DNA from: Ascochyta rabiei
Taxonomy: Eukaryota > Ascomycota > Dothideomycetes > Pleosporales > Didymellaceae
Reading direction: 5' to 3'
NCBI RefSeq assembly: GCF_004011695.2
Contig: NC_082407.1
Location: 1,612,001 to 1,676,000, forward strand
DNA: 64,000 nucleotides
Part shown: piece after piece, positions 1-64,000 of the stretch
Numbering within the stretch: the first letter of the stretch is position 1
Layout of the letters: each line of letters begins with the position of its first letter
Notes under the pieces: model-generated
What the model was told of the DNA's origin: nothing
The model's database searches: none
What the model saw: only the letters and a program-made list of their open reading frames with translations
Made by a program: the position numbers and the translations under genes

Positions 1-2720
1 GAGCACCTTCTTCTGCTCGGCCTTGGCGGCGGCTTTTTGCTCGTCGAGAATCGACTTGCTGATCTTGTTCATGCGCTCGCGGAAGCGGCTCTTGGTCAGC
101 GCCGAGATGGTGAGGTTGTTGAGGTCGACCTGGGTGCGCTTGGCGTCGTTTTCCTTTTGCGCGCCGAACTTCAGCTTCTCGAGCGCGTCGAGGCGCTCCG
201 AGAATTCGTTGGCGATGCGCTGCACGTCGTAGGCTTCCTGGCCCGTCACGGCGATGACGCGGCGAATGCCCTTTGCGATGCCGGACTCCTCGAGGATGAC
301 GAGCTCCTTGATCTCGCCCGTCTTGAGGACGTGTGTGCCACCGCAGAACTCGATCGACAGCTTTGCCCACTCTTCTTTCTGCGGGTCTGCGATCAAGTCT
401 TCGACGGGCACGCCAACGGAGACGACGCGCACAGGGTCGGGGTAGGTCTCGCCAAAGACGGCGCGCAGACCGTTGATACCGCGGGCGGTTGCAAGGGGCA
501 CTTCTTTAGCGTAGACTTGCGAGTCCTGGCGGATGTAGTCGGAGGAGATCTTCTCCACCTTCTCGAGCTCGGCGTCGGAGAGGCCGGCCTTGTGGGAGAA
601 GTCGAAGCGCAGCTTCTCGGGTGCAACGAGCGACCCCTTCTGGTCGACCTCGTTGCCTAGGACCTCGCGGAGGGCGTAGTTGAGGACGTGAGTTCCGGTG
701 TGGTTGTTGCGGATCGGGTTTCTCCGCAGTTCGTCGAACTCGGCGATGACTTCACTGCCGACGCTCAGCTCGCCTTCGCCGAGGTAGCCGGTGTGCAGGA
801 CGTAGCCGGCGTACACCTGGACATCGTCCACTGTGAAGTCGGCCTCGCCGTCGACGACAAGCTTTCCGTAGTCGGCCTCTTGACCACCCTGTTCCGCGTA
901 GAAGTTGGTCTTGTCAAGCAGAATGCCGAAACGCTCTCCCCGAGGGACATCCTTTGTGCTCTTCAGGAATTGCTTGTTGTGGTAGATGGCCTTGATGGTG
1001 GATGTGATGTTCTCGCGGCCGTACTTGGCATTGTCGTCGGTCTTGGGGACTTCGGGCATGTTCTCTAGGGCGCCCAGGTCGTGCACGTCGAGCTTGACGA
1101 CTACCCCGGCAGCCTTCTTGTCGCCCTTGCTGGCCTCGCGTGCCTTTTCTTGCGCCTCCTCGACCTCCTTGTCGTCGATGTTGAGTCCGCGCTCCTCGGC
1201 CATGAGTTTTGTGAGGTCGACGGGGAAGCCGTAGGTGTCGTACAACCGCCAGACGTCGTCTCCAGGCAGATGGTTGGAGCCCTTTGCCTTTGCCTTTTGT
1301 GCGTACTTTTCGAAAATGACCTCTCCGCGGTCCAGCGACTTGGCAAAGGCCTTTTCTTCCTCGTCGAGAATCTCGATGATGTCCTGCTGCTTCTTCTTGA
1401 TCTCCGGGAACATGTCGCCCATCTGCTCGACCAAGGTGGGGACAATCTTGGAGAAGAAGTCGCCAATGTCCGTCTCGAAGTACTTGCGGGCGTAGCGGGC
1501 GCCTCGCCGCAGGACGCGTCGCACGACGTAGCCACGGCCGACGTTGTTGGGGACGCCGCCGTCGGCAATAGCAAAGGACATCATGCGGACGTGGTCAGCG
1601 ACGACTCGGTAGGCGGTGTCGATGCCGTCTGGATCCTCCTTGCCAAACTTGGCATTGTAAGGCCGCGCGCCTGTGACTTGTTGGATCTTGTCGAACAAGG
1701 GTGTGAAGACGTCGGTGTCGTAGTTTGACATTTTCTTCTGCAGCAGGCAGACCAAGCGCTCGAAGCCCATGCCGGTGTCGATGTGCTTGTTGGGCAGGGG
1801 CCGCAGCGAGCGGTCAGACTCGCGGTTGTACTGCATGAAGACGTTGTTCCAGATCTCAATGACCTCGGGGTCGTCGGCGTTGACGAGCGAGGCGGCGTTT
1901 CTGTACTCGCCGTTGACGGGCTCGCGCAGGTCGTAGTGGACCTCGGAGCAGGGACCACAGGGGCCCTGGTCGCCCATTTCCCAGAAGTTGTCCTTCATGT
2001 CGCCGGGCAGGATCTGGTCCTCGGGGACGCCGACAGCCTTCCACAGCTCCTTGGCCTCGAGGTCGGGCTCCAGGCCACCGGCAGCGTCGCCCTCGAAGTA
2101 GGTGACGTACAGGCGCTTGGGGTCGACGCCGTAGACTTTTGTGAGCAGCTCCCAGGTGAAGGTGATGGCGTCCTGCTTGAAGTAGTCGCCAAAGGACCAG
2201 TTGCCGAGCATCTCGAAGAAGGTGTGGTGGTAGCTGTCCTTGCCGACATCGTCGAGGTCGTTGTGCTTGCCGCCGGCGCGGATGCACTTTTGCGAGTTTG
2301 CGGCGCGCTTGAGCTGCGCAAAGTCCGAGGCCGGGTCGACGGTGCCCTGAAAGATGGCCTTGTACTGGTTCATGCCGGCATTGGTGAAGAGGAGGGTGGG
2401 GTCGGAGAGGGGGACGACCGAGGACGAGGGGACTGCAGGGTGTCAATGTACGTGTGAGTGCGAGTGAGTGCGTGAGAGTGCGTGCGAGTGAGTGCGTGAG
2501 AGTGCGTGCGAGTGCGTGCGAGTGAGTGCGTGAGAGTGCGTGCGAGTGAGTACGTGAGAGTGCGTGCGAGTGAGTACGTGAGAGTGCGTGCGAGTGTGAG
2601 TGCATCGTCGGCGGTGGCAGGCGTACCAAATGTGTGTCCCCTCTCCTTGAAGTAGTCCAGGAAGGTCTGGCGCACTTTGGCGGCGGCCCACTGAGGGTGG
2701 TCGTTCGCATCGTTGGCCAT
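1..2720 (-). CDS. ALA1: Alanyl-tRNA synthetase, cytosolic start (3' end outside window)
   Basis: Charges tRNA-Ala with alanine; class II synthetase. Exon 1 is 2627-2720 and exon 2 runs from 2432 through position 1, so the C-terminus is missing; at least 842 residues are visible. The intron 2433-2626 (donor GTACGC, acceptor CAG) restores [16 protein letters not shown], the conserved N-terminal class II core followed by [10 protein letters not shown]. Further on are the editing-domain HTGTH motif and the zinc-ligand FCGGTHV motif. The ATG at 2720 gives MANDANDH, a normal cytosolic N-terminus. The frame stays open upstream for another 96 codons to an in-frame ATG at 3008; that extension is Arg-rich and nearly acid-free, so a mitochondrial form from the same gene is plausible (inference). 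The intron is long for this window because it carries a 24-bp minisatellite. Family call is secure. Confidence 0.95.
2450..2600. repeat. 24-bp minisatellite inside the ALA1 intron
   Basis: A run of imperfect copies of gagtgcgtgcgagtgagt followed by rcgtga (r = a or g), read on the plus strand. It fills most of the ALA1 intron, expanding it to 194 nt where other introns here are mostly 47-100 nt. Its translation gives [12 protein letters not shown] strings, which explains several spurious ORFs on both strands. Confidence 0.85.
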
Positions 2721-3352
2721 TGTCGTTGCGGCCGGCGCGCGTGCGAAGACGAAGAGAGGCGGGGTCGAGGAGAGGGAGCGCGCCGCGAAGGAGTGCAACG
2801 GCGGCGGCGGCAGGCGGTGTGGACGTCCGAGGGGAGAGCAGCGGGGGCGGGGCGGGAGCAGTGACAGTGGCAGTGGCAGTGGTCGTGGCAGTGGCAGTGG
2901 CAGTGGCAGGCGCAGTGGCAGGCGCAGGGGCAGTGGCAGGCGCAGGGGCAGGCCGCGGTGCAGAGCTGGGTGACTCAGATGGCGAGCTCCCAGGAATGTT
3001 TCGAGCATGGCCAAACCGCGGGCGCCGCTGCGGGGCAGGCGAGCAGGCGAGGCAGGGCTGCAGATGAATGGAAGCCCGTCGACTCGACTCGCCGCTAGTT
3101 CTGGAATCGCCCAGAAACGCGGGCCGTCGACATAAACACCCGGCCGTGCTCCCCTTCGCTCGTCAAGGGTCTGCCTGCACGCCGCGACTGGTCGCGAAGA
3201 ACGCACAGATTGAGTTCCGCGGAGTCCTGTGAGCGAGAGAGAGAGAGACACACACACACACACGCACACGCTCAGAGCTGTCATGGATGGCTGCACTCGC
3301 AGTACTCGGCACCGACCAACACCACCACCATGCGCCCCCGCCGCCGCCAACC
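2721..3352. other. Divergent intergenic region with GGCAGT minisatellite
   Basis: Shared upstream region of ALA1 (minus) and the small acidic protein gene (plus). It contains a GGCAGT/GGCAGG hexamer array at about 2862-2953 and a GA/CA dinucleotide run at about 3234-3270. The hexamer array lies inside the in-frame upstream extension of ALA1 and encodes alternating Leu-Pro/Arg on the minus strand. No separate gene seen. Confidence 0.6.
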
Positions 3353-3968
3353 ATGAGCGCACCCCACGGCACCAAGCGCCCGGCTGACGGCGCCCTGGAC
3401 GGCGAGCAGCGTCTGAGCAAGCGCTTCGACCTGCTGAACCTCGACAACGCCCACAAGAGCGCCCGCCTGTACCTGCCCGTGTCTAGCCCGAGCTCCACGT
3501 CGACGCCCACTACATCACCGACACGCACACGCACAACCACTTCCACGCCGCTGGCCCCGCATGTCCCCCAACCACAGCGCCAACACGCGCCCCCCACCAC
3601 CACCGCCGCCGACGCCATGCTGGTCGAAGACACCCCGCACCGCCTCTACATCCACGACCTGGCCGCCGAGCTGAGCGACCTCGAGTCCGACGACGAGCAC
3701 CCCGTCTTCCTGTCCGACATTGAGAAGCACCTGTCCAAGATCCCGCGGCACCTGCTGCTGGGCCCGCCCCCCAACCCCACAGAGCACAACCAGCTCGTTC
3801 TCTACAACGTCCCCGCCAGCCTGACCCTGCCCGAAGAGCACGACAACGTCCGCAAGGCCATTGTCGAGGCGAGGCAGCGCATTCGCGACAAGCAGCTCAG
3901 TCCCGTCACCGAGCCCGAGAGGGTCATGCTACAAGCCGATCCTGCTGCTATAACCATGCCTCGCGACC

Positions 3969-3999
<31 letters not shown>

Positions 4000-4024
4000 T
4001 GCTGATGCCATGGATCTGGACTGA
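3353..4024 (+). CDS. Small acidic protein of unknown function
   Basis: I do not recognise a named family. The single-exon product is 223 residues from the ATG at 3353 (MSAPHGTKRPADG). An in-frame ATG at 3287 would add 22 residues rich in His and Pro; I chose the later start because the KRPADG...LSKRFDLLNLD stretch looks like a genuine N-terminus and the added part is low complexity. The N-terminal half is basic and Ser/Thr/Pro-rich. The middle has an ordered-looking segment (RLYIHDLAAELSDLESDDE, then FLSDIEKHLSKIPRHLL) that looks like the conserved core. A predicted helix follows around VRKAIVEARQRIRDKQL. The C-terminus is an Asp run ending MDLD. The acidic tail and KR motifs suggest a nuclear protein (inference only). 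Confidence 0.65.
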
Positions 4025-4114
4025 CCGATCCCTCGAATCCACCTTCCATTGCTCCGTCGCGCATGTAGATATCTCTCCGACTACTGTTATCCTATCATGT
4101 CAATGAGCACATCC

Positions 4115-4643
4115 CAATATAGACTTCTCCAACAAAATGCAATACAGCTATACTCTCTCTATTTTAATTAAAATGTCTTTATTAAACTCTTCTATTCTAA
4201 TTAGTATATCTGAACACTGACTTTCTCTATAAACTATAATATAGTCATCCTCTCTCCATTCCAGTTAGAACATCTGTCTATCAATACTACACTTTAATAT
4301 AGACTTCTACTGTAAAGTATAATCTACCTTCTTCTCTTCTAGTTAGAGTTTTAGTTAAATCTGTTTATTTGTTCTATTACTACTAAACTTAATATAGACT
4401 TCTACTGTAAACTATAATCTAGCTATGCTTCTCTTCTAGTTAGAGTTTCGGTTGGATCTGTTTGTTTATTCTACTACTACTAAACTTAAAACAGACTTTC
4501 GTAACAAAGCACAATCCAGCAATATTGCTCTTGTTTTAGAACATCTTCATTAAATACCCTGTTTTATGGTCTTCATTAGTGAACCTTGCTACAGACTCCC
4601 CTACAGAGCGTGATCCAGCCACGCTCTCCTCCTGCCTCCCCTC
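4115..4643. repeat. Degenerate ~95-bp tandem repeat array
   Basis: Six units begin with an agact-like motif at 4121, 4218, 4301, 4396, 4493 and 4593 (spacing 83-100 bp). Each continues tRYARARYRYRATCYAG and then a CT-rich block. The first five units are AT-rich; the last, beside the stop codon of the minus-strand membrane protein gene, is GC-rich. Differences between the last unit and the inner ones are mostly C-to-T and G-to-A, for example gatccagccacgctctc against aatctagctatgcttct. The array sits between two convergent genes. Confidence 0.75.
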
Positions 4644-5438
4644 CTACTTCCTAAACCTATCCGTAAACCCCTTCAGCACCGCCTTCGCCTTCTGCGGCGG
4701 CCGCGGCGGCAGCTGCTCTGCACTCCCTCCCTGCTCCACATCCCCCTGACCCCCCCCTACCACCCCGCTCTGCTGCGGCCCCGTCCCCATCGGCGCTCCG
4801 TACGGCGGCATCTCCATGGGCACCCCGCCGCTCTGGTTGGGGTTGGCTTTACTCGCGCCTGGCGGCGCTCCGTACCCCGGCGGCGCGTCCCCGCCATTAT
4901 ACAGCGGCGGAGCCTCCGGCCAGCTGCCGTCGGTGCGCTGCTGGTACGGCGGGTGATTGGGGTACGCGTTCTGCGTTGCGTACGAGGGGAAGGGGTTCTG
5001 TGGCGCTTGGCCGTAGCGTTTGCGTTCTTGCCACGACACGAGGAGCTAAGCACGGCGGATCATCAGTCTTGTTTCTCTCCGTGCAACCAACCTGGGGAGA
5101 GGGGAGAGAAGGGAAAGGAAAAAAAAAGAAAAAAGAAAAAAAAAAAGGCCGTTGTACGTACGCGGTGGTAGGCGAGCAGCGGTTTGCCAGCCTTGAGACG
5201 CCGCCTCGCGTGGATGTAGCCGCCGATGCACCACAGCATGAAGATGCCGAACAGACCGCCCAGGATCCCCCATTTGATTATCTGTCCTTTCTGGCCTCGC
5301 CGTCAGTACATGCATCCAACACCATCACCACCGCTGGAAACACGACCAACATACCTCGGTATACCAGAACCCGCCATCTCGGAAACACTCAATCGTCCCG
5401 TCGACATACTCGACGCAGTATCGCTTCGCCAAGCCCAT
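4644..5438 (-). CDS. Single-pass membrane protein with PPxY motifs (RCR-like)
   Basis: Three exons, 5355-5438, 5162-5290 and 4644-5045, give 204 residues. Donors are GTATGT and GTACGT, acceptors CAG and TAG, and all joins keep frame. A short N-terminal lumenal segment (MGLAKRYCVEYVDG...) with two Cys is followed by one hydrophobic helix (WGILGGLFGIFMLWCIGGYI, about residues 35-54), a basic stop-transfer HARRRLK, and a Pro/Tyr/Gly-rich cytosolic tail. The tail has PPLY and PPGY, PPxY motifs of the kind bound by WW domains of Rsp5/Nedd4 ubiquitin ligases. This architecture resembles fungal RCR (Congo red resistance) proteins, which act in endosome-to-vacuole sorting; family assignment is tentative. 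Intron 2 carries an A-rich stretch (T-rich on the coding strand). Confidence 0.75.
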
Positions 5439-6589
5439 GGTTGTACTGCGCGCACTCTTTTCTTCAAGCACGGGAAATAGATTAAGGAATAAATAAAACA
5501 ACGGCCAGTATTCGATAGCAACCCTCCGTAGATGGAGAGGGAAGAGGGAGGAGAGCAGCGGCTGCGTGTGAGGCGAGATGCTAAGCCAGGGCGAGCAAAG
5601 GGATAGATGTGCTTCTCAACGGGCTGAATAGTCCCCGTACGCGCAGGCGGGCGTGGCTGTGTACCTATATGTGTATGTTGTGCCGGTAGGTATGTGTGTG
5701 TACGTGTGCCCGATGACCATGTCCTTCCGTCCGGCCGTCCAGCACTCCGAATCCAACGTGCGTCGCAGCCCGGGATGGATCGCACGCTCTCCGTTTCGGG
5801 ATGCCCTCGAGACGGTTTCAAGTTTTCAAGTCTGCGGATGAGGCGGGGATCGAGCAAGAGATCGAATGGTTGATCTTGCTAGGTGATGATACAACAAAGT
5901 GCATACAGTGGAATCGTCAAGTGCCCGAGGAAATCAGAGGCGGAGTCAAGGACGGCGATGCGCAAGGAATAGATGGGCACGCATGTGTGGCTGGAGAATC
6001 GCTCGAGCTTGGCCGCGCAACCGGGCAAGTGGTTGGACCTGTCGATCGCCCGCAAGCGTTGCATTAGCATGTCGTCTAGCGCGCCACACAGGGGAACCTG
6101 GCACACTCCAGCCCAGCCTTGCCTTGCCGTGACCTGGCTCAATTGGCTCAATTGTGGCGTTGGGTGAGGGAGAAGCGGCACCTGATCGTCTTCACAACAG
6201 CAATGCAACTCCAGCCAAGCCTATCCAAGGTTTGCAATGTCATATCCCTACGTTACTGACTGCTCCTCGCCAATACGAGCGTGCACAATGTCCTCGTTCT
6301 GACACATCCTCTACCATTCCTGACGGGCTTACGTCCAGTGTCCGCCAAGCAAAAAAGACAAAAACAGAACGAAAAAAACAAACTTGTGGTATCGTCCCAC
6401 CGACTCCCTGGCAGTTACCCAATAAAGATTTCAATGCAATTCATCCACCCTCTCTCTAGGTGCCACCTTTCACCACAAAGGGCTACACTGCGCTCAATGC
6501 TGAAAATGCTGGACAGGCAGCGACAACTCCGATATAATGAGCCCAAGGTATCGTAGAATTACAGCCGTAGAAATGGGACAAACGAGAAC
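5439..6589. other. Gene-free region
   Basis: About 1.15 kb upstream of the membrane protein gene and downstream of SNT2. ORFs here are short, overlap one another on both strands and show no domain. It probably holds the promoter of the membrane protein gene and the SNT2 3' UTR. No RNA gene or repeat recognised. Confidence 0.5.
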
Positions 6590-9500
6590 TCAATGCAACA
6601 AATTGCGAAGCGAAGGACTGGCGCTGGCACCCGTGTTCACCCGCTCCGTAGGAGCAGACGTAACCAAGGGAGCGTCTCGCATCACTGTGTCCCGTGGCGT
6701 TTCTGGTCGGCCTGGCACGGGGCTGCCGCGATGAAGAGCATACTGTGGAATCGACGGTGGAGGGGCAGCAAACGGACTCTCGGTCGAACGAGAAGAATGG
6801 TACTCATGAGGGTGTGTTGGTGAGTAGGGCATGTTATGCGGCGAATGCATCCCATTGACCATCATCGCGCCGTTGTTGACATGAAGTGGTGGAGCGGGTC
6901 CTGCCGACGGTGGAGCATAGGGCGCACGCATAGGTGCTGGTGGCATCTGAGCATGCACTGGTGGCCCCGTGTGTGAAGGATACCCGTTGGGAGGAGGATA
7001 GGGTGTATGAAACGGTGCGTGGTGACCAACGGGAGCGTGTGGTGGCGGAACATATCCGATGCCATTTTGGAGATGATGAGGCGGGGGGTGGGACGTCGCT
7101 GGGGGTCCAGGAGGTCCTGCACTATGCCAGGCCGGCAATGGTGGAGGCTGGTTCGGCAGCATAGAAGGGGGGCCGCCCGGAGCAGCCCAAGACGGCAGAG
7201 CAGATGGAGGTGGCGGTGCAATGTATGCTTGTACAGGAGAGCGGAGAGGTAATTGTTGGGGTTCCGGAAGCACAGACTTCGATCGCTCTCGTCCTTCATC
7301 CTCATCAATGCCCTGCTCTTTCTTCCAGTGACACTTCTGACATAAGTACGACGCAGGCGAGCTCGCTTCAATACTCGTGTCCAGGTGCAAGTGGCCACGG
7401 CCTGCCGTAGCTGATGCATCCATCATTGGGTGATCGTCAGCTCCGTTGGGAGGTTGTCCATTCACAATGCGTAGGTCCTGATCTATAGCTCCGTGGCCGT
7501 TCGTTTCCACGCCATTGGCTCTCAGTTGGCTATCAACAACTGATGTGCGCGGCGGGGCCTCTGATTTCTCTTCAACTTTCCACCATCGCGGGCTGGCGTC
7601 GATCTTGCACCGGGCACAATTCCGCTCTGGCCTGGGTGCTGGTGGTTCGACAGATTCTTCCTTGACTGGCAATCCGACGTTCGAGTGACGGCCTCGAGCT
7701 GAGGTAGGTGTCTGAGCTGTCACGGCAGAAGCCCGACGGTTCGCCATCGCTGGCGCATGCTGTGAAATTGTCCGTGTTGATTGATCAACCAGATTAGCTT
7801 TGCGAGCCGTACCCGTAAGTGTTAGGTCCGCCTGTTTGAACTCACGAGCAAAGAGCTGCAGCGCGACGATATCTGAGCCTTCGACCACTTCGTTGATAGG
7901 ATGCACAGGCATCTTCGGTGTGTGCTCCTTGCACCAGATAGCCGCCACCATCGTGCCCGTGTCCCCGTTTAGGGTGACTGTGGGCACTGCGTCTCTTCGA
8001 GTGGCTTTGACGGGTGTCATGTCAAATCCAAACGTGTATCCACGATCATGCGCACAACCGACGTGGAAGTTGGCATGGCACTGCAAACACGACACGCAGG
8101 CCCCGTTGTTGGTCTTGCAAAGCTTGCAGATCTGGTCGTACCGAAGGGTGCTAGCACCGACTCCTTCTACCATATCAAGGCGATTGGCGTTACTGAACCT
8201 CACCTCTGCATGCCAGAGCGCGCAGTAAACGTGGACCCAGTTGTTATCTGCGGTGCGCTTCAGCGGCTCACGAGGAACAATCGGCCGACCTTTCTCCTGC
8301 TGTCGAAAACGATACTCCTCTCGGGCAATGTCGATGAGCTCTTTCTCCATCCGCTCTTTCTCCCTGTCCCGGTCACTCTTCTTCTTGTGTGTGACTTTGG
8401 GCTGCTCGTAGAGGTCCTGTTCTGTAACTTTATGAGGACACAAGACGCACTCGTATGTCTGGACATTGTTAGATTACGGAGAGACCATTCCCGCATGTGA
8501 CTTACATAGGACACATTCTCTTTCTTGTCGTTCCTGCACGTGTCGCAATACCACTTGTTCGCCTGTCGGACATCTTCGACACCGTAGCAGGACTTATGTA
8601 CCGTCAGGCGACAAGCAGCGCATTCCAAGCGCGCACCATCTGTCGATCGGCAGACGGCACATGACAACGCTCTCAGTCGAGGTTGTGCAGGGACTGGTGG
8701 AGGTGTGGGAGCTTTAGGTAGCGGTACAGGCTTCTCTTTCTCCTTCTTCTTGGAGGCGACAACCTCGTTGTTGGGAGTTGAAGTGCCACTGTCTCCATTA
8801 CCAACAGTGTTTGTTTTCTGTTTCTTCTTAGCAGGTTCGCCAGTGGTCTGGGCCGCCGCCGCAGGGAAGTCCTGGTATTCTGGCGCGTTGACCACCGGGC
8901 TGGGGTCGGTCTGTGCAGCATAAACTTCTCGAAGCAACTCCTCGTCAATCCTCCTCTTCCAGGCTTTGCCACCACCTTGGGCCACCTTTTTAGCAATCTC
9001 GTCGACGTTTTCCCACTTCACTGCATACTTGCGCCACAGATTTGCACAGCGCAGGCAAAGAGCTACAACAAAGCCCGACTTGTCTTTTGAACGGCCATCT
9101 GCAGGTATCATCTGGCCAGGCGAAACGCCAGGAGCGCGTCTCCACTGCCGGCAATGGCGAGTCGTGCAGAACTTGCATTGAAAATTGCGCTTGCGCTGCA
9201 CAGCTTTCTCGTTGTCAAATGCCGAGTCGTCTTGGTTGTCAGCAACATCGTCCAACAGTCGACTTTGCGCGTCGGGTTCAACCTTCTTGCTTCGGCCTTT
9301 TCGGTTGCTGTAGGAGCCCCAGATCTCCTTGCCTTTGGGGCTCTTCTTCCACATGTAGTAGTATCGTACGGCGTCTCCGTAGAACATAGTCTTGTTGGTA
9401 TGCAAACGGACACTTCTGATTTCGGAACCATATTTGGCGACTCCCTCGTTCCATCTCTTCTCTTCCTCTTTCGTCAGCTCTGGCTCTTTCAGATCCTTGC

Positions 9501-11883
9501 GTTTGTCAAGCTTCTTGACCTGCTTCAGAGCTGCGTCAGCATCGTATTGATGTTTCGTGTACAGCGCCAGCGCCTTGGTGAGAAAGTTGGTGTTGTACGA
9601 CTCAACTCCAACATGTTTTGCCAGAGCTTTCGCGCGCTCCATGTAGGTTTTGACTTGCTCTTCAGTGACTGTCGGTGCGTCATCCTCCCCACGCGTTGAA
9701 TGTACGCCCAGGGGAGGCATCTTGAAGATCAATTCCGCGGTACACTTTGAGTCCTTGTTCGGCAGATCTTCGCCACGACGAACGTAGCCCATCGGTTCGT
9801 CCATGACCCACTTAGGGCGTTTAGCCTTCTCCGCTTTGTCGGCCTCAATGGCCGCAACAGTTTCCTTGGTTAGTTTGCCCTCTTTCTTGTTGTTCGTCGA
9901 CTTGACGTAACGCTTCTTGATCTCCGCTGGCTTGACGAATTCCACTGGTTGTCCATGCCACACATTCACGTTCGCTTGATGTCGTGGTCCTAGTCGAGAA
10001 CTGGCGCGTGGGTAGATTGCCCTGTCATCGTACTGCAAAGCATCTTCCACGCGACAGTGGATGCCCAAATATCGCATGGGCCACATCTTTGCAAGAGCAA
10101 TCTCAGCCTGTGTACCCGGATGAAGGTCGACTTGGCTTTCGGGGTCAGGAGTTGCGGCGCTGTCGCTGCCGGCTTCCTCTTCTTCCTCATCAATGACCTC
10201 TTCTTCCTCGCCGTCCTCGTTTGTGGTGCCCAGGAGCGGAGTTCGTCGAGCCTCAAGTTTCTTTTCTTGTGCCCTGCTGCACGGTCCACAGGCCCAAGCA
10301 AAACCACGAGATGGCTTTTTTAACAACGGTGGACGTACACAGTTCATATGATAGGTGTTGTGGCATACCGCGCATTCTACCGAGTCATTCCTGTACGGAT
10401 TAGCTCGTGTCAAGGGAGGGCTTACGGAGAACTTACGATGCACAATAGCCAACGCAGCGCTTACAAGACTTGACCGCGCTAGTCAATTCTTTCACCCTGC
10501 TTGTTTCCAGACAGATGTATTTCCAGCGCTCGTCCAGGGCCTTCTTGACCTTCACCGGGACGTTGATGACTTGGGACGTAGGGATGACATCGTACCAACG
10601 ATGGATGAAGCGATCAAAGACCTGGTTGAACCAGAAGCTGTCTTTACCTTTGCGATATTCGTCAAGATCGCCAATCTCGCTCCTGTGCATGATGTTGCAC
10701 TTTCCTCGCAAGGAGGCTATAGGGCACAAGTCCGAGTGCATGGTTGCATAAACCAGACGGGTATCATTGTTGTAGCGGCCGACATCCCGTGGTCGATAGA
10801 ACCAATTAACCCTCAGTGAATCTACCCGTAGATTTGGATCGTTTTCCTTGTGGATAAATTCCATAATGCGACACAGGTAGTATGGTTCCCCGGGCGGCTC
10901 ACACACGAGGTACACTTGGTCTAGACGCCGCATTAGAAATCGCAAGCTAGGACGTGGCTGGCGCAACACCGCTGCTGTCAGCCGCGGCAGAAGAGAGGTT
11001 GAAACTTACCATTAATAGATACGCTTTGACCGTCGTCTGCTTGCAAGCGTCCATCTTTCAATACGCCACCGCTGAACTCGAATGTCATCATGTTAGATTC
11101 TCGCGTGTAGGGAGCTGCTGTCGGGGCCTGAACTTGAGCTTGAGCACCGCGCTTCGGAGCTTGGCTTGGCGCAGCTGCAGTTGCATGGGCACCACTTGTG
11201 GTCTCCTTGAGGGCATTCTTTCGCCGCTTCGTTGTGGACTGTACCGTGGTGGACGGAGGTGCTGGTGTGGTTGCCGACGAGCCGGAAACACTGAGGTTTG
11301 CCTGGGTGTCTTTTGGATTGGGTCCGGGATTACCCCACGGCGCACCACCGTGTCCTGCATTCGCACCTTTCTTCGCACTCACACCTGCAGGTTGACCACT
11401 TTCGGCGGTAACAGAACTACGCGATGGCGGGTCAGACGCGTTTCCGTTTGCCGTTGCAGGGGCTGTCATCTCAAAATCCATTTCCGTGTCTTCGGCATAA
11501 TTGATGCGTGACCTGCCCGGACGGTTACGCGATCGCGTTCCATACGGCGCAGCTGCAGCCTCTTCTGAGCCTTTTCTCGAGGGCTGCACTGAATCGAACT
11601 CGTTGCTTTTTGGCTCCTGCGGTTGCTGATCCACATCCATGGTCTGAGTCGCGTCAGTGGGATCATGTGGCGCATGTTGAATATCTAAAGTGGAAGCTGC
11701 AGGCGTCGAAGCCCTGGTAGAAGAAGCCTTGCTGGTGCCTTTTGAAGGCGTTTCCCCTTCTGTGGCGTTGGTGGTGTTCACTTCACCGGTCTGCGCGTCA
11801 CCTTCGCTGTGCACAGAACCCGCGTTGGCCGAATCCCCGGTTTGAGACACTGGAGCATCACCGTCATTCTTTCTTACATCCAT
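6590..11883 (-). CDS. SNT2: Chromatin reader Snt2 (BAH, PHD, ELM2/SANT, ePHD)
   Basis: Four exons, 11010-11883, 10437-10920, 8506-10390 and 6590-8458, encode 1703 residues; introns of 89, 46 and 47 nt use GTAAGT donors. Order of domains: a disordered N-terminus (about 1-290); BAH (about 293-450, DQVYLVCEPPGEPYYLCRI); a first PHD finger (CKRC...ECAVCHNTYHMNC...WACGPC); an ELM2-like stretch; a SANT/Myb helix set (WNEGVAKYGSEIRSVR); a GATA-like C-x2-C pair (CKFC...CLRCANLW); a second PHD (CAVC...CAACRLTVHKSCYG) continuing into an extended PHD with WVHVYCALWH; a further C-x2-C/C-x2-C finger; and a long Pro-rich tail. BAH-PHD-SANT-PHD is the Snt2 architecture. In yeasts Snt2 joins the Rpd3 deacetylase and Ecm5 in stress-responsive transcription complexes (established). 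The tail probably lacks a fold. Confidence 0.93.
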
Positions 11884-14707
11884 CCCGACGGCTTACTGCC
11901 GCAAAGGACAGTATGGGCTGTGAGCTGTGTTACACAGCCGGCGTAGAAAGCCCGGGTGGGTGAAATGTTGAAAAGGAGCGACTATCGAGGTCGCATGGAA
12001 GGACCAATGGCGTAGAACGCAGAACTTCGAATTCACAGACTGGAAGCAGTAATGTCGAGGATTAAATGGCTGTTGGGAGAAACCAGCCGTTGGCAAGAGT
12101 CGCTATATGCCCGTGGCAAGGGGCCAGGGCGTGTCGGGCGAGAAAATGATGGGAATCTGAAGCCGGAGTGTGAAGAAGTCAAGAGGAAGGAAGCATGGGA
12201 GGACGGCGGAGCCCTGCACGTTAGACTGACGCATGGGCCACCCGGAGCCGCTAAGTGTTGTATCAATTCGCACCTGCGGGCTTGGAGAGCCTGACTGCCG
12301 TTCCCATCCCGCACTCGTGCTCGCCTGCATCGCGGGCGCGTCTGGTCAGGTTGGACTGTGAGCTGGTACTCATACTCTTCGTTATGCCCGCGACGTCTAC
12401 GCTTGAAGTTCACACATCACCGTCGCATACATCGTGTTCACAATGTCTGGACCATTGATTGTAAAGAGCACGCCGACGGCAGCGACATGTTTCTCCGGTC
12501 ATTGAAACCCTGACGATTGCCGAAGGTTGACTCTCCTCTAGCACAGGTGGTGAAGCTGCGCAATAACAGACACGCAATGTGGATTAAGTTCTCATGTGTC
12601 CCAAAACAACATCAGCATCTTTCCTGCGAGGTGGTTACACGTGTAGATTATCCAGGTCATGGGTGGTGATTGGACCGCCGTGGGTTTCTCTGCATCTACG
12701 AGCACCGTTGTCGACCTCCAGAACTGTCGATGTCTTAAGTGGGTCTGGGCGTTCTCAAGGGTTGGCTTGGTCTGACAAAGAGCCCATCAACGCTTCCACC
12801 CAAATTTGCCATCCACGAAGCTGGTAGGCTGATATGTAGCTACACCCAGTGCAGCAATGCAGGTTTGAGCAGTTCCGTCATTTGGCCGATCGTATCAGCG
12901 GTAGCTTCGCAATACTTAGATCTCACTACGTTCCGGCCACTTCCTTCTGTGGGCCGACCTCGATTAACCCGAGTGACAAAGCGGCCATCGTAACCAGCTC
13001 CCACACCCAAGCGGTCTTTTTGCGAGGCAGTCAGTTCGATGGTCCATGCGACAAGGTCTACGCCATCAACCCAGTGGGAACAGATCTATTACCACGACGA
13101 ACTTGTCTTTGGCCGTGCTTCTGCCAAGCGCCATGCAACCCTCAGCCACCACTCGCTAGACACAGGACGCTCTGATTGGACGGTCCGTCTGTGCCTGAAG
13201 CCTCCATCTGGACATCTGCTGCAATACCAATACAATGCCCAAAACCGAAGAGACATAGCTGGTGACGTTGGGACTCCCTTGAGACCAAAGGACACACAGC
13301 TCTACCTCGATCAACCGCGTTACAAAGCTGTTTGACGTTCTAGCAATCCTATGTAGTACTCGAAGATCATTACGTGTCCTGGATTTCGCGACAAGTCGAC
13401 ATCGCCGCACGCCAGAGAAAACCACAACAACTGTTCGGATACCTCTTTTTGGCTACATCCCCCCTTGTAGTCTGCAGGTCGTGTTCACTACAAAATGGCA
13501 CGTACGAGCTTGATTGTCCACTACATTTCGCTCGGAAGCAACACCACTATCTCAGCCAGATCTCCTGACTGTCAACCAGCTGTTTTGTCTTCTATCGCCT
13601 GTTGATGACAATTGGACATATGGTCGAATCGGCGCGATACACCAGTTCAAATAAGTAGCTTCTGCTCCGCACCGTAAGTACAACCAAAAGGCCTGGTGAC
13701 CCAGCATCGAGACTGACCAATCAGCGATCAGTGCCTGTTCGCGTTCCAGAAAGCGAATATCGCAGGCATGTTTTGAGGAACACATTGGAGCGGCATATTA
13801 TGTCAAGAAGAGTCTCTGGTAAAGTGAAATGGTAAAGCAGAATACGACAGCTGTTGACTCAAATGTTTTCACAGTAACACTACAAGATCACAGAGAGCGT
13901 AGTAGACAAGCCAATTATGTCCATAAACAAACCGGCAGCACCTTTCCTCTGTCCTGTCCAGAGAGTGGCAAACATCCTCGAAAGCAGTATCAAAACGCCA
14001 CATGCATAAGGAGACTTCAAGCGGACACAAACCAGGCCGACAGCGGACCATACAATCGCCACGCGCTCTGAAAATTTCCCCTTGAGTCTTGATGATACTG
14101 CACGGTCTACTGGCGTTCTTGAGGACAAGTCTTCTTACCTCGCTCTGTGGTACGAGGTGCTGCGTACACGCAATGTCCGCACCATCGTGAAGCAGAATCA
14201 CACAGAGCAACGTTTTCATGCTGGGGTTTTCGGCATTGTTCCGCGGCATGATAGCACGGTCTTGTTGACATTTCTCAAACTCGGGGTGCGACCCTTGCTT
14301 CTTCGTGCGTCATCGGGCCGCTTCCTACGCGCCTGACCTGCAGCATCGGACCAAAATACACGCTATCTCATTAGCTGCTGATGAGTCTTGCGCCAATCTC
14401 ATCGACGGCGAATTGTTAATTGCTCCCTATTGCGCTAGACACACAGATCCAATACGAGCAAGAAGGTTTCATTAAAAAAAAAACGTTCAGGCACGACACA
14501 TACACGCAATGCAATTGGTTCTTCACATTCATAAACCCGGAACTCAACGCACGCTGTCGACGCTTTACCCCTCAACTGTACCACCAAATCGGTGCACCAA
14601 ACAATTCCCTGAACATGCGTGTACACACACAACCCACCCCAGACCCCATGTTTTGGCTGTTCTTTGGTAGCAGGGCAACCGTTTGTCAAAATCTGTAAGA
14701 CAGCGTT
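11884..14707. other. Long gene-free region upstream of SNT2
   Basis: About 2.8 kb. All ORFs are under 130 codons, lie in several frames without consistent splice signals, and contain no motif I recognise. It includes the SNT2 promoter and the 3' flank of the GPI-type protein gene. An unrecognised long non-coding RNA or small gene cannot be excluded. Confidence 0.45.
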
Positions 14708-15339
14708 CTAAAGAGCGAAAACGGCCAGAAGACCAGCGAGGCCAGCACCACCAATGCGTGCAGAGACGGAGTTAGCAGCATTGGTAGCCTGAGGAGTCGC
14801 GGAACCAGTCTGACTGACAGATGAGCCAGTGCCAGATGCGCCTGCATTGATGTTAGTGTAGAAACAAGTGCTATGGGGGTATCGAACGTACCAGTCGAAG
14901 CGGTAGGGTTAGCAGACTTGGTGCCAGTACCAGTAGCAGCACCGGACGAAGCAGCTGCGCCAGGAATCTGAGAGCCAGTCTGGGACGAAGGGAAGAGGCT
15001 GGCAATGCAGCTCTGGACGCAGTCGGAGTACTTCTTGGTGGCTTCGGCAGTGCCGTCACCTTGGTCGCACTTGGCAGCGCATTCGGTGGTCTCTACGGCC
15101 TGGGAGGAGTTGGGGCGTGCAATGCCCAAGCATGAGGCCCGGCAAGTACTGTGGTCCTGTCAGCGCGTGCACAACACAATATAGGTACACTCTTCTTACA
15201 CATCGGCGGGATCGCAAGACTGAAGACAGCTAATGGAAGGGGAAACTCCGGGTACTGCGGTAGTTGCAGGAGCGCTGGTCACGGAGGACTGCGCAAGAGC
15301 GCCGACAGCGAAGGCGAGGAGAGCGGCGGTGTACTTCAT
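14708..15339 (-). CDS. Secreted Cys-rich GPI-type protein with four CX3C pairs
   Basis: Three exons, 15200-15339, 14892-15148 and 14708-14841, give 176 residues. Start chosen at 15339 because MKYTAALLAFAVGALAQ is a clean signal peptide; an upstream in-frame ATG at 15399 would bury it. The mature part has exactly eight Cys arranged as four CX3C pairs (CLQSC, CRASC, CAAKC, CVQSC) in about 60 residues, then a Ser/Thr/Gly/Ala-rich spacer, then a hydrophobic C-terminus (GGAGLAGLLAVFAL) typical of GPI anchoring. It is likely a cell-wall or plasma-membrane protein. The pattern is not CFEM, which has a different Cys spacing. Function unknown; structure could be paired helical hairpins (inference). 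Introns use GTAAGA and GTACGT donors. Confidence 0.85.
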
Positions 15340-15752
15340 TGCGGAAATTAGATCGCGTGATACGATGAGAGATGCGTGAGAAGACGAAGGAAGTGACAAA
15401 TTAGTATAGACACTGGAAAATTACAAGCGAGTGTGTGTAATGTAAACGGAGAAGTGAATCTGTTCAGGAACGAGTGTACGAGATTACTCGAAGACGTGGG
15501 GAAGCGGCCAGTCTTTATTGAACGTTACAAAGGGGTAATGGCTCACAAGATATCTTTGTAACTCTACTAACCTGAGAACGGCATGGTTGCCACTGTATTC
15601 ATGCAGGCTCGGGAGCTAAGTGCAGGGTTCCTCCGCTTGATCGCCAAAAACACGCTAAGAGCCGACGAAACAACAACGCGTTGACCATCGACATCCTCCA
15701 GGCAACAAGATTGCCACTGCTGAAACAGCCATTGCCAACTCTGTACGACACC
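15340..15752. other. Divergent intergenic region
   Basis: About 410 bp between the GPI-type protein gene and MPH1, presumably a shared promoter region. An ATG at 15681 is in frame with MPH1 and would add 24 residues. No repeat or RNA gene seen. Confidence 0.4.
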
Positions 15753-18700
15753 ATGTCGGATGATGATGACTATGGCGACGGATACGATGACACAGAATTC
15801 CTAAACGCAGCTACTCAGGTCGAAGTTGAGAAGGAAAACACGCCTGCATTCCGGCCATCGCCACGACCAACCAAACGCCGCAAAGTCAGCCAAGCATGTG
15901 AGAAAGCCAAGCCCATTCCATCCAGGAAGACACCGGTTCGACGACGGCAACCTTTCGCAGCATCATCTAATCACGACGAATCCGATGTCGCAGCGGACAA
16001 TGAGTCATTTGGTGTAAATGGCAAAGATGATTCGCCTGCGACAAGTGAAGAGCCACAAGAAAAACAGCCTTCTAGTCGTAAGAAAAGGGCTGCGTCCAAA
16101 CAACAAAACGATGTTGTTGATGAGGATGAGGATGCATCGCCTGCAAGAACAACAATTGCCCAGAAGAGGCGAGACCGCATACATATACCGACAACGGAAC
16201 TGGACATGACAGACATCTTCTTCACCCAACCGCCACAAGAGCATTCTCCACCGTGGAAGCCTAGAGGTGCAATATGGGCAAAGCCGACCAGCATCGGAGT
16301 ACACAAACCTTTGGCAGAGCCTACGAAATGGACTGGGTTGGATGCAATGAAGACAATGGCTTTGCCTGGGAGGCAGTCAATCTCATCGCGACCTAAGGCA
16401 ATAACTCCAGTCGCTGTGGACGAGCCCGAATCGCCTATTGAGGACGACCGAATTCTTCAGTCGCCTTCGATAATTGGCGCACAAGTGGCCTACGACTACG
16501 CGCAAGATCTGGCCGATCTACCATCTGACGCCTTCTCATCGTCAACAGCTTCACCGCAAAAGCAGGACGACGATGGCGATATTATCATGCTAGCAGAGAG
16601 TCGAAAGAGGATAGCGCCACCTCAGGGCAGCCTACGACAGACCACCTTGTTTGGGCGGCAGGGTGCTAGTGGTCAGATCCCGCCATCACAGGCGAACAAG
16701 CGTTACAACTTTATTGTTGATCAGAGACAAGAACCTCCGACGCATCACAAGCTGGATCACGAAGCCTTGAAAACTTGGGTATATCCAACAAATCTTGGGA
16801 CAATTCGAGACTACCAGTTCAACATCGTTCAGCGAGGATTGTTCCACAACCTTCTCGTTGCCCTGCCGACTGGTCTTGGAAAGACTTTCATCGCAGCGAC
16901 GATCATGCTAAATTGGTATCGGTGGACAACAGAGTCACAGATTGTGTTTGTTGCGCCTACGAAACCGCTCGTTTCCCAACAGGTTGGAGCCTGCTTTGGA
17001 ATTGCTGGTATACCCCGTTCAGCTACGACCATGCTTACAGGAGGCATCCAACCAGGGCTCAGATCGGAGGAGTGGAAGAGCAAACGAGTATTTTTCATGA
17101 CTCCCCAGACATTGCTGAACGACCTGAAAAACGGGTATGCCGATCCGAAAAAGATTGTCCTACTTGTAGTTGACGAGGCGCATCGAGCAACTGGGTCCTA
17201 TGCGTATGTGGAAGTAGTGAGCTTTTTGAGACGCTTTAACCAAAGCTTTCGTGTCTTGGCTCTTACAGCTACACCGGGCGCGGACGTCGAGTCGGTTCAG
17301 AAGGTTATCGACGGGCTGGACATCTCGAGAGTTGAAATTCGAACAGAAAACTCGATGGACATCTGCAACTATGTACATCAGCGCACAGTTGAAAAGCGCG
17401 TCTTCCAGAACAGCGATGAGATGGAGATGTGCATGGACTTGTACAGCCAAGCTCTACAGCCATTAGTCAATCAAGTGGCTGGATTGGGTGCATACTGGAG
17501 TAACGACCCTCGAACTTTAACTCCTTTTGGTTGTACGCAAGCAGCAAGCAAGTGGACGAACGAAGCGGGACGCCATGCCAACCCAGGCGTGAAGAACATG
17601 GTCCGCACTATTTTGACTCTACTAGCTTCTATTGCCCACGGAATGGATTTGCTCAAGTTTCATGGTATGGCACCGTTCTACACCAAACTGAAAGACTTTA
17701 GAGACGATAGCCATAAAACGAAGTCAAAGTATAGGAAGCAAGTTCTCGACAGCGACGCATTCAAGAAGCTCATGGCGCGGCTGGACACTTGGGTCAACGA
17801 CGAGAATTTCGCCGGCCACCCCAAACTCGAGTATGTGCAAGAGTGCATTTTGGAGCACTTTGTCAACGCAGGCGAAGGGCCAAACGCTTCTCAAACCAGG
17901 ATTATGGTGTTTGCTCACTTCCGTGACAGCGCCGAGGAGATCGTTCGCATACTCAAGAAACACGAGCCCATGATTCGGCCCCGTGTATTTGTTGGGCAGT
18001 CAACAGCAAAAAACTCCGAAGGCATGAATCAGAAGGAGCAACTGGAAGTCATCGACAAGTTCAAGGCGGGCACCTTTAACACTCTTATCGCCACCTCCAT
18101 TGGTGAAGAAGGTCTGGATATTGGCGAAGTTGATCTCATCATTTGTTACGATTCAAAAGCATCGCCAATCCGCATGTTGCAAAGGATGGGACGTACTGGT
18201 CGCAAGCGTGAAGGAAAGATTATCATGCTTCAAATGCAGGGCAAAGAAGAAAATGACGCGAACAAGGCGAAGGACAGTTATGAAAAGATGCAAGAGCTTA
18301 TTGCCAATGGGTCACACTTCACCTTCCACGACGAAATCTCGCGACGGATTGTACCATCCGACGTCAAACCTGTTGTTGATCGCCGAGCTATCGAGATACC
18401 TCCGGAGAACTCGCAGCAGGGTTGGCTGCCAGAGCCAAAGAAGAGTGGTCGAACGAAGAAGCCACCCAAGAAGTTCCACATGCCGGATGGGGTGCTGACC
18501 GGTTTCGTCACCGCGGGGTGCATGGGTGAAGAGATCGTCCCGAAAGGACGCGGTAAGAAAGCGCCAGCCATCATGTACCCTAGCGAGGAGGTGCTCGAAG
18601 TGCCGTCGCTCGAGTTAGTCTTACTGGATGGATCGGCGACAAACGATCTAGAAAGACGCTTCCAAACCGTTTACGACGACGATGATGCCCCAATGGTCGG

Positions 18701-19700
18701 CGCTCTAGACCTTAGCCAGCATGCAGATCATCAACGGACCTTGACCCACACAGAGCTTTTGTCAAGACCTGGGCAGAAGACACGGAACTTTGTTTCAACT
18801 ATGCAGCGAATACATGCCATGAACAGCGACCGTATAGAATTGTTCAAGCGAAATCTCCACCACTCTGACTACGAGTCAGACTGTGTAGGCGATGATGTTC
18901 TCACAGCAAACACAGACTTGCGACCCCTCATATGCGAAGACATGTGGGCTGAAGACGGCCCTACGTCGGAAGAACTCACCACGACAAAAGCAAAGCCTAA
19001 AGCCAAGTCAAAGGCACCGCCTAAGCCCAAGGCCAAATCAGTGCCTAAACCGAAGACGAAGGCACCGCGAGAAACGCCAGCTCCTCGCGGCCGCCCACGT
19101 AAGGAAACTGCCGCCACCGCTGCTGCAGTGGAGACGCCGATCCGTCCGCCAAAAGCAAAAAGCCAGACACCAAGGACAAGGACACCCAACTGGAAGGTGT
19201 CGGCTCTGGCAGGAGAAGGCGAAGAATCATCTCCACCACCCACGGACCCGCGGTTCTGTGTTGCCTCCCAGGCTGATACAATAGGCTCGGATGATACCAA
19301 TGACGGCGAAGAGGAGGATCCATCGCTTTGGAAGTTAGACTCTGAGCTGAACAGTTTTATCGTCGATGGGACAGTTGAAGAGGAGGACGAAGTTCCAGCA
19401 TCAAGCCTCCCTGGTCTTGACTTCAACGGTCTTGGAAAAGCTACCCAGGCAATGATTAGATCCGCCACTAAGCCTAAGAGGTCTGTAAAAGCTGAGAAGC
19501 TGTTCACGAGCGACATCACAGACGACGATGCAGTGGTGAGTAGTGATAGTGATGACGATGCACCATTGGTCAAGCTAGGCGGAGATGCGAACGGAAAGCT
19601 AGCTTTCGTCGTAGCCTCCGACTCAGAAGAGGAGTCTGCTCCTGTTGTGCCAAGGAAGAGAGCGCGCAGAGTCATTGACGACGATGAAGATGACGAATGA
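15753..19700 (+). CDS. MPH1: FANCM-family DNA helicase Mph1
   Basis: Intronless, 1315 residues from the ATG at 15753 (MSDDDDYGDGYDDTEFLN). The in-frame ATG at 15681 is less likely because the acidic MSDDDD opening is typical of the family. Superfamily 2 motifs are intact: Walker A LPTGLGKT near residue 369, DEAH near 473, TATPG near 509, and motif VI QRMGRTGRKR near 810. An insert between the two RecA lobes (about 570-690) is the helical domain of Mph1/Hef/FANCM. The C-terminal third is Lys/Pro-rich, then acidic, probably disordered and used for partner binding. Mph1 unwinds D-loops and remodels stalled forks in error-free recombination repair (established for the family). Confidence 0.94.
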   Translation: MSDDDDYGDGYDDTEFLNAATQVEVEKENTPAFRPSPRPTKRRKVSQACEKAKPIPSRKTPVRRRQPFAASSNHDESDVAADNESFGVNGKDDSPATSEEPQEKQPSSRKKRAASKQQNDVVDEDEDASPARTTIAQKRRDRIHIPTTELDMTDIFFTQPPQEHSPPWKPRGAIWAKPTSIGVHKPLAEPTKWTGLDAMKTMALPGRQSISSRPKAITPVAVDEPESPIEDDRILQSPSIIGAQVAYDYAQDLADLPSDAFSSSTASPQKQDDDGDIIMLAESRKRIAPPQGSLRQTTLFGRQGASGQIPPSQANKRYNFIVDQRQEPPTHHKLDHEALKTWVYPTNLGTIRDYQFNIVQRGLFHNLLVALPTGLGKTFIAATIMLNWYRWTTESQIVFVAPTKPLVSQQVGACFGIAGIPRSATTMLTGGIQPGLRSEEWKSKRVFFMTPQTLLNDLKNGYADPKKIVLLVVDEAHRATGSYAYVEVVSFLRRFNQSFRVLALTATPGADVESVQKVIDGLDISRVEIRTENSMDICNYVHQRTVEKRVFQNSDEMEMCMDLYSQALQPLVNQVAGLGAYWSNDPRTLTPFGCTQAASKWTNEAGRHANPGVKNMVRTILTLLASIAHGMDLLKFHGMAPFYTKLKDFRDDSHKTKSKYRKQVLDSDAFKKLMARLDTWVNDENFAGHPKLEYVQECILEHFVNAGEGPNASQTRIMVFAHFRDSAEEIVRILKKHEPMIRPRVFVGQSTAKNSEGMNQKEQLEVIDKFKAGTFNTLIATSIGEEGLDIGEVDLIICYDSKASPIRMLQRMGRTGRKREGKIIMLQMQGKEENDANKAKDSYEKMQELIANGSHFTFHDEISRRIVPSDVKPVVDRRAIEIPPENSQQGWLPEPKKSGRTKKPPKKFHMPDGVLTGFVTAGCMGEEIVPKGRGKKAPAIMYPSEEVLEVPSLELVLLDGSATNDLERRFQTVYDDDDAPMVGALDLSQHADHQRTLTHTELLSRPGQKTRNFVSTMQRIHAMNSDRIELFKRNLHHSDYESDCVGDDVLTANTDLRPLICEDMWAEDGPTSEELTTTKAKPKAKSKAPPKPKAKSVPKPKTKAPRETPAPRGRPRKETAATAAAVETPIRPPKAKSQTPRTRTPNWKVSALAGEGEESSPPPTDPRFCVASQADTIGSDDTNDGEEEDPSLWKLDSELNSFIVDGTVEEEDEVPASSLPGLDFNGLGKATQAMIRSATKPKRSVKAEKLFTSDITDDDAVVSSDSDDDAPLVKLGGDANGKLAFVVASDSEEESAPVVPRKRARRVIDDDEDDE

Positions 19701-19809
19701 AGCTCACATGCATATGGAATAAGATACGTCTTATAGCGTCGCTAGCTTCATAGTCACATATAATTCAAACAAAACTTCGTCTGTCTTGACACAATCCTTC
19801 TAGTGAAGC

Positions 19810-20428
19810 TTAATCAAATTGCTTCCAGTATTCAGGCTCAAAGCCCTCGATTTGTTGTGTGTATTGTCCCCCAGCTTTGACCCATCCCTTGATGCCACCA
19901 CCCAAGGTCAAGGACTGTATCTGACCGTCGCACTTTTCAGCAATGTGATCTGCGAACCAGCCGGAGCAGCGCGGACCTCTCCCGTTTGACGAGCCTGTCG
20001 TGTTTCAGCCACTGTCCAACCATTCGCTGACCGTGAATACTGTGGCGGTACTCGAGGCGACGTGATATGTGCTCACGCCACTCACAGGCCACTTGGTTGG
20101 ACCGTTCGCCCTGATAGCGCGCAGAGGACCGTGAAGCCCTTACAAAAGAAAATGGACACTGATACTCACCACAGTAGAAGGCGACCTTCTTCACTCCGGC
20201 CCGTTTGCATAAGTCGAACAGCACCGCTCGGTTCATATAGAAGCTGTGCGCAGGTATGTTCAGGCTTCCCCTAATTGTGCCACCTTCGTAATCTGTCCGA
20301 CGCACATCCACAAGCAGCAAGTCGCCAGATGAGAGTGCTGACAGGACTTCCTCACGTGTGATGGTGGGTGCTGTGACACGAGGTGCGGGAAAGGCGTCGT
20401 GCCAATTTGGTTTGGGGGCGTCCGTCAT
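19810..20428 (-). CDS. Cdc25/YCH1-like rhodanese-domain phosphatase
   Basis: Two exons, 20170-20428 and 19810-19994, joined across a 175-nt intron (GTGAGT to CAG), give 147 residues. The single rhodanese fold contains DVRRTDYEGGTIRGSLNIPA and the active-site loop C86-G-S-S-N-G-R92. This CX5R loop matches phosphatase/arsenate-reductase members (Cdc25, Arr2/Acr2, Ych1) rather than sulfurtransferases, whose loop is one residue shorter. The C-terminal part (WFADHIAEKCDG...LGGGIKGWVKAGG) is the usual end of the family. The substrate, protein phosphate or arsenate, cannot be told from sequence. The splice is needed to reconstruct the catalytic loop: reading through the intron destroys it. Confidence 0.85.
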
Positions 20429-21048
20429 TGCAATGCGTTACAATTCAAGGGTTGTCAGGTTGATGCCGGTTTTCAGTCTTCGCAACAGTGCACAGAAGTT
20501 CCCCTCCAGAGAGACATTCAACGATGTCGGTCCGCGGACTGTTGAGGTTGAGGCTCAGCCCTACGCCCCGCTAGTGCAGGGCTCAGCAACTTCTCCCCCC
20601 TGCACCGCCACAACAGCGAATGGCCACCGTTGCGAGTTCCGCATGTGGTCCGATGAACGTGTGATTACAACGCCGGTCCGGCAGTGTTATTAATTCAATC
20701 TGCAGTCAGTCTGTCCTTTGAGCAGCTGGGTGCCTGTCGCTTGGTCCTGCACTTTATATACCCACGCCCTGTCCTTCATTTACGCAGATCATCCGTTTCG
20801 ACTTGGGCTTCCTATTACGACCACCGCCGCTGCCAGTGCTCCTGCCATTCGTGTCAACGGCGTTTCATTGCACTCTGGCCTCTTGTCATACCCCGCACCA
20901 ATATCCGGCTGCTAATATTCCGGCGGCCCTTTAATTGTAAGTATACCCAGGGTCGCGAGGCGCAACGTTTCCGCCGCTTTGGACGCTCGCACTGCAGACG
21001 TTTGCTGACCGGAGGACTATAGTAGCACGCTTTGGCCTGTAGACAAAG
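20429..21048. other. Divergent intergenic region upstream of ERO1
   Basis: About 620 bp between the rhodanese gene (minus) and ERO1 (plus). A TATA-like tttatatacc lies at about 20753-20762, roughly 290 bp before the ERO1 ATG. I did not find a convincing unfolded-protein-response element. Confidence 0.4.
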
Positions 21049-23027
21049 ATGCACACAGCATCGCAGGTGTTCTACCTGGCAGTCTTCTCGCTGCTAGGTG
21101 GCTCACACGCTGTCAGTCACGCCACGTCTACAACGTCCAAATCTCCACCTCCAAACGTCTGCAATGTAAGCAAGAAAGCGCCGTCTCCTCCCCCCTCTGG
21201 CACCCATGGCGACGAAACTAAAAGCACTTTCCAGTTGGAGCCCGGCGCAATCGTATCAGACGCCTGCGCAAGCTACAGCACCCTCGAACAGCTGAATGAA
21301 GCCATACATCCCTACCTCCACTCGATTACACAAGACACTGACTTCTTTTCGCACTACCGCCTGAGCTTGTACAGCAAGAAATGTCCCTTCTGGGACGACG
21401 AGAATGGGATATGTGGGAATGTGGCATGTGCGGTGAACACATTGGATAACGAGGAGGACATACCGCTGGTCTGGCGCGCGAAAGAGCTGGGCAAGCTAGA
21501 AGGGCCTACAGCGCATCACCCTGGCAAGAAAGAGCAGAAAGAAGAGAGAAAGAGGCCGCTGCACGGAAGTCTGGGCGAGAACGTCGACGAAAGCTGTGTA
21601 GTCGAGTACGACGACGAGTGCGACGAGCGCGACTATTGCGTACCGGACGATGCCTTCGCCCCGGCAAAAGGAGACTACGTGTCGCTTGTGGACAACCCGG
21701 AGCGCTTCACTGGATATGCCGGAGTGGGTGCCCAGCAGGTTTGGGAAGCCATCTACCGCGAGAACTGCTTCAGCAAGCCGCCGAAGGTGGCCTCTGGACA
21801 GTCGACTGGTCGCTCTGCGCCGCTTGGGGGCTCACCGTTTGGCGGTTTCGGGAACCAGCAGCAGATGTTGGCGGCAAATCAACTGCGGAACGCCATGAAA
21901 GAGGGCGGTCTTCAGCAGAAGGTCCAGTCTGCCATCGCTCACGGAACGGCTGTTGCGCGTCTCGACCCTGTCGAGTTTGACGACACCTGCTTGGAGAAGC
22001 GTGTGTTCCATCGCGTCATCTCTGGTATGCACGCGTCCATCTCAACGCATCTGTGCTGGGACTACTTGAACCAGACGACTGGTCAATGGGGACCAAACCT
22101 CGCCTGTTACGAGCAGCGACTTCATAACTATCCTGAACGCATTTCCAACATCTACTTCAACTACGCGCTTGTAATGCGCGCGGTCGGAAAGATCAAGCAA
22201 CACATCCAGGACTACTCTTTCTGTTCCGAAGACCCCGAACAGGATCTGCGTACGAAGAATTCGGTTTTGCGTCTGGCGTCTGCGCTCCCTTCAGGCCCCG
22301 AGATTTTTGATGAAACAGTCATGTTCCAGGACCCCGGCACAGTCGTCTTGAAGGAGGACTTCCGCAACCGCTTTAGGAACGTGAGCAGGATTATGGATTG
22401 TGTTGGCTGCGATAAGTGCCGCCTTTGGGGCAAACTGCAGACGAACGGCTACGGCACAGCTCTCAAGGTCCTATTCGAATTCGACGAGCAAGATTCTTCC
22501 CAAGACCCACCGCTACGCCGTACTGAGCTTGTTGCGCTGGTTAACACCATGGACCGTCTCTCTCACTCTCTCTCGGCGATCAAGGAATTCCGTCGTATGA
22601 TTGACGAGCGTGAAGGTGTCCCTGAGGCCGCTGTGCCTACACCCCAAGAGCCATCTCAGGGCGTCCTCAAGACAAAGCTCGCGCTCGAGGAAAAGAAAGA
22701 ACCAGAGACCAGGTACACAGAGGATGGTCTTCCTGATTTCAACCGTGACTGGGACGCAAGCAATATGACAGCTTGGCAAGAGGCGGTGGCAGAGTATCAG
22801 CTGATAGTGCGTGTCTTCAAATACGTGCTATGGCAATGGTACTACATGCCGCAGAAGTTGTAAGTCACGCGCTCTTTAAGGACTGTATGTTGGAAATGTA
22901 ATGCTAACACGGCTGCAGTGGCAGAATCGCAGTCCTTGAGGCCAAGCGCCTGTACGACTGGTGGTCAGGCATGGTGCCTAGCGAGAGGAGTTGGGAAATC
23001 CGTATCCCCAGAAGAGAAGAGCTGTAA
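21049..23027 (+). CDS. ERO1: Endoplasmic reticulum oxidoreductin Ero1
   Basis: Two exons, 21049-22859 and 22919-23027, encode 639 residues; the 59-nt intron has a GTAAGT donor and CTGCAG acceptor. Ero1 is the FAD thiol oxidase that reoxidises protein disulfide isomerase in the ER lumen. The signal peptide is MHTASQVFYLAVFSLLGGSHA. Visible family signatures: the Cys-rich shuttle region KKCPFWDDENGICGNVACAV, and the active-site CVGCDKC (CxxCxxC, Cys451/454/457) followed by RLWGKLQTNGYGTALKVLF. The short second exon supplies the conserved end FGRIAVLEAKRLYDWW. The C-terminus lacks an obvious transmembrane segment. An acidic linker rich in Glu/Lys is present near residues 155-175. Confidence 0.95.
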
Positions 23028-24614
23028 GGCGTCAGCTAGATTCAGAGTCGGTTTTAGATTCACGGATATCTTGCGTGGCATAGTTTGTGCGTTCATTTTG
23101 GCATAGCATGGGCGTTTGGACAAAGCGCATAGGCATTAGATTCTGCTTCTGATATATATTTTGGGCCGCTTGGTCTTCACCAACATTGACACACATGATA
23201 TCTATTTCACGCGCTCCACGCCTTTCGCGGGTCCATCACATGCTTCACCACGCATCAGCCATTGTGTTCAGCTTGGTGTGTACGTCACCACGGCCGGCGC
23301 CCCTCCGTCGGCCTTTCTTCGTCAGCGGGATAGTCTTGCAAATTTTCTTATCTCCGCTATCAACGCCTTCCCCAATTCATGGCTCGTACAACACACAAGA
23401 CTCTTGGGATCCTGTTAAGCTCAACGCCTGCTTTCCACAGTTGCCGCAAGTGGCAGGATCGCAGACTTCCAAGCCCGGCGCCTGCTTTCGACAGTTGCCC
23501 CGTATAGGCAAGTTTGGAGATGGGAGATGCATGGTAAGAGCTTCTGCAGAGAATTTTAGGTCAGGGTGACGTGTTAGTTTCTTGGAAGTTTCAGGCACAA
23601 GCTCAACGCCTGCTTTCTGCACTTGCTGCTTTGGGTAGGTTTGGGATATTTGACGATCTGTTGCTGGTGTTGCTTGCTTGGGCTGGAGAGCTTGGCTTGA
23701 AAATATCAGTGTTGGCAGGAGCGCTCGATGTACTTCCGAGCTGTTGCTGTAACGGTGAGATGCAAACAACAGAGAAAAAGCCTACGGAGCAGCAGGGATC
23801 AGTCAATGTAGAGTCCCTGCAGTCTTGCAGAATTTTACAAAATTACGGCGGTTCCTTCGGAAATTGCATAACATGTCAGTTTGCGCTGAAAGCTTCAAAG
23901 AAAGGTTGTCTGGGGCGTTGAGGTTAGAACTCGAATACTTTGTTCAGGTGAGCGCAGACGTAAGGCTGTCAAGCAGTTGAAATCATTGTTCACTCTCCTC
24001 TCGGCCAAAGTGGTTAAGGTTAAGGTTTGAGTTGCAAGGAAGCTCAGCGCCTGTTTTTGATGGTTGCCGCATTAGGGAGTTTGATAAGGTTACAAGCTCG
24101 ACGCCTATATTCGACAGAATGCTAACAACTTGCCACATACGGCAGTTCTTATGAGGGACATCACAGCAAGTGCGTTGTGACCTAATCGTTTGCAGCGATG
24201 GGGACAGAAACACGGTCGCCGGTGGCTGCTTCCTTTGTCCTTCTACAATGCAGAACGCTGTCGTACAGGTGGGCGGGCGGGATGATTCCGTCAGGGCGCG
24301 GGGTGCGCCGAAGGGCGTTGCAGTGGGACCATCAACCTTCACTATACCCTCAAATCATTGCTTTGGACTACAAGACGGAGGGGGCTCTCTACCGTTCTTA
24401 GGCTTCGTCGTTGTAGTACACTTTTGACGGCAGGTCATAGGTTGGATACTGCCTGCCATGTAGGTCACTACTAATTTTGGCCCCCACGAGGTCAGCGTCC
24501 AGTTCTGCAGCCCGTCAGCCGTTCTTCACAATCGTTCTCGTGCTCCTTCTCAACCCTTCAAATCATCTACAAAGGTGCATAATTCATGATTCTGGTGCTT
24601 GACATTTCCTTACG
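23028..24614. other. Gene-free region with degenerate repeats
   Basis: About 1.6 kb between ERO1 and the HET-domain gene. Apart from the repeat described separately, only short, unsupported ORFs are present. It marks the left edge of the accessory-looking segment. Confidence 0.5.
23417..24130. repeat. Five degenerate ~50-bp repeat units
   Basis: Copies of a motif close to caagctcaacgcctgctttc followed by gacagttgccgc occur near 23420, 23475, 23597, 24040 and 24092. Several are followed about 15 bp later by an aggcaagtttgg-like tail. The first two are adjacent; the last two are adjacent about 600 bp downstream. Units differ by scattered substitutions. No coding potential. Confidence 0.55.
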
Positions 24615-27001
24615 ATGAAGCTGTGCGAGTACTGCATCACGAATGTCCTTGAGAGCAAGGTGTCTTGGGACTATCACAACCACTCCTACGATGCTCTTAC
24701 GCCGTCGTCAAAGTATCGCTGCCTATTCTGCTCGACACTTCGACAAGACATCAGGAGGGTCGCACCGTGGTTGAGAGAGTCTGATTATGCAGATGCATGG
24801 CCGGTTTATCGCTGGAGCATGAGAAGCCTAGCGAGGATACGAGAAAGCCTGGAGACAATAGTCGTGACCTTCCGGTACGTGCCACCTAAGAAAAGGCCAG
24901 GTGGAAGTTCAAGTGAGGAGGAAGCAAACATCGCGCTTCCAACAAGGACATTTTTTCTTTTCCCAGACAAAGGTACGCATGCCATCCCTTGTGAGATGGA
25001 ACTTGACCTGGAGAGATTTACACACATTTCCCAGTTAGCTACTGATTTGGCATTAGAGCTCCAGCCACTGCCGACCGCAGAGAAGCTTGGAAACACAACA
25101 AATCCAGCTATAAATGGTGGCTACCAAATCCGATCATGGGTCGAGAATTGCGACAAATCACATACAGACTGTATGAGACGGAGGAAGGCCACCCCCAGGA
25201 CCTCACGCTTCATACCAACCCGTTTGCTCGACATTAGCGGCCTACCTGAATCGCCAATTCGAGTGATCGAAACAGCCACAACAACCGTACAGGGTCCGTA
25301 CTGTTCCCTCTCGCACTGCTGGGGAAAGCCCGATTTTGTCCAACTGCGCGATAACAACAGAAAGTCGTTCATGACCGACGGCGTGCCGTGGAACCTCTTC
25401 ACCAAAAATTTCAAACAGGCAGTCGAGGTTGCTCGCTTCCTTGACGTGGGATACATTTGGATCGACAGCTTATGTATTATCCAAGGTAGCGCAGAAGACT
25501 GGGTGCAGGAAGCGAGCCGGATGCATTTGGTCTACAGGAATAGCTATTGTAACATAGCGATTGCAGACTCGGTCGGCCAGTATGGAGGTGCTTTCCGTAC
25601 ACGTGAACCTACAGATGTTTCGCCAGTATTGTATCAGTCCAGCCAAGACTCACCAATGTTTGCTGGAAAGGCTTGGAGGGCTGTACCTGAGGACCTTTGG
25701 GCCCGCGAGCTACTTCAATCAAGTCTTTACACCCGCGGATGGGTGTTCCAAGGTATCTTCCAATTCTCAAGTGTCTGCAACATGCTTATTCAATAACAGA
25801 ACGAATGTTGTCGCCGCGAATACTCCACTTTGCTAGGAACCAGGTGTTTTGGGATTGTCCATCTCTGAGTGCGTGTGAGGCGCTGCCAGCCGGCTTACCA
25901 CGGTCAATGGACATCACGGCGGGACCTGACAGACACTGGAGAGGCAGATTACAAGAGCCTGGAGAAAGCCGTGATCTTGCCGGACCGAACGATCAACCAC
26001 TATCAGTGTACTGGCAAACCGCCGTACGGAATTACACAAGCTGTAATTTGACACAACGCTCAGACAAGCTCATCGCGCTGTGGGGGGTTGCAAAATTGAT
26101 TAAGGACGCAATGGGCGTGGAATATGGCGAGGGCCTCTGGGAAGACAACCTCGAAGATCAATTGACATGGCGGGTCGCAGAATGCAGACTAAAGGAGCGT
26201 CCTGTCACTGAGAAACGAAAAATTCCCTCATGGTCCTGGGCCTCGATGGATGGCGAGATCATAATCGCTGACAGACTATCCGACAAGAAACACTGGACAG
26301 TATGTGACCACAATGGTCGTCCCCTGGAGCTTGATCTGGTTGGAGTCAAGCGCTACGCGCGAGTGTTGCAATCAGCATCTGGCGAAACAGCGCACTTTCT
26401 GCAGCATCGTGTGCAGAGCGATAGTGTGTTGGAGGTCAAAAGTCCGAAGCACAATATTCGAAAGGAGAGATCCGGCCACCAGAGTGGAGATCATGTCGGC
26501 AAAGAAAAACTCCTCAAGGTCGTCGATGAGAACGCCGAGCCGATCCTTCACAATGCCTCGATTGCGATCCAAGGACATGTTGGTTGCGGAATGCTTGAAT
26601 TTGATGAGGTCAAGAAAGTCTGGCTCCTTCATCTTCACGACGCAAGCGATCTCGACATCGAGGCCTATCCAGACACAATACCGGGCTCTAGAGGACTACA
26701 GCACCACTCCAGGTTTGTGGTGTTATCAGCCAAGAAGGTAGTCCAACCAAAATCAGAGGTGGCTAGCCCTCTATTTGAGACACGCCATCTCAGCGAAGAC
26801 GCCGAGATTGAAGGACGCGGCATTCTCTTGAGAGCTGTTGGGGAAAATGACAAAGAATATCATTTTCAAAGAACTGGGGCCTTCCGCTTCCGTGTCGCAA
26901 ACGAACAAACGTTCCGTCTACTCTTGGTTTCGGCTGGTGGGCAGAACCTCCCCCCCAAAAAGTACAACGCTGGAAGGGGGTTGAAGTTTTGGCTGGACTG
27001 A
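24615..27001 (+). CDS. Heterokaryon incompatibility (HET) domain protein
   Basis: Two exons, 24615-25752 and 25800-27001, give 779 residues. The 47-nt intron (GTATCT to CAG) rejoins LYTRGWVFQ with ERMLSPRILHF, the most conserved end of the HET domain; without splicing there is a premature stop. The HET domain spans about residues 228-385 (YCSLSHCWG, YIWIDSLCIIQ, GWVFQERMLSPR). The N-terminus has a C-x2-C...C-x2-C arrangement (CEYC, CLFC) common in this class. The C-terminal ~390 residues have no domain I recognise. HET proteins trigger programmed cell death in non-self recognition in several ascomycetes (established for some members), but most genomic copies have no assigned role. Confidence 0.92.
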
Positions 27002-27384
27002 CATTGCTGAATGATGCTCTAAACAGCGTTTACTAGTTTTGAGGTGTCATAAGAGATAATCACAATTCACATCGTGCTACTGATTCACTGGTGTAATCTT
27101 TAGATCTGCTGAGCTATGTTTCTTGAAACCCACTATGAGGATGTAAACAAAAACCTTGGGTCCTGGGGTAGTAGTAGTTTCCCACTAATCTAAAGGCTTC
27201 CTGTTCCTGGACTGTACCGTTGAAATACCTCCGTTTTTGAGTACACCGGAAGCTGCTGGCGATTTTAGCGATTTTGTGGGCGTCATCATAGTCCATGTAA
27301 AATCACATTGTTCGTGAGTTCACAAGCGATTATAGGTATAGCGTTTATACGAGGAACATATACTGCTGGAGACTATGCTACATG
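27002..27384. other. Convergent intergenic region
   Basis: About 380 bp between the 3' ends of the HET gene and the S41 peptidase gene. No feature seen. Confidence 0.4.
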
Positions 27385-30169
27385 CTATAACCTAGGAGCA
27401 ACCGGGTCGTACGCACACCCAAGCGCCCGAGTGCCTGTAGTGGGACGGCAGTAACCAGAAGATAGTTTCTCCTGATACTGAGTTCCTGCTTCGTTATTAT
27501 AAATGGATTTCGTTTCTCCGCTAGGAAAGTCGAGTAGACATGATCCGAAACAGGTGGCGCTTCCTTTTCTGTTCGTGCATTCCGGAAGACATCTGTCGAC
27601 ACGTATAGTCTTTCCCTCACGAGAACAATAGACCTCTATATTCCTGCAGATCGACCCTGCGTCCTGGCAACCAAGGCCACCGGTGGTCTTGATACAGCGT
27701 GGGAATGGGGTGGCGCCACGTGTGCCAACTCTTCCGACATCACTGTGAAGTCCGTCGTCTGGATCCTCATCCCACTTCGCTTGCTTAGCCAGAGAGGTAT
27801 TCGGGCTGAGTATAGGAGCCTGTGCACCAACCTTCGGCGGTGCAGTCGGATTGGTGTTGTTGGTCTTTGAAAAGCCAGTTGATCCCTCCACGCAGAGGGA
27901 AGAGTCCACAAAGGCTGCGGCAGAGACATCGTGCCATAGACGCGTCATGTTGTAGATGTTCGCTAGGGTGTAGTAGATGCGGCAGTCCGCAGCCTCGTAC
28001 TTGAACTGCAACGGAGTCGTGTCACCCTTCCGGACCTGGTCGCGGAGGTTGAACTGAGCGTATTTGATGAAAATGGAAGAATCCCTCACTTCAGGCACCG
28101 TCGCATTCACATTCGTGCTGACTTGCTCGTCGAGTTGTCGGGCGGTCAACATATCGTTGTCTAGTGTGTAAGTGTCGTAGGACCTGGCACCGCGATTGCC
28201 GCTCGCAGCCTGCATCGGTCCAGTCGCGGGTCGACCTCCAGCCACAATGGTTTTGACTCCGGCCTGAGTCATCATTTCGATGAACAGAGAACATGCGGAT
28301 GCGCAAAGGCCATCAGTGAGCAGAACAATCTGATCCGGGTTAAACTTGCGCTCCGTGAACGCCCAGTCAGATTTGTCAGGTAGGTACATAACGGGATACC
28401 ATTGATCGAAAGCTGCCTGATGAAGATGTTAGCTCAATTTGTATATGCCTAAAGTTCCAGGTATGACCAGGAACGGCACTTACTGTATCGAAAGTTGGGT
28501 TTGCTAGATCATATCGTTCAAGAAGCGAGAAGGTATCGCCGTTGTCACCAACAGGACCTTGGTATTCTTGCCAGCTACTGAAATTGTTTCCAGTAGCAGC
28601 ATCGAGTCGATCAGTGATGACCCATTCGTTGGCCGCAGCATCGTATTTGGTGTAACGTTCCGTTTCGTTGGCTTCATTCAAGGAATTCCACCACTCAGTT
28701 GTTGCTGAGCCCAACACGTTGGCCAATTCGAAACTGCGTCTTCTGCTCCCAGCAAATGGCGTCAGATCTGGAAAGAATGCCTTGAAACTCGTATAAGCAA
28801 GGAACGGAGTACCCCCAGAATTGCGTTGAAGATCAATCACAACCCTGGTAACACCTGCGTCAGAAGCGTTTCCGATGAAGTATGTCACAGCGTCTGCCCA
28901 GTTTCCTATTGATTCAGGAATTGCATCGAAGCTCGGCAGGCTCAATACACCGGTGGAGATGTCGTTGTAGAAATAACCGGTGACGAGACCGCTGTGATAG
29001 ACACCAAGATCGTCTTGTGCGATATTGGGATCTTCGGGAAAGGCGCCGTAACTCGCTTCTGACCAGTTCCCTGGGGCAGCTTGCGGGGTATCAGATGATT
29101 CAGAGCTTTCGGATGCTGTTGGCTCATACGAAGCCGGTAGCAGGCCGAGGACGAAGTAGTTGTAGAAGTCGCCACCCGTCGTCAGAGGTCCCGTGGCGTT
29201 GGCAGGCTCATTGTAAACCGCCAACCAAATGGTGTCCAAAGATGTGCCGTTCTCGAACGTGAAGATGAGTTTGTCGCCAGGGTAGAAAGTGCCTGAGCCA
29301 GAGAACGTGGTGAGTCCACCTTGAATATCAAGTGTGGGATGTGACATTAGGTCGTTCCATTCAGCATGTGGTTCAACATACCCCCATGAGTTGAGTGCAG
29401 CGTAGGCTGTAAGAAACTCATTGACTTCAGTACCATTGATTGTGGCGATCGCTGATGGCTTCCAGCCTTCTGATGCATACTCTGGGAGAAGATCATCTGT
29501 GATATAGATCTTTGGTGCCTGCTTCCCGTCAATTGAGGCAGACACAACCTCGTAAGGGCTCGCAAATGAAAATGCAGCCAGTACGCCAGCAGTCAACGTG
29601 ACGTGACCGTCTTTTAGGGCGAGGACAAGGAGTTGAACATCTGCTTCGAAGTTGTACTGGTTGTAATATTCGCCTGCTTCAACCCGTTGTTGTATCCTTC
29701 CAAGCTCTGCTACGAAGTCGATCGCTGGTTGCTGATAGCCTTCAGGGGGACTTTTAAGATAAGCTAGAGTGCTCTGAAATTGAAGCGTCTCGTTCCAGTA
29801 TTTGATAAATCGTGACGCAACCGCGCTATTGAATGGAACACTTGTAAGGCATTCGTACGCATCGCTGGCCGCAAAAAGCTGATAACCTGTTCACGATCAG
29901 ACACATAGAGGCTAGTAGGGAGACACTCAGGGCTAATATCCTCGACAGAAATGGTTGAGGCAGCACTAGCTTCAAAGCTCTCACGTTCTCACATAAGACA
30001 ATTGATGGGACGCACCTTCGTTCACAGCTTCAATGATGTCTCCACAGATTGTTGACTGTGCAGGTGCGTTTGCGGTAGGAGACGGTTCCTGTCGGGCGAT
30101 CTTATGTGGTACCGAACGGGCGAGGCCGAAGGCTGCACAGCCAAGCACCAACAAGCTCTGGAGAAGCAT
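27385..30169 (-). CDS. Secreted S41-family serine peptidase (CPAF-like)
   Basis: Three exons, 30016-30169, 28484-29886 and 27385-28416, encode 862 residues; donors GTGCGT and GTAAGT, acceptors CAG. The signal peptide is MLLQSLLVLGCAAFGLARS, followed by a likely KR/AR pro-region boundary. The S41 catalytic elements visible are KDGH (His146) and DGLCASACSLF, where Ser559 of CAS is the expected nucleophile. The segment VVIDLQRNSGG is the conserved strand-turn of the tail-specific protease fold. There are several NxS/T sites and a Cys-rich C-terminal domain (about 745-850), probably disulfide-bonded. Fungal relatives are annotated as S41 or CPAF-like peptidases; some homologues sit in natural-product clusters, but no such cluster is visible here. 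Confidence 0.88.
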
Positions 30170-30545
30170 GTTTCTTGCACCACGACTGCAAATGAAGAGC
30201 TATCAGGGGCGACGACATCCTGTAAGCTGGGCCTTTTCGCTCATTTAAAGATAATTTCTTTGTGGCTGCAGCTGGCGTCTACACGATGGCCCAATCGAGT
30301 TTATAGGGTTTGGGGGCCATTTGAGCCGTTCAGGCACCCGCGCGTAGCTTTACGCCCCCATCTGCCACATCTGGGAGATGACCCGGGCTCAGCTCTCACC
30401 AGGCCTAAAAGCTGATTGGCGTCGCAGCTCCACTCACCGGTCACAGTCCAGCCATATATAATCTCTTTCTGATTCAGGTCATCACACCTGATAAAGTGCC
30501 CAGGAATAGCCACCACTAAAGACGCGTTACGTTTACCGATCGATC
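30170..30545. other. Divergent intergenic region
   Basis: About 375 bp between the S41 peptidase gene (minus) and the NACHT-type gene (plus). It carries a TATA-like element close to the NACHT-type start. Confidence 0.4.
30454..30462 (+). promoter_or_regulatory. Possible TATA element of the NACHT-type gene
   Basis: The sequence atatataat lies about 85 nt before the ATG at 30546. Its position suits a core promoter; this is assignment by sequence and distance only. Confidence 0.35.
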
Positions 30546-33500
30546 ATGGACGATTCAGCTTTGCAGTCGTTCACCAGAAACCCCTCCCCCGACATCTTTG
30601 CGGGTGTGTTTGACTGGGTTTTCGATAATGATGTCTTCCGGAGATGGCGCTGTGGACATGGGGCATGGCAATTACATTGTGTTGGGGGGCCTGGCTCTGG
30701 AAAAGTAAGCTTAGTACATGCGCTCGTCCATACTACAACCCACGAAAAAGCAAGACCTGTTCGTAGCAAGTAACGGTATACGATTACCTATGTGCTTTCA
30801 GAGCTCTACGCAACACATCGAATTTATTGAACATGTATTTATGAATAACGTGTTTTATAAGCGAGCGCCGCGTACAAGCGAGCGCCGCACCCCACCAAGT
30901 TTGCGCACCTCTCCTATCTCAACGTACAATGGCTCAACGCAGCGCTACTATATTAGCTTCAAATAAAGCAGATATCTAGCTTACTATCTTATCTATTAAT
31001 TCCTATTAAATACAGAGTAATTATAATACTGCTGTTGTCTATAACGTGTCTGAACGAACAATCCGCCGCTAACGCGCTGGCAAGCCTGCCTAACGCAATT
31101 ACTAACCTAACTTAAAGAAGTTAACCTAGATAGAAGAGGAGGTAATAGTCTAGTATATACTTAACTTAGACTAACGTAGATTTAGGCCTATATACGCAGC
31201 CGTACGTAATATGGCTAATAAGCTACTAGCTGCGCGCAGTGCAGGTCAGGTTAGCGTCTACTGGCTACGCAACTTTATTAAGCGTACTAAGAGTCTTACA
31301 ACACGTTTCAACTAAGCGTATAATAGGCAGAGAGCCCTCTATAAGGATCTAGTCTTAATTAGCCACTGGTTTAAGCTTGTAGAGCAGACAAAGGCCAGGT
31401 ACAGCATCTGCAATAATAACGTCTACAACTTTAACAAGGCTGGCTTTATAATGGGCAAGATCACAACTTAGCTTATTGTGACAGGGTTAGAGAGGAGAGG
31501 CAGGCCAAAAGCTGTTCAGCCTGGCAATCGCGAGTGGGTGACAGTTATCGCTGCAATTAACGCTGCTGGCTAGACAATCCCACCCTTCCTTATCTTTGCT
31601 GGCTAATACCACTTGTCTGCCTAGTACAAGGAGGCAGAGATCCCACGCAACTGGGCGATCGCAGTCAGCAACAACGGCTGGACAACCAACGAGCTTGGAG
31701 TTAAGTGGCTGAAGCACTTTATTAAGCATACAGAGGCTTAGGTAGTAGGCGCACGTTGCCTGCTTATTCTTAACAGCCACAAGAGCTACTACTCTCTTAA
31801 ATTTAAGCAGCTCTGTAAGGAGAATAACATCTACACGCTCTGTATGCCGCCTTACTTATTACACCTGCTGCAGCCTCTTAACGTTAGCTGCTTCTTGCTG
31901 TTGAAGCGCGCGTACAGTTGTGAGATTAAGAGCCTAATCTGCCACTACATTAACTACATTACTAAGCTTAAGTTTCTACCAGCGTTTAAGGCAGCCTTTA
32001 ATTAATTATTTACATTAGCTAACATCTGCTCAGCTTTTTAAGGCGCAGGCCTTGTTCCCCTCTAGCTAGACGCTGTTCTATTAAAGCTAGACGTACAGCT
32101 CCGTACACCTTCTCCTGCTGCTCTTACAGAGACCCTCTAGGAGGCTTATATGCTAAGCAACATATATAAGCTTAATACTTAATTAATATTAATATGTAAT
32201 TATATACATTAGCATAAGAGCTTATTACCTGCCTTAATTATTAAAGCAATTAATCAGCTTAAAAAGGGCGCTGAGGTAATAATGCTCTCTGCTGAGCTAA
32301 TAAGCGATCAGATCGCCAGCCTTAAGAAGGCTAATAAGGCAGCATTAGAGCAGAAATAACGCAAGAAAAAGCGTATACAGAAGCAAGGAGTCTTAACAAA
32401 GGGAGCTAGCAAGGATATACTTGCTTAACGTGAGGCTGATCAGCAGGTTGCTTATAAAGAGCGTCAAGGAGGCAAGCAATCAGGCCTCAGCTGCCAGGCT
32501 CTTGCGCGCTGTACAAGGTGCAGAGAGACTGGTTATAACTCACGCACGTGTAAGAAAGATACTTTAGATACTGCTTAATCTACTCTATAATTGTCTAACT
32601 GTTATGTTATTACGTTGTTGAGATACACGCTTACAGATATGTGCAAACCTGGTGGGGTGCGGCGCTCGCTTGTACGCGGCGCTCGCTTATAAAACACGTT
32701 ATTAGGCCCACTAACACAAGGGCAGACGACGCTAGCAACCTTGGTCGCTCAACACCTTGAGCAGCATCCTGAACATAGTGGGCACCCAGTCATCTCTTTA
32801 CGTATCAATCAAGATGTTGCAGATGACCATATCAATCTTATTGAGGATCTTCTGAAGGCAGTGTACCAGAGTTTGGAGGAGTACCCGACGCTCCAAAGCG
32901 ATGACTCCTACGATTTTCACAACGAGTATTGTGAACATCTTCCGGAAGGCGCCCGAAGGAGAGAGCGGCTGAAACTCATCCGTAAGGCTGTTAGTGCGCA
33001 GCTTGAGGCGACCGAAGATCCCCATACGTTCCTGATCCTTGATGGCCTCGATAGATGTGGTCCAACATTACGCTACATGCTGGAATCAGAGCTCGCAGAC
33101 CTGCAGCACAGGGGGGTAAAAGTTCTGTTGACCTCTCGTTTGGCTGTTTTTGAGCAAAAGGAAGCTCTGTGCTCTCACGAGCGTCATGAGGATATTGCCG
33201 ACAACGCGCTGGATTTGTACCTGCAATGCCGCAATTGCCAACGATTTGCAATGTGCTTCCCCTGCAAAGACGCACAAAGGATCTGTGACCGCTGGTATGT
33301 CACTGCTGCGCCAGTCCTACCCTTCTTGCTAAAAACCGCCCCAGTAACGTTGAGGGCAGTCTCTACGAACCGTATGATCACGTCAACATTAGGGTACGAG
33401 TGCCTCAGGAGGCGATGGCAAAGTTCGTCGCGTGGGATCTCGAACGCGAGCACGGCGATCTAGGGCTCAACAGTTCGGCTCGAAAACCACCCCTCTCGCT

Positions 33501-34161
33501 CTTGGGTGAGAATCTGTTGTCCAACCAGGCCTCGAAACCCATCCAAACGCTTGTAGACGACATCACAGCATACTCGTACGAGAATATAGGAATAGCCAGA
33601 GCAAGACTAGATCTCGTACATGACATGGAATCTCTCGACAGCGTCCAAGCGAGAAAAGATCAACTACCAGCTACCATCATCGCTTTATACGATGTAGGGC
33701 TGAGAGGTATCGAGCAACAGTCTCCGAGTCAACGTGACCTCGCGTTGAAGGCCATCGCGGCCGTCGCGCGATATGACGATGGAGAATCGGTTGAAGACTT
33801 ATTAGATCAGTTGCGCGGGCCTGAGAACCCCGAGCTTCGAAGTGGCGAAGAAATCGTGGAAGCAACAAGAGGCTGGCTTGTCGATGTCCTGAAAGATGGC
33901 CCTCAAAGATTGATGGTTTACAACACCAACTTCATGTATTACGTCGAACAACGATATCACCGGGGTATTCATCGCACATCAGTACAGATTGAAACTAACA
34001 GCCGTCGAAACACTGCCCGATTTGAGCTGCAGAACAACTTTAAGGAACCTACAGAAGGCCAGCCGGCTAAATTGACCAGAGCTGTTACAACCATGCCGGC
34101 TATAGAAGAATCGCCAGCCCATCCCTTCATTGTTCGGAAAGGTACACTTGTCTGGAACTGA
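30546..34161 (+). CDS. NACHT/STAND-type P-loop NTPase with Cys-rich insert
   Basis: Exons 30546-30704, 32726-33294 and 33345-34161 give 514 residues. Exon 1 ends at GGPGSGK and exon 2 starts [11 protein letters not shown], so the 2,021-nt first intron (donor GTAAGC; branch-like ctaac and CAG at the 3' end) divides Walker A between Lys and Thr. That intron contains the Fot1/pogo element. Walker B is [10 protein letters not shown], followed by VKVLLTSR, as in NACHT/STAND ATPases. After it comes a six-Cys stretch of three CX2C pairs (CRNC, CFPC, CDRC), the last Cys codon being split by intron 2 (50 nt). Next is [14 protein letters not shown] and a helical C-terminus. The N-terminus before the P-loop is only ~45 residues, so no effector domain is visible, nor C-terminal repeats. 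It could be a minimal paralogue of fungal NLR-like proteins or a decayed gene. Confidence 0.75.
30844..30896 (+). repeat. Left terminal inverted repeat
   Basis: 53 bp that are the exact reverse complement of 32651-32703; this includes the TA duplication and two outer bases that pair by chance (aa/tt). It contains two copies of a gcgagcgccgc motif, a possible transposase binding repeat. Beyond 30896 pairing continues with single mismatches that are A/G transitions. Confidence 0.92.
30848..32699 (+). mobile_element. Inactive Fot1/pogo (Tc1/mariner superfamily) DNA transposon
   Basis: 1,852 bp, flanked by TA at 30846-30847 and 32700-32701, the expected target-site duplication. Terminal inverted repeats are perfect for about 50 bp, starting ACGTGTTTTATAAGCGAG, and continue imperfectly inward. 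The interior carries a 549-codon transposase frame broken by many stop codons but with no frameshift. Size and coding content match fungal Fot1/pogo elements; it resembles in scale the Molly and Pixie elements described in Parastagonospora, which I cannot compare directly. It lies in the first intron of the NACHT-type gene in the same orientation. Confidence 0.93.
30929..32578 (+). pseudogene. Fot1/pogo transposase pseudogene with signs of RIP
   Basis: A 549-codon frame from ATG 30929 to TAA 32576-32578 stays in register throughout but has many internal TAG/TAA codons. It shows an N-terminal helix-turn-helix region, a DDE domain ([36 protein letters not shown]) and a C-terminal zinc knuckle. 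All three catalytic Asp positions, codons 169 (NFNKAGF), 282 (LILNSHKS) and 318 (LQPLNVSCF), read AAC; each follows T, so each fits TpG to TpA change. The knuckle His reads Tyr ([14 protein letters not shown]), a C-to-T change. Stops where Trp (TGG) or Gln (CAA/CAG) are expected fit the same process. The protein cannot be functional. Confidence 0.92.
32651..32703 (-). repeat. Right terminal inverted repeat
   Basis: Exact reverse complement of 30844-30896. The element itself ends at 32699, followed by TA and then the remaining native intron with a ctaac branch-like site and the CAG acceptor at 32723-32725. Confidence 0.92.
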
Positions 34162-34709
34162 GTCTGCGGGGCTGCTTTGGAGAGTGTCGGCGATCTGAAG
34201 TTCACGAGGAAAGTTGGTCTCCTCACCGGCCGAAGCCTGTCAACTTACTACCCAGAATCGGTGATGGCCTTCAGACTTTGTCTCAAAGCAAGGGTTAGTA
34301 CTTGCACCATCCGGATTTCTTTGCTCCAAAAGGAGAGGTGGGCTCGGATTCAGAGAGTTGACTTCTGAGACACCCCTGGCGAACATAGGGTACTTCCAAG
34401 TCGCACTCGAAGTTATGGGTACCTAGAACGTCTGATGTTGATAATGATGATGGTTTCAAATGAATTACTAGCTTACAAACCGGAGAGAAGAGCCTTGTGC
34501 CACAAACTGTATGCCAAAGCAATCCCAACTCCTCTAATCCTGCCCTTGCAGGTGAGCCGAGAGCGCTGTATGAACAGGACAGCAAAATTCTCCGAATATC
34601 ATTTCTGCCGTCACGTAGATTTATCTTACTTCAACCCCGGTTGGGTATATAGCTCCTCTATTCCTCCCATGTTACTCTGCCGCAGAGCAGGATGATGGGT
34701 TCATGTCAT
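34162..34709. other. Convergent intergenic region
   Basis: About 550 bp between the 3' ends of the NACHT-type gene and CPA2. No feature recognised. It marks the right edge of the accessory-looking segment. Confidence 0.4.
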
Positions 34710-37700
34710 CTACAATGGACGTCCACCAACGAATTCGCTCCATGTGCGAACTTCGCTGGGGATGCCCTCCTTCTTGGGCAACTTCTCGCTCATACACTGA
34801 GCGAAGAGGACAGCGGTCTGTCGCGTAGTTAGTATCGAGCTATGCGAAGAAAGGGATGACGAGCTTACCTTAGGCTCCATGAACAGAGGAACACCGAAGT
34901 CGACGGCGTTCCTCCTCATGACGTAGTCCTCGTCGAGCAGTCCGTTGGCCCTGAACTTGGCCAAGTTGAAGCAACCACGAATGTCGTTCTTCTCAAATAC
35001 CTCACGGAGTGCACGCTTGTCTTCCTTGGGGAAAGCAATGACCTCGACGTTGACGCCCTCAACGTTCTTCTCGAGCAGAGCCTTGACGTTTTCGTTGGCG
35101 GCGAGGAACTTGTAGCCAAGTGTATGGATGTACTTGGCGATCTGGATCAAGGAGTTGGAATGAAGAGATCCAGATGTGACGTCTCCACCGAAGAGGAGAC
35201 CCTCACCAGGCTGAGGAAGGCGGAAGTTCATCTGCGACTGAGCAGATACCCAGTATGCCTCGATGAGGTCCTTACCAAAGCAGGCCATCTCACCAGTAGA
35301 GGACATCTCAACACCAAGGTAGGGATCGGCACCAGCCAGCCTGGTCCACGAGAATTGGGGAACCTTGGTAGCAACGTAGTTGCGGTCAATCTTCATGAGG
35401 TCAGTGGGCTCGGGCACCTCGCGACCGACAAGGGCCTTGGTGGCAACATCGATGAAGTTAGTACCAAGGACCTTGCTGACGAAGGGGAATGAACGAGATG
35501 CACGGAGGTTACACTCAATAACCTTGAGCTTAGGCTCAGCGCCCTCAACCTCCTCCTTGATGATCTGCATGTTGAAGGGACCGGTAATGTTCCAGGCCTT
35601 GGCGACCTTGTCGGCGATCTCCTTGACACGCTCCTGAATCCTGGCCTCGAGGTTGACAGGAGGAAGGACAAGCGTGGCATCACCAGAGTGAACACCAGCG
35701 TTCTCGACGTGCTCACTGACGGCGTGGACGAGGACCTTTCCGTCGGAGGCTACAGCGTCGCAATCAATCTCCTGAGCGCCATCGATGAACTTTGTGATGA
35801 CGACAGGGTGGTCTGGCGAGACTGAAGATGCAGCAAGCAACTTCTCCTGGAGCTCATCCTCGCTGCGGATGACGGTCATGGCAGCACCCGAGAGGACGTA
35901 GGACGGGCGGACGAGGACAGGGTATTGAACGTTGTCAGCGAATTTCTTCGCCTCCTCGTATGAGGTCAGCTCCTTCCATGCGGGCTGATCAACACCGATA
36001 GAGTCAAGGATGGAAGAGAACTTGTGACGATCTTCGGCCTTGTCAATGTCGTGGGGGTCAGTTCCGAGGACCTTGGCCTTTCCAGATTCCTGAAGCTTCA
36101 AGGCGATGTTCTGAGGTAGCTGGCCACCAACCGAGACGACGACACCCTGGGCGGTCTCCAACTCGTAGATATCCATGACGCGTTCGTAGCTCAGCTCCTC
36201 GAAGTAGAGCCTGTCAGCGACATCGAAATCAGTACTGTGGTGTGTGTCAGCAGGTTTCGTGTAGGGAAAGAGGGATTACGTATATAGGTCTCTGGATTCT
36301 GAGTCATTGTTAGCATTTCATGTATACCATTGGCGAATACAATAACTTACGTAGTTGATCATCACAGTCTTCTTGCCGAGCTTGTTGAGCGACATGGTAG
36401 CATTTACAGCGCACCAATCGAATTCGACAGAACTACCAATACGGTAGACACCACTACCAAGGACGAGGATACCATGGTCATCGAACGAGACGTCGTGGGA
36501 GGAGGCGTTGTAGGTGGTCTAATGTTGTCAATTAGCGACTGCGACCAGAAAACACCAACACCAACGACAACATCCGAAAACCCAATATTCCGCGACAAAA
36601 GGAACTCAAATACTTACATAAAGATAGTTCGTCTCGGCTGGGAATCTATTGACGTTAGTGGATATAAAGCAGTGTATGAGTGGGTGTTCGTACTCAGCTG
36701 CCAATGTGTCAATCCTCTTGACCCAAGGCTTGATGCCGAAGCTCTTCCTGCGCGCGCGAACCTCATCTTCGGAGCTGTTGACAGCCTTTGCAATTTGCTT
36801 GTCGGAGAACCCAAGCTTCTTGGCCTTGAGGATAATTTCCTTCTTCAGACCAAAGAGGCTGCCAATCTCCTCGAGCTCCTTTGTGCAATCGACAATGTTC
36901 TGGAGCTTGTACAGGAACCACTTGTCGATCTTGGTGAGCTCGTGCACCCTGTCGACAGTGTAGCCTTCGTGGTACATGGCCTGACCAACGGCGAGCCATC
37001 GTCGATCCGTAGGGTTTGCAAGTTCGTCGTCGAGGCTCTCGCCGTACTTCTCGGCCTGGAAACCGAGGAACTTGGGGTCGACCTGTCGGCAGGCCTTCTG
37101 GAAAGACTCTTCGAATGTACGTCCAATGGCCATAACCTCGCCGACAGACTTCATGGAACTGCCAATGTCACGCTTGACATTCTGGAACTTGCTGAGATCC
37201 CATCGGGGCATTTTTGTTACGACGTAATCGAGCGAGGGTTCGAAGTTGGCGGTGGTGGTCTTGGTAACGGCGTTGGGTAGCTCAGGCAGGGTGTGTCCGA
37301 GACCAATCTTCGCAGCAGTGTAGGCCAAAGGGTAACCGGTGGCCTTGGAGGCCAAGGCAGACGAACGGGACAGACGGGCGTTCACTTCGATGACCCTGTA
37401 GTCGAGGCCATCGGGCTGGAGGCAGTACTGAACGTTGCACTCGCCAACGACGCCCAAATGGCGCACAATCTTGATGGAAGCAGATCGGAGCATGTGGTAC
37501 TCCTCGTCACTGAAGGTCTGACTAGGCGAGACAACAATGCTGTCACCGGTGTGGACACCGAGAGGATCGAAGTTTTCCATGTTGCAGACTGTGATACAGT
37601 TATCAGCCGCATCACGAACGACTTCGTACTCGGCCTCCTTCCAACCCTTCAACGACTTCTCGACCAGAATCTGGGGAGAAAGTGTGAGCGATCGGGCGGA

Positions 37701-38586
37701 CAAGTTCCTGAGCTCCTCGGCGTTGTTTGCGAAACCAGATCCAAGACCACCGAGCGCGTACGCAGCGCGGACGATGATAGGGTATCCGACCTTCTCGGCG
37801 GCATCGAGAGCCTCATCGACAGTACCGACAGCAATCGACTTAGCGATGGGAATGTCAATCTCGTCCAGTGCCCTCGCGAATAGATCACGATCCTCGCTGG
37901 TCTCAAGTGTCTTGACGCTTGTTCCAAGAACCTTGACACCGTATTTCTCGAAGAGACCCTTCCTATTCATTTGCACGCCCAAGTTCAGTGCAGTCTGACC
38001 ACCGAAGGACAGGAAAATGCCGTCAGGCTTCTCCTTCTGAATGACATATTCGACGTATTCGGGAGTGACCGGCAGGTAGTAAATTTCATCGGCGAGCACG
38101 TGCGATGTCTGAATGGTCGCAATATTGGGGTTGATCAGAACCGAGTGTACCCCAGCCTCCTTGAGAGCCTTCAGTGCCTGAGAGCCTGCGTCGTAGATTA
38201 GTATACAGTCATGTTCTTCGGTGCGCCAAGACATTTCTGCACATACCTGAGTAGTCGAACTCTCCGGCCTGTCCAATGCTAAGACCTCCGCTGCCAATGA
38301 CTAAGACCTTTTTCACGTCGACCAAATTGCGGGCACCAGAAATGGCGCCGCTGTTGAGGTAGGCTTGCGCATTCGGTGCCTCTTGTGTCTGGTTGAAAGT
38401 CGCAGAGACCTTTGTGAAAGCGCGCAGCTGACGGTATGTCGCAGTCGAATCACCCTTCGCGCGGAGAGAGGTCAGAGGACGAGCTGTACGGGATGTGAAG
38501 CTTCGTGCAAAGACAGAGGGTGCAATGCTACGAAACTGGCCCGCCGAAGTAGGTACGCGACGTGCCAGTCGTCCGCAGAGAGCCAT
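34710..38586 (-). CDS. CPA2: Arginine-specific carbamoyl-phosphate synthase large subunit
   Basis: Makes carbamoyl phosphate for arginine synthesis, with ammonia from a separate small subunit. Seven exons: 38247-38586, 36694-38185, 36618-36645, 36351-36518, 36284-36298, 34869-36236, 34710-34817; 1172 residues. The Arg/Ser-rich, acid-poor N-terminus ([29 protein letters not shown]) is a mitochondrial presequence. The two ATP-grasp halves are complete ([21 protein letters not shown] and [20 protein letters not shown]), followed by a C-terminal MGS-like regulatory domain. Exons 3 (28 nt) and 5 (15 nt) are microexons encoding FPAETNYLY and NPETY, both in strongly conserved stretches. Intron 5 (36237-36283) starts AT and ends AC; the other five introns are GT-AG. 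No alternative GT-AG choice keeps NPETY joined to [14 protein letters not shown]. Confidence 0.95.
36237..36283 (-). other. Candidate AT-AC intron in CPA2
   Basis: Read on the minus strand, the 47-nt interval starts ATACGTAATC and ends ACACACCAC, with CTGAC 8-12 nt before the 3' end as a plausible branch site. Exon 5 ends ACC TAT (T-Y) and exon 6 begins AGT ACT GAT TTC (S-T-D-F), giving the family-conserved NPETYSTDFD. The length is not a multiple of three, so retention shifts the frame. The donor looks like the common fungal GTACGT with its first G changed to A, pointing to U2-type rather than U12-type splicing. Confidence 0.7.
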
Positions 38587-39539
38587 GTTGCAGGCGGTCA
38601 AGCAGCTGCTGAGCAACGAGCTACCGAGCTCCAAGAACACCCAGTGGTGGAGAGAATGGGCGACGAACGCGCGGGAAGAAGTCGCTCGAAGACTAAGGAG
38701 GGTATTCGAAAGGTACTAGAGCTCAAGCCCAACAGAGCAGAGGGAATTTGACTCTATAAGAATTATTGAATCGTGGGGAAGACGTGAAGCTTGCCAAACT
38801 TTCTATCGGCGGTATTAGCTCCATCCGACTGCGATAAGGCCCGCGAGTGGTTCCAACCATGCGCAAGGGCCGCTTGAGTCAGCGCAACCACAGGCTTACT
38901 GCGTGCTTTCTTATGGGTAATGTGGGATGTACATTATTGGTCATTCGCTGTGCCTGCATTTACTTTTCCACCTCGTACACATGGCCTCCAATATTTATTG
39001 TGTATTCTCCTCGCTCGACCAGCCTTCTGTCTTTCGCGCAGAGGCCTTTCGGATCAGGGCCGAAGTCGGCGCAACACTAACACTGACTGGCATGGCACTG
39101 GCGGGAAGAAATTTTGAAGTGCTTCTGCGGGCTGCCGTCACCCGCATCGAACTCACAGACCTTATCCAGAACTTGTGGGTCATTCAAGGAGTCATTTGCG
39201 TCTCTAACCGGCCTGCGGCCCCGTCAAAAGTACAGCAGATTTCCTACTTCGTCGTGCTCGGCATGACTGTGCGCGCTAGTAGCGTTGATCGTTGATTGAC
39301 TTGGCTGAGCGATTACATAGCTTCTGAACAAATTCCTCAGATCGAAGAGTCAGACAAGCAGGGAATTCTCACACCCTGTGCTCGGTGACTCTTTCTGTAG
39401 CGACAAGTACGCGACAGAAGTTTTAGCTCCCACGTATCTCAACGTGGTTGTAAAGTGTATGCTCCAAGCTGCTTCGTCTAGTCTTTTACGAACACCAACT
39501 TGCTTACTTCAATGCCCTCTTTAATGACCAAGTCAAGGA
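38587..39539. other. Gene-free region upstream of CPA2
   Basis: About 950 bp between the CPA2 start and the LCL3 3' end (both minus). ORFs are short and unsupported. It presumably contains the CPA2 promoter; no RNA gene or repeat recognised. Confidence 0.4.
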
Positions 39540-40426
39540 TCATGTCTTTTGCTTCTCTGCTGCCGCGTGTCTTGTCTTGTATTCTCGTGGACTCTCTGGG
39601 GACTTCGTCTTTGCGCCAGCCAATCTCTGTATCAGCCCCGGCCTTGTCCACATCCCAGCCTTGCGTTCTTTGGCCTGCCTTTCAGCAGCGCGGTACTTCT
39701 CTTCAGAAGTTCCGAACTCAGCCCCAGACTTGGCCTCGTAGACGGTTGCTAAACCTGCCTTAAGCATTTCCAGACCTACGTCTTTCTTCAAGAACCATTT
39801 GCGCACGTAAACCTGTGCCACCACTCTGTCGTATTGATCGCGTCTGAAGATTTGCACACGAACTCGACGGTCCAGGATGAGATCGGTGAGCATCTCCAGG
39901 GCTTCTTTAGAGTATGGCTGAGCCTCTCGTCCCCAGTGGGCAAGCTCTGGAGCATCAACTCCAGCAATTCGTACGTGGAGCTTCAGGTACCGTCAGCTTC
40001 ACAGTGTGCAAAGTAGAAGAACCCGTTGAAGTTTCTGTGCACATAGGGGCTTACCGTCTGCTTCATGAGCTCGTTTCTTTTCGTCGGCACAGTCTTCCAT
40101 GGTAACCAGCCCCACCCTACCAGTCGTCCACCAGGTGTGTGATACAGTCTGAAGTTGTCCGCATCTCCAACGCTCGTGACCTGACCAAACAGGCTCCTAC
40201 GTCGAAAATAGTCGGGCTTGATGTGATTGATAGTGGGTATCCGCCGTAGATAGGATTTGTATAGGCGGACGCCAGCGACACTGAATGCTGTGAGTGTGAT
40301 AGATGGGATCAGGGTCCTTGGCTCAAGAAATGAGGTAAACCAATCATTCGAATTGTGAGGCCCAGTCCATGCTGCAAGACCAGTTTTTCTCTGCTCATCT
40401 TCGTCGCTTGACCAAGGCCATCGCAT
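39540..40426 (-). CDS. LCL3: Lcl3-like staphylococcal-nuclease-fold protein
   Basis: Two exons, 40055-40426 and 39540-39980, give 270 residues; the 74-nt intron has a GTAAGC donor and an AAG acceptor, with CTGAC as branch-like site. Start at 40426 ([12 protein letters not shown]) matches the usual Lcl3 opening; an ATG at 40483 would add 19 residues. A hydrophobic stretch ([18 protein letters not shown], about 37-54) probably anchors it in a mitochondrial membrane. The thermonuclease fold follows: [34 protein letters not shown], then [23 protein letters not shown], with the Asp and Arg residues of SNase active sites. Predicted endonuclease; yeast Lcl3 is linked to lifespan, its substrate is unknown. 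Confidence 0.9.
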
Positions 40427-41924
40427 CGTTTGTTTTGCGAAAAGTGTTGTTGCTGGTAAACATCGTTGTTCGGGCATCGGCAATTACGTCAATCGAAATA
40501 CAATACAGGCCGTGCGCTCACGTTCACGTGATGGAAGCGGGTTTCGTTGACTTTCCCAGTCTGAACAATATATGACTGGTACAACTGAACCATACACGTA
40601 CCTTGATGTACATGACAGCACAGAATTCACAGGGTCAAGTGGTGGGTATACATAGATACAACACAGGTTCTTGTCCGATCCAGGCCTTCCGTTTGATGGC
40701 AGCTACATTTGGCAAACTAATACGTAACTCTTGTTCAAGCAAGCAACGATTGCCCCCTTCATGTGAAAAGCGCCAGGCTACAAGTTCTCTTTAGCTCGTC
40801 CTTGAACTACGGCCTTCACACTACATAACTCATGAGCAATATCGCTGGTGTGTCCTCGCGTTTCGTTCTCCACTGGACTGCCTTGTAGCTGTCTACGCCA
40901 ACGTGTACGAAGCAGATCGGTATCGTGCGTCGATCTTGCAGCCGGTCTCAGTCAAGTATGACATACACTGTTAAGCGCAAGCTACGAGTCGTGATCTGGG
41001 TGAACGGGTCTTGTGCTCTGTTGTATACGTCAGTTTTGCGCTCTTCACAGATGAGAATGCCTGCGTGCTGGATAGTGCTCACCTCAATTATATGTCGTTG
41101 TCATCGTCGCAAGCAGTTCTTTCGTCTTGTGCATCCTGTGCTGTTAGCTGCTCGTAACACTCCGCATGCGTTGACAGACGAGGGCTTATGGGTAAACTCG
41201 TCATGGAGCTACCGCAAGAACTGCGACTCCTAGGTGTCAAGGGTGCCTACAGACCGGAGAAATTGGAGCATGCGCAAGCCAATATTCAAGTACCCATTAT
41301 CTGCTTGGATTTAGTGTCGTAAATGCGATTCTTGCTCACCTACTGACGCCTAACTACACATCATACAAACCGTGCTTCAGACTAAAGAATACATATGCCT
41401 TGTTCAGCTACCTTGATGTGATGTTTGATGTTGCGAAGGCGTGATGACATGTAAATGCCAGTTGAGGTGGTGAGTTGTGATACATCTCGTTTCCACGAGT
41501 ATGGGCCTGCGCCTTATGGTGGACGATGCTCTGTTGACTCTGACTTGATGAGGAAAGGCGGCCGTTGGACTGCATACATGTGTAGAGATCGAGATGCACG
41601 TCTCAGCCAGAAGCGAGGCGTGAGGTGGGCTGAAGAGACAAGAGGGGTGGGCGTCGGAGTTGCGCAGGGATCGCGGCTGCCGAAAAGGCTAGCTTCCCGT
41701 GCTTGAACTCGATTTCCACGACCGCCCGAGTGGCATCGAGTCCGTTCATCCACCTCTCCACCATCTTTACAACAATCAAATCATCCATGCTTGCAAGAGT
41801 TGAACACATTCGCTACTTGCTTCAGATTCGCTTGACATATAGGCGCATGGACTACTGCGACCTGTAGCCTTTAACCGGCCATATCAGGTGTCAAGCCGTT
41901 TTCGTTCCTTCTCGACAGTCCACC
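40427..41924. other. Gene-free divergent region
   Basis: About 1.5 kb between LCL3 (minus) and the LSD1-type gene (plus). Overlapping short ORFs only. No motif, repeat or RNA gene that I can support. Confidence 0.45.
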
Positions 41925-44900
41925 ATGTTTTCCACCTTCGCGTCCACGGCCGACACAGATACGCTCGATGACGACTCCGACATGTTTTCGCTGCCAACGT
42001 CTCATGAAAGCATACATCTGAAGGCTGGCATCGCTCCCATGCCTGGGCTTAGCAACCTTGGCTATGGCAATGGCAGGGAATCGGCAACATCGTCCGTGCA
42101 CTACGGCGACTCCCATGATACATCAGATGTTAGTGCAGGCATTCAAAGTGGCCCAGACGAGAGAGAAGATTCGACACCCGGAGCCTTCATGAACACATAT
42201 GGGCTCAATCTCACGCCTTCGCCACTGCCATATCCGAATACACCACACTCAACAATGGAGAATGGGTCAAATGGCATCAATGGAGTCAGCTCCAAACAGA
42301 ACCGAAACCCCATCTACAAGCCGGTCGATGTTTCCGTTTCTCACAATCGCGATGGTTTGTCTAAATTAAAAGAAGCTTCCATCAAGCACGAATTCATGAC
42401 AAGAACACCACAAAGCTTAAGCCGCGAATCCCAGCCATCATCGACACCTGAGCTTCCAGAGTCTCACGAGCGACCTACGAAACGCCGAATGGCTCCAAAA
42501 ACCAAAACAACCGAGCTGAAGGCAAGTTCAAGCATCCCCTCAGATCTTTCGTGGCCAGAATTTGGAAGACAATGTATACTGGCGGCGGAAAGCAGTCGAC
42601 TTAACCCATTTGCTTTGCACCCAGCAGAGTATAGGCTTCTACGCAATCACATCAATCACGCACAGGTCACCATCTACATCAACATTCGGAATGCCATCTT
42701 GAGGCTGTGGCATCGCAATCCCTTGGTCTACGTTTCGTTCGAAGAAGCCGCGGGCTGCGCTCGAGACAAGCGCTTCTTTGGGCTAGCAAAGATAGCATAC
42801 GTGTGGCTGCTCAGGAACGGGTACATCAATTTTGGCTGCGTCGAAGTGCCAGATACCGCACCGGCAATGTCGCGGAAGAAGGGAAAGGATAACCCACAGC
42901 GAACGATTGTTGTTGTTGGTGCAGGAATGTCAGGCCTTGGTTGCGCTCGACAGCTGGAGGGACTGTTCGCACAACTGGCGAATCAACCGACGAACAACGG
43001 CGACCGGCCACCTAAAATTATCATTCTCGAGGCTCGTCCGCGTGTTGGAGGTAGAGTCTACTCTCACCCTTTCACCAATCAAGCTGGTTCTACCCTCCCT
43101 CCTGGTCATCGTTGTACAGCTGAAATGGGTGCGCAAATTGTCACAGGTTTTGAACATGGCAACCCCCTGAACGCCATCATACGAGGTCAGCTCGGTATTC
43201 CTTACCACGGTCTACGCGACAACACGATACTTTACGATTACGATGGCACAGTCGTGGACAGAGGTCAGGACATGTTAGTAGAGAAGCTTTACAATGATGT
43301 CTTGGAGCGAGCAAGCGTATACCGGAACAAGGCGGCAGCGCAACGGATCGTAGAGGGCGATCGGAACCTCATACTCTTTGGACGCGACGCCAACGACAAC
43401 GGAGGGCCCACGATTGCGGATCTGGAGAATTCCGATACGCCTTTGTCAGTCAATGCTAAGAGCACGGCTTCGACAACAGAGGAAAAACCTACGACAGGAG
43501 TAGAGAAGCTTGCTGGTAGAGCCTACCAGCTGAGCGCTGGTTTCAACCCAAACATTTCAGCCGCTGAGGCAATACAGAGCCTGGGGTGGCATGCAAGAGC
43601 CGATGTATCAATGTCGCAAACCGTAGACCTAGATATGGTCGCAAAGACGTCAGAGCACCCTACCCTGGGCCAGACTATGGACGAGGGTATCAGACAATAC
43701 CAAGCGATCGTCGACATGAAACCCCAAGACATGCGATTGCTCAGTTGGCATCATGCCAACCTCGAATATGCCAATGCAGTGAGTGTCAACAAGCTCAGCT
43801 TGAGCGGCTGGGATCAGGATATGGGAAATGAGTTTGAAGGAGAGCATTCAGAGGTTATAGGAGGCTACCAGCAGGTTCCACGTGGACTTTGGAAATGTCC
43901 CACTCAACTGGACGTTCGCTTCAATACGCCGATCAAGTCAATCCGTTACAACACTGAGGACCCGCAGGTCAGGAAAGCTGTCAGTATCGAATGCGCGAAC
44001 GGACAAGTCTTTGAAGCCGACCGGGTCATATTGACAACGCCTTTAGGGGTGTTGAAGTCTGGATCCATAGAGTTCCAACCACCTCTTCCAGACTGGAAGC
44101 AGAGCGTTATCGAGCGCATGGGCTTCGGCCTGCTCAACAAGGCGAGTAGCAAGATGTCTCCTGTCAGCCATGACTAACAACATAAATAGGTTATCTTGGT
44201 GTACGAGAAAGCCTTTTGGGAGCCTGATCGTGACATGTTTGGTCTGCTAAATGAAGCCGAGCACGAGGCTAGCCTCCGGCCCGAAGACTACAATGCACGG
44301 CGAGGACGATTCTACTTGTTCTGGAACTGTATCCAGACAAGTGGCAAGCCAACGCTTGTTGCACTCATGGCCGGCGATGCTGCGCACTACGCTGAAACAA
44401 CATCAAATGACCGACTAATTAGGGAAGTCACAGATCGACTCGACTCTATGTTCGCGCCAAACCCCGTTCCACTCCCTATCGAAGCGATCGTTACGAGATG
44501 GAGCAAGGACCCGTTCGCTCGTGGCAGTTACTCATACGTTGGCGCAAAGACGCAAACAGGCGACTACGATGTCATGGCTCGGCCCCACGGTCCACTTCAC
44601 TTTGCAGGAGAAGCCACCTGCGGAACACACCCTGCTACGGTTCACGGCGCATATTTATCAGGCCTTCGAGCTGCTGCTGAAGTGTTCGAAACCATGACCG
44701 GACCCATCGAAGTTCCTAGTCCACTGGTGGAAAAGAAGGTCAAGTTTGAGCAGCATTCTGCGCCTAACTCTATTGCGGACTTTAAGCCAGGGTTTGCACC
44801 TGCAGTGGTACCGGCCCCGACGGGCAAGACGGCACGAGCTCAACGAGACGAGGACTACGAAGCTGCCATCATCGGCGCCATCTTGGAGGAAGTTGGTGAG

Positions 44901-45308
44901 CGTCCCATCAAGCCCGGACGATCTGGAGTGAACCCGTTCCTGCTCTTCACCAAGGACTTCTGGTACGTTGTAAAGAAAGAGTGTGACGATGCCCGTGTAG
45001 CTGCTACCGGGAACCCAGAGGCGAAGGCGTCCAAGCAGGAGATTCGAATCGCCATCGGCCTCAAATGGCGGACGGCGGGCGAAGATGTGAAGAAACCATA
45101 TCAGAACCAGGCTGATGACGCACGGGAGAGTGCGATATCGAATGCGGCCAGCTTCAAGGAGCGGGTGGCTCGTTGGGATAGCGAGGCAGCGCGCATACGA
45201 CAGGAGTACATTCAGAAGAATCCTCCACCTGGCGGCAACGATGATCTGATACTGAACAGTCGTACGGCCATTGAGCTGGGAGCGGGCAAGCGACTGCGAC
45301 GACTGTGA
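41925..45308 (+). CDS. LSD1-type histone demethylase (SWIRM, amine oxidase, HMG)
   Basis: Two exons, 41925-44141 and 44190-45308, encode 1111 residues. The 48-nt intron has a GC donor (AAG/GCGAGT), a CTAAC branch site and a TAG acceptor; this choice restores GFGLLNKVILVYEKAFWEPD, conserved in flavin amine oxidases. Domains: disordered Ser/Thr-rich N-terminus (1-200), SWIRM (about 205-310), FAD-binding Rossmann motif VVVGAGMSGLG (about 329), the amine-oxidase body with HFAGEATCGTHPATVHGAYLSGLRAA near the flavin, and a C-terminal HMG box (about 984-1085, NPFLLFTKDFW...WRTAGEDVKKPYQNQA). SWIRM-AO-HMG is the layout of fungal LSD1/KDM1 orthologues (S. pombe Lsd1/2, Aspergillus HdmA), nuclear FAD enzymes acting on methylated histone H3. 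I see no long tower insert, as is usual in fungi. Confidence 0.93.
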
Positions 45309-45779
45309 AGCTGGAACGGGTGCATTTTTTCATTCTACCCTCTGTTGTATCACCATGTAGGTTTATTCGCATTCGACTGCGTGGCACTAGCATTTCAGCG
45401 GCGTTTGTGGGCGCTCCAGACCGTGGGCAGGCTTGTATGAGGATCTGGAGATTGAGGTCAGGCGGCTAAATGGTCGAAGGCTTAGGCTAAGGTTTGTGGG
45501 AGGGTTAGTGCATTTGCGCCATGTCGTGTTTGTGGCGTCCAACAGATGGGCGGGTGGAGAAACCATGGCCGTGTGAAGAACAACAGCATGCTCGGCCGCC
45601 GCGGTCGGGCATTGTGCCCAAGTTGAATACAGTAATAAAGGTGTGACAGAGAATCTTGCAGGGTGCGTGCCTTCTAGAAGGATCAGCGTGCGTTCGCAGC
45701 GTTAAGCGTTAGCCGCCGGACGGCTCAGAGATTTGGTTTGGAGGCCACTGACGTGACCATAGGCGCGGGTAAGCTAAGT

Positions 45780-45838
<59 letters not shown>

Positions 45839-46398
45839 CGCCTGTCTGGAGGGCTCGAGCGGCTGGAGTGGACGGCCACGTGGTTGGAGAGCACAGGCTG
45901 CTTTTTCTGACAGCCCTGCAGCGTTTGTATCACAGCGACAGTGCCAATCGCTGGACATTCACTGAGGGCTGCAGGGCCAGTGCACGCTGCGCAGCATGGG
46001 CATGGGTGGGGTCCAGTTGTGGGGGAGACCGGGCGCTCGGGGCTCGCGTGAACTGGGAAAGGCAGGCCGTCTCTAGTCTCTAGTCTCTAGCGCCTCCGAG
46101 CCTCGTCGCTCTCGGGTTGATTCAAGACCACCGGCCGTCTCGTCTCGTGCGTGCTGGGCTGCGGAAGTGTGCCGTGCGTGTGCTGCTTCCTCCTCTGCTG
46201 CTGCTGCTGCTGCTGCTGCTTGCTCCCTCCCCCATGCTGCCCGCCGCACCTTCACGACGTCACCCAGGCCCCTCTACCCCGGCATTCGTTTGCGCTGCAC
46301 CGGCTTAAGCCCGCGCCGCATATGCCCTGCGCCGCCTGAACAACCACCACCTCGACCGCCCCCACTGTTCTGCGCGCCCGTCGCTGCGAGCTGCCACC
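45309..46398. other. Intergenic region with (CA)n tract
   Basis: About 1.1 kb between the LSD1-type gene and creB. It holds a CA microsatellite at about 45788-45834 and a CTG triplet run at about 46195-46220, in the probable 5' UTR of creB. Otherwise nothing recognised. Confidence 0.5.
45788..45834. repeat. (CA)n microsatellite
   Basis: An uninterrupted alternating ac run of more than 40 bp. It creates meaningless His-Thr and Val-Cys ORFs. Confidence 0.9.
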
Positions 46399-48778
46399 AT
46401 GAGCTCCTTCTTTGGCCGTCTCAAGTCGGGCGCCGTGAGTGCCCTCGCGCGGTGCAATGCGTGCAATGGCCCCTACTGACGTCGCTGCAGGCCCCGGCCA
46501 GCCCAGCATCTGGCCACCCGGTTGCGAAGAAAGACCCCAATGCGCCAGAGCCCACGCCGCTGGAGAAGCTGCTGGCCAACGCCGGACCTCTGCGTGGCGA
46601 CGGCAGCGACAAGTTCTTCGGCTTCGAGAACGTGAGTGCGCCTGTGACGTTTGCGTGTTGGGGTGATGCCTGCTGACTGTCGTGCCTGCAGTTTGGAAGC
46701 ACATGGTATGCGCCACGCACCCGTCCCTGCCACCCCGAACCCAACCCCGACCCCCCCTGCTGACGCCTTGCCCTAGCTACTGCAACTCGGTCGTGCAGTG
46801 TCTCTACTACTCGGTGCCTTTTCGAGAACAGGTCATCAACTTCCCCGCCCGCTCCGCCCCCGAGAGCCTTGAACGCCCGCAATCCCTCCCACGCATCAAC
46901 ACAAACCTCCAGAATGGCCCACAGTCAGCGCTGTCCCCGCCAGGGCGAAACTCGTTGTCGAGTCCGACTGCGAAGACAGCTGGGAAGCCAGCAACCACGC
47001 CAGGCGCCCCAGGACAACCCCCCAAGCCTGAAGACAACAAGGACTCGCCCGAGTACAAGAAGAAGCAGGCGTTGGCCGCAGGGCCAGTGCTGACTATGGA
47101 CTACGAAAACTCCAAAACATATGGCATGTCTGAATCCCTATTCACCTCACTGAAGGACATCTTCGAGGCCGTCATCGCAAATAGGTCACGCATGGGCGTG
47201 GTCAGTCCACACAAATTCCTTGAAATCTTGCGACGAGACAACGAGATGTTTCGTACCCCAATGCACCAGGATGCACACGAGTTTCTTAACTTGTTGCTGA
47301 ACGAAGTCGTGGAAAACGTGGAGACGTTCTCCAAGTCACGGATAACCGAGGTCGGCGAGACACAGCAGAATGGCGTAGTTGCGCCGGCAATGAGTAACAA
47401 CAACAACAACCTGAACACCGGCTGGGTACACGAACTTTTCGAGGGTACGCTAACCTCTGAGACACGATGTCTGACATGCGAGAATACCTCACAACGAGAT
47501 GAGGCGTTCCTGGATCTCTCCGTTGATCTCGAGCAGCACTCATCAGTAACCAGCTGTTTACGAAAGTTCTCAGAGGAAGAGATGCTGTGTGAGCGTAACA
47601 AGTTCCATTGTGACAACTGCGGAGGCTTGCAAGAAGCGGAAAAGCGGATGAAGATCAAACGGCTGCCGAAGATCTTAGCGTTGCACCTAAAGCGTTTCAA
47701 GTATACGGAAGATCTGCAACGGCTACAGAAGCTCTTCCACCGCGTCGTATACCCGTACTATCTTCGACTGTTCAACACCACAGACGATGCAGAAGACCCA
47801 GACAGACTATACGAGTTATACGCCGTCGTCGTCCACATTGGTGGCGGCCCTTATCATGGCCACTATGTCTCCATTATCAAGACCCAGGATCGTGGCTGGC
47901 TCCTCTTCGACGACGAGATGGTCGAGCCTGTCGACAAAGCCTATGTGCGCAACTTCTTTGGCGGCGAAAACGTACTTGCGTGTGCCTACGTTCTCTTTTA
48001 TCAAGAGACTACCGAAGAAGCCATGATGAAAGAGCAAGAAGCCGACGCCCGTGAAGCTGCTGCGAAGCAAGCGTCAGAACTCAATCCCGAAGCCGTCGCC
48101 GTCAGCGCCACAACACCGAAGACGAATGGCGCACCAAACGGGCTTGGCCACGCACACCATCTTTCAACAACACAGACGCCAGCAATAGAGGAAGAAGACC
48201 AGTTCACAAGCCTCAACCACGCTGCTACTGCCCCAACCCTCAATCCCAATGAACACATCCACCCTGTCGAACACGTCAGCACTAACATCCCTGTTCTTGG
48301 TACAAAGAAAAGTAATGCTGGACTCGGCCTGTTTGGCAAGAAGAACAAAGGCGAAGAGAAAGAGCGAAAGGCGGCTGAGAAGGAGCTGGAGGCACAAGCC
48401 AAGCAAAAACGTAAAGAAATGGAACAACAACGGCGCAACAACTACAAGAGGCAAGAAGATGAGCTGCAGGCAGCACTCGCAGCATCGAGAGAGTCCGCGG
48501 TGGAGGAAAAAAAGAAGCGGGGCACCGAGGACACGCCTGCTCCTGCTGCTGCCTCTGCTGCTGCTGCGGGTGCAACCAAGGAAGCGAACGGTGTCGGCAG
48601 TCTCACCAAGGCATCTGGGTTGAGCAGATTTAGACACAGTTCCATGAGTATCAAGGGCAAGCCAAAGTTCTGGGGCAGCAAGGACAAAGGGGATGGGAAT
48701 GGCGATGAGGCGAGCGGGAATGGAGAAGAACCCAAGGGACACGGCCTGGGTAGAAAGAAGAGCGTTTTCAAGTTCTAA
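46399..48778 (+). CDS. creB: CreB-type ubiquitin-specific protease
   Basis: Four exons, 46399-46434, 46491-46631, 46692-46705 and 46777-48778, encode 730 residues. Donors are GTGAGT, GTGAGT and GTATGC. The 14-nt exon 3 encodes FGST plus two bases of the catalytic Cys codon, giving [17 protein letters not shown] with Cys64 split across the last intron. The His box is [11 protein letters not shown] (His426). Zinc-ligand pairs RCLTCENTS and FHCDNCGG are present. The C-terminus is a Lys/Glu coiled coil (about 550-610) and a basic end. Architecture matches Aspergillus CreB (yeast Ubp9/Ubp13 relatives), a deubiquitinase that works with a WD40 partner CreC in carbon catabolite repression (established in Aspergillus). 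Confidence 0.93.
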
Positions 48779-49737
48779 GCAGGCTCGTAAGCATGGCTAC
48801 GCATTTTGGATCTAGTTTGGTGACAAAGAGAGATGCTAAAGAGGAAGAGTGAGAGTGAGAGTGAGAGAGTGTGTGAGGTGGTGCTGGTAGACTTGTACAT
48901 CCCAGCAAACATACATTTGTGCATATCAACCAGATCAGACTTGCAGTTTCGCTCTGGAAAAGACGGCATGTGCCTTTTACTATTGCAGCAGCCATGCGTG
49001 CGTTAGCGCCGAAACTCTCACGCTCTTGTCGAGTCGTCGAGTATCTTTCGACGCAGCACTCCTGTCGTCCGAGCGCCTAGCATAGATATGTGGTGCACGT
49101 CTGTCTGTACGTGTACGTCGCTCGCTCGCTCGCTCCCCCATTTAGATGTGATCAATCCGTGTCTTCGCCATGGAGCACCGCATCGTATTCGCAACGTCAA
49201 CAGTTATATAGCAAGAACTCTACTGCCGTGGTAGCGGGATCGCAAGGCTTTGCGAAGTCTTGCTCGAGGTGTTTGTGGGCTTGTGCGGGGGCCTTGTCGG
49301 GATGCTTCGGCGGTGTCACTCAGTAGGCACGGCCTTCTTTGTATCAACTTATGTGCTCACGATGTACAAGTGCGAGTAATTGTGGGCCTGGCTTGTATTT
49401 GGGTGTCTTGTTGCATACACTGTCTGTAAGGGCTTTTGCTAGACATGGCGTGGGCGGTGCATGCCTCTATATCATGTGGTCCAGACTTTGCTTGGCCCTG
49501 ATCTTGGAGACGCCGAGTACGTGTAGCCCTACGCAGGAACGCATGTCATGAAAGTCTGCAGCCTTGCTAGCAGCGCTCCCTCCGTCGCCGTGACATGCAT
49601 TGTCTCTGCTGTCGCATCTGGCAGCGAACTGGCCGAGTTGACCTCCGCGCAGTTTGCTCTTTCTTCTCGTTCCCTGCTGCGCGAACTTCCAACCCTCAAG
49701 GCCTGGATCCTATGATTCCGATGTATGCGCGCGTTGC
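48779..49737. other. Gene-free convergent region
   Basis: About 960 bp between the 3' ends of creB and YOS1. It contains a short GAGAGT-type repeat at about 48846-48878. No gene recognised. Confidence 0.4.
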
Positions 49738-50279
49738 TCAACCGAGAACCAGTAGGTAGACGATCATGAGTGTGTTGATGAACATGAGCGGTACTGGAAC
49801 CAAGTCAGTACAACGCCGTGGTGTGTTGCAAGCAGTTTGCAGTTCAACGCTTTCGAACAATGGCCGACGTACTTCTCATAAGCGTCCGTACCGAGGAAAC
49901 CAGGTTTATTAACCGTGCCTTCACGCTCGCATCGTCACGCTGCCCAAAGCCGCTATCTGCTGCCCCAGCAGTCCACCCGACTATCAGTTCTTGTCAGCTT
50001 CCTTTCGTCTGATAGTATTTTGTGCATTGTATATGACTATGGCGCTCGGCGTGCAACGATGTTTGTAGGACGCGGCATTGCAAGTGTGGCAGCGGAGGGT
50101 GTGCAGTGGCGTGCGTGGGGATCTTCAACGTACTGCGTGCCAGAAATCGGTCTTCAGAGAGGATGGCTATCGCGTTGATGAGGAGAACAACGACTGTGAA
50201 TAAGATCAGCGACCATTCACACTATGAATGAAGTTGATTTCGTACCATAGAAGAGGCCACCAAGGCCGAAAGTAAACAT
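49738..50279 (-). CDS. YOS1: Yos1-like ER-to-Golgi transport protein
   Basis: Four short exons, 50246-50279, 50134-50193, 49873-49980 and 49738-49793, give 85 residues, the same length as yeast Yos1. Donors are GTACGA, GTACGT and GTACGT; acceptors CAG, TAG and CAG; all introns are phase 1. The product starts MFTFGLGGLFY, continues VVVLLINAIAILSEDRFLAR and IGWTAGAADSGFG, and ends IPLMFINTLMIVYLLVLG. These are the two hydrophobic segments and the conserved Glu-Asp-Arg-Phe and Gly-Trp positions of the Yos1/IER3IP1 family. Yos1 is a small membrane protein of the ER-Golgi system that associates with Yip1-Yif1 and is needed for COPII vesicle traffic (established in yeast). It is easily missed because no exon exceeds 36 codons. 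Confidence 0.92.
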
Positions 50280-51582
50280 TTTGATCCTGCAACGTTGAAG
50301 TGAACTCGAGGGTCAATTTATATTGGCGGCTCTTGAGGGCTTGTATGGTCGAGGCGGTCTATACGTGCTGCTCGTCACAAGAAAGACAGCTGTTGTCGGA
50401 CTAAATGTCCAATGCCAAGCCTCAGGGTCCTTATGGTCACGTGCTGTTGATCTGGTCAGATCTGGTCACATCACATCAGATGACTTTCTTTGGTGGTTCT
50501 GCTTCTATGCAGGGTAGCTCTGAGTATATCCGGAGTACTTCGAGCCTGAAACTGCGCTCTAGATGGTACATGCTTGCTACATCGAATGCGGTGCTGTACA
50601 TGGTTCAGTGAGGCTGTCGTGTGAACTCGGACAAGCTCGATGCATCGTGTGGTTCACAACCGAGCAGGGATATAGCCATCACCGCCAAGAACGTGTGACT
50701 GTACCGTGAAGCCCTTCAGAAGATCTTGAGAAGCACACTAGCCAAACTATGCAATTCTCCGGCTCAGTACGAACCAGACGGTTACCTGTTGAGTGCACTT
50801 CATGGACTGCCCCAGGGCAACACAATCCACAAATTTTAGAAGGCATCAAGATGATCGGCGCGGATCGGTGGGCCTTGTGCACGTTTAAATGGAGCGTCCC
50901 CAGTTTCACCCTTTAGCAAACGCCTCTGCAATCGAATGGTGGAGGACGGATGTCTTTCCTGGCCCCACCACTGCCCTTTCAACATATCGTTTTCCAACGC
51001 AACCACGTCATATCTGTCTGGGAGGCCGGAAAACGTGACGTTCTAGAACGATTATGGAGAAGGGTTCTTTGGCGCTACAGCAGTACCCGAGAGCTTGACA
51101 TCTGCACTGTGCCTTCTGTGCGAGTCGTTCCTGTCAACTTCACCTTACGGCCGTCCGGCGCAGCAGCAGCAGCAGCAGCAAGACTCCAAGAGCGTCGCCT
51201 TCGCATCGTCGAGAACCTCTCTACGTGGCCTAGAACAGTGCGGAGCCACTGATCTCCACCAGCATTCCGGATCTGGCACAGCCGCATCTCCTCGCCGCCC
51301 CGCGCACCAACGTTTTGCAGCCACTTTCCCGCCCCTCGATCCTCGAGGACCCTTTACTCTTCCTGCACCTTCAGCGACTGTCATCGCTTCCGACACTCTC
51401 TATGTTTGCATTGCGCCGCTTGCTCAAGTGTTCTCGGTTGGCCTAGCGGAGGCCTGGCCTGGGCCTGCGGTCACCGACGATTATCGGGCGATTAGGGCTC
51501 CTTACTCTTCGCTATCCTTGATCAAAAATACAACTTATAGCATACGAAGTTTTCGACCTCCAAATAACTCCCCTTTATCGTA
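50280..51582. other. Divergent region upstream of the histidine kinase
   Basis: About 1.3 kb between YOS1 (minus) and the hybrid histidine kinase (plus). A CAG triplet run lies at about 51162-51182, probably in the kinase 5' leader. ORFs here have no domain. Confidence 0.4.
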
Positions 51583-54500
51583 ATGGCTGAAGAAATGGAG
51601 GAGTCTGATGGCGGGTACTTCCATATCAGCGACCGGCCCAAGTCTCCCAGCTCAATACACAGCAACGACTCTATGTCAATACACTCGTCTACCCCGTCCG
51701 CCATGGTGGCTTCCTTGACCGCACTGCAGTACCTCCCGGTACCTCTCCTGGTGTTATCTTCGCAGAAGACTGTTGTAATTGCAAACGAGGCCATGGGACG
51801 TTTACTTGGAATCGATTTCGAGAGTACTGCTTACCATGATTTCTCCATATCAGAGGTACTGCAAGATAAGACTATGGGAGACCTTGGTATCGATATACTA
51901 CAGAATGGCTCTCCGCTGTTAGTTTCATGGGAGGTGCGTGGATGTGTACTGTCAGTACCAGTATACAGCCATTGATTGACACGTGAGCAGGATTTCCTCG
52001 ATTGTATATGCGATGACGCCCAAGCAAAAATCCCTGACGTAGATGATGATCAGCTGGAGAGTGGGAACACTACACCCACTGCGCACCCAACGAAAGACAG
52101 GACAGCCTCGCCCACGAACCCTCCGTTACCCCAATTAAGCACAACCAATCTGGCGCGAACCACGGTACACGACGTCTCAGTAGAGGTAGTCGTGGCACCA
52201 TTATCGCGAGGCCCCGGCGGCACAGTATCGAAACTGGACAGGAACCAGTCTCATCATAGTGCCTTTCAAGCCACTTGCATCATCTCGATCTGGAACATAG
52301 AAGATATTCAATACTTCACATTGACCTTCACCAGCGCTACATCTACACAAACCGCACAAAGTGCGCGCCCATCGAGCCGAGTAGTAAATCGCTCACACAC
52401 AGGGCCGCACCTCAAGAAGTCGCGTAGTTCAGGGTCGAACTCATCTTCTGGTCGTCAGTCAGGGAGCAGTTCAACAAGTACCTCGAAAGTTGTTACGCCT
52501 ATAATGCAACATCCAATCTTCCCACCCCGCGGTCCTCCCCTGCAGGGCGGCATGTTGGACACGTCTCAAACTTCGATCTTTCAGAAAGCCACTCAGCTTA
52601 AGGATGCGATCCTTAACTCAATAAACATGCCTGCTTACGCTATGTGGAAGGACGAGGGGTTCGGTATCCCAAACAATGCGCTTCTGCGACTTCTACCTAA
52701 GGATGCGTCCTATATCCCTGGCGACCAGCGTGCATTCCTTGCTCTTTTCGAAGTCTGGACCGAAGATTTCCAGCGCGTACTTGAAATTGATGAATTTCCC
52801 ATTGTGCAAGTATGCAGAACACAGCAGAGTCTGAAGAAGATGCGACTTGGTATGCGACAACCAGGCACCGGCAGAGGCATCGTATTCGAAGTCAACGGGG
52901 AACCAGTTTTGCATCCAGAAACCGGCGATTTCCTGGGCGCCATTGTAGTCTTCAAGGACGTCACAGAGTACACCAAAGCGATAGCGGCGCAAGTGGAAGA
53001 GAATGAGAAGCAATTCGAGTACATTGCCAATTTCATGCCAGTCATGGTCTGGACGACAACCCCCGACGGCCTCCATGATTGGTTCTCGCAACGTTGGTAC
53101 GACTACACGGGTCTTACCGAAGCCCAAAGCTTAGGCGAGGGCTGGAGACTTCCGTTTCACCCTGATGATATGGCCACAGCCAAGTACACGTGGTTCCATT
53201 GTCTTGCTACCGGTGACGAGTACAACACAGAATACCGATGTCAAAGATACGATGGAGAGTGGCGCTGGATGCTCGGGCGAGCTATACCCTTTCTTGATGA
53301 TTCTGGCAAGATTATCAAGTGGTTCGGCACCTGTACTGACATTCACGACCTCGTCATGGCACGCCAGGAAGCAAGACAAACGCGCGAACAGCTCCAGAAG
53401 GTCATTGAACATGCCAAGATCATGCTGTGGGCTGTTGATCGACAAAACAAGGTGGTTCTGCTCGAAGGCGAAAGAGACCCAGACGAGGCTAGGAAAGACA
53501 TCCTTGGCAGAGATTTGTTTGACCAGTTCGGCATGAATGCTCTCGATAGAGAGCGCTGGAGACAACCAATACAAGAAATCCTCAACGGAAAAGCCCAAGA
53601 CGAGATGGTCGAACGCTACATATCCTCAGACCGCTATTTTCGAACACGGCTTGCACCTCGTTGGAGCTCTACAAGAGCAGGTGGTGTAGAAGGGGAGGCG
53701 TTCATTGATGGCGTTATCGGTGTATCAATGGATATTACTGAGCTGCGAGAACGAGAAGACCAGCTGAAAGAGCAGGAGAAAGAAAACACTAGACTCTTAG
53801 CTAATGCTGCAGCCGCCAGCGAGGCGAGCAGGATGAAGAGCCAGTTCCTTGCCAATATGTCGCACGAGATTCGGACACCGATTGCTGGCGTCATCGGTAT
53901 GAGCGAGCTGCTTTTCGACATGAACTTGAATGAAGAGCAAAAGGAGTGTGCAGAGAACATTTACCGATCAGCTAACAGTCTCCTGACTGTGATCAACGAC
54001 ATCCTTGATTTCTCCAAGGTTGAAAGCGGGCGACTTGATGTCGAGGAGGTACAGTTCAGTCTCAGTGTGGTCCTTCGAGACGTGAACAAGATGATGTCCT
54101 TTGCGGCACAACGAAAGGGATTGGCATATCACAGCTTCATTGAGCCAGAAGTGGAGCAGGACCTGAGGGTTATAGGTGATCCTGGCCGACTTCGTCAAAT
54201 CTTGACAAATGTTCTAACGAACAGCATCAAGTTTACGTCTGACGGATCAGTGAAGCTGAACGTTGCGATCACCCAAAAATCGAAAGACATGGCCACGGTG
54301 AACTTTGTTGTACAAGACACGGGGATTGGCATCGAAGAAGAAGTTCGGAAGCATTTGTTCCAGCCTTTTAGCCAGGCGGATTCCTCTACGGCTCGCCGGT
54401 TTGGTGGAACCGGTCTGGGTTTAACCATCAGCAAGAACCTCGTGGAGCTTATGAAAGGCCAAATTTGGTTGGATTCGAAGCTAGGTCAGGGTACTACAGC

Positions 54501-55841
54501 AACGTTCTGGATCCCATTCGCGAGAGCATCCTACTCCAACGATGGCTCGCCGTTGGTTGATCTTGCGTCGATCCCTGACAGACTTCAAAGTGATGTGTCG
54601 GTATCTGTTGGAAGCTCTGAAGATCACACCCCGCCGTTGACGCCTAGGCATTCGGCCAGTGGGCACTCAAGACTGCAATCGTTCCCGCTGGGAGGGAAGC
54701 TGCCGGAACCTCTTACCAGTATACCGGAATCCGAGAGGAAGAATACCCACGTTCTGGTTGTGGAGGATAAGTAAGTCCACCCGATCGCCGATCCCGTCTT
54801 TGCAGTAGAGCCTGACAGTATCATCCAGTCATATCAACCAGCAGATTGCCCTGAAGACGATCAGGAAGTTGAACTTTTCGGTGGATGCTGTTTGGAATGG
54901 CCAAGAGGTCTTGGACTATTTGGCAGAGGAGTTTACTCCATCTCATCCACGCCCTGATATCATCTTGATGGACGTTCAAGTAAGTATGATTGACTCCTCA
55001 TGTCGAACGCAAGGCTGATAATGACTACAGATGCCCATTCGAGATGGCTACTCCGCCACACATGCTATCCGGACCGAAGCTCCTTGGAAGGACAAACCTG
55101 AGGTTCAGGGCGTTCCAATTGTCGCCATGACAGCCAGCGCCATCCAAGGTGACAAGGAAAAGTGCACACTGGCTGGTATGGACGTAGGTTCTCATGGGAC
55201 ATTCCCCTATATCGGAGAAATGTACGCTGATTCTCAGTAGGACTACTTAGCCAAACCAGTCAAAGGCAAGCTGCTGGAAAAGGTAAGGCTGTTCAACCCC
55301 ATGATGGGTGCCAACTGACTCGTGCCAGATGCTTGTCAAGTGGGCGATTGAGGGACGGCGAAAGACGGCCAGTGCAAAGCCATCCGTAAACGTACCTGAT
55401 CGACATGGGAATTCGTCCACTCCGCCCCACACGACCATGGAAAACGTTAGCGCAAAAGATCGTTCGCAAATCGCAAGCCAACCGGACCAACCTGAAACAA
55501 CGGCCTCAGCACTGACCGCTCAATTAGACCGCCTGCATTATCAAAGCGATGCAGCGTTCGCAAGGACATCGGAGAATGAAGCGGACAGGGCCCTGCGGCG
55601 TATTCAAGCTGAGGAGAGAGATACGAAGCTGCGGGACGACAAATTGCTATCACTCACGGGACCTCAGCTTCACCGCCACGGTACCGCTCAGGGGCGGGAG
55701 AAGGAGCCTACTATGCCGCTTACAGAGGAGAACATGGAAAGATTCACCCATGCCCAGGATGGGGATACCATCTCTCATAGGCCGACAGAGTCTCCAGAGG
55801 CTGGATCAGACGTTGTCAACCAGCCGCAAAGCCGGACATAG
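51583..55841 (+). CDS. Hybrid histidine kinase (PAS, HisKA, HATPase, receiver)
   Basis: Six exons, 51583-51933, 51991-54770, 54829-54979, 55031-55183, 55241-55282 and 55329-55841, encode 1329 residues. A Ser-rich N-terminus is followed by a PAS-like region (about 42-117) and a PAS domain with PAC (about 459-570, FMPVMVWTTTPDGLHDWFSQRW...EYRCQRYDGEWRWMLGRAIP). The kinase core has the phospho-acceptor in MSHEIRTP (His742), an N-box region, and G boxes DTGIGIE and FGGTGLGL. The receiver has VVEDN, the phospho-Asp in IILMDVQMP (Asp1092) and AKPV (Lys1150), built from four exons. A ~175-residue charged tail follows. No transmembrane segment, so a soluble sensor feeding a phosphotransfer protein (YPD1-type) is expected. 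I cannot assign the fungal HHK group with certainty. Confidence 0.94.
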
Positions 55842-58800
55842 AGCAGAGTTGAGCGGCTCATACCTCGACCATCACTCTCGGGGTCTCGTCTTGGTGAGAG
55901 TCAGCAAACGATCACCCCTCAGGCTCAGTCACCATCTTAATGGGGACTATCTCCAACTTGAGCAAGCTCTGCCATGGATGGTTTCTGCAACCAAGTACTT
56001 GAGGATAGCTTGCAGCAGGTTGGCCGAAACGCTCTTACCCAGCAGTCCCGCGTATTCTCGAGCTGTTTCCAAGAAGCTACAGAGAGTCATGGTGAGGGGA
56101 ACTTGAGGTAGAGCGCGACAGAGGTGGGCTTCTGCTCCTGCCATGTTTGGACACATGCATGCATGCATGCATGTGTGCGTTTGCATTTCACCGATGCCCG
56201 CTGCATCCCCGATGCCGGTGCACCCAAACAAAAACCAGCTCAATTCGCAGCGCCATCATGTACTCCACCTTGGCTAGCCCCATAGCTAGGAAGTCTGCAA
56301 TAGACTTTGGAAAATACCATACCTATCACGTTCACCTTATCCTTGTGATGTTGCGGCTCATCGAGGACTATGGTAAAGTATCACGAGGTCGAGTGGTAGT
56401 TGGTAGGTCGGCGACCAAAGCCTCACATTATTGATTGGCACGGAGCTTTTTCGCGACTTGGCGCACTTTTTGTGCTTTCAGATGCCGCAAGCAACTGTGC
56501 TCTTTCCGCATGCAGAAAGGAATCTATCAGGATAGGGAGGCATTAGATGCTCTCCCGCATGTGCGCAGATGGAGCGCAACGGGAATCTCCGCACTGGGTC
56601 CATGCCCCTGATTTGTCAGGAACCATCACAGGACTGTCTTTTGTCGCGACATTGAATTAGACTCGAACCTTGTCTCCACACTCAGCTTTCCACTTCTCGA
56701 GACGGTCGACGGATGGGCTCGAATCCTTGGTGTCGGAATCTCACTGCACAGCAGCATGCTTGATTGGCCCGCGTGACCAGCCTGCTGCATCCTGGAGGGG
56801 GGACCATGGTCGCTAGAATAGGGGACTTGATGACGATCGACCGTGTCGCCATGTGCACTTCGCTGCTTCGAGACGGTAGGCATCTCGAATGGGGAATCCA
56901 ACCAAAGCGCTGGGTGTTGGCATGATGATCTTGTTCACAATGGTAAAGGGAGATGGACAGGATCGTCAGGCGGCACGTGGATGACAACTGCTAGATTCAA
57001 ACCTCCTGGTCAACTTATCAATGCTAGAACAATAGCCCTGGAGAGAACTCGAGATGCTTTGACCTGCTTTTCTCAACGGCCAAGCCTGTGCACACGCAAG
57101 TGCAAAGCCACCACCACCGCCTGACAGGTTGACAACGGCGCCTCATTTCAGAGCGTTACATCGCGCTTTCAACATGAGTTCAGGCCGGCGTGCGACCGCC
57201 GAGTTTGAATGTCACTGGTCGCGGAAATGCCATTGGCCGAGCAGGCAAAAAGCATGGAGACGTGCCGCCCTTTCTAAGTTTCCACAGCCCAAACGCTAAT
57301 AGTAATATACCGCTGCACTGGGTGCAAACCACTCACTCATCCTTTGTGCCTCGCCGATGTGAGAGATGGTGTGAACTGAGCGAGTTGAACTCGATCCTCA
57401 TGCCTGGTCGGCTTGGCTAGGCTTACCTTTTAGGTCCATGTTATTGCGTGATCTGGACTGGTGCAGCTAGACGTTGGTTCGCGGTCGTCTGGCATGGAGA
57501 GATGCGCACGGGGGGGTTTTCCGCTGGTGGTAGCGTGGCGGTTGGCGTGCACTGGTCTGCCTCGGATAGAGGGGCAGCCGCAAGGCGGCAAGGCACTACG
57601 CTGTTACTGTACGGGCGCGGAGCGGGTGCGGAGACAAAGGCGGAAGGTTTTGGTGCTTGCACTGCTTTTGGACAGCCTCGTGCGCGCAATCAACACGGTT
57701 GTCGAGAAAGCGATTGTGACTCTATGAAGACGAGGAAGGACGCGCGAGCTTCGACACTTGTAACCCAGAGAGCCGCGCGTCTGGTTCGTGCTATGTGAGA
57801 TGAGATCTGACACGATTCCAAGTGAGGAATGTTTGTAAGACGATCACAAATGAATCCATCGAGTTGCACGGGTGACATTCTGTGTTCTCCATTGTTTTTG
57901 CGACGGTGTGTCGAATGGGTCCACAGGATCCAGGATTGCGGGAATAAAAGGATGCAAGAGCTTAACGAGGCACCATGGACTAGGCGGCCCTGAAAAGGCG
58001 CTGCGAAGCTGGTGAAAGGAAAGAGGAAAAGAGGGAAAGAGGGAAAGAGTAGCGGGCACGGGCACTGGTGCTGATTTGGCAGCTTGCTACAGGGCCCACA
58101 TGAAGAATGCCGAGTCTCGAAAATGGGAACTGCCGTGAACTCAGAGAGGCGGTTGTGGGGTTGTTCAGGTCTGCTCAAGTCATTCGAACCTCGGAGACCA
58201 TTGGGTCGTCTCGGTTACGGCTCTGTGGATGAGGTTGAGGACTGTTTTACCACATGTCGTTAGTAGAGCGACTTGGCTCTCTGGCAGGCGTGCACCCCAC
58301 TCCCGCCGACATCTGACTCCGAGAGACGCCAGAGTCAAAGTCGATGCTAGTGCGAAGCCACGTCTGCAACAAGGTTGGAATGTGAAAAGCGCAGTGGGGC
58401 CATGGGGCAGGCGGGCTGCCGTTCGTCAACCACCAACGTGCCCTGCATAATGCGACGCCTAGCGAACAGTGAGGGATGCTCATGGGTGGTTGGAGTTCGC
58501 TATCGCAAAACAGGACGGAGCGGAGCGCGGGGCGGTGAGGCAGTCTGATTTCCCTCCTCTCGTCATGGTTCGCCACCGGTCGGCTCAGGCAGCATGAATC
58601 AGGCGTAGGAGCACTGCATAGTCCTGGAGATGGTGGGGAGTGCAGTGTGCTTGCTGTACAGTGTACAGCAGAATGGACCGCTCGGCGCCTCTGACCGCTG
58701 ATGATACCTCATCCTGCATCTCAGGTCCCCGCCCAACGGTCATTTTCATTTTCAACAGGGCGTCTGTGCAGACGGGGCGCCATATGACGACACTTGGGAG

Positions 58801-60755
58801 CTGCGCGCAACTGGGTCTAACCAGACAAGTCGGCAGAAGACACTTTACTTAGCTTGGCGACCATGATCAAATGGCAAGCTACGTAGCCCGTCCGCTACGG
58901 TACATGACCAGTGAAGAAACGGTCGCGGGGTGGGAAGAGTGCGTCATTGGTCGGAACACGAGTTGCAAGAGTCGGACGCACTCGACTCAGCCCTCGGACG
59001 CTGGTGGTGTCCTGCCATCCAGGGCGGACCGAGGCCAACGAGGGTGCTTGGCCAGAGCCTGGCTCCCTGCTGCAACGGACTGTCTGGCACCAGGCACCAC
59101 GGGGCGGATTGCACTGTCTCGAGGGTGGAATGCTCTTCGAAGCAGGTACAGCGACCCCAGCCGGTCACCTGCATTGGCTGCTGTCGAGTGGACGGGCTGA
59201 CAGGCCCCGGAGTTATCGTGGGCTGCTCCAGGACCCACTCCCTCGCCAAGCGACGACCTGTACGGCAGCAAAAGGAAGATGAACGGCGATCAAACGCTTG
59301 ACCAGTGCTTAGCAAGTAGCAAGCCAGCACAGGGCCACAGGCGCTGCCTCAGGGGAGCCTAATTTCCTCCTGGGCACGGTGCGAGGCCCCGCGCTCAACA
59401 GACGGTGCAGACGGTGGTGAAGGCAGATAGCGGAGCCAGCACTGAGGAGGGCTGAGGGGAGGGTGGAAGGTTACGTCTTCGCAACGACGTGGAGGAGAGC
59501 GAGGAGGGGGGTACACGGTTCGCGGACCGACTGTCTCCACCGGTCAGTGTCCGGCGTGTGGATAGCATGGCCCCTTTTCCTTGCTCTCTCCGACTGCTGG
59601 TGTCTGCGGTCGCGCAACGGTAGCTTGTCACGACGTGCATCCAAAGCAACGCTTTCCTTTGTGAATGGGACCACGCCTCACAGGCCTCACAGAGGTCGTG
59701 GGAATAATCGGGTACATGCATCCCTCCCACCGCCACCTGTTCAGCAGCACACACACACAACGGGAGTGGACATTTGGCCTAGCGCTGCCCGCTGCCCGCT
59801 GCCCGCTGCTCAGCACCCAAGCAGCTGCATGGGATTCAAGTGAGAGACCAAGGCTGCATCGAGTGTGTCTGACAACCCTGGCCTTTTCTCTTTTGCCGCC
59901 ACTAAAGCCATCCCGTCTCTGACCTGTGCTGATTCGCGCGGACGCACGCTATGATGACTTGGATGCTAGCAGCTCGGCGCACCATCGGACCCTCACGGCT
60001 GCCATCGCTGCCGGCCATAGGCCAGCGTTAGTGACCTTTGAACAGCGACGTAGGTGCACCGGGGTCGCTCTTGGCTCGCAGCCTATGATGAATGTGCTGG
60101 GCCTGCCAGAGACAGAATTTAACACCCCATGGATGCCCGCTGATCAGCACTCTCCTACCTCAAAGATTCACTTGGTTTTGCATCGTCTCCGACTACAACG
60201 CGCACTACAGTCAATCAATTCCCCATACGACCTTGCGCTTAGCACATCTTTTCCACTTTGTCACTGGTCTCCTGCCGTTGACCTGAAGACGTTAGCGGCC
60301 GACCACACTCTCACCACCGCGACACGCAAGCCTACTCTTGCGGTCCGCCCCTGCGCCCGCTGCACACACGCCTGCCTTCTCCACAACCTGCACCTGAAAC
60401 GCTCGAGCACCAGTCAGTCGAGCTGCCAGGGCCCAACCTCTAATCTCGCAAGCCCTCTGCCACTGCCTGCCTAGCACAGGTCAACTGATCGACCAACCGA
60501 CCGGTTTATCATTGCTCCTCTCGGCCAAACACACGACGGGTGTCCCCAGTGTCAGACGTGAGTTCAAAAGGCTCGCAGATCCCACCACTACTTGTCATTG
60601 ATCGTCTCCATCCCCACGTTTACCGACCTTCGAACCACCTGTTTCAGCCTTTGGATTAACAAGAGCTGCGTACGCTCCGTGTAGCACTCTTCTTTGTTCC
60701 TCCCTACCCTTTACCCTGCTCCCAGCTTTCACCACCTTCTGCCCTTATTCCCGCA
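55842..60755. other. 4.9-kb gene-free region upstream of the C2H2 factor
   Basis: No ORF here has a recognisable domain or a convincing splice chain. Included are a 26-bp perfect palindrome of GCAT repeats at 56151-56176, a gctgcccgct triple repeat near 59787-59810, and a pyrimidine-rich stretch from about 60480 to 60755 just before the transcription-factor ATG. It could hold a long promoter and leader, or an unrecognised non-coding gene. Confidence 0.5.
56151..56176. repeat. GCAT-repeat palindrome
   Basis: acacatgcatgcatgcatgc continues atgtgt, forming a 26-bp perfect palindrome. It can form a hairpin; it is most simply a microsatellite. Confidence 0.75.
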
Positions 60756-61940
60756 ATGGCCATGGCCGTCGACAACCGTCAACAATCCCAGCTTGCTGGT
60801 ATGGGTTACGATGCACTGCGTTACCCAGCACCACCGCACTTCACCAACCCGTGGGCGTCGGCTCCTGGTGCTACACAGCAACTGTACTCAACCTCGCTCG
60901 CTCCCACTTCGGCCGGACTCGAGCCGTCTCAGCCTCGCCCTACCAGCATTGCGATCCCGTACCATGGTATCCCAGTAACGGCCGCTCCTCTTGGACAAGG
61001 TATTGCCCTCCCGGAAGGTCCTTTCGCGACAGAACACTTACTCGATGCCTCGCAAGATCTCATGTCAAGGAGCTACACAGGTGGATATGCCACATCGGCT
61101 TCTCCAAACAACCAAACGTATGCACCCACTTCGGCTCCTTATTCTCAGGTGGAATATGGCACACAAGACCGGGTACCCTACACATATCAGGATGCTTCCC
61201 GTCGCTCTTCACACCCGTCAGTCCCCTCCACAGCGCTCTATGAATACCCCATGGACACTCCGCGACAACGCCAAAGTTCACTTGTTGACTTTAGCAGAAT
61301 GAACGCGCCGCAGCAAGCTCCCCGAAATAGCTTCAGCGACGCCCTCGATGCCAGCCGCGGTATGGTCTCCTTGAGCCAGTCCGACATCACCCCGAGGAAC
61401 ATCTACGGTGCTCAAGGATCGAGCCGCAGCTCGACCGACTCATACGGCTTCCCTTCGACACACTCGGCGCACTCGTCCATCTCGTCTGCCAGCTACGGCG
61501 CCAACGGTTACTACGGCGGCGAGGGCTCCGTTACCGACTACAGCTCTGCCTCTGAGTCTGTCGACCTTTCCCACTCGAGGACTCTGCCCCGCCCCAGCGC
61601 GCTATTGGGAGCATCCATGCCCCCTGCGCCGCAATCAATGATGGGCCAGTTCAGTTCCAAGGTCTCGTCAAGCTCGCAGAAGAAGCACAAGTGCAAGATT
61701 TGCGACAAGCGCTTCACTCGTCCCAGCTCGCTGCAGACGCACATGTATAGCCACACCGGCGAGAAGCGTATGTTATAGCACAGGATCCTCTACAGACTTC
61801 CACTAACACAGGAAACAGCTTTCGCTTGTGAGGTCGAGGGCTGCGGCCGCCACTTCTCTGTTGTCTCCAACCTGAGGAGGCATCGCAAAGTACACAAGAA
61901 CGACGGAGCCGAGGACCACCCATCGCCAGACGACGCCTGA
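60756..61940 (+). CDS. C2H2 zinc-finger transcription factor, FlbC-like
   Basis: Two exons, 60756-61767 and 61819-61940, encode 377 residues; the 51-nt intron (donor GTATGT, CTAAC branch site, CAG acceptor) interrupts the linker between the fingers, C/CT restoring the Pro of TGEKP. The N-terminal ~290 residues are Ser/Tyr/Pro-rich and disordered, typical of an activation region. Two C2H2 fingers follow: CKICDKRFTRPSSLQTHMYSH and CEVEGCGRHFSVVSNLRRHRKVH, then a short acidic tail (DDHPSPDDA-like). The pair closely matches the finger region of Aspergillus FlbC, a regulator of asexual development, as I remember it; other fungal C2H2 factors share this pair, so orthology needs a tree. A long gene-free upstream region agrees with a developmental regulator. 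Confidence 0.85.
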
Positions 61941-64000
61941 GAAGGCGATAGCTGAAGGATGGACGACATCTTTCGCCTGAGCCTCACTCCATCGTTTCAC
62001 GTATCTACTTTTTGATGCATTTGTTTGAGATATCCCCTGTCGCGTTTTCGTTGCAAAGCGGGCTCCGAATAGGATCAGACGGCCGTTCTTGGATCTCTCG
62101 CTGTACCACGGTATCTGCACCTCTCTGCCACCTCGCATTACGAGGGGCCATTACGGCGTTTTCTGGCGTTCGCATCGATTACGAGTACCCCTTTCTGGAC
62201 GAGTCAAGCTCCCCCACCTGTATCAGTACGAGCTCTCCGGTGTTTGGTTAAACTACTTGTTTGTCACATTTTCCAACCGTCTATGGTCCATGGGCACATA
62301 CACGCCCATGTCGACACCATAGAGCACGACCATCGTTATAATTCCGACCCAAAGAAGGGTCCGCATGTTGGCATGACGTTTTGTACAGTAGCCTCGGGGG
62401 AGTATAACATTACCCGAAGGACCGGGGTGGTCGCACCCGTTTCAGACGAGCTTGCGAATGACGCATGCCACGCTCGCGGAATGCATGCGCAACAATCAAA
62501 GACGTTGTTACCACACATGCCCATTGTTTACCGCTTTTTGCCTTTGCAGTGACGACAGTCCGACGCCATTGACTCAATCTTACTCGCCCGCGCGGTTCGC
62601 TGTCCTTTGACCCTTCTCTCACTGGCGCAGACGAAAACACGCTGGTGCTCCGCAATGCCATCATTGGCGTCCGCGAGCGGTCAGGTAGAGAGGTGGGTCT
62701 CCGGGATAGCGATGAAAAATACTCAAATTGGCCCGATAGTTGGTGCTCTATGAGTCAAGGTATAGAATAGAAAACGCAGCACTTGGCGGGCGTGGGGGCT
62801 ACTAGGCTGCTATAGAGAACTCCCACCGAGCCAGCTTAGGAAGGAGCTGAATTCACGTAATACCACCAAGCTGCTCGTCTCACGTTAGTTTTCCACACAC
62901 GAACGTCGGAAACAGGATATCCCGGATACTCTAGGCGCACCCGCGGGCTAAGGGCCTTGGCATACATCATCAAGCGTCCTGTCTCTGCTAGCGTGCTGGA
63001 CCCTGGAGAACCTCAGCAACATCAGGCCTGCTGGTGCAACTGGGGGGCCGCAGTGGTGGTGATGGCTGTTCAGCGCTGTGCTTCGCTGGCTTTCCGGAGC
63101 ATTGGTCATGATTCGGCAGCCGGCCACCACGACGACTCGCTGGAGCACGCAACGCGCAACGCGAGCCTGTTTCACATGGTGTGGCCGCTGGCGCAGCACG
63201 CTGATGTCGGGTGTCCTTCTCAGTCTGTCCTGTCGGTTGCAGTCTGCCTTCACCATCTCCCAATCGCAATGCCCGGCTGCCCGTGGAGACCGAAGGTCGG
63301 ACCGACCAAGCATGAGATGAGATCGTTTCGTGCCTGAGACTGGTTACCCAGTCTGTACAAGATCTTCGAGGGACGCGACGACACGCATGACACGAAACAC
63401 ACAAGGCTGAATTCGAATTGCTGAATGCCAGGTCACGGGCATCGGGGTCCACTGAGAATGGTCGCTTCGTTGGTGGTGGTGATTGTCGACCATTCACGTT
63501 GAAGCTGTACACTTGCACAACGCACAGCACCACTCCTTTCATGTCGCTACCAAAGACTTCGGGGACTAGCGATCTTGCTTGTACATCAGCCACGCGGTCG
63601 CTCCGCCCTCAGCCCACCTTACAGACTTGGCCATCACATCCTCGAGCAGCAGTTCAAACTCGTTCAAGCATTGCTATCCAAGCGTTCGCAGGTGGTTTAT
63701 CGTTGGCTACGTCCAAGCCACTTGCTACCATCTACCAGGATACTCACAAAGAAGCCCGTGAACCTTACTGCCACGCACACAGACACACTTCCAAAGCACA
63801 ACAAACACTGACGCGCTACTGTCTCAGGTTTGATGAGGCGTGAATCTACAGGGTCCTCTCCTACCTGACCGCGCCCTTTGCTCCTTCTAGAAATGCGCCA
63901 GAAATGTCTTTGATGATGAACCTTGCACAGGTTCTTGCGGAAGAACATACCTGCCTGTTACAGCGGCTCGCAGCAAGGAGCACGCTGCACTGTCTTCACA
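61941..64000. other. Gene-free region at window end
   Basis: About 2 kb downstream of the C2H2 factor. ORFs up to 201 codons overlap on both strands without domains or splice structure. The first few hundred bases are probably 3' UTR. A gene beginning beyond 64000 may use part of this as promoter. Confidence 0.4.

Follow-up and report, generated by a model that had tools for sequence, protein, structure and literature searches.

Passages of two papers describe AT-AC introns of the U2 type, among them intron 21 of the human SCN4A gene and cases in C. elegans (PMC2831892, PMC3033335). The U2-type AT-AC introns of sodium-channel genes are thought, in the text cited here, to have descended from U12-type introns by a rare conversion, and for a U2-type AT-AC intron to become another subtype, its termini are held to need simultaneous mutations (PMC2831892). 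For U12-type introns, the consensus given is ATATCC at the donor and CCTTAAC at the branch site (PMC3033335). In yeast, an organism without a U12 spliceosome, an AT-AC junction is spliced in SUT635, and the section describing this calls AT-AC the most efficient pair after GT-AG (PMC6726248). According to a survey excerpt, AT-AC introns make up 0.019% of annotated fungal introns (PMC7072748).

Here we describe a candidate of this kind in the CPA2 gene, coding for the large subunit of arginine-specific carbamoyl-phosphate synthase, of the ascomycete Ascochyta rabiei. The gene lies in a stretch of 64,000 nucleotides that was analysed as a whole and is called the window below. Judged from the sequence and from the conservation of the encoded protein, a 47-nt piece of CPA2 is probably an AT-AC intron of the U2 type that the major spliceosome removes.

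The CPA2 gene and the 47-nt piece

Once four GT-AG introns and the candidate piece are removed, CPA2 reads as a single open frame of 1189 codons; when the fifth GT-AG intron is removed as well, the protein has 1172 residues (Table 1). The five other introns are 48, 51, 52, 61, and 99 nt long. As the 51-nt last intron is free of stop codons, a gene finder may retain 17 extra residues there. TIGR01369 was matched by the downstream CPA2 open reading frame (ORF) and by P0001, which together with P0004 from Didymella heteroderae is the closest homologue among the matches listed. P0001 is an uninterrupted ORF of 1171 aa on a contig of 3771 bases and is therefore probably the spliced transcript of a relative; it reads NPETYSTD. 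Outside the candidate piece CPA2 is open, 95% identical to P0001, and carries no other lesion.

Table 1. Features of the CPA2 locus, in positions of the window.
Feature	Position	Strand	Basis or remark
CPA2, large subunit of arginine-specific carbamoyl-phosphate synthase	34710..38586	-	ATG (38586) to stop (34710); five GT-AG introns plus the candidate
Upstream GT-AG intron, 52 nt	36299..36350	-	GTAAGT...CTAAC...CAG; from the sequence
Micro-exon, 15 nt	36284..36298	-	AAT CCA GAG ACC TAT, encodes NPETY; sequence, and NPETxSTD in 194 of 198 homologue representatives among the matches listed
Candidate U2-type AT-AC intron, 47 nt	36237..36283	-	ATACGT...CCAC; the only known splice pair that keeps NPETYSTD
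Branch-site-like CTGAC	36246..36250	-	branch A at 36247
AG directly after the AC	36235..36236	-	AT-AC reading: bases 1-2 of the Ser codon; proposed history: ancestral acceptor
Competing GT-AG splice, 45 nt	36235..36279	-	GTAATC...CACAG; would shift the frame
Exon from STDF to the last intron	34869..36236	-	begins AGT ACT GAT TTC (STDF); from the sequence
Last GT-AG intron, 51 nt	34818..34868	-	17 residues absent from P0001; stop-free if read through

The piece between the micro-exon and the codons for STDF reads ATACGTAATCCCTCTTTCCCTACACGAAACCTGCTGACACACACCAC. Taking the stretch from the end of NPET to the Asp codon of STD, we enumerated all joins that are in frame, stop-free, and remove at least 25 nt. 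Exactly 4 of the resulting 172 joins yield NPETYSTDFDVA; each removes 47 nt, and they differ in register alone (AT-CC, TA-CA, AT-AC, and TA-CA). AT-AC is the single register of the four with a known pair of intron ends, and in the predicted message it would leave ...ACCTAT joined to AGTACTGAT. No GT-AG join giving NPETYSTD was present among the 172 joins in the assembled sequence, and each of the nine GT-AG pairs that we listed either breaks the frame or removes the motif. The nearest of these, GTAATC...CACAG, has its donor 4 nt within the 47-nt piece, pairs with the adjacent CACAG, and shifts the frame, with a stop 20 residues on as counted from NPET. An AC-AG join yields NPETYITD, with Ile in place of Ser. 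The enumeration thus confirms what an earlier note on this DNA had stated from the letters alone, namely that the 47 nt from ATACGT to CCAC must leave the message if NPETYSTD is to be encoded, and that no GT-AG pair keeps the peptides on both sides.

The motif itself is conserved. The best 120 of 7996 and the best 120 of 7990 proteins gave 198 distinct representatives, and NPETxSTD was found in 194 of them (among the matches listed); a stricter pattern, which also required the residues after the motif, was found in 192 of the 198 listed matches. All 194 motif-bearing homologues among these matches have Ser, though the pattern left this position free. The other four (P0004, P0017, P0050, and P0175; again among the matches listed) have no NPET because their models are garbled at the motif site; in practice gene finders stumble here, with the micro-exon lost or garbled in 4 of 198 homologue models. 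The model of P0008 is without NY, just beside the NPETY micro-exon. Counting these five entries, annotation fails repeatedly at this site: in the public CPA2 models of several Dothideomycetes, the micro-exon or what adjoins it upstream is missing or garbled.

A search of the genome with P0001 returned the pieces of CPA2, two long matches on contig 16 (62% and 48% identity), and three weak or short matches; by this search CPA2 is present in a single copy. The contig-16 matches carry aspartate carbamoyltransferase and MGS-like domains, and the motif there reads NPETVSTD. A second copy supplying the function of CPA2 was considered and rejected, as the aspartate carbamoyltransferase domain identifies these matches as the pyrimidine enzyme. 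By eye, this paralogue (approximately positions 1319918-1323428 of contig 16) has an intron at the position of CPA2's upstream intron (NY/NPET, the slash marking the junction) and continues through NPETVSTD without a second one.

Splice signals and splicing machinery

The candidate donor ATACGT has G at +5 and T at +6. The CTGAC that the earlier note had pointed out near the 3' end is present; from its branch A it is 10 nt to the AC end and 12 nt to the AG end. In the five GT-AG introns of CPA2 the distance from branch A to 3' end is 9-13 nt, and all five have G at +5. Read from the sequence, donor positions +3 to +6 are of the kind ordinary for the major spliceosome, and so are the CTGAC branch site and its distance from the 3' end. 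Among 300,000 random sequences of the window's composition, 10 combined AT and AC ends with RNGT at donor positions +3 to +6 and CTRAY within the final 20 nt, any of the four registers being allowed.

For comparison, 264 kb of the genome were scanned for introns. The stricter scan demanded RNGT and CTRAY, so that both features are built into its 17 GT-AG introns; 2 of the 17 measure 47 nt. A scan with a looser donor, in which CTRAY was again required, gave 24 introns, a set that overlaps the first; CTGAC lies near the 3' end in 12 of them, and G occupies +5 in 17 of the 24. The length of the candidate had been said to equal that of other introns here, which holds for the two scanned introns of 47 nt but not for the other introns of CPA2 itself. 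No further AT-AC intron was found in the 264 kb (0 vs 17 GT-AG). The flank filters of the scan would also miss the CPA2 case, and the scan is therefore of little use for judging how frequent AT-AC introns are; the other 126 end pairs tested in it gave 0 to 9 each, which is its noise level.

Spliceosomal RNAs were searched for in the whole genome (40,901,820 bases, 23 contigs) with Rfam thresholds, including the minor-spliceosome RNAs for which the earlier note had suggested a search. U2 (144 bits) and U6 (92 bits) were found above threshold. With the same method, none of the four minor RNAs reached its Rfam threshold anywhere in the genome: U12 and U6atac gave weak matches alone (best E 0.61 and 0.16), and U11 and U4atac gave no match at E up to 10. 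U1 was matched at E 4.7e-14 but with 62.9 bits vs a threshold of 69.5; two U1-like loci open with ACTTACCT. Since U1 itself falls under its threshold, a divergent RNA could be missed, and the absence of the minor RNAs is no proof. From these sequence searches, the major spliceosome is the likely machine for the candidate intron.

The genome also holds a second U6 snRNA-like gene (contig C9, 1076009-1076174, plus strand), which is interrupted just after ACAGAGAA. Its insert resembles an intron of the mRNA type (GTATGT...GCAG); the first U6 gene is uninterrupted.

Relatives, rival explanations, and a possible origin

Pattern scans for DNA of relatives in collections of viral and genome contigs gave 0 matches, and relatives were read by means of protein fragments predicted from DNA in its unspliced form. 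When the downstream ORF was used as query, NPET.ST was present in 104 of the best 120 of 735 matches and absent from 16. One of the 16, P0203, has 487 aa and is 95% identical to CPA2 over 458 residues and 95.8% identical to the D. heteroderae model. It reads ...KTNLCF upstream of its Ser and stops at EPKVS, which coincides with the last CPA2 intron, and we therefore take it for an unspliced exon. Because the Phe codon (TTY) before its Ser ends in neither AG nor AC, no AG is available but that of an AGY Ser codon, and its acceptor must be TTY-AG/Y, splitting the Ser codon. A by-hand check for a micro-exon in another frame of the P0203 N-terminus gave no match fitting both sides. Nor does an xAG codon precede Ser in P0233 (Asn), P0251 (Asp), or P0266 (Met). 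Two fragments with Tyr ahead of Ser, P0206 and P0317, are ambiguous; in P0240 and P0291 a different residue takes the Ser position, which means another phase or a change; and in P0280 the break comes before Tyr. ETYSTD is kept, with the break further up, in P0204, P0210, P0215, P0249, P0258, P0277, and P0281.

The annotated model of D. heteroderae joins EFD-C-TDFD, and its Cys codon must end in a single base after AG, that is, in the same AG/T phase as in P0203. The relatives thus point, at the level of sequence, to a canonical acceptor at AG/Y. The comparison with related species that the earlier note had proposed could in this way be made for the acceptor side alone, from protein fragments and one annotated model. 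In the window the AG/T is still present, directly after AC. Its 5' side differs: the expected exon-final AG followed by GT is absent, and TAT is followed by ATACGT.

The interpretation of the earlier note is supported in two respects: NPETYSTD is kept by AT-AC alone among joins of known chemistry, and the signals are of the U2 type. The origin that it proposed is not supported. A GTACGT donor was held to have mutated to ATACGT, with a compensating change of AG to AC, but P0203 and the D. heteroderae model use AG/Y, and that AG still stands in the window. The ancestor may instead have been an ordinary GT-AG intron that interrupted the codon for Ser, TAY AG/GT...AC AG/T, the AG/GT donor being deduced from the relatives' sequences. 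Loss of two bases at the 5' AG/GT junction would have left AT, turning AG/GT...ACAG into AT...AC/AG. The 3' cut would then have moved two bases up to the pre-existing AC, and the old AG would have entered the exon. Frame and Ser would both have been restored in a single mutational step, with the AC in place and no compensating mutation. A two-base loss is simpler than two matched substitutions, whether it took place in the genome or is a fault of the assembly.

In splicing of the resulting intron, U1 and U6 would recognise AUACGU much as they do GUACGU. At the second step of splicing, the A at the start would go with the C at the end, instead of G with G, and the spliceosome would take the AC and skip the AG two bases downstream. 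In 1993 Parker and Siliciano reportedly observed such an interaction between the first and last intron bases with engineered mutants in yeast, a first-base A going with a last-base C (cited in PMC6726248).

An assembly or sequencing error is the main rival, as a loss of two bases from the assembly would look identical to a real one. The true intron would then be GT-AG, splitting the Ser codon, with two bases of the 5' junction missing from the assembled sequence. The AG/Y 3' end of the relatives makes a canonical phase-2 intron the expected state, and a two-base loss at AG/GT would produce the 5' side seen here. Yet the error would have had to strike at one exact spot, in a gene with no other lesion, and AC would have had to stand just before the acceptor. 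The latter seems uncommon: none of the 17 and none of the 24 introns in the overlapping scan sets end in ACAG, as against one of the five GT-AG introns of CPA2. We consider such an error unlikely, though it deserves serious attention. A true loss of function, in which GTAATC...CACAG is used, the message is frame-shifted, and CPA2 activity is absent or very low, appears considerably less probable still. This is the sole GT-AG pair with a donor after NPETY and an acceptor at the start of the next exon, and by ordinary splice rules it would compete with AT-AC. It stands against this reading that GTAATC lacks the +5 G (but so do 7 of the 24 introns of the looser scan) and that CPA2 was found as a single copy, intact elsewhere along 1172 codons. 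Loss of CPA2 should cause a need for arginine, as known from fungal arginine mutants, and we count this against it too.

The remaining registers are in frame as well. AT-CC and TA-CA would encode NPETYSTD, but we know of no splice chemistry for such ends; AC-AG would keep the old AG acceptor at the price of Ile where Ser stands in every motif-bearing homologue among the matches listed. Use of any of them is very improbable. The AT-AC ends would suit a U12-type intron removed by the minor spliceosome, but the donor is ATACGT rather than ATATCC, the branch site CTGAC rather than CCTTAAC (consensus as given in the text of PMC3033335), and U11, U12, U4atac, and U6atac were not found above threshold in the genome. 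On these three grounds we rule this type out for practical purposes.

Against these alternatives, the U2-type AT-AC intron is the reading that we favour. Points against it are the competing GTAATC donor, the great rarity of AT-AC among annotated fungal introns, and the canonical acceptor to which the relatives point. If it is correct, CPA2 could be a natural case of U2-type AT-AC introns arising from GT-AG introns in one step, by a two-base loss and a slide of the cut within ACAG, with the protein unchanged. We put this forward tentatively, as a possibility to be taken seriously rather than an expectation. Equally tentative is the suggestion that such a route needs neither paired simultaneous substitutions nor a U12 ancestor. 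A literature search, covering open-access papers, found no earlier statement of the two-base route.

Comparison with known AT-AC introns

If real, the CPA2 intron would by its sequence belong with the U2-type AT-AC introns. Unlike the mutants of Parker and Siliciano, it is a natural sequence, in which the C would already have been in place. It shares the AT-AC ends with SCN4A intron 21 and the AT-AC introns of C. elegans, whose removal is the work of the major spliceosome, or is attributed to it, in the passages cited (PMC2831892, PMC3033335). The sodium-channel AT-AC introns described there also have G at +5, as in the ATACGT of CPA2 (PMC2831892). In contrast to them, CPA2 lies in a genome in which minor-spliceosome RNA was not found above threshold, and a close relative shows a canonical acceptor. 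The two-base route would avoid the simultaneous terminal mutations invoked in the text of PMC2831892. If true, the case would show a simple one-step route to U2-type AT-AC introns where no RNA of the minor spliceosome was detected and a close relative retains the canonical acceptor; the route could be tested across many fungal genomes.

The fungal AT-AC introns counted in the survey excerpt are also rare, and that set rests on annotation, whereas the CPA2 case rests on a conserved protein motif (PMC7072748). In yeast, a fungus that lacks the U12 spliceosome, AT-AC ends are used in SUT635 and RPL30 (PMC6726248), and CPA2 would resemble them in this. The SUT635 protointron, however, is non-coding and also uses GT-AG, and AT-AC in RPL30 is an alternative use, as the same section describes (PMC6726248), whereas in CPA2 the AT-AC join is needed for a conserved motif of the protein.
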